From positions 1 to 24,012 of IMG/VR virus record IMGVR_UViG_3300042868_001101: a DNA stretch of 24,012 bases. One strand, given 5' to 3'. Position 1 is the first letter of the stretch. Each line of letters starts with the position of its first letter. This document shows, one piece after another, positions 1 to 24,012 of this stretch. Source of the stretch: a virus. The notes under the pieces are model-generated. The model was not told the origin of the DNA and did not search any database. It saw nothing but the letters and a program-made list of their open reading frames with translations. Position numbers and translations under genes: made by a program.

Positions 1-43
1 TATCATGTTGGTACAGCATATACTGAGTATTGGGCGAATTGAA

Positions 44-580
44 ATGATTAAACTTATTCTTCTTGACATTGATGGTGTGATGACAGATGGTAGAAAATAC
101 TATGACAAAGAAGGCACCGTCAGACTTAAAACATTTTGCGATAAAGACTGGACTGCAATCAAGCGATTTCGTGCGTTAGGCATTGAAGTTGCTTTTCTTT
201 CTGGTGATGGTTTTAACGCAAGCATTGCAGGCAATCGAAACTTGCCATTCTATCTAAACAGAAGCAATGGCACACACACAGACAAAGTAGATTTCTTAGA
301 TGAGATATGTAGCGACTTTAGCGTAACCGCCGAAGAAGTTGTTTATGTTGGCGATGATATCTTTGATGTACGAATTGCAACCGCAGTTGGACTTGCATTT
401 TGTCCTAGCGATGCAACAGTTGAAATGATAAACGTTTGTTCGATGTTAACGCAACGTGCTGGTGAGAATGTTGTTATGGCTCTATTTGAAGAACTTCAAT
501 CAAGAGAATTGCTTCCTAATTATTATTTTGATGAACACTTAGATAACGTATATACGTTAGATGAAAAGGAAAAATTTTGA
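44..580 (+). CDS. KdsC-like HAD-superfamily phosphatase
   Basis: This 178-residue protein belongs to the HAD phosphatase superfamily and most resembles KdsC, which removes the phosphate from 3-deoxy-manno-octulosonate 8-phosphate, and the related GmhB/HisB-type small HAD enzymes. Motif I is LLDIDGVMTDG at residues 6-16, with Asp8 as presumed nucleophile and Asp10 as acid/base. Motif II is LSGDGF, a lysine follows in THTDKVDF, and motif IV is YVGDDIFD. There is no large cap domain, as in KdsC. The open frame also has an ATG at position 5, but ATG 44 places the first beta strand directly at the N-terminus as in the family. The window starts too close upstream to see a promoter. It is the first gene of a coupled sugar-metabolism run. 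The substrate is not determined; an activated-sugar intermediate is an inference from the neighbours. Confidence 0.75.
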   Translation: MIKLILLDIDGVMTDGRKYYDKEGTVRLKTFCDKDWTAIKRFRALGIEVAFLSGDGFNASIAGNRNLPFYLNRSNGTHTDKVDFLDEICSDFSVTAEEVVYVGDDIFDVRIATAVGLAFCPSDATVEMINVCSMLTQRAGENVVMALFEELQSRELLPNYYFDEHLDNVYTLDEKEKF

Positions 581-1233
581 TGTATGATATAGCATTGTAT
601 GGGCATTTAGTATTTGATACGATAAAAGAAAACCCAAAAACAAAACATGATATTGGTGGTATTGTAAACGTGTGGCGTGCATTGAAAAACATGGACCCAA
701 CGTTAGACATTTATGTTTGCCCGTCTAATATCGGAACATCGACTATCACAATCGACAAAAATAATAGTCAAAGAACAAGCGAATCTAAATTAAATGCAAT
801 TGGTGTTGATGTTAAAATTCAACCGGCATTGATTAGTCACATTGCTTATATCAATGAGATTGACGATTTGAGTTTTCTAAAAGATATGACAGGTTTAATC
901 TTTGCCGATATATGTTCTGGCAGAGAGATAAACAAACAGGCGTATAAGTATTTGAACTATATCTTTGTCTCTGAAGAAGACAAGCATTTGCTAAGAGATG
1001 TTGAAGAATTCAAAGGCACAGTCATTACGCATTCGCCTATGACAAGCTACAATAGCAAAGGCGAAACATTCACGCTAGATAAAGAACAATATATAAAAGG
1101 TGCGAACGTATTGGGTGCAGGCGACTTCTATGCCGCTTGCTTTATGTATGGAAAGTTGAACACACGATTAGATTTTGAGTGTATGAAGCTATCGCACAAT
1201 TTAACAACAAATCATTTAAAAGAAAAAGTATGA
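580..1233 (+). CDS. Short PfkB/ribokinase-family sugar kinase
   Basis: A 217-residue protein with the C-terminal PfkB signature GAGDFYAACF; Asp182 is the expected catalytic base that activates the sugar hydroxyl. The N-terminus MYDIALYGHLVFDT resembles the first strand of the fold, and GGIVNVWRALKN fits the sugar-binding GG(N) segment. Typical family members are about 300 residues, so this one is markedly short and seems to lack much of the lid and part of the core. The family transfers ATP phosphate to sugars or sugar phosphates (ribokinase, HldE/HldA heptose kinase). Its ATG sits in a TGATG overlap with the phosphatase stop and is preceded by AAAAGGA, so translation is probably coupled. A TTG one codon upstream is less likely to be the start. 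Whether it is an active kinase is uncertain because of the length. Confidence 0.7.
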   Translation: MYDIALYGHLVFDTIKENPKTKHDIGGIVNVWRALKNMDPTLDIYVCPSNIGTSTITIDKNNSQRTSESKLNAIGVDVKIQPALISHIAYINEIDDLSFLKDMTGLIFADICSGREINKQAYKYLNYIFVSEEDKHLLRDVEEFKGTVITHSPMTSYNSKGETFTLDKEQYIKGANVLGAGDFYAACFMYGKLNTRLDFECMKLSHNLTTNHLKEKV

Positions 1234-2384
1234 AGACAAATGTATTGGTGCCAATGGCAGGTTTAGGCAGTCGCTTTCTGAAAGAAGGTTTTACTGTACC
1301 TAAGCAGTTGATTAATATTAAAGACAAACAGTTGATTGATATCTCACTTGATTGTTTAGACACGACAGACTGTAATTTGATTTTCATTATTCGTGATGAA
1401 CACGTATACAATTTCAGAATGGATGAAATTCTACGTATGAAGTTTGGCAATGATATTAAAGTTGTTGTGCTGGACCATTTGACTAGAGGTTCAGTTGAGA
1501 GTTGCTTGTATGCGTCTGAGTATATCGACAATGATGCACCTCTTGTTATTCATACGTTAGACATTGAGTTTGCACCAGTGTTTGACCCTAAGATTGTTGG
1601 TAGTCTTTTAGCTGATGGTGTTCTGTTGACATTCAAATCAAATAGCGCAAACTATAGTTATGCTAAGTGCGATGATGAAAACTATGTGTCTGAAACTGCT
1701 GAGAAGAAAGCAATTAGTTCTGACGCATGTGTGGGCATCTACGGATTCAAACGTGGTTCCGATTTCTGTAAGTATGCAAAGAAAATGATTGCATGTAACA
1801 TTCGTACAAACAATGAATTCTATATTGCACCATTGTATAATCTGCTGATTGAAGATGGTCTCAAAATCATTACACATCCAGTAGACAAGATGCATGTGTT
1901 TGGCACACCAGATGAGTTTAACTTCTACAAGAAAAACGTTATTAAGCGTTTTGGGCAGAAGCCATTTGCATTATGCTGTGACCACTCTGGCTTTGAAGCA
2001 AAAGAGTTGTTCAAGTCAATCTTAAAAAATATGGGACAGAAGTATATTGACTATGGTACAGTTGTCAATCGTGATTGCAATTACAAAGACTTTATCGGTC
2101 AAGCAGTTAAAGGTATTGAAGATGGCGACTGTGATTATGCGTTTAGTTTTTGTAGAACAGGACAAGGCGTTAACATGTGCGCTAACAAATACAAAGGAAT
2201 TCGTTCTGCACTAATCTATGATGATAATGCAATGGAAATGGCTATGCGTCATAACTGTGCTAACTTCTTTGCCATTCCAGCAATGAATGCAAACACAGAG
2301 AATTTGCATGAGTACATTAGATTAGGATTCCAACATTCATTTGATGGTGGTAGACACCAATTGAGAATTCAGGAACTTGAATGA
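1230..2384 (+). CDS. Bifunctional sugar nucleotidyltransferase / RpiB-like sugar-phosphate isomerase
   Basis: A 384-residue two-domain protein. Residues 1 to about 235 form a GT-A-fold sugar-1-phosphate nucleotidyltransferase, with the nucleotide-binding signature VPMAGLGSRF followed by VPKQL near residues 6-25. Residues about 244-384 form an RpiB/LacA/LacB-type isomerase: a CCDHSGFEAKE start (Asp251, His252), CRTGQGVNMCANK (Cys308 at the catalytic cysteine position of Escherichia coli RpiB), KGIRSAL, HNCANFFAIPA and the terminal GGRHQLR. Ribose-5-phosphate isomerase B interconverts aldose and ketose pentose phosphates; the partner domain would couple a sugar-1-phosphate to an NMP. The ATG overlaps the kinase stop (ATGA). 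The fusion implies that both activities serve one pathway with the flanking kinase and phosphatase. The exact sugar and nucleotide are unknown. Confidence 0.8.
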   Translation: MKTNVLVPMAGLGSRFLKEGFTVPKQLINIKDKQLIDISLDCLDTTDCNLIFIIRDEHVYNFRMDEILRMKFGNDIKVVVLDHLTRGSVESCLYASEYIDNDAPLVIHTLDIEFAPVFDPKIVGSLLADGVLLTFKSNSANYSYAKCDDENYVSETAEKKAISSDACVGIYGFKRGSDFCKYAKKMIACNIRTNNEFYIAPLYNLLIEDGLKIITHPVDKMHVFGTPDEFNFYKKNVIKRFGQKPFALCCDHSGFEAKELFKSILKNMGQKYIDYGTVVNRDCNYKDFIGQAVKGIEDGDCDYAFSFCRTGQGVNMCANKYKGIRSALIYDDNAMEMAMRHNCANFFAIPAMNANTENLHEYIRLGFQHSFDGGRHQLRIQELE

Positions 2385-2710
2385 ATGTATCGAACATAAA
2401 TGATTATGTAAAAGGATGGTTTGTTGGCGACTTCAATCCATCTGTGTTTAAGAACCCGTTCTTTGAGATTGGGCATCATAAACATAAGAAGGGTGAGGAG
2501 ACATTTCCACACTTTCATAAGGTTACAACAGAACTGAATTACATTGTCCGAGGAGAACTTATTGCGTCAGGTAAACATCTCAAAGAAGGTGACATGTGGA
2601 CGTATGAGAAGAATGAAGTTTCTGCTGTAGAATTTTTAACTGACGTTGAATTGATAGTGATTCGATGGCCTAGCATACCGAGTGACAAATATGAAGCTAA
2701 TTGCACATAG
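2381..2710 (+). CDS. Small cupin-fold protein
   Basis: A 109-residue single-domain cupin. It has PHFHKVTTELNYIVRGE, which matches cupin motif 1 (HxH, then Glu four residues on, then Gly), and LKEGDMWTYEKNE as the strand leading to motif 2. The second-motif histidine seems to be missing, so metal binding may rest on the first motif only. Small cupins include sugar epimerases, isomerases and sugar-binding proteins. The context, directly coupled by ATGA to the nucleotidyltransferase/isomerase, suggests work on the same sugar, but no reaction can be assigned. Its last 20 bases overlap the next gene. Confidence 0.65.
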   Translation: MNVSNINDYVKGWFVGDFNPSVFKNPFFEIGHHKHKKGEETFPHFHKVTTELNYIVRGELIASGKHLKEGDMWTYEKNEVSAVEFLTDVELIVIRWPSIPSDKYEANCT

Positions 2711-3146
2711 AGGATTGATGTTTGGTTCTGACAAGACAAACGAAAATGCACCATATCAAATTGAATCTGCATTAGACAAAGGTTTTGATGCTGAGATTGA
2801 TTTGAGAATTGTCAATGACAAATTCTTTTTAGGACACGATGAACCAACGTATGAAATTGATCCTGAGTTTCTACACAAAAAAGGACTATGGATTCACGCT
2901 AAGAACTGGGAAGCATTAGAGTGGCTTTCAGATACACAGTTGAATTACTTTTGGCACCAAGAAGATTCATATACATTAACTAGTTTTGGCATAGTGTGGG
3001 CATATCCAAATCAACCTCTAATGGCAAAGAGTGTCTGTGTTATGCCAGAAAAGCAAGGAATTAGCTTAGAATACGCATTTAATCTACCAATCTATGGCAT
3101 ATGTTCTGACTACGTAGGCGCTATTGACTATTTCAGAAAAAGATAG
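2691..3146 (+). CDS. Short glycerophosphodiester phosphodiesterase-like protein
   Basis: A 151-residue protein starting MKLIAHRG, with the GDPD catalytic His-Arg pair at residues 6-7. It then has NENAPYQIESALDKGFDAEIDLRI, whose Glu and Asp are the usual metal ligands, and FFLGHDE with the second catalytic histidine. These are the hallmarks of the PLC-like phosphodiesterase TIM barrel. Full-length GDPDs are about 240 or more residues, so this is a compact or incomplete barrel. GDPDs split glycerophosphodiesters into glycerol-3-phosphate and an alcohol. A GTG nine bases upstream is an alternative start, but ATG 2691 puts the first strand at the N-terminus. It overlaps the cupin gene by 20 bases and closes the metabolic run. 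Its role could be salvage of lipid head groups or processing of a sugar phosphodiester; this is not resolved. Confidence 0.65.
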   Translation: MKLIAHRGLMFGSDKTNENAPYQIESALDKGFDAEIDLRIVNDKFFLGHDEPTYEIDPEFLHKKGLWIHAKNWEALEWLSDTQLNYFWHQEDSYTLTSFGIVWAYPNQPLMAKSVCVMPEKQGISLEYAFNLPIYGICSDYVGAIDYFRKR

Positions 3147-3152
3147 TATAAT
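3124..3152 (+). promoter_or_regulatory. Sigma70-type promoter upstream of the lysin gene
   Basis: TTGACT (3124-3129) and TATAAT (3147-3152) are separated by exactly 17 bases, a near-perfect bacterial housekeeping promoter. It straddles the stop codon of the preceding gene, so a start near 3159 would give a leader of about 55 bases. The leader also contains CTAAATA (3162-3168), vaguely like a T4 late promoter, and a 5-bp inverted repeat CCCAC/GTGGG (3174-3178/3189-3193) without a T-tract. A strong ribosome site, AGGAAAGGAAG, precedes the lysin ATG. It probably drives the lysin through gp59 genes early in infection. Confidence 0.65.
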
Positions 3153-3214
3153 TCACGTATACTAAATAAAAGACCCACTAAAAAAATTGTGGGCACAATA
3201 AGGAAAGGAAGAAT

Positions 3215-3721
3215 ATGAAAGCACTTTTAACGGCTGTAATATTTGTATTGGCTTTATTTTCAACGCATACAATGGCATCTACTTTGCCAACGCTAAAGGA
3301 AATATCAGAATCAGCATCCGCACCAAAAAACTCTAGCAAATCAGACCTGTACTGGATGGCAATGAACATCTATTACGAAGCAGGTAGTGAACCTTTAATC
3401 GGTAAGATAGCAGTAGGTGCAGTCACACTCAACAGATTGCGTGATAGCAGATTTCCAAAAAACATTCGTGATGTTGTGACAGAACCACAACAATTTTCTT
3501 GGTACAATACTAAGACGGCAAACACGCCACCAGCAGACAACAAACGTTGGAGAGAGTCTTATGAAGTAGCAAAGATGCTATTGACAAAGACTATTGGGAA
3601 TGATATAATTAAACTCTTAGAAGGCGCAACACACTTTCATGCAGTTAGTGTTAAACCAGCATGGGCGGCACGAAAGACAAAAATTGCGACTATTGAGGGG
3701 CATATTTTTTATAGAATGTAA
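3215..3721 (+). CDS. SleB-like cell wall hydrolase with signal peptide (endolysin candidate)
   Basis: A 168-residue protein of the Hydrolase_2 (SleB) family, which cleaves peptidoglycan glycan strands. Residues 1-21 form an export or anchor signal: MKALL, a hydrophobic stretch, then a small-residue site THTMA-ST. The catalytic domain starts near residue 44 with MAMNIYYEAGSEP; Glu55 is the likely catalytic residue. It continues with GKIAVGAVTLNRL, the family motif PQQFSWY and ATHFHAVSVKPAWA near the C-terminus. The gene has a strong Shine-Dalgarno sequence and a consensus promoter just upstream. The signal sequence suggests Sec export or SAR-type lysis rather than strict dependence on a holin. 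SleB-like hydrolases are common in marine T4-like phages. A role in lysis is inferred. Confidence 0.8.
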   Translation: MKALLTAVIFVLALFSTHTMASTLPTLKEISESASAPKNSSKSDLYWMAMNIYYEAGSEPLIGKIAVGAVTLNRLRDSRFPKNIRDVVTEPQQFSWYNTKTANTPPADNKRWRESYEVAKMLLTKTIGNDIIKLLEGATHFHAVSVKPAWAARKTKIATIEGHIFYRM

Positions 3722-3733
3722 AAGGACTTTGAT

Positions 3734-3925
3734 ATGAATATTATGAAAAAGAAAATTGAAATTAAAACTTATCAACGTAGAGGTGGTTACCCTCCAGGTT
3801 ACTATGCGTCTGAATCTGAAGTAACTAATCCTAAATTTCGTTCTGCTAAACCAGCAGTCACTCTAACACAATTTGGACATTTCCGAAATGGTCGAATCAC
3901 CTCGGTGCGATTCTATGAATCTTAA
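3734..3925 (+). CDS. Small hypothetical protein
   Basis: An unrecognised 63-residue basic protein, rich in Lys, Arg, Tyr and Gly, with the segment YQRRGGYPPGYYASESEV and no membrane segment. AAAGGA lies about eight bases before ATG 3734; an in-frame ATG at 3743 is an alternative. It lies 12 bases after the lysin gene and its last 11 bases overlap the gp33-like gene, so it belongs to the same early-type operon. No function is proposed. Confidence 0.55.
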   Translation: MNIMKKKIEIKTYQRRGGYPPGYYASESEVTNPKFRSAKPAVTLTQFGHFRNGRITSVRFYES

Positions 3926-4154
3926 AATCTTAACTCAAAAAGAATTTGAGGCTGAGATTAAACAGATTCAAATTAAGAAGTACCCAATCACAATGATTGA
4001 TGCTATCTTAGAATATTGTATAATTAAAAACGTTGAAGTTGAGACTGCGGCATCTTTAATTACACCTCGCATGAAGTCTGCTATTGAGGGCGAAGCGATG
4101 AAGTTGAAGATGATTGCGCCTAAAGCTAGATTACCTATTGAGGAGGAGATTTGA
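3915..4154 (+). CDS. 33: gp33-like late-promoter transcription coactivator
   Basis: A 79-residue, mostly helical charged protein with a core IDAILEYCIIKNVEVETAASL followed by KLKMIAPKARLPI. This resembles the small gp33 proteins of marine T4-like phages. In T4, gp33 binds the beta-flap of host RNA polymerase and links it to the sliding clamp gp45, so that gp55 can direct late transcription. The order gp33, (unknown), gp59, gp32 also matches the T4 neighbourhood of genes 33, 59 and 32. ATG 3915 is preferred over upstream TTG and ATG codons inside the preceding gene. The ATAAATA motifs before late genes elsewhere in the window fit the presence of this factor. The call rests on recalled family similarity plus synteny. 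Confidence 0.65.
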   Translation: MNLKILTQKEFEAEIKQIQIKKYPITMIDAILEYCIIKNVEVETAASLITPRMKSAIEGEAMKLKMIAPKARLPIEEEI

Positions 4155-4155
4155 T

Positions 4156-4560
4156 ATGCAATGGAAAATTACACCAAACTGGAAGAAAAGTATTGTCGAA
4201 ACTTTTTACTGGACTAAAGATGGCGTTAAGGGCACGATTGAACAAGAGGTTGGTTGGCGATGGGGTGAGTTTTATGTTACGCCACCAGAAGGTGTAACAA
4301 TTGAACAATTCTTAGAAGACTACTCTGGTGAACTTGATGTGTTCGGAGACTTTGATGAGGTTGAACACTTTGAGACTAACGACGGATGTTGGGAAGAATG
4401 GTCGTTCTATGGATTCGAAGATGAAGCAGAACAAGAGCGACTTGAAGAACTTGTCAACAGCGAAGGTTCATATGAACTAGAAGAAGTTGAAGGTTGGAGC
4501 ATTTCCGATAGCGAAACAATCATTCGAGGTGACATTACAATTGTCGAGGTCGAAGACTGA
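4156..4560 (+). CDS. Acidic hypothetical protein between gp33 and gp59
   Basis: A 134-residue strongly acidic protein, with a Trp-rich N-terminal third (WKITPNWKKS, EVGWRWGEFYV) and an acidic C-terminal half containing DGCWEEWSFYGFEDE and a final EVEGWSISDSETIIRGDI segment. It appears to be a small alpha/beta or beta-sheet domain of unknown fold. The start at ATG 4156 follows AGGAGGAG, a very strong ribosome site that lies inside the end of the gp33 gene. Its stop overlaps the gp59 start (TGATG). Its position in the replication/late-transcription cluster suggests involvement in DNA metabolism, but no function is recognised. Confidence 0.65.
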   Translation: MQWKITPNWKKSIVETFYWTKDGVKGTIEQEVGWRWGEFYVTPPEGVTIEQFLEDYSGELDVFGDFDEVEHFETNDGCWEEWSFYGFEDEAEQERLEELVNSEGSYELEEVEGWSISDSETIIRGDITIVEVED

Positions 4561-5156
4561 TGAAGATGGATGCTATAGATGCATACAAAGTTTATCTAGG
4601 AGTTAAGAATCACTTCACGCAAGACAGCTACGATTGGTTCAAGTACAACAAGAAAGTCAATGTCACATACGATTCTTTTCTGAAACGTAAAGACAAAATC
4701 TTTTTTGCTAAACTTGGCAATCGTAAAGATGCTTACTTAGAAGAGTTTCTAGTTTCAAACTTCTTACACGACACAAAAATTTGGGTTGGTGAACTTCTAT
4801 CGGAAGAATGTGAAGAACGCTACAAAGAATGGAAACGTAGACAAGAATCTCTGACGTATGTATTTAAGAATGAGATGGATTTTATCTCTGGTTGGAAGCC
4901 AGAAGAACTGAATGAATTTTTTAACGCTAAAGGTGGAGACCATCCACCGATTATCAAGAAATATTTAAGAGGAGAAATCAGTCTGGAGACACTTGCGATA
5001 TTGAACTCACTATTGCATTTCGTTAAAAGATATGATACAATGATACATGATCCAATCTACAAAGAGGTAAGCAAGTTATGCAAAAAGTACCAGCCCTTTT
5101 TAAATTACGATACGGCAAGGATGAAAAAGTCACTCAGAGAGTTAGTAGTGACGTAG
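4560..5156 (+). CDS. 59: gp59-like DNA helicase loader
   Basis: A 198-residue, largely helical basic protein resembling T4 gp59 (217 residues). Matching features in order are DAYKVYLGVKNHF near the N-terminus, the central RKDKIFFAKLGNRK (compare RRDKYFFQKL in T4), a middle FKNEMDFISGW, and the C-terminal KYLRGEISLETLAILNSLLHFVKRYD. In T4, gp59 binds fork DNA and gp32 and loads the gp41 helicase. The gene lies immediately upstream of gp32, as in T4. The ATG is in a TGATG overlap with the preceding gene; a second ATG lies two codons on. Confidence 0.75.
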   Translation: MKMDAIDAYKVYLGVKNHFTQDSYDWFKYNKKVNVTYDSFLKRKDKIFFAKLGNRKDAYLEEFLVSNFLHDTKIWVGELLSEECEERYKEWKRRQESLTYVFKNEMDFISGWKPEELNEFFNAKGGDHPPIIKKYLRGEISLETLAILNSLLHFVKRYDTMIHDPIYKEVSKLCKKYQPFLNYDTARMKKSLRELVVT

Positions 5157-5281
5157 TGGCAGTAATGCGTAAACCAAAGAAGGTTTGCCGTTTATTGACA
5201 CAAACAGAGAATTGTGATAGACTATATACTATAGTAGATTATGATAAAAGTGGACAAGCAAAACATACATTTAATACTTAA
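5078..5281 (+). CDS. Possible small overlapping ORF between gp59 and gp32
   Basis: A 67-codon frame that starts inside the 3' end of gp59 and fills the gap up to 20 bases before gp32. An AGAGGT ribosome-like site lies nine bases before ATG 5078, and a second in-frame ATG is at 5165. The translation is basic with two cysteines and resembles no family I know. Against it: it overlaps gp59 by 79 bases, and the gp32 promoter candidate lies inside it. It is listed only because it is otherwise the sole occupant of this 144-base gap. Confidence 0.25.
   Translation: MQKVPALFKLRYGKDEKVTQRVSSDVVAVMRKPKKVCRLLTQTENCDRLYTIVDYDKSGQAKHTFNT
5195..5223 (+). promoter_or_regulatory. Sigma70-type promoter for gp32
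   Basis: TTGACA (5195-5200) lies 17 bases before TAGACT (5218-5223), which is preceded by TGA, an extended -10 arrangement. The start would be near 5230, giving a leader of about 70 bases before the gp32 ATG, with CGAGGAAA as the ribosome site. An independent gp32 promoter fits the high demand for this protein. T4 gp32 represses its own translation through its leader; whether that occurs here cannot be seen. Confidence 0.5.
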
Positions 5282-5300
5282 CATACGAGGAAATACTAAT

Positions 5301-6212
5301 ATGGCATCAGCATCATTCGCAGATTTGAAAAAGTCACGCACCAAAGATTTGGAAAAACTCACAGACGCAGTTTCCAAACTCACAAATAAAGAAGAAGGTA
5401 AGAAGTCTTATGAAGACACCCGATTCTGGAAACCCACAGTAGACAAAGCCGGTAACGGATTCGCAACGATTCGTTTTCTTCCCGCACCCTCAGGCGAAGA
5501 TGTACCTTGGGTTCAAGTATTCAATCACTCATTCCAAGGTCCTGGTGGTTGGTACATTGAAAATTCGTTGACTACACTCAACAAGAAAGACCCTGTGTCT
5601 GAACACAATAGCATCCTTTGGAACTCTGGTTCTGATGCTAACAAAGATATTGCACGTAAGCAAAAGCGTAAGTTGCAGTATATCGCAAACGTTTATATTG
5701 TTAAGGACCCTGCAAATCCTGACAATGACGGAACAGTTAAATTGTTCAAATTCGGTAAGAAGATTTTCGACAAGTTGAATGACTTGATGAATCCTGAGTT
5801 TGAAGATGAAACTCCTGTCAACCCATTCGACCTTTGGGAAGGTGCGAACTTCAAGTTAAAGATTCGTAAAGTTGAAGGTTATCAGAACTATGATAAGTCT
5901 GAGTTTGAATCACCAGCACCGTTGTCTGGCGATGAAGATGACTTGGAACGTATCTGGAAGCAAGAGTTTAGCTTGTCTGAATTCTTGAGTGAGAAGAATT
6001 TTAAGTCTTATGATGAATTGAAAGCACGTTTGAACAAAGTGCTTGGGCTTGAAGATGGTTCTGCTGGAGATAATTATTACTCCACCAAACCTAACGTACC
6101 AGTAACAGCTTCAGCTAAACCTGAGACAGCACCTGCTAAGAAAACTACAGTTGCAGACTCAGTTGATGATGATGAAGATTTGAGTTATTTTGAGAAACTA
6201 GCTGAAGACTAA
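5301..6212 (+). CDS. 32: gp32-like single-stranded DNA-binding protein
   Basis: A 303-residue homologue of T4 gp32 (301 residues), which coats ssDNA in replication, recombination and repair. The basic N-terminal arm holds DLKKSRTKDLEKL. The OB-fold core shows AGNGFATIRFLPAPSGEDVPWVQVFNHSF, then RKQKRKLQYIANVYIVKDPANPDN and KLFKFGKKIFDKLNDLMNPEFEDE, with DLWEGANFKLKIRKVEGYQNYD. It ends in an acidic tail (DSVDDDEDLSYFEKLAED) of the kind that binds replication partners. The zinc-binding region of T4 gp32 (His64, Cys77, Cys87, Cys90) keeps only the histidine (His76 here); the cysteines are replaced in a KKDPVSEHNS segment, as I recall for marine relatives. The start at 5301 follows CGAGGAAA; an upstream in-frame ATG at 5241 lacks a good ribosome site. 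A strong terminator follows. Confidence 0.93.
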   Translation: MASASFADLKKSRTKDLEKLTDAVSKLTNKEEGKKSYEDTRFWKPTVDKAGNGFATIRFLPAPSGEDVPWVQVFNHSFQGPGGWYIENSLTTLNKKDPVSEHNSILWNSGSDANKDIARKQKRKLQYIANVYIVKDPANPDNDGTVKLFKFGKKIFDKLNDLMNPEFEDETPVNPFDLWEGANFKLKIRKVEGYQNYDKSEFESPAPLSGDEDDLERIWKQEFSLSEFLSEKNFKSYDELKARLNKVLGLEDGSAGDNYYSTKPNVPVTASAKPETAPAKKTTVADSVDDDEDLSYFEKLAED

Positions 6213-6240
6213 TCTTTCGTAATCTCTCCTTTGTGACTTT

Positions 6241-6271
6241 GGGGAAGCAGTAACATGCTTCCCCTTTTTTT
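6241..6271 (+). terminator. Rho-independent terminator after gp32
   Basis: A perfect 9-bp stem, GGGGAAGCA (6241-6249) with TGCTTCCCC (6256-6264), has a six-base loop GTAACA and is followed by seven T. It ends the rightward gp32 transcript. The stop codon of the leftward giant gene (6270-6272) uses the last bases of the T-tract, so the convergent operons meet with no spare sequence. Read leftward the hairpin has no T-tract and should not work as an intrinsic terminator. Confidence 0.9.
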
Positions 6272-9200
6272 ATGCAAGTATTCCCGCATTCACACTAGCA
6301 TCTCTAATAGGATTTCTAGATTTGCTTAAGAGACTTGTGTAGTATGTGTTAACAGATTGATTGTTTGTCTGACTGTTATCTGCAACAGTATTGACTGTCA
6401 CATCACCACCAGCACCAGTTCCTGAACCACCCGTAGTAGTTGTGCCTCCAGTTACAATAGTACCAGAAGTTGTCGATAAAGTTGGCGTTACAATATCAGC
6501 TAAGTCAATACCACCACTCTTGTTTTTGTCGTATATCGGATTACCATTTTTATCATACATCAATATGCTAGTGTCGTATACTTTTCGATTAACTTGATAT
6601 GTTCCTCCTTCACCATCATTGACTGTTACTGTCTCTGTGGTAAATGGTGCTTCAACATACTTGCCCTCTTTCATGCTATAAACCATTGGATTAGTTCCTG
6701 AACTATATTCGTCTCCACTAGTTGCCGCTTGAGGTTTATTAGCCATACCAGTTGTTATCACTAAATCTTCTGCTGTAGTTCCACCATACACACCTTTGGT
6801 TATTGATGTGTCAATTTTATTTGCACCAGTAGTCAAGTCTTTGATTAGTGCAGTTGACACTTTACCAAATGTGAGAGAGTTTAATACTTTAGATGCTTTG
6901 TCTACTGCATCTGCTTTAGCGGCATATGCGGCTTTGAATGCATCAGAGACATGTTTAACAATTTGTGAAGCCGCTTTGCCAGAATCAAAACTCTTCTCTC
7001 CAGGCTTACCTAAATTCAAATCATTACCGCCAGAATTTGGGTCGCCTGTTCTTAAACTAATAATTATACTATTTTTGTCTATGTAACCAACAACAAAATC
7101 GAATGGAGACATTTCTTTTGTTTGAACTTCAGCTTCTTTAGTTGCATTAAATGCAACCCTAATTAAAGCATCCGCAAACTCAGGCCAACCTTTAGGTGTT
7201 GCTTCTCTTGGCGGCTGTAAATCTACGATACCATTAATGTCATTGTTTCCTCTAGTGCGAATAACACGCCAGATTGCTGGATTAGGTTCTGGAGGAGAAC
7301 TACTACTACTAAAAAAGCTGCCCAAGATTGACCCAATAACGAAACCTGCAACGATGCCAACTGGACCACCAAATGCTCCAATCTCAGCGCCAAGTGCGCC
7401 TGCACTTACTGCACTACCAATCACGGTGCCTGCATATGCTCCAGCCGCTAAGCCGGCGGCCGCTCCAACATCACCTTTTGCAAGCGCAAGTACTGCTGGT
7501 ATGTAAGGTAAATATGGTGCAAACGTTTCAAAGCCAGGAATTAATGGACTTGATGCGGCAGTTCCGCCTGCGTTTGCAGTCATGGCTCTACCTAATTCCA
7601 AATCAGCCATTGTTGCGGCATCATAACCACCAAGCCAAGTTGGTGCATATGTTCCATAAGCATTGCTAAGTGTATTTCCTATATTACTAAATGAGCCAAC
7701 AACATTTTTGCCTATTTCTGTACCAGAAAACATGTCAAATGCTTTACCACCAAGATATGATACGCCTTTGTTGACTGCAAAAGATGCAAGCAAAGCCATG
7801 TATGGGTTTTTAATTCCCATCGACTGAACCACTTTTTGTGTAATTGCGGCCTTACCAAAATCGAGTCCCATGTTTCCGACTTCAGCAAGAGTTGAAGAAA
7901 ATGATCCTCTTACACCGTCACCTGTAAAGAATCCTCCACCACCTGCGCCGCCAATAGTCGTTCCACTACCAGTACCTCTAGATTGAAGAAGTTGATTAGT
8001 TCGAATCTGCTGTTCATATTGTGCTTCACTAATCTGTCTTTGTGCAATGGACCTTTCATCACTACCAGCCTCAGCCTTTATCCATCTTTCTTGTGCGGCT
8101 ATTTCTGCTTCTTTTGCGGCATTCAGTTGATTGGCTATATCTTTTGTCATCTTCGGCACATTATCTGCAAGAACAACCATGCCCTGTTGATTTACTTGCA
8201 TCAATGGATTATTCTGTGCGGCTGCCTGCAACGTTCCTGCGGAAGGCATTCCTGTTGGTGAACCACCATACTCTCCACCATACCCACCGAACGCACCCAT
8301 GGTTCTCATTCTCGGATCCATGTTACGCATATTGAGTGGAGTAGTTCCTAATCCACTATTGACAGGTCCCATTATTGAAGACCCCAATACATTAGCCATG
8401 TATGAGATGCCATCTTGTGGTGATGCAAAACCATATTTTGCAAATATAGTTTCAGGTCCAAGTGCAACTTGTCCTCCACTCACACCAAATAGAATTTGTT
8501 CAAGCGCAGTCAACTTACCTTGCTTAGTTCCTTTAGCAAGATTACCTAAAATTTGTCCACCAAGAATGTTTGATTGGTCATCATTCATTCCCATCGAACC
8601 AAAGATGCCTTTTGCTACAGACCTAGCACCAACTTCCATATAAGATGTTGCGGCTTTACTAAAGATTTGTCCAAATGCAGGACCATACTGTTTACCGAAT
8701 ATTGATGTTCCAAGTTTAGTAAGTGCCGGCGTGACTCCCAATAATTTATTGAGTTGCTCACCTCTATACAATTGTCCAGATGCTGTTCGTTGACTTACAT
8801 TTTTATATCCACCAGGATACAATGCTTTCATCAACGTGCCAGAAATAGTTTTTGTTAACTGTCTCTGTAGACTATCTGTAAATTGTTTATTTGCTCTAGC
8901 TAATAGTTCTTCGGGTCTAGTAAACTTACCCTTAGACATTGTAATTCTATTACTCTTAAGTTCTTTAGCAGTAATTCGAGTATTTTCTTTGATGCCGCCT
9001 AATTCTCTAATGACTTCTTGTGTGCGTTTATTAGTCTCACGTTCTGTGTAGTATCCTTTAGCAGTCACTTTACGCAAATATGCATCTACCCACGCAGGAG
9101 ATTTATTTTGCATTGATTCTGCTACACCAGCATCACCCATTTCAATCAATGGCGTTGCTGAAGTTCTCATTAGTGCAGTATTTGTTGCAACAGGAACTAT

Positions 9201-10934
9201 TGCATCTATTGCGGCTTTTGCTACAACATTTTCTCCTGCGACTTTAGTTGCAATTGCTTTTGCTTCTTCTTCAGTCTTGCCTGCGCTCAATGCATCATAA
9301 TATGCTTTGACTGCACTACCTTTGATATTTCTATTCGATTGGTCTTTGAAACCAGGAACATTTCCAGCTCTTTTTCCATCAAAATTTCCACGTTTAGCAG
9401 GTGCCTTTGTAGGTGCTTTTGAGTCTCCAGGTGGTGTTGGTGCCGTGGCTGGTGCGGCAGGTTTACTCTCTTTATTTAATGCACCAAAGCTAATAACTGT
9501 TCTTGGGTTGATTGGTGTGGTACCACGTCTAACCATAAAGTGTAAGTGAACACCCGTAGAACGACCTGTACTACCAATCACACCAATCGGGTCACCTATC
9601 TTAACTTTTTGTCCTACTTTATCATATGCATACGCTAAGTGAACATATGTGGTTGTCATACCATTCAAGTGGTCAACAACAACAAAATTTCCTGACCTAT
9701 CGTTATAGTCTTTACGAGTAACAAGACCATCGGCAGCGGCTACAACAAAGTTTCCTGCTGGCGCCGCCAAGTCGATACCATCATGCTCTTTATAATTTCT
9801 TATTGCAGATTTTACACCAAATTCAGAAGTAACTGTATATGGAACTAGAAGAGGAACTCTCCACACAAGTCCAGAAGTTTGATTTACTTGCGTTCTTTGT
9901 GCTTGCGGAGAAGATGAATTACCCCCACCCGAAACACTAGATGTAGGACTTGTTCCCCCTACAGGTATTCCCATTGCAACACGGCCTCTATCAATCATTG
10001 ATAGATTACGTCCACGACCCTCATTACTATAATTTTCATTTCTTGAAGGCGTATCATCTTGAACCGGAGCAGGACCACCAAATTCAGGACTTATTCCCGA
10101 TACAACGTCATCACCATCAGGTGTGAGTTCTGTTTTTCCTGATTTTTGTGTTTGGTCGTAAATATACGAACCAGCTTCAGCAATGTCTGCGGCCAATAAT
10201 ACCCAACCTAAACCAGGAATAAATCGGGCGCCAATCTTACCTGCAATCTTTGCACCTTTTAATGCGCCTTTGCCAAGTGACCCAAGACCAGGAAGTTTTC
10301 CTCCTAATCCTTTACCACCAAACATCAAAGCCGCAGATAGCACTAACTGTGCAATGAAACTTGCAATCTTCTTTCTAAGTCCAACCAACGCACTTAAAAT
10401 AGCTGTACCGAGTATACCACCCAATGCACTTCCAAGTATGTTGCTTAACAATCCACCGCCGGCAGATTCTGCTTTATCGCCTGCAACAGCGGCACCACCC
10501 CTACCAAGTCCAGAATTTTTGATTGCATCAATGAGTGCTTGATTTTGTTGTGCTTGTTCTCTAGCCTTTTCTTCATCAAACATCATTTTATATTGTTCAG
10601 CTTTTGCAGTTGCTTTTGCAACATTAGCGGTTGCGGCAGTATTAGCATTAATCTGTGCTAACTGTTGAACCATTTGTGCAAATGGATTTCCACCTACTAC
10701 TGATGAAGATGATGTTGGAGTCTTTGAAGACCCCTGTGCTAAAGCCGCCTTTGCTTGCCCAATACTATTTGCTTTTTTGCTTAGTGCAGAGAATGCACCA
10801 AAGCCGGCAACAAGTCCTGGCATCTCAGAAAGGGCAGCCCCCTTGAGTCCATAACCAAAGCCCTTAACTATACCACCAGCAGACTGCTTAAGCGTGTCTC
10901 CTAATGCGGCTCCGTAGTTGCCTATTGTTGCCAT
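6270..10934 (-). CDS. Giant virion protein with M23 (LytM-type) peptidase domain; candidate tape measure protein
   Basis: A 1554-residue Ala/Gly-rich protein. The N-terminal part has a helical, Gln/Ala-rich segment (about 60-130) and a hydrophobic stretch (about 160-210). Residues about 355-490 are an M23 zinc endopeptidase with all expected ligands: EHDGID (His384, Asp388), TYVHLAY (His432) and GVHLHF (His463, His465), so it should cut peptidoglycan cross-bridges. A long middle region follows, then a very hydrophobic Gly/Ala-rich segment (about 1138-1205) before a Ser run. Near the C-terminus DKNKSGGIDLAD (1469-1480) matches an EF-hand-type calcium loop. Hydrophobic patches plus a peptidoglycan hydrolase, and position downstream of the gp26/gp51 pair, fit a tape measure protein (T4 gp29 is only 590 residues). 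A tail-associated lysin or other virion protein is the alternative. The start is supported by AGAGGG about ten bases upstream. Confidence 0.75.
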   Translation of the reverse strand: MATIGNYGAALGDTLKQSAGGIVKGFGYGLKGAALSEMPGLVAGFGAFSALSKKANSIGQAKAALAQGSSKTPTSSSSVVGGNPFAQMVQQLAQINANTAATANVAKATAKAEQYKMMFDEEKAREQAQQNQALIDAIKNSGLGRGGAAVAGDKAESAGGGLLSNILGSALGGILGTAILSALVGLRKKIASFIAQLVLSAALMFGGKGLGGKLPGLGSLGKGALKGAKIAGKIGARFIPGLGWVLLAADIAEAGSYIYDQTQKSGKTELTPDGDDVVSGISPEFGGPAPVQDDTPSRNENYSNEGRGRNLSMIDRGRVAMGIPVGGTSPTSSVSGGGNSSSPQAQRTQVNQTSGLVWRVPLLVPYTVTSEFGVKSAIRNYKEHDGIDLAAPAGNFVVAAADGLVTRKDYNDRSGNFVVVDHLNGMTTTYVHLAYAYDKVGQKVKIGDPIGVIGSTGRSTGVHLHFMVRRGTTPINPRTVISFGALNKESKPAAPATAPTPPGDSKAPTKAPAKRGNFDGKRAGNVPGFKDQSNRNIKGSAVKAYYDALSAGKTEEEAKAIATKVAGENVVAKAAIDAIVPVATNTALMRTSATPLIEMGDAGVAESMQNKSPAWVDAYLRKVTAKGYYTERETNKRTQEVIRELGGIKENTRITAKELKSNRITMSKGKFTRPEELLARANKQFTDSLQRQLTKTISGTLMKALYPGGYKNVSQRTASGQLYRGEQLNKLLGVTPALTKLGTSIFGKQYGPAFGQIFSKAATSYMEVGARSVAKGIFGSMGMNDDQSNILGGQILGNLAKGTKQGKLTALEQILFGVSGGQVALGPETIFAKYGFASPQDGISYMANVLGSSIMGPVNSGLGTTPLNMRNMDPRMRTMGAFGGYGGEYGGSPTGMPSAGTLQAAAQNNPLMQVNQQGMVVLADNVPKMTKDIANQLNAAKEAEIAAQERWIKAEAGSDERSIAQRQISEAQYEQQIRTNQLLQSRGTGSGTTIGGAGGGGFFTGDGVRGSFSSTLAEVGNMGLDFGKAAITQKVVQSMGIKNPYMALLASFAVNKGVSYLGGKAFDMFSGTEIGKNVVGSFSNIGNTLSNAYGTYAPTWLGGYDAATMADLELGRAMTANAGGTAASSPLIPGFETFAPYLPYIPAVLALAKGDVGAAAGLAAGAYAGTVIGSAVSAGALGAEIGAFGGPVGIVAGFVIGSILGSFFSSSSSPPEPNPAIWRVIRTRGNNDINGIVDLQPPREATPKGWPEFADALIRVAFNATKEAEVQTKEMSPFDFVVGYIDKNSIIISLRTGDPNSGGNDLNLGKPGEKSFDSGKAASQIVKHVSDAFKAAYAAKADAVDKASKVLNSLTFGKVSTALIKDLTTGANKIDTSITKGVYGGTTAEDLVITTGMANKPQAATSGDEYSSGTNPMVYSMKEGKYVEAPFTTETVTVNDGEGGTYQVNRKVYDTSILMYDKNGNPIYDKNKSGGIDLADIVTPTLSTTSGTIVTGGTTTTGGSGTGAGGDVTVNTVADNSQTNNQSVNTYYTSLLSKSRNPIRDASVNAGILA

Positions 10935-10941
10935 ATATTAA

Positions 10942-11463
10942 TTACCCTCTGTCGAATACAGAGTCTGGGTCTGCTTCTGCAAATTTTGCTGATTTTCCAG
11001 TTGCTGGTTTTGATGTTGCTCCAAACCCAGACGTTGGCGCTCCAAAGCCTGAACTTCCGCCAAAGCTATTTGAGGCTGATGAACCAAAACTGTTGGATGC
11101 ACCGAAGCCGCCTGCTGACGGAGAGCCATATGTTGTTGTGACGCTTTGTCCCACGGGTTGCATTCCGCCATTGTTTGCTCCTGCTAGTTTTTCTTGTGTA
11201 CGACCAAATGCGGCAATACCAATAATAGCACCCATAGACAAATGAAATAACCCTGCACCTTGTAGTGTGATTGGTTGCCAAGCAGTAACTGGTTGTTTTA
11301 ATACTGCTTGTAATAGAGACCATAAAACTGGGAATAGAATAAAGTCAGTAATACATGTTCCCATGTAAATCCAACCCATCATTGGACGCCATTTGGCGTT
11401 CATCCAATCTTCTTTTTTCTTGTCGCTATCACTCAGTTTATCGTATTCTTTTTGCGTAGCCAT
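10942..11463 (-). CDS. Holin-like small membrane protein with FG/GS-rich tail
   Basis: About 173 residues. After a charged N-terminal helix (KLSDSDKKKEDW) come hydrophobic segments RPMMGWIYMGTCITDFILFPVLWSLL and, after a short loop, GAGLFHLSMGAIIGIAAFG. The layout resembles the 3TM holin family found in gene-transfer agents and some phages. The remaining 80 or so residues are low-complexity, rich in Gly, Ser, Ala and Phe, with repeated GFGA and SFG units. The start at 11463 has GGAG at a good nine-base distance; an in-frame ATG at 11469 overlaps the gp51 stop (TAATG) but is only three bases from GGAG. It lies between the tail-chaperone-like genes and the giant M23 protein, so a tail or injection role is as possible as a holin role. 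Confidence 0.5.
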   Translation of the reverse strand: MATQKEYDKLSDSDKKKEDWMNAKWRPMMGWIYMGTCITDFILFPVLWSLLQAVLKQPVTAWQPITLQGAGLFHLSMGAIIGIAAFGRTQEKLAGANNGGMQPVGQSVTTTYGSPSAGGFGASNSFGSSASNSFGGSSGFGAPTSGFGATSKPATGKSAKFAEADPDSVFDRG

Positions 11464-11468
11464 TGTCA

Positions 11469-11660
11469 TTAACTCCTTCGTTGCGCTTGATTTTGTTGTT
11501 GTATTCTGTCATTTTCTTCTTCGATATGTTGACTTAATAACATTATGTAAATATCACGCTCAAAAGGAATCATGTCTTCCAAATCACTCAAATTGTATTT
11601 ATGATGTTGCATTAAAGCAAAATTGGTCTTATAATAGTTCGCTAGACTATCATGCCCCAT
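11469..11660 (-). CDS. 51: gp51-like baseplate hub assembly protein (frameshift partner of gp26)
   Basis: A 63-residue helical protein, starting MGHDSLANYYKTNFALMQHHKYNLSDLEDMIPFERDIY when taken in order, with a charged Gln/Glu-rich end. It resembles the short proteins annotated as gp51, baseplate hub assembly catalyst, in marine T4-like phages; T4 gp51 is much longer (249 residues). The ATG is in a TGATG overlap with the gp26 stop. The frame is also open upstream through the slippery heptamer at 11678-11672, so a -1 frameshift would append this sequence to gp26. A GTG one codon upstream is another possible start. It may be made as a free protein, only as the fusion tail, or both. Confidence 0.55.
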   Translation of the reverse strand: MGHDSLANYYKTNFALMQHHKYNLSDLEDMIPFERDIYIMLLSQHIEEENDRIQQQNQAQRRS

Positions 11661-12397
11661 CACAATGCGAAAAAATTTCCCATTCCCTCCAATGTAACTT
11701 CATCTTCACAACCGCAACCTGTACATCTCCATTTAATAGTGTGTTTCAGTTTTGGCATTGTTTCAAAGAAATTCATTACAGTTTTAAACTGTTCTTGTGA
11801 GAGACTATCTACAAATTCTTCTATCTCTTTTGTTGTAGAATCTTCTTTCTTGTATACTTCATCTTTATCATAAATGTAGTCAATACATCCAATCAACATT
11901 TTAACTGCAACATCCAATTGACTCAGATTCTCTAAGTCCATATCAGTAAAGTCTGCTGTTGGATATTTTAGCTTAATGCCCAAACCAGTTTTCTCATCGA
12001 TTGTAATTTTGTCTGTGTGACCAATTGTTTTCTCAACTTCAACTTCCATAATGTTAAATGCAAACTTAGTTACATGTTGACATTCTTCTTCTTTAGAATT
12101 CATTCCTGTAGGATGACGCAATTGCAAGTCTACTGTTTCACCAATAGATTTACCACGTAGTCGCATAAAGAAATATTCTAAGTCGAATGTCGGTAACTTA
12201 TCTACGTCAACGTCACCAATAGCGCAATTATTAATAATTTGCTTGACCGCTGTCATAATAGCTTTTGGTTCTCCACTCTCTAGTGCGAGTAGAAGAATCT
12301 TCTGTTCTTTCATTAAGAACGGGCGATATTGTACTGACTGACCAGTTGATGATAATGTCAATTCAAAGATAGGTGTGTTAATTTTTGGCAAAGCCAT
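11660..12397 (-). CDS. 26: gp26-like baseplate hub protein / tail assembly chaperone
   Basis: A 245-residue protein of the T4 baseplate-hub (gp26-like) family. It begins MALPKINTPIFELTLSSTG, has KQIINNCAIGDVDVDKLPTFDLEYFFMRLRGKSIG in the first half, a central acidic region, and a C-terminal zinc-ribbon-like WRCTGCGCEDEV. In T4, gp26 and gp51 are needed to assemble the central hub. A strong GGAGG lies before the ATG, and 27 bases separate it from the upstream tube-like gene. Three codons before its stop is A AAT TTT, a canonical -1 slippery site leading into the gp51 frame. This makes the pair look like the G/GT tape-measure chaperones of other tailed phages. Confidence 0.7.
   Translation of the reverse strand: MALPKINTPIFELTLSSTGQSVQYRPFLMKEQKILLLALESGEPKAIMTAVKQIINNCAIGDVDVDKLPTFDLEYFFMRLRGKSIGETVDLQLRHPTGMNSKEEECQHVTKFAFNIMEVEVEKTIGHTDKITIDEKTGLGIKLKYPTADFTDMDLENLSQLDVAVKMLIGCIDYIYDKDEVYKKEDSTTKEIEEFVDSLSQEQFKTVMNFFETMPKLKHTIKWRCTGCGCEDEVTLEGMGNFFAL
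11672..11678 (-). other. Putative -1 programmed frameshift site A AAT TTT
   Basis: On the minus strand the gp26 codons read GGA AAT TTT TTC GCA TTG TGA. The heptamer A AAT TTT fits the X XXY YYZ rule in the zero frame. After a one-base backward slip the next codons are TTT CGC ATT GTG ATG GGG CAT, which is the gp51 frame, with no stop between. The product would be about 309 residues (242 of gp26, four linking residues, 63 of gp51). No convincing downstream stem or pseudoknot was found by eye. Confidence 0.5.
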
Positions 12398-12424
12398 GAT
12401 ATACCTCCAAGGGTGTTAATAATA

Positions 12425-13036
12425 TTAAGACGTAAAAAGCCATTCACCAAGTGTGTACTTGTGATAGCGATAAAATAACGTAACTCCAAATCTCTGATAG
12501 GAGTTAACTTCTTCCCATGTTGCGTTCATGGGAGATATGACTGTAGGATATACATCCTGCAAAATATAGGATATGAGAACTGCTCCAGATTCATCCAATT
12601 GCTGAACTTCTAATGTAACGCCTCTAGCATAATCTTCAAAATATCCTACTGTGCCACCATAATAATCTGCCGGTCGCACAATAGAATCAATCCAAGATTC
12701 AAAAAATACACGCTCTTTCATATCAGCAGAACATATGATAGAAAGTTGCATGTCATTGTATGTTACATCATAAGGAAGTTTTAATGCGGGACCACCAGAG
12801 CCAGTATCATCTGACGTAGCAATAGAACGACCCGGCAACTCAGCCTTTTCACATCTAAATGAAAAATCATTAATGTCATTAATAAGTTCGGCTGCCATGA
12901 ATTGCTTTAAATATGCATTATCGTCCCACCCACGCAAGATTGCACGAAACAAATTGGGACGAACGGGTTTACCGATAGCAGTCTTAAAGTTTGATATACT
13001 GAATATATTGCTTGCGGATTTGATTTCTGTTGCCAT
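12425..13036 (-). CDS. Tail-tube-like (gp19/gp54-related) protein
   Basis: A 203-residue protein with the layout of contractile-tail tube proteins. It has RPNLFRAILRGW near the N-terminus, FSFRCEKAELPGR (compare FTFQCKATALPAG in T4 gp19), a LPYDVTYNDMQLSIICSADMKERVFFESWIDSI strand-helix segment and a C-terminal VQQLDESGAVLISYILQDVYPTVISP followed by YQRFGVTLFYRYHKY. T4 gp19 has 163 residues; gp48 and gp54 contain the same fold. It lies upstream of the gp26/gp51 pair, where many phages carry the major tube protein, but T4-like phages normally keep gp19 beside the sheath gene gp18, which is not in this window. It could be gp54, gp19 or a minor tube paralogue. The start has GGAA just upstream, overlapping the gp2-like stop region. 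Confidence 0.55.
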   Translation of the reverse strand: MATEIKSASNIFSISNFKTAIGKPVRPNLFRAILRGWDDNAYLKQFMAAELINDINDFSFRCEKAELPGRSIATSDDTGSGGPALKLPYDVTYNDMQLSIICSADMKERVFFESWIDSIVRPADYYGGTVGYFEDYARGVTLEVQQLDESGAVLISYILQDVYPTVISPMNATWEEVNSYQRFGVTLFYRYHKYTLGEWLFTS

Positions 13037-13037
13037 C

Positions 13038-13634
13038 TTATGACATTCCTAATTGTTTGCGAGACTCTTCCCAAACACGGCCTGTGTCTGCTTTTCTGAA
13101 AGACTCTGTTGGTAGAAAAATAGCCATATCCCATTCGTTTACTTGTATCTCTAAGAATTGTGAACGCACATGACTTCTTAGATATTTCTTCAGCATTGGC
13201 TTGAAGTATCTGTACTTAGATGCAGATTGTAGAATGGAATATGAAATCTTCACTCTTGTCGAATCATCATATTTTTTATTTGTTAATGTTGAGTACAATG
13301 CATTCATTAGCTTTGCACGTAGCACTGGAGGCAAATAGTGAAAGTTGATTCCTAAGAATCCATCAGAGTCGATTCTTACTGGAAAGATTAGAGGAAACGT
13401 ATCGTAATACGGCAACTCTTTTTTCATCTTTGGGTCGTATTTGAATGCATACATATACCCATATTCCATTGTAGAAACTTTTCTTGCAGAGTCGGTTCTT
13501 TTCTCAAACATACCAGGAGTTATGTTTGACATTAATTTGCCTGCGGCTTGCCTGTACCAATCCCTCGCCGCTACAGTTCTTGCAGGAACGATGCCTTCTC
13601 TGGCGCCTTGAATGAGTATGTTATCGAATATCAT
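13038..13634 (-). CDS. 2: gp2-like DNA end protector
   Basis: A 198-residue basic protein. It carries FDNILIQGAREGIVPARTVAARDWYR at the N-terminus, a central YGYMYAFKYDPKMKKELPYYDTFPLIFP, then GINFHYLPPVLRAKLMNALY and, near the end, FLEIQVNEWDMAIFLPTESF. These segments recall proteins annotated as gp2, the DNA end protector of T4-like phages, which caps packaged DNA ends against RecBCD and helps complete heads. T4 gp2 is longer (about 274 residues). Position beside gp4 matches the T4 order 2-4-53. The gene starts 11 bases after the gp4 stop region. The assignment is from memory of relatives and synteny, so it is moderate. Confidence 0.6.
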   Translation of the reverse strand: MIFDNILIQGAREGIVPARTVAARDWYRQAAGKLMSNITPGMFEKRTDSARKVSTMEYGYMYAFKYDPKMKKELPYYDTFPLIFPVRIDSDGFLGINFHYLPPVLRAKLMNALYSTLTNKKYDDSTRVKISYSILQSASKYRYFKPMLKKYLRSHVRSQFLEIQVNEWDMAIFLPTESFRKADTGRVWEESRKQLGMS

Positions 13635-13639
13635 ACTTC

Positions 13640-13646
13640 TATTTAT
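13640..13646 (-). promoter_or_regulatory. ATAAATA motif before gp2 (late-promoter-like)
   Basis: The minus strand reads ATAAATA, GAAGT, ATG. The motif matches the core of the T4 late promoter TATAAATA, but lies only five bases from the start codon and includes the gp4 stop codon. A transcript from it would be essentially leaderless. It may be coincidental. Confidence 0.25.
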
Positions 13647-14086
13647 CTCAAATCTTTGTCGGTTATGATTTTAAATTCCCAATTTCTTTCAATTGAGTAC
13701 TTTGTTGCCGCTTCCCATTTTGCTTGATTGACACCCCATGTCATTACTTCATTTAAGAATCGTCTAGTTGGTTTACCATTAGGGGTGTTTTTTCTGACAG
13801 GTGGACGTGTTTGTATGTCTGGTTTGACTTCAATCAAAACAGCTTTAATATCTCCGTTCTTGTCTTTGTAGCGCATCCAGAAGTCAACAAAATATCTATG
13901 ATATCGATTGTCAAGTGGAGACACATAAGGAACAACAACTTCTTCAGAAGACCATTCAAGTATAGAAGGAGTTTCATCACAGTAAACCATGAATCTTCTT
14001 TCCAACAGACTACGATATGTAATATTAGTTGGGTTACCTTTGTACTTTTGATAGTTTTTAGGCTTAAATTTACCTTTGTATGACAT
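13643..14086 (-). CDS. 4: gp4-like head completion protein (TnsA-like nuclease fold)
   Basis: A 147-residue protein very like T4 gp4 (also called gp50). It has the N-terminal KGKFKPKNYQKYKGNPTNITYRS, then LLERRFMVYCDETPSILEWSSEEVVVPY, YHRYFVDFWMRYKDK, VLIEVKPDIQT and a closing NQAKWEAATKYSIERNWEF. Glu in LLERR, Asp in YFVDF and the Glu-Val-Lys triad sit where TnsA/restriction-type nucleases keep their metal-binding residues. In T4, gp4 is needed to finish filled heads before tail joining. It is the first gene of the leftward operon. Its start codon region is shared with the late-promoter-like motif that faces the rightward operon. Confidence 0.85.
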   Translation of the reverse strand: MSYKGKFKPKNYQKYKGNPTNITYRSLLERRFMVYCDETPSILEWSSEEVVVPYVSPLDNRYHRYFVDFWMRYKDKNGDIKAVLIEVKPDIQTRPPVRKNTPNGKPTRRFLNEVMTWGVNQAKWEAATKYSIERNWEFKIITDKDLR

Positions 14087-14091
14087 AAATA
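14085..14091 (+). promoter_or_regulatory. T4-type late promoter candidate for the baseplate operon
   Basis: ATAAATA, preceded by C (CATAAATA), lies 30 bases before the gp48-like ATG and matches the T4 late consensus TATAAATA at seven of eight positions. A start about six bases downstream would leave a leader of roughly 25 bases containing AAGAGAAAG as a weak ribosome site. It is the only promoter-like signal in the 35-base divergent gap and overlaps the gp4 start codon on the other strand. No clear motif was found for the leftward operon. Confidence 0.5.
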
Positions 14092-14121
14092 GAATAATGA
14101 ATTAATATAAGAGAAAGTCAA

Positions 14122-15198
14122 ATGACGAATAGAACACCATTTACAATAACAACATCTGGATTTGAATATCCTAGCGGACCAGAAACCGAATTAATATTTG
14201 GTAGCGACTTTGCACATTCAGAATTTATTATTCCCATGGCTAGATTTAAGTTTTTTGATGCCACAGGAGCAGATTCGAATGCTTCACCTATTTATATACG
14301 ACTTGGCGGCACGTTTAGCACACAGTTGGGACAAGGTTATACGGAAGCTACGGGCATATTTGGTAGCATTGAGCCTGGACAAACTAGTAATGCTACTATG
14401 AAAGATATGACAGATTTGTTAGGTAGAGTTAAAGGTAGTGGTTTAGAGGCAATTCAAAAAGGCTTGATGAATGCTCTTGGTGCTGGTGTTGGTTTTATTG
14501 CTAGTGCTGGACAATCAGGAAAAAATCAAACAGAATTTTTGACAAGAAAACTATTTAACAGTTTTCAACAATTGATTTATCAAGGACCACGATACAGGTC
14601 TTTTCAATTGCCATTTAATATGAAGCCTACTAGTTATGAAGAAGCAAAGACAATGCGTGATATTATTCACACGTTTCGTGTCGCATCTTCACCTAGAGGA
14701 AATTTGAATGATACATTAACTCCAATTGATCCTGAGGCATTAGCAAATTCCACATTGAGTGTTGCAGAACAAGAAGAAATAGCCGCATTGCCAGAAGCAG
14801 AAAGACAAGCACGATTAACAGAATTGACGTTAGAACAATTTAATGAAAATGAAGGAAGTGATATTGTAGAAGCATCTAAAGCACCTTTAACATTTGGTTA
14901 TCCAGACATGGTTCAACTCGAATTAATTTTATATAAAAAAGGTTTCAAGGCTGGAGGTGATGTTTCAGATGGAGAAATTGTTTCGTTGTTCATATCAGAC
15001 TATTGTATGATTGAAAACATCGGCTTAGATTATGGCGCACAAAACAAAATGGTATTCCTCACTAATCCACAATCGGTCGAAGATGGAGAATATTTTGCAT
15101 CTGAAGTCAACATGACAATTGCACTAAGAGAGAGCGTATTGATTACCGCAGATTACGCATCAGCAGAACACAAAACAGATTTCCGAACAATTTTCTAA
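14122..15198 (+). CDS. 48: gp48-like baseplate tail tube cap
   Basis: A 358-residue protein, close to T4 gp48 (364). The diagnostic central block is FQQLIYQGPRYRSFQLPFNMKPTSYEEAKTMRDIIHTFR, where the tube-fold of gp48 and gp54 makes the joint between baseplate hub and tail tube. It is followed by an inserted Glu-rich linker (about residues 210-250) and by the C-terminal part FGYPDMVQLELILY, FISDYCMIENIGLDYG and VNMTIALRES, the last strands of the tube domain. A gp54 identity is possible since the two are paralogues, but length and position before gp53 favour gp48. It is the first gene of the rightward baseplate operon, two bases before gp53. Confidence 0.7.
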   Translation: MTNRTPFTITTSGFEYPSGPETELIFGSDFAHSEFIIPMARFKFFDATGADSNASPIYIRLGGTFSTQLGQGYTEATGIFGSIEPGQTSNATMKDMTDLLGRVKGSGLEAIQKGLMNALGAGVGFIASAGQSGKNQTEFLTRKLFNSFQQLIYQGPRYRSFQLPFNMKPTSYEEAKTMRDIIHTFRVASSPRGNLNDTLTPIDPEALANSTLSVAEQEEIAALPEAERQARLTELTLEQFNENEGSDIVEASKAPLTFGYPDMVQLELILYKKGFKAGGDVSDGEIVSLFISDYCMIENIGLDYGAQNKMVFLTNPQSVEDGEYFASEVNMTIALRESVLITADYASAEHKTDFRTIF

Positions 15199-15200
15199 TT

Positions 15201-15731
15201 ATGTCAATATACACATTTTATCCAAAAATAACTTATAAAGTTGATGACTACGATTCGCTTACTGCAATCGATATCACATCATCTTTAAAAGTAAAAGACT
15301 ATCTAAAAAGTTACAGAGGATTATTGTACACACCATACATTATTCAAGATGGTGAACGTCCAGACTACGTATCATATAGACTCTATGGTAGTCCAGACTA
15401 CGATTGGATTATTCTACTTGCAAATGACATTCATAGTTTGTATGATGACTGGCCAAAGAACTCTGTGGATTTAGAATCATACATCATCGAAAAGTATGGT
15501 AGTCTTACTTCAGCAATGTCTACAGTAAAATATTACTACAATGCAAGCAGAGATATTGTTGACCAAACAACATATAACAATCTCGCATCTAACGCAAGAG
15601 CATCCGAAACAGAGTATGAATATGAGTTAAGAGTTAACTCCAACAAATCAAAGATAAAAGTGATTAGAAAAAGTTTAATCAATGCAATTACTTCTGATTT
15701 GAATTCTATCACTAAGAAACCAGTTACCTAA
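15201..15731 (+). CDS. 53: gp53 baseplate wedge protein
   Basis: A 176-residue homologue of T4 gp53 (196). The conserved N-terminal half contains VKDYLKSYRGLLYTPYIIQDGERPDYVSYRLYGSPDYDWIILLANDI, which matches the YYIKGSPRPEELANAIYGNPQLYWVLLMCND block of T4 when aligned. The C-terminal part is a charged helical region. In T4, gp53 is the last wedge protein to bind and links wedges to each other and the hub. The ATG lies two bases after the gp48-like stop. Its own stop overlaps the hub gene start (TAATG). Confidence 0.85.
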   Translation: MSIYTFYPKITYKVDDYDSLTAIDITSSLKVKDYLKSYRGLLYTPYIIQDGERPDYVSYRLYGSPDYDWIILLANDIHSLYDDWPKNSVDLESYIIEKYGSLTSAMSTVKYYYNASRDIVDQTTYNNLASNARASETEYEYELRVNSNKSKIKVIRKSLINAITSDLNSITKKPVT

Positions 15732-17233
15732 TGGCTACCACTAATAATAATTTTTCTGCGTTTACTAGGTTTTCGCCTGACATAGGGCAGAATTCAGATA
15801 TAAGAGTATCGCAGGATCCATCAATTGTTCCAGGTTTTGGTTCGGATGTTGATGTTAAAGAAGTTTATTTACTCACACAATATGGTGAGAAGGTAGACTT
15901 GTTAGGTGTGTTTAGAGACCTTGAAATTATCGAAGATATGTTTTCTGCATCTATTGAGGGTGTAATTACAATTGACGATTCTGGCGGTGGTTTAGAAAAG
16001 TTTGCACTACGTGGTGGAGAATTGATTGGATTGAAAATTGCTAAGCCAGGAAATGGTGAAGTCATTATTTGGCGCCAAGATTTGGTTGTTCATAAAATCA
16101 GCGAAAGCACAGTAGACCAAACAACTTTGCATAGCGCATATCAATTGCAATTCACATCAAGAACTTTTGTAAATTCTACGAAAAAATGTTTGTTTAAAAG
16201 TTACAAGAATATGTCGATTGGAGACGCAGTAACATCTATGTTCTCCGAAATGGGTGGCGGAAACGATTTGGTTTTAGAAGACCCTAAAATTACATTAGAG
16301 AAACCTTTTATCTCCACAGGACTTATGCCACACAAAGCAATTGAAGCGATGACGCATCGTGCGTGTGCGAAAGGCGACTTTTATGTATTCTTTGAAAGAT
16401 TCAATCCAGTATTTGCGACAAATACTAGAACAGATGAACCATTCACATCATCATATTACTTTGGTAGTCTGAATAAACTAATTAAAGATGCGGCACAATA
16501 TGGCGTGCATAATATTAAATTTGCACAAAAAACTGTAGCGAATAAAGAAGATGCAACCTTAAGAACGTTAAAGTTTGAGAGAAGAGAGAACTTCAATCAC
16601 TTGAATGCAATGCTATTGGGATTATATAACACAACAGTCACATCGATTGACCCAATATCAAGAACTCACGCAATGCGAAAGCTATCATATGCAAATGGAC
16701 AAAACGAATCGACTGATTTCTATTCATATAAGACGCTTGACAATTCAAACATATTTTCAAGATACGATGATATTGCCGGACAAACTCCAGGAAGAAAGCT
16801 AATTACATCTTCACTAAATGATTCAGTAAACAGAGATGAGTGGTTAACAAATAACATCTACGGACATTTGACTAAGAACTTATTTCAGATTGGCGTAGAA
16901 ATTGAAGGTGGTAAAAATAATATTGGTGTTGGACACATTGTGAACTTCATTGTTCCTAGTGCGTTTGAAAAATTAGCAGACCCAACAAACCCAAGTATAC
17001 CTAATGATAGAATTCATTCGGGTAGATATTTTGTTATGTCTGTTCACCATAAAATTAGAATGGGTTCATATTCAAAATCATTAGAATTAGGCAGAGCAAC
17101 TATTCCATATGACTTCAATACTGGAGTTGGCACACCAACTATAGAAGCGGCATTGCCAAATAGACGTTATCAAGACAACACAGATTCAACAACAATAGTG
17201 AATAGATATTGGAGAAAAGGTTTAGTACCATGA
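15731..17233 (+). CDS. gp27-like central baseplate hub protein
   Basis: A 500-residue protein with the features of phage hub proteins (T4 gp27, P2 gpD, VgrG N-terminal region). The first tube-like domain includes VYLLTQYGEKVDLLGVFRDLEIIEDMFSASIEGVITIDD. The mid region holds a long insertion (about 150-330) with NSTKKCLFKSYKNMSIGDAV, the usual hub helix that opens the second domain. The C-terminal barrel shows IGVGHIVNFIVPS and GRYFVMSVHHKIRMGSYSKSLELGR. Hub trimers hold the spike and continue the tail tube. T4 gp27 is 391 residues, so this one is larger. The gp5-like spike partner is encoded three genes downstream. Its stop overlaps the kinase start (ATGA). Confidence 0.65.
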   Translation: MATTNNNFSAFTRFSPDIGQNSDIRVSQDPSIVPGFGSDVDVKEVYLLTQYGEKVDLLGVFRDLEIIEDMFSASIEGVITIDDSGGGLEKFALRGGELIGLKIAKPGNGEVIIWRQDLVVHKISESTVDQTTLHSAYQLQFTSRTFVNSTKKCLFKSYKNMSIGDAVTSMFSEMGGGNDLVLEDPKITLEKPFISTGLMPHKAIEAMTHRACAKGDFYVFFERFNPVFATNTRTDEPFTSSYYFGSLNKLIKDAAQYGVHNIKFAQKTVANKEDATLRTLKFERRENFNHLNAMLLGLYNTTVTSIDPISRTHAMRKLSYANGQNESTDFYSYKTLDNSNIFSRYDDIAGQTPGRKLITSSLNDSVNRDEWLTNNIYGHLTKNLFQIGVEIEGGKNNIGVGHIVNFIVPSAFEKLADPTNPSIPNDRIHSGRYFVMSVHHKIRMGSYSKSLELGRATIPYDFNTGVGTPTIEAALPNRRYQDNTDSTTIVNRYWRKGLVP

Positions 17234-18180
17234 AACTCAAATTTTCAGAGTATGTAGATTTAAAAGACTACAAAGCAACTCAACTCGTAGAGAAACAAAT
17301 TCTTTACAACAATGGCGCAAAGTATGGACAGATTGTGTTCCTTGCTGGTGGTGCGGGTTCGGGTAAAGGCTTTGCAATTCAGCACTTCATGCAAGGGTCT
17401 GAGTTTAAGATACGTGATGTTGACGAATTAAAGATTGCATTTCAAAAATTAGATGCACTTGGTAAATTTACGACTCAAGACTTGCTTGATAAGTATGGTG
17501 ATAAAATTTCTCAGAAAGATAAAGAACTTATTCAAAGAGAATTGATTGACAAGAATGTAAAGATGGGTGATTTAAATCTTAAGACTCCAACGCACGTTTA
17601 TATTCTACACGTACTTGTTCGTGCTACTGGTGCGAAAGATAAGACACTTGAGTTGATGCTTGCTGGCGCTGAAAAAGGACAGTTACCAAATCTTATTTTT
17701 GATAGCACATTCAAAGAAGTTGAAGACATGACAAATGTTTTACCTAAACTATTTGAAGCTGGATATGAACCGAAGAACATTCACGTATCTTGGGTTCTGA
17801 CTAATTATCAGATTGCAATTAAAAATAACAAATCAAGAGCAAGAGTTGTGCCAGAAGACATTCTGCTTGCCACTCATGCTGGTGCGGCACAGACTGTATA
17901 TAACTTAGTGACAACAGCTATGCCACCATCTGTTCAGGGCGGTGTTTATGTCATTCTAAATAATCCAGAGAATACAATTTTCATTGTCGACCCAAAAACA
18001 AATAAACCATACAAAGACAGAAAAGGTAATCCTGTCATTAAAGATTTTAAATACTTGACACTTAAAGAACCAGGAAAACCTGCTAAGAAAGAACTAGATG
18101 TGAAAAAGCAATTACTGACTTGGATTCGTGATAACGTACCGCCAGGCGCAGTAGACACATCAGAGTTGGATAAGCTATGA
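17230..18180 (+). CDS. P-loop kinase-like protein (zeta-toxin-type)
   Basis: A 316-residue protein with a clear Walker A motif GGAGSGKG (residues 40-47, Lys46) after a hydrophobic strand IVFLA. It is followed by FKIRDVDELK and later NLIFDSTFKEVEDM, a possible Walker-B/DxT region, and HVSWVLTNYQIAIKNNKSRARVVPEDI with basic residues typical of a lid. The layout recalls zeta-toxin/polynucleotide-kinase-like phosphotransferases that act on small molecules, nucleic acids or proteins. The substrate is unknown. It is placed between hub and spike genes and coupled by ATGA on both sides, so it is made with late virion proteins. The N-terminus MKLKFSEYV resembles the start of T4 internal head proteins, so packaging into the virion is a possibility. 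Confidence 0.6.
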   Translation: MKLKFSEYVDLKDYKATQLVEKQILYNNGAKYGQIVFLAGGAGSGKGFAIQHFMQGSEFKIRDVDELKIAFQKLDALGKFTTQDLLDKYGDKISQKDKELIQRELIDKNVKMGDLNLKTPTHVYILHVLVRATGAKDKTLELMLAGAEKGQLPNLIFDSTFKEVEDMTNVLPKLFEAGYEPKNIHVSWVLTNYQIAIKNNKSRARVVPEDILLATHAGAAQTVYNLVTTAMPPSVQGGVYVILNNPENTIFIVDPKTNKPYKDRKGNPVIKDFKYLTLKEPGKPAKKELDVKKQLLTWIRDNVPPGAVDTSELDKL

Positions 18181-18410
18181 AAAAATTTAAACAGTTTATA
18201 CAAGGCACCACACTTTCACAGGAAGAGTGGGAAGAAGAAGTTTATGGTCCAGAATTAATTGAGACACTTAAACAAGTAGACGGCAAGTGGGCATTAGTTT
18301 CAAAGAAGACTGGCAAGCCATTGCGCTACTACAAAGGTGAAGGTAAGCCATCAGATGAATGGGTTGCAGACCAAGAAAGACAAATTCAATACTTTAAGCA
18401 TGTGGGATAA
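18177..18410 (+). CDS. Small hypothetical protein, MKxFxxF start
   Basis: An unrecognised 77-residue protein. It starts MKKFKQFIQGTTLSQEEWEE, has a middle GKWALVSKKTGKPLRYY and ends GKPSDEWVADQERQIQYFKHVG. No signal, membrane segment or catalytic motif is seen. It is coupled to the kinase by an ATGA overlap and is followed by the spike gene after three bases. The first seven residues resemble T4 capsid-targeting sequences (MKTYQEFI), and LSQE is similar to the gp21 prohead protease pattern (Leu/Ile-x-x-Glu). No function is assigned. Confidence 0.6.
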   Translation: MKKFKQFIQGTTLSQEEWEEEVYGPELIETLKQVDGKWALVSKKTGKPLRYYKGEGKPSDEWVADQERQIQYFKHVG

Positions 18411-18413
18411 TTG

Positions 18414-19082
18414 ATGAGAAATTTTATTGGGCAAGATGGATTTGTTTGGTGGATTGGAGTTGTTGAAGATATCAACGACCCATTGACACTAGGCAGAGGT
18501 AAAGTGAGATGCTTTGGGTATCATCCTGCAAAATCAACTAATCAAGTTCCGACCGAAGACTTGCCTTGGGCGCTAACTATTCACCCCCTAAATACACCAA
18601 ACCTTTATGCAACACCTAGAGTGGGTGAATGGGTTTTTGGATTCTTCTTAGATTCATTGTCTGCACAAGAGCCTGCAATTTTAGGATATCTTCCTGCAAT
18701 TCCGCAACAAGCCGCAGAGTATTTTGGTGCAACACCTAGTCTAACTAGAAACTTTGCGAGTGTCGTTAATAAAAACGATGTTCTTTGGGAAGTAAACAAT
18801 GCTACAATTAGAATTGCAAATACAAGCAATGTAACGATAGATTCGTCAAATAACATTACTATTGATGGTAATGATTTTTTGATTCAGTCTTCTAATAATA
18901 GTGTCGTTACTTCAAATACTAATTTAACGCTGAACGGAAGTAATAATTTAATTTTTTCCGATAGCGTGAATACAACAACTCTTGCAGAAATTCTTGCTAG
19001 GTTAAAAGCCCTAGAAGATAAAGATGTATTGCAAGATATCGCAATTGCTGTGGCGGCTACCTTACCGGTACCTAATACGTAA
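18414..19082 (+). CDS. 5: gp5-like baseplate spike protein lacking a lysozyme domain
   Basis: A 222-residue protein. Residues about 8-100 form an OB-fold domain like that of T4 gp5 and other spikes: FVWWIGVVEDINDPLTLGRGKVRCFGYH, TEDLPWALTIHPLNTP, PRVGEWVFGFFLDSLSAQEPAILGYLP. The C-terminal part is Asn/Thr/Ser-rich with alternating hydrophobics (VTIDSSNNITIDGNDFLI and similar), as in a short trimeric beta-helix needle, ending in a helical LAEILARLKALEDKDVL segment. T4 gp5 (575 residues) has a lysozyme between these two parts; here it is absent. A TTG three bases upstream is less likely than ATG 18414. It probably sits on the gp27-like hub. Confidence 0.75.
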   Translation: MRNFIGQDGFVWWIGVVEDINDPLTLGRGKVRCFGYHPAKSTNQVPTEDLPWALTIHPLNTPNLYATPRVGEWVFGFFLDSLSAQEPAILGYLPAIPQQAAEYFGATPSLTRNFASVVNKNDVLWEVNNATIRIANTSNVTIDSSNNITIDGNDFLIQSSNNSVVTSNTNLTLNGSNNLIFSDSVNTTTLAEILARLKALEDKDVLQDIAIAVAATLPVPNT

Positions 19083-19111
19083 TATCATAGGCTACACAGT
19101 AGTGTAACACA

Positions 19112-19140
19112 TTGTCAAGCCTTTTGTCAACATTTATAAG
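19112..19140 (+). promoter_or_regulatory. Sigma70-like promoter before the histone-like gene
   Basis: TTGTCA (19112-19117) is spaced 17 bases from TATAAG (19135-19140), each one base off consensus. TTGTCAA is repeated at 19124-19130. A start near 19147 would give an almost leaderless message, because the AAGGAT ribosome-like site overlaps the -10 box. Upstream, TACAC/GTGTA (19093-19097/19102-19106) can form a small hairpin. The 68-base gap holds nothing else recognisable. Confidence 0.4.
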
Positions 19141-19150
19141 GATCATTACC

Positions 19151-19327
19151 ATGACAAATCATGAAAATTTAGTAAATTTATTTGAATCATATCTTGCAGA
19201 GAGTGCGAAGTTTGACGAAAAAGGAAACAAGGCTGCCGGAACTAGGGCGAGAAAAGCATTAGCCGAGTTTACAAAAGCCGCAAAAGAACGAAGAAAAGAA
19301 ATTCAAGATGCCAAAACGGCAGAATAA
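19151..19327 (+). CDS. Histone H1-like small basic protein
   Basis: A 58-residue helical protein whose core, KFDEKGNKAAGTRARKALAEF followed by TKAAKERRKEIQ, is the signature of the Lys/Ala-rich histone H1-like (Hc1-like) small proteins found in bacteria and large aquatic viruses. Such proteins bind DNA non-specifically and may compact it. It has the GNKAAGTRARKAL motif but no Pro/Lys-rich tail. ATG 19151 follows AAGGAT; an upstream TTG at 19112 is unlikely. It interrupts the baseplate operon between spike and gp25 and seems to have a promoter of its own. A role in condensing phage DNA or host chromatin is inferred, not shown. Confidence 0.7.
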   Translation: MTNHENLVNLFESYLAESAKFDEKGNKAAGTRARKALAEFTKAAKERRKEIQDAKTAE

Positions 19328-19331
19328 CAGA

Positions 19332-19339
19332 CATAAATA
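19332..19339 (+). promoter_or_regulatory. Late-promoter-like CATAAATA before gp25
   Basis: CATAAATA matches the T4 late consensus TATAAATA at seven of eight positions. It lies nine bases before the gp25 ATG, and no better ribosome site than AAAGAAAAA is present. If used, the message would have a leader of only a few bases. Confidence 0.4.
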
Positions 19340-19348
19340 AAAGAAAAA

Positions 19349-19732
19349 ATGGCTACTATTAATTTTTACAAAGATTTACCATTAGACTTCACACCTCATC
19401 CTGTGACTGGTGACGTTCGTCCCATCACAAATGAGGTTGCGGTTAGACGTTCTTTGTCCAATTTAATCAACACAACAAAAGGCTCACGCCCGTTCATGCC
19501 TGATTATGGTAGTAGCGTCAAAAATTATTTGTTCTCTAGGAATGGTGCATTTACATTGTATGAACTTAAGAATAGTCTTAAGAGAGACATTGAGAAATAT
19601 GAAAAACGCATATCATTAAGAGACATAAAGATATCATACTCAGATGATGGGTTTGATATCAAATTAGAGTATGTAATTAAAAATGCCGCAGGCATTGCAA
19701 GTCTACAAACAACAGTCAAAAGGACAGCATAA
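19349..19732 (+). CDS. 25: gp25 baseplate wedge protein
   Basis: A 127-residue member of the gp25 family, conserved across contractile tails, type VI secretion (TssE) and pyocins. The conserved block runs FTPHPVTGDVRPITNEVAVRRSLSNLI, then NTTKGSRPFMPDYGSSVKNYLF. The C-terminal half is an alpha/beta domain with ISLRDIKISYSDDGFDIKLEYVI. T4 gp25 has 132 residues and joins the wedge core bundle with gp6 and gp53, helping start sheath assembly. Its stop overlaps the gp6 start (TAATG), so the two are coupled. Confidence 0.9.
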   Translation: MATINFYKDLPLDFTPHPVTGDVRPITNEVAVRRSLSNLINTTKGSRPFMPDYGSSVKNYLFSRNGAFTLYELKNSLKRDIEKYEKRISLRDIKISYSDDGFDIKLEYVIKNAAGIASLQTTVKRTA

Positions 19733-21549
19733 TGGCATCGGACAATAATTTAAAAATAGATGCATTAGATTTTCAGGGAATAAAGACAAACTTTAAATCT
19801 TATCTACAAGCACAGGATCAATTTAGAGATTATAACTTTGAAGGTTCTGGACTTAATGTTCTATTAGACTTGTTAGCATATAACACATACTATAATTCAT
19901 TCTACCTAAACATGGTAGCCGCTGAAGCATTCTTGCCAACAGCACAGAAAAGAAATTCAGTTGTCAACTTGGCTAAGTCATTAAACTATACGCCACGTTC
20001 AGTCACATCCGCATCTATTAGCGGAACTGCAACTCTAACGGTTACTGGTTCTCCAACTAACGTCACTATTCCAGCATACACTTCTTTCACAGGTTCTGTA
20101 GATGGAGTAACATATAACTTCTTAAACACCACTTCTGTAATTATTACGCCAGTAGATGGTGTGTATAGTTCTGCTATGTCGCTTAAAGAAGGACGTTATA
20201 TCAATAGAAGATATACAGTAAACTTAAACGATCCTGACCAAAGATTTTTAATTCCGAATAAAAATGTTGATACATCGACTTTGACTGTTAGCGTTTTAAA
20301 TTCTTCTAGCGATAGCACAGTAAGAACATTCTCTAAAGTAACTAGCTTAGTTGAAGTTGCTTCTACGACTAGAGTTTATTATATTGAAGAAGTTGAAGAC
20401 GGACAATATGAACTCAAGTTTGGCGATGGCGTATTTGGTGTTGCATTAGACGCTGGCAATATTGTTGTGCTTGAATATCTTGTGTCTAACGGAACTTCAG
20501 CAAACGACATTCAAACGTTGACATATGCTGACGCAATTGCTGGAGTAACAACAATTAGTTTTGTTTCGACTGATCCGGCAGCCGGTGGTGCAGACAGAGA
20601 ATCTATCAATCAAATTAAATTCAATGCACCAAAAGCATATGAAGCACAAAATCGTGTTGTGACAGCCGATGACTATAAAACTCTAATGTTACAACAAGCG
20701 ACAGTAGACTCTTGCGTTGTTTGGGGCGGTGAAGACAATGACCCACCAACGTATGGTAAAGTATTCATTGCAGTCAAGCCTAAAGTTGGTGACGTATTAA
20801 CTGCGACTGAAAAATTAAACTTAATCAATTCTGTAATCAATCCTAAAAAGATTTTGACAGTAACATCAGAAATTGTTGATCCTGAGTACACATACATCAT
20901 TATAGATGCAACAGTAAAGTATTTATCCGACTCTACAATTATGAGTGCGGCAGAAATCAAACAGCTTGTGATTGATACAATCAAGACCTATAACACAGAT
21001 GAAATTAATCAATTCTCAAAGTATTTTAGATATTCAAAATTATCCAGACTGATTGATACGACTGAAAGGTCAATTCTAAGCAACGTCATGTCTGCACGAA
21101 TGAGAAAAGAAGTTGACGTTCAATTGGGTGTTAGCACACGATACGAGATTAGCTTTTCAAATGCAATTGACAATGCAACAAATGGCAGACCAACAACTTC
21201 AGCATATGGCGTTGGAAATAAATTAACATCAAATGCATTTACATTTGGTGGATACTCAAACTGCTTCTTAGAAGACAACAATGGTTTGATTCGTATCTAC
21301 AGAGTTTTAGGCTTAGATAACATTGCAGTTTCTATCAATGCAGGAACAATCAATTACACGACTGGTAAAATTGTGTTAACAAACTTTGCACCAACTGCAT
21401 TTAACGATGGCAGTACAACATTGAAAGTTACAGCAGTACCGCAAGATAAAGATATTCTTCCATTAAGAAGTCAAATTATTTCAATTAGAGATGCTGATAT
21501 TTCAGTTACAATGATTGACGATAAATCAATTAGCTTGGTCAATAGATAA
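19732..21549 (+). CDS. 6: gp6 baseplate wedge protein
   Basis: A 605-residue homologue of T4 gp6 (660), with the baseplate J-like core. The N-terminal block, DFQGIKTNFKSYLQAQDQFRDYNFEGSGLNVLLDLLAYNTYYNSFYLNMVAAEAFLPTAQKRNSVV when read in order, is highly typical. It is followed by SLNYTPRS and a beta domain (TATLTVTGSPTNVTIPAYTSF). The middle has YELKFGDGVFGVALDAGNIVVLEYLVSNG and FNAPKAYEAQNRVVTADDYKTLM, hallmarks of the J family. gp6 dimers form the continuous ring around the hub that opens during sheath contraction. The large gp7-position gene starts three bases after its stop. Confidence 0.92.
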   Translation: MASDNNLKIDALDFQGIKTNFKSYLQAQDQFRDYNFEGSGLNVLLDLLAYNTYYNSFYLNMVAAEAFLPTAQKRNSVVNLAKSLNYTPRSVTSASISGTATLTVTGSPTNVTIPAYTSFTGSVDGVTYNFLNTTSVIITPVDGVYSSAMSLKEGRYINRRYTVNLNDPDQRFLIPNKNVDTSTLTVSVLNSSSDSTVRTFSKVTSLVEVASTTRVYYIEEVEDGQYELKFGDGVFGVALDAGNIVVLEYLVSNGTSANDIQTLTYADAIAGVTTISFVSTDPAAGGADRESINQIKFNAPKAYEAQNRVVTADDYKTLMLQQATVDSCVVWGGEDNDPPTYGKVFIAVKPKVGDVLTATEKLNLINSVINPKKILTVTSEIVDPEYTYIIIDATVKYLSDSTIMSAAEIKQLVIDTIKTYNTDEINQFSKYFRYSKLSRLIDTTERSILSNVMSARMRKEVDVQLGVSTRYEISFSNAIDNATNGRPTTSAYGVGNKLTSNAFTFGGYSNCFLEDNNGLIRIYRVLGLDNIAVSINAGTINYTTGKIVLTNFAPTAFNDGSTTLKVTAVPQDKDILPLRSQIISIRDADISVTMIDDKSISLVNR

Positions 21550-21551
21550 AA

Positions 21552-24012
21552 ATGAATGATGCATTTTTCAAGCCGTCATTAAATGTAGGCTCATTTGTCG
21601 GTGAGAACTCTTCCGTTGATACGGAAAGATTCTTGCTGTTCATGCAAGCATACTATGAATGGATGCAATCAACGACTATAACGTTAACTAGTAAAACTGA
21701 AACGTTTGTAGTTGGAGAAACAGTTGTGGGCGCAACTTCAGGCGCAACTGCGATTATCAGAGAAGTCAAAACAGACTCTATCATTGTTAAGTTGACAACG
21801 AGAACTGTATTTAACTATAGTGAAATTATTGAAGGGCAAACTTCAAGCGCAACCGCAACTGTCAGTATTACTAAAGATAACGTAGGACGTGCTACTGGAA
21901 ATGTTCTAAACTATAAGACGCTAGAAACTTCTGTTGATAAGTACGTTGATTATCTCAGGGAAGAATTATATCCTAGTATTCCTGCAACATACTATGGCGA
22001 CAAAAGACTTGTAGCACAGTACTTCAAAGATTTTTATGAATCAAAGAGTAATGAACAGTCATACAGATTTTTATTCAAACTTCTATACAATGAAGATATT
22101 GAATTCTATTATCCAGGAACTGACGTTCTACGTGTGTCTGATGGTAATTTCGAAAAGACTCAAATTATCAGGACAGTTGCCGTTGCGACTGGTACGGATT
22201 CTTTAGGCGCACCATTTGATAGAGACATTTTCTTATTTTTAAATAAGACAATTCGTGGACAATCTTCTGGATTTCTTGCGAACGTAGTTGACATTAAAAA
22301 ATTCTTTATTGGTTCCAGAGAAGTTGCTGAAATGACGCTGAAACTTGTCAGCGGTACCTTTATTGGTGGTGAAGATATTGTAGACATTGACGATGATAAT
22401 CTTGTCACAACAATTTATGGTATCATATCAGGCGTAACGATTGTCGATGGCGGCTCTGGATATGAAGATGGAGATATTGTTACCATTTCTGGTGATGGCT
22501 CTGAAGCGCAAGCTAAAGTTTCTTCTATTAAAGAATCTCCAATTAGCGCATTAACTGTAAACGCAATTGGACACGGCTACCAATTAAATACTTTTGCGAC
22601 TATTGACAATACTGGTACTGGTGGTTCTGGCTTCATTGTTAAAGTCACAGAACTAGCAAACACATACAGCGTAACGTCTGGCGCAAACACATATACTGTT
22701 GGTGAAGTATCTCAAGTTTCTATTATCAATAGAGGTGAAGGTTATTTCAGAACTCCCTCTATTACATTACAAGACACAACAATTGCGTCTTTGGGATTGT
22801 TGTCTGACAAATTAATCACAATTAATAATGCTGGTTCTAACTATGGTGTTGGAAACACATTAGTGTTTACTGGTGGTGCTGGAACTGCCGCCGCTGGGCA
22901 AATTGCATCTGTTGTAGAATCAACAACATTTGACCTTCTGTTTGAAGACGGCTTTCAAATGAAGGCTGATGGTAGTTATTACGACATTATTAAAAATGAA
23001 GATTGGGCAGTAGTTGGACCAATCAAGCGTGTTGAGTTAACTAACTTTGGTACTGGATATAGTTCTGCAAATCTACCTTCAATCTCAATTTCCACAACGA
23101 CCGGTTCGAGTGCAAATTTAGTCGCAACAAACATTCAAGGTAAGACTTCAAGTATTAGCGTAGATACTGCAAACAATATTACAGGTATTGGTTCTATTCG
23201 TGCAGTCGAAATCACAAATTTTGGTATCAACTATAGTGCGGCTAACGCATCTGCATCTGCCGTTGGCGATGGTAACGCAATATTGACTCCAGTTATTTCG
23301 GGGCTTGGAATTAAACAAGGTGTTTGGTTAGACGATGATGGTAAAATTGATTACAAGATTATTCAAGACTCATACTATTATCAAGACTACTCTTATGTTA
23401 TTAAGAGTGGTTTAACGTTTCAAACATATTCGAATACACTAAAATCGATTATTCACCCTGCTGGTTTAACATATTTTGGTGAGATTAATATTCTCAACAA
23501 CCTTGATGTTGCAGCCGAGTTGGTTAATAGTGAAGAAATTAGCAGAATGCTTGTGCAGATATTGGCACAGATTTATGTTGGTGGCGACTATGAATATTCA
23601 AACATCACATGGACTATCAAAGTTGAGGCGCCTGTTCTCAGACTTGACACAGACTTGTTGGATGTTCAAGAATATGTTATTCACTTAGTGCCTGAAGGTG
23701 ATGAAGAAACTGGAATTACTGACGTTGGTATAGTAATTAATCAAGGTGGTGCACGACATTCATTTATTATCCAGACTCCATTTGAACTTGATGTTACTGC
23801 AACATCTGCAACATTGCCGGCAACAAAGTTTGTAATTTCACATCAAGACACTTTACCTGGTTACGGATATAATACGTACGGTGACTTGCCTTTGACACCA
23901 TTTGGTGTTTATAGTGATGATTGGTCTGTTGTTCCAATTTCAGTATTGCAGAATGCTAGATTCAGCGATTTATACGGAGAGAATCCTGCGTATCTATCGA
24001 TTATGAATTTGT
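21552..24012 (+). CDS. Large baseplate/tail structural protein at the gp7 position (3' end outside window)
   Basis: An open frame of 820 codons that runs through the window end, so the protein is incomplete here. It starts MNDAFFKPSLNVGSFVGENS, with RFLLFMQAYYEWMQS. Residues about 36-100 hold two VGE-(x)-VGATSGATA-like units. A helical block follows: YVDYLREELYPSIPATYYGDKRLVAQYFKDFYESKSNEQSYRFLFKLLYNEDIEFYYPG in consecutive pieces. From about 295 to 570 there are six Gly-x-x-Tyr-containing beta repeats. The next region has LKSIIHPAGLTYFGEI. Placement after gp6 fits T4 gp7 (1032 residues), the wedge backbone, and the helical block resembles proteins seen at this place in marine T4-like phages. 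No direct sequence match to T4 gp7 was recognised. Confidence 0.7.
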   Translation, partial: MNDAFFKPSLNVGSFVGENSSVDTERFLLFMQAYYEWMQSTTITLTSKTETFVVGETVVGATSGATAIIREVKTDSIIVKLTTRTVFNYSEIIEGQTSSATATVSITKDNVGRATGNVLNYKTLETSVDKYVDYLREELYPSIPATYYGDKRLVAQYFKDFYESKSNEQSYRFLFKLLYNEDIEFYYPGTDVLRVSDGNFEKTQIIRTVAVATGTDSLGAPFDRDIFLFLNKTIRGQSSGFLANVVDIKKFFIGSREVAEMTLKLVSGTFIGGEDIVDIDDDNLVTTIYGIISGVTIVDGGSGYEDGDIVTISGDGSEAQAKVSSIKESPISALTVNAIGHGYQLNTFATIDNTGTGGSGFIVKVTELANTYSVTSGANTYTVGEVSQVSIINRGEGYFRTPSITLQDTTIASLGLLSDKLITINNAGSNYGVGNTLVFTGGAGTAAAGQIASVVESTTFDLLFEDGFQMKADGSYYDIIKNEDWAVVGPIKRVELTNFGTGYSSANLPSISISTTTGSSANLVATNIQGKTSSISVDTANNITGIGSIRAVEITNFGINYSAANASASAVGDGNAILTPVISGLGIKQGVWLDDDGKIDYKIIQDSYYYQDYSYVIKSGLTFQTYSNTLKSIIHPAGLTYFGEINILNNLDVAAELVNSEEISRMLVQILAQIYVGGDYEYSNITWTIKVEAPVLRLDTDLLDVQEYVIHLVPEGDEETGITDVGIVINQGGARHSFIIQTPFELDVTATSATLPATKFVISHQDTLPGYGYNTYGDLPLTPFGVYSDDWSVVPISVLQNARFSDLYGENPAYLSIMNL

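Follow-up and report, generated by a model that had tools for sequence, protein, structure and literature searches.

In the ADP- and GDP-heptose pathways, an activated sugar is made by an isomerase (GmhA), a kinase (HldE or HddA), a phosphatase (GmhB) and a nucleotidyltransferase (HldE or HddC). Genes for epimerases, cupins, PfkB kinases, HAD phosphatases, nucleotidyltransferases and glycosyltransferases occur together in the surface-sugar ('LPS biosynthesis') clusters of T4-like cyanophages (Iyer et al. 2021, PMC7824862; S-SCSM1, PMC9602691). The T4-like phage RB69 has an isomerase and a nucleotidyltransferase as UDP-arabinose candidate genes (ORF055c and ORF53_52c; PMC6024577), adjoined by kinase and HAD-like functions as judged from weak matches and by eye; in section 3.4 of that paper the authors describe these UDP-arabinose roles as speculation. 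The locus analysed here shares enzyme classes with all of these systems.

The window, the whole 24,012-nucleotide stretch analysed, carries near its left end five overlapping genes on the plus strand that form one set (2.7-3.1 kb). These are an HAD phosphatase gene (44-580; 178 aa, KdsC-like by profile and solved-chain matches), a kinase gene (580-1233; 217 aa, a compact PfkB/ribokinase fold in the predicted structure), a fusion gene (1230-2384), a cupin gene (2381-2710; 109 aa, named from its metal-type HxH..E pattern and its homologues) and a GDPD-like gene (2691-3146; 151 aa, named from its motifs). Within the fusion, residues 1-240 (1230-1949) resemble sugar-1-phosphate nucleotidyltransferases (NT; PDB 4evw match), and residues 246-384 (1965-2384) resemble RpiB/LacAB-type isomerases (PF02502). 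The kinase start codon begins at position 580, the final base of the stop codon of the HAD gene, and the cupin and GDPD-like genes overlap by 20 bases. A sequence-only reading of this DNA had described the first four genes (44-2710), and its coordinates and folds hold; that set was incomplete in leaving out the fifth overlapping gene. Promoter-like sites in positions 1-4300 numbered 20, as compared to 15.2 (sd 4.3) in shuffled sequences, and terminator-like sites numbered 3, as compared to 2.5; no tRNA genes were found in the window.

Bases 1-42 of the plus strand, cut by the contig end, translate to YHVGTAYTEYWAN followed by a stop codon. This peptide resembles the C-terminus of a WavE-like protein in relatives, and the segment probably closes a gene for such a protein, of a type that acts in LPS synthesis. 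A WavE-like gene precedes the HAD gene in some relatives. In one related locus (L008), the gene upstream of the HAD gene ends in ...YHIGKAYTEYWAN and matches PF07507 at 27.5 bits against a cut-off of 27, a borderline family match. The record that contains the window may itself be a fragment; its contig begins at the module, leaving the WavE-like tail as the sole glycan neighbour.

The HAD protein is closer to KdsC than to GmhB (86 versus 18.6 bits). It matched the KdsC and KDN-9-phosphatase models with E values of 2-2.5e-24, both under the curated cut-offs, and it missed the threshold for KdsC phosphatase proper (TIGR01670; 86 versus 106.95 bits). The best solved chain was 2p9j, a hypothetical protein (4.6e-22), and chains named KdsC followed from 2.4e-19 down. 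Residues D8, D10, K81 and G103-D104-D105 were invariant in 35 aligned sequences. The kinase had no Pfam match up to an E value of 0.1. Its AlphaFold2 model (pLDDT 92.9) aligned with ribokinase-superfamily chains over 205-213 of the 217 residues (Z 18.9-20.3, rmsd 2.4-3.3 Å, among the matches listed), and a viral structure library yielded one strong relative (223 aa, 38% identical). Invariant in 48 sequences were G179, G181 and D182, which we take to be the GAGD-type anion hole and catalytic Asp that form the signature of the ribokinase superfamily, together with D13, G26 and N30. The protein is, by its modelled fold and these motifs, a member of the PfkB/ribokinase superfamily. The notion that it lacks a ribokinase lid was dropped, as long hairpin strands are modelled close to the N-terminus. 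The ribokinase fold alone leaves the site of phosphorylation unfixed; C1 would be the site in the scheme given below.

The NT domain matched PDB 4evw, an NDP-sugar pyrophosphorylase of V. cholerae, at 2.7e-21, with a best fold match of 5.8e-18 for the fusion model, and its residues P8, G11, R15, P24-K25 and D111 were invariant in 41 sequences. Confidence in the fusion model is low in residues 11-40, and pLDDT is below 50 in residues 372-384. As the 50 fold matches listed for this model are all NT structures, the assignment of the RpiB domain rests on sequence. That domain matched PF02502 at 1.7e-29 (103 bits, cut-off 24.7) and TIGR00689 at 89.3 bits (cut-off 88.3). Its residues C308, D251-H252, H341, R375 and R379, invariant in the same number of sequences (41) and aligned with five solved RpiB chains, presumably take the catalytic roles of the Cys, Asp-His, His and Arg of RpiB. 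As judged from profile and residues, the domain is a member of the RpiB/LacAB isomerases. It missed the equivalog cut-off for ribose-5-phosphate isomerase B proper (TIGR01120; 86.9 versus 138.65 bits), and its active-site loop is altered to C-R-[T/S]-G-Q-G, with C308-R309 in 72 of 72 fusion proteins versus C-G in the cellular RpiBs examined. Given the missed cut-off and the Arg that follows the catalytic Cys, the enzyme may act on a substrate other than a pentose phosphate. We found no description of an NT-RpiB fusion in the literature; most subscription papers lay outside the scope of this search, which is no proof of novelty.

The cupin had no Pfam match and belonged to phrog_24762 (3.2e-48). 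Its assignment follows from the invariance of H44, H46, E51 and G58 in 26 sequences, an HxH..E..G pattern that we take to be the cupin motif, and from its bacterial homologues, two of which are annotated 'cupin domain-containing protein' and one of which has a Cupin_2 match below the cut-off; these homologues mostly adjoin NT genes. The GDPD-like protein (phrog_34507, 2.4e-21) had neither a Pfam match nor a convincing PDB match, and its name is a reading of its HRG, ExD and HD motifs, invariant in 11 sequences. Its first ~55 residues showed a weak profile link to genes of the bacterial cassettes described below, one of them annotated 'phosphodiesterase'.

The linkage of these genes was counted in phage loci retrieved with the kinase profile (best 80 of 91 matches). 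The HAD gene was directly upstream of the kinase gene in 80 of 80 loci, and the NT-RpiB fusion directly downstream in all 71 with room for it; of the remaining nine, six had NT-RpiB whole or partial and three ended right after the kinase. A cupin gene came next in 68 of 70 loci, the other two being without a recognisable cupin, and the GDPD-like gene was adjacent in 53 of 69, nearby in 6 and absent from the examined stretch in 10. Values of dN/dS were 0.022-0.284 in 20 gene comparisons, some with saturated dS, which indicates purifying selection. Given these counts, the module is not a chance assembly. The earlier reading had named loss of catalytic residues and non-conservation of the gene set as refuting it; the residues are retained in the aligned homologues, and the linkage counts rule out non-conservation.

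The module is carried by T4-like phages, including Synechococcus phages Bellamy and SynMITS9220M01, both deposited as complete genomes. Near it in relatives are genes for GDP-mannose dehydratase, C-methyltransferase, WavE-like protein, GT11, GT6, GT4, FkbM methyltransferase, GHMP kinase and carbamoyltransferase, so that it is co-located with glycosyltransferases and nucleotide-sugar-modifying enzymes. The published cyanophage clusters hold the same enzyme classes among surface-sugar genes; however, in the accessible portions of those papers (PMC7824862, PMC9602691) the NTs are of HIGH type, no RpiB is named, and neither the HAD-kinase-NT/RpiB-cupin unit nor the fusion is described. Cyanophage sugar clusters that include PfkB, cupin and HAD genes were already known, but the set of enzymes combined here looks unusual.

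In bacteria, a GDPD-like, HAD, NT and cupin cassette occurs in polysaccharide-type clusters of Pseudomonas, Ruegeria, Roseinatronobacter and two Bacteroidota. Its NT (best 1e-44 to 3e-56 per locus), cupin (1e-18 to 2e-28) and GDPD-like gene are homologous to or like those of the phages, and the first three loci have a WavE gene. The bacterial HAD, in contrast, is of HAD_2 type where scanned and was unmatched by the phage HAD profile. As nine bacterial loci contained no kinase, no phage-type HAD and no RpiB fusion (the sole RpiB being a separate gene), the bacterial role transfers only in part. An Acetobacter plasmid has the cupin without an adjoining NT.

Genome contigs scanned with two peptide patterns gave one confirmed match, a Crocinitomicaceae MAG contig (L031). 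This contig, with Hli-like and ferredoxin-like genes as read by eye, is letter-for-letter identical to a 15,998-base IMG/VR viral contig (L050); we regard it as a piece of cyanophage DNA that was misbinned and have rejected it as a cellular source of the whole module. Among 395 Bacteroidota genomes, it alone matched the kinase profile (E up to 1e-8). The fusion profile matched 257 of the 395 (up to 1e-25), and among the matches listed this contig alone covered residues 1-384 in full, the others matching the NT or the RpiB part. No plasmid matched the kinase; 238 plasmid records matched part of the fusion, and the one covering more than 80%, from Azospirillum, proved to be an NT-NT tandem. The genome-by-genome cellular survey was of Bacteroidota, and a cellular ancestor may exist in other phyla.

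Folds, catalytic residues and conservation agree with the proposal of an isomerase, kinase, phosphatase and nucleotidyltransferase set by which a phage would make an activated sugar; each reaction, with its order, substrate and use, is inferred. The logic of these four activities and the PfkB-fold kinase, as in HldE, are those of the heptose pathways. However, the components are not those of the ADP-heptose pathway, which the earlier reading had cited as background: the isomerase here is of RpiB rather than SIS type, the HAD is KdsC-like rather than GmhB-like, and the NT is RmlA/4evw-like rather than HIGH-type. The RpiB domain would interconvert an aldose phosphate and a ketose phosphate, for which ribulose 5-phosphate is our best guess. 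Moving the phosphate off the terminal carbon and onto C1 would take both the kinase and the KdsC-like phosphatase, either by way of a bisphosphate, as in the heptose pathway, or by way of the free sugar. The NT part of the fusion protein would then make the NDP-sugar. As guesses, the cupin may catalyse an isomerisation or epimerisation of the sugar, and a phosphodiester may be the substrate of the GDPD-like protein. Most likely, the five genes are a nucleotide-sugar cassette whose product is used by the glycosyltransferases encoded in the phage cluster around them to alter the polysaccharide of the host surface; virion glycans are a less likely destination.

Decoration of the virion itself (tail fibres or capsid) would be consistent with the presence of T4-type baseplate genes on the same contig and with pelagimyophages, in which some LPS-type genes are reported to lie in the host-recognition cluster with the tail fibres (PMC7029224). 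It seems rather unlikely, as LPS or O-antigen chemistry is indicated by neighbours such as the WavE-like gene and by the bacterial cassettes. In SynMITS9220M01, genes with the annotations 6-phosphogluconate dehydrogenase and glucose-6-phosphate dehydrogenase lie ~5-8 kb upstream of the module, which might suggest a role in carbon flow only, with RpiB supplying ribose 5-phosphate for nucleotide synthesis as a helper of the pentose phosphate pathway. However, in each of the 71 kinase loci long enough to hold it, the RpiB domain is fused to an NT, directly behind HAD and kinase, and since this constant fusion argues for an activated sugar as the end point, we regard such a role as highly improbable.

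The NDP-sugar could also serve DNA hypermodification, like the arabinosyl-hydroxymethylcytosine proposed for RB69. Phage DNA modifications of such type protect against restriction, which would be the benefit, and a comparable set of four activities may be encoded next to the DNA polymerase gene of RB69, where the SIS isomerase and the NT are joined by a region weakly matching APH/fructosamine kinases and by a small protein that looks HAD-like by eye. The parallel to RB69 may be closer than first proposed. Nevertheless, RB69 uses a SIS isomerase where the module has RpiB, as the sequence-only reading had recognised in calling the RpiB fold a different solution; its possible APH-type kinase region is fused to the NT, whereas the PfkB-fold protein is separate; and the RB69 NT and RB69p051 were unmatched by the module profiles. 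A dCMP hydroxymethylase, proposed earlier as a gene to look for, did not appear: the thymidylate-synthase/dCMP-hydroxymethylase family (PF00303) matched none of 11 related records (Bellamy and SynMITS9220M01, both complete, and nine IMG/VR contigs that may be fragments), as compared to two matches in the RB69 control, the second of which (25506-25850) is taken for gene 42. This search covers the thymidylate-synthase-type route to hydroxymethylcytosine, not TET-type routes. Searches for T4-type DNA glucosyltransferases gave 0 of 9 (PF11440) and 0 of 4 (PF09198), with no control matching either, and carry no weight in this argument. Given the PF00303 result, the surface-glycan genes around the module in relatives and the kinship of its NT and cupin to genes of bacterial polysaccharide clusters, DNA hypermodification appears quite unlikely.

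Of the two uses suggested at the outset, surface decoration is thus favoured over DNA hypermodification because of the surface-glycan neighbourhood in T4-like phages, the bacterial polysaccharide cassettes and the lack of a PF00303 gene in the related records. More speculatively, and with some doubt on our part, the module might be a phage-specific route to a rare NDP-sugar that the host does not make, marking infected cells or virions; its combination of folds, an RpiB isomerase with the altered loop fused to its own NT, a reduced ribokinase-fold kinase acting on C1 and a KdsC-like phosphatase, was absent from the cellular genomes and plasmids searched. The module and the SIS-based set of RB69 would then be parallel inventions.

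The purpose of surface-glycan genes in lytic aquatic phages is unsettled, with superinfection exclusion, grazing and virion glycans all under consideration. A small, tightly conserved module with a predicted linear chemistry, present in two complete Synechococcus phage genomes, makes this question testable in vitro. The present reading would also give names to proteins annotated as 'phosphatase' or 'hypothetical protein' in Bellamy and SynMITS9220M01, and to PHROGs 3980, 24762 and 34507, which are listed as of unknown function.

The five genes of the module all lie on the plus strand within the window's first 3.1 kb, and successive genes overlap by 1, 4, 4 and 20 bases. They encode an HAD phosphatase (44-580), a compact kinase (580-1233), a sugar nucleotidyltransferase (NT) fused to an RpiB-type isomerase domain (1230-2384), a cupin (2381-2710) and a short protein (2691-3146) that appears GDPD-like, judging by its motifs and a weak profile connection. 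Open reading frames, profiles and the predicted kinase fold agree with the sequence-only reading, which had placed overlapping HAD, PfkB kinase, NT-RpiB fusion and cupin genes at 44-2710. Bases 1-42 hold 13 codons and a stop, whose translation is similar to the end of a WavE-like gene that precedes the HAD gene in some relatives.

Several other features of the window were recorded. A probable SleB-type cell-wall hydrolase (3215-3721, read by eye) lies directly downstream of the module. Strong sigma-70-like consensus matches occur at 3124-3152 (11 of 12), where the GDPD-like gene ends, ahead of the hydrolase gene, and at 3581-3609 (12 of 12), the total number of such sites being not clearly higher than in shuffles. 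Among the tail genes, 6270-10934 (minus strand) codes for a 1554-aa protein in which one stretch is M23 peptidase-like, and between tail genes, 17209-18180 codes for a 323-aa protein that has the P-loop-like sequence GGAGSGKGF; both features were read by eye. On this 24,012-base virus contig, the gp6-like baseplate protein is closest to that of Pelagibacter phage HTVC008M (41.9% identity).

The HAD protein matches the KDN-9-phosphatase (2e-24) and KdsC subfamily (2.5e-24) models, both below the curated cut-offs, as well as solved KdsC chains, and its catalytic residues are invariant in 35 aligned sequences; it is a predicted KdsC-like phosphatase. For the kinase, a Pfam search gave no match, and sequence comparison with sugar kinases gave weak matches only, mostly C-terminal. 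Its AlphaFold2 model (48 sequences, pLDDT 92.9) aligned with ribokinases, nucleoside kinases and ketohexokinases at Z 18.9-20.3 across 205-213 of 217 residues, and G179, G181 and D182, together with D13, G26 and N30, are invariant in the 48 sequences. Cupin residues H44, H46, E51 and G58 are kept in 26 sequences.

Within the fusion protein, the NT domain has PDB 4evw as its closest structure, and the RpiB domain gave a PF02502 match of 1.7e-29. C308, D251-H252, H341, R375 and R379 of the latter align with solved RpiBs and do not vary across 41 sequences. The evidence for RpiB comes from sequence, because the fold search returned NT structures only among the 50 matches listed and the model is poor at residues 11-40 and 372-384. 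In 72 of 72 fusion proteins, Arg directly follows the catalytic Cys (CR[TS]GQG[VI]N), as against Gly in nine cellular RpiBs (a tenth, L036, was not hit by the patterns used) and in the five solved RpiB chains shown. Related NTs are joined to an HAD_2 phosphatase in cyanophages B23 and S-CAM9, and to a second NT domain in S-SM2, Bellamy and an Azospirillum plasmid (loci L028:9344-10717, L029:9344-10729, L030:9995-11563, L027:22226-23800 and L122:4998-6620). Thus, the NT has recombined with differing partners across these cyanophages and the plasmid.

The sequence-only reading had staked its pathway on conservation of the gene set in relatives, and the set is conserved. Among the best 80 of 91 relatives from a kinase-profile search (21 of the 80 contigs shared with the fusion-protein search), HAD lies immediately 5' of the kinase in 80/80 loci and NT-RpiB immediately 3' in all 71 with room; of the other nine, six carry all or part of the fusion, and three contigs end right after the kinase. 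The cupin is present in 68 of 70 loci (none recognisable in L049 and L059), and the GDPD-like gene is adjacent in 53 of 69, elsewhere nearby in six and absent from the available stretch in ten. The fusion-protein search of IMG/VR gave 24 loci, or 26 with two isolate genomes, and 24 of these 26 hold all five genes, HAD being cut by the contig end in three (L011, L015, L020); the exceptions, L014 and L017, are contigs that start inside the module. GenBank phage records with the kinase are only Bellamy (two records) and SynMITS9220M01, where the GDPD-like gene lies farther downstream, not directly after the cupin. Pairwise dN/dS was 0.022-0.284 in 20 comparisons against four relatives, some dS values being saturated. 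A divergent module (L102:9053-12130) has a cupin just 43% identical to that of the window, and its GDPD-like gene sits before HAD, not after the cupin. The module also occurs, with Hli-like and ferredoxin-like genes, on a 16-kb contig of a Crocinitomicaceae MAG (L031, G001:C39, PACT01000001.1); this contig is letter-for-letter identical to IMG/VR viral contig L050 and is probably a misbinned cyanophage fragment inside a reference genome.

The complete genomes of Synechococcus phages Bellamy and SynMITS9220M01 carry the module in a long glycan cluster that also contains NAD-dependent epimerases, glycosyltransferases and annotated heptose isomerase and kinase genes; both annotate HAD and the fusion as "phosphatase" and the kinase as "hypothetical protein". 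Upstream in close relatives of the window phage are a GDP-mannose dehydratase, a cytidylyltransferase-cupin fusion, DUF6165, a C-methyltransferase and two genes that Pfam does not match; some loci also have the WavE-like gene (cluster c14, nine members, 18 loci compared). Neighbours from the 53 loci with 9 kb or more were clustered, and representative sequences for 20 of the 28 listed clusters were run against Pfam. Thirteen of the 20 scored above cut-off: GDP-mannose dehydratase, GT11, GT6, glycosyltransferase family 4, cytidylyltransferase, PMI-type cupin, FkbM methyltransferase, GHMP kinase, HtrL_YibB, carbamoyltransferase, a radical SAM protein, ribonucleotide reductase small chain and a SegE-type endonuclease. 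Three fell below it (DUF7796, Glyco_trans_1_2, SseK/NleB) and four had no Pfam match. Sugar clusters have been described in cyanophages: PMC7824862 lists epimerases, cupin isomerases, PfkB kinases, HIGH-type nucleotidyltransferases, HAD phosphatases and glycosyltransferases in them, and PMC9602691 other enzymes. LPS-type genes of pelagimyophages are the subject of PMC7029224, according to which the freshwater group of that study has no LPS-related genes. As such clusters are known, and the sections searched hold no description of the NT-RpiB fusion with its partners, we take the module as a variant of known clusters.

The module's NT and cupin are related to genes in bacterial cassettes. A cupin relative occurs on seven plasmid records, five of which were inspected. 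Those of Pseudomonas alcaligenes, Ruegeria and Roseinatronobacter carry GDPD-like, HAD, NT and cupin genes in or near that order, followed in the latter two by a second NT and WavE; the Scandinavium plasmid has the same parts, but scattered. In Acetobacter pasteurianus the cupin lies amid hypothetical genes with no adjoining NT, which counts against a strict link. One Bacteroidota chromosome (G293) has GDPD-like, HAD, NT, cupin and NT genes near GMD and ABC-exporter-like genes (names by eye), and a second (G080) carries GDPD-like, HAD and NT genes and, at its contig end, the beginning of a cupin gene. Plasmids of Legionella (L032) and Rhizobium (L034), reached via the NT, gave no cupin match. 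In the nine bacterial loci scanned, the kinase and phage-type HAD profiles had no match, and the only RpiB match was a separate gene in L034. We infer that the phage module has a core in common with a polysaccharide cassette, but a different front end.

In the pathway we infer, the RpiB domain would convert a ketose phosphate to an aldose phosphate, kinase and HAD would relocate the phosphate to C1, in either order, the NT domain would form an NDP-sugar, the cupin would adjust the sugar, and glycosyltransferases of the cluster would transfer it to the host surface. A pentose is a tentative first guess for this sugar, since RpiB enzymes usually act on ribulose 5-phosphate; the guess is weakened by the Arg substitution after the Cys and by the missed RpiB cut-off.

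The hydroxymethylcytosine-type DNA hypermodification that had been suggested as a use of the product is without support here, because PF00303, searched for dCMP hydroxymethylase, had no match in 11 related records and gave two in the RB69 control. Phages with pentose-modified DNA nevertheless offer parallels. RB69 makes arabinosyl-hydroxymethylcytosine (PMC6024577), and Shewanella phage Thanatos, a second parallel, has a pentose modification with a UDP-xylose pyrophosphorylase (PMC12838424, section on TH1-063). As a speculation, the RB69 authors name ORF055c (SIS) and ORF53_52c as suppliers of UDP-arabinose (PMC6024577). In our reading, one part of ORF53_52c is an NT and another weakly matches APH/fructosamine-kinase families (E 0.002-0.02, under the cut-offs). 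RB69p051 (locus L107, RB69 26500-33000) is annotated as a phosphoheptose isomerase, yet is short (128 aa), has no Pfam match and looks HAD-like by eye. RB69 may therefore hold the same four activities as the module, built from other folds, with a SIS isomerase and an APH-type kinase candidate where the module has RpiB and a ribokinase-fold kinase. If RB69p051 is indeed HAD-like and ORF052c kinase-like, the isomerase-kinase-phosphatase-NT set for arabinose would be complete in RB69.
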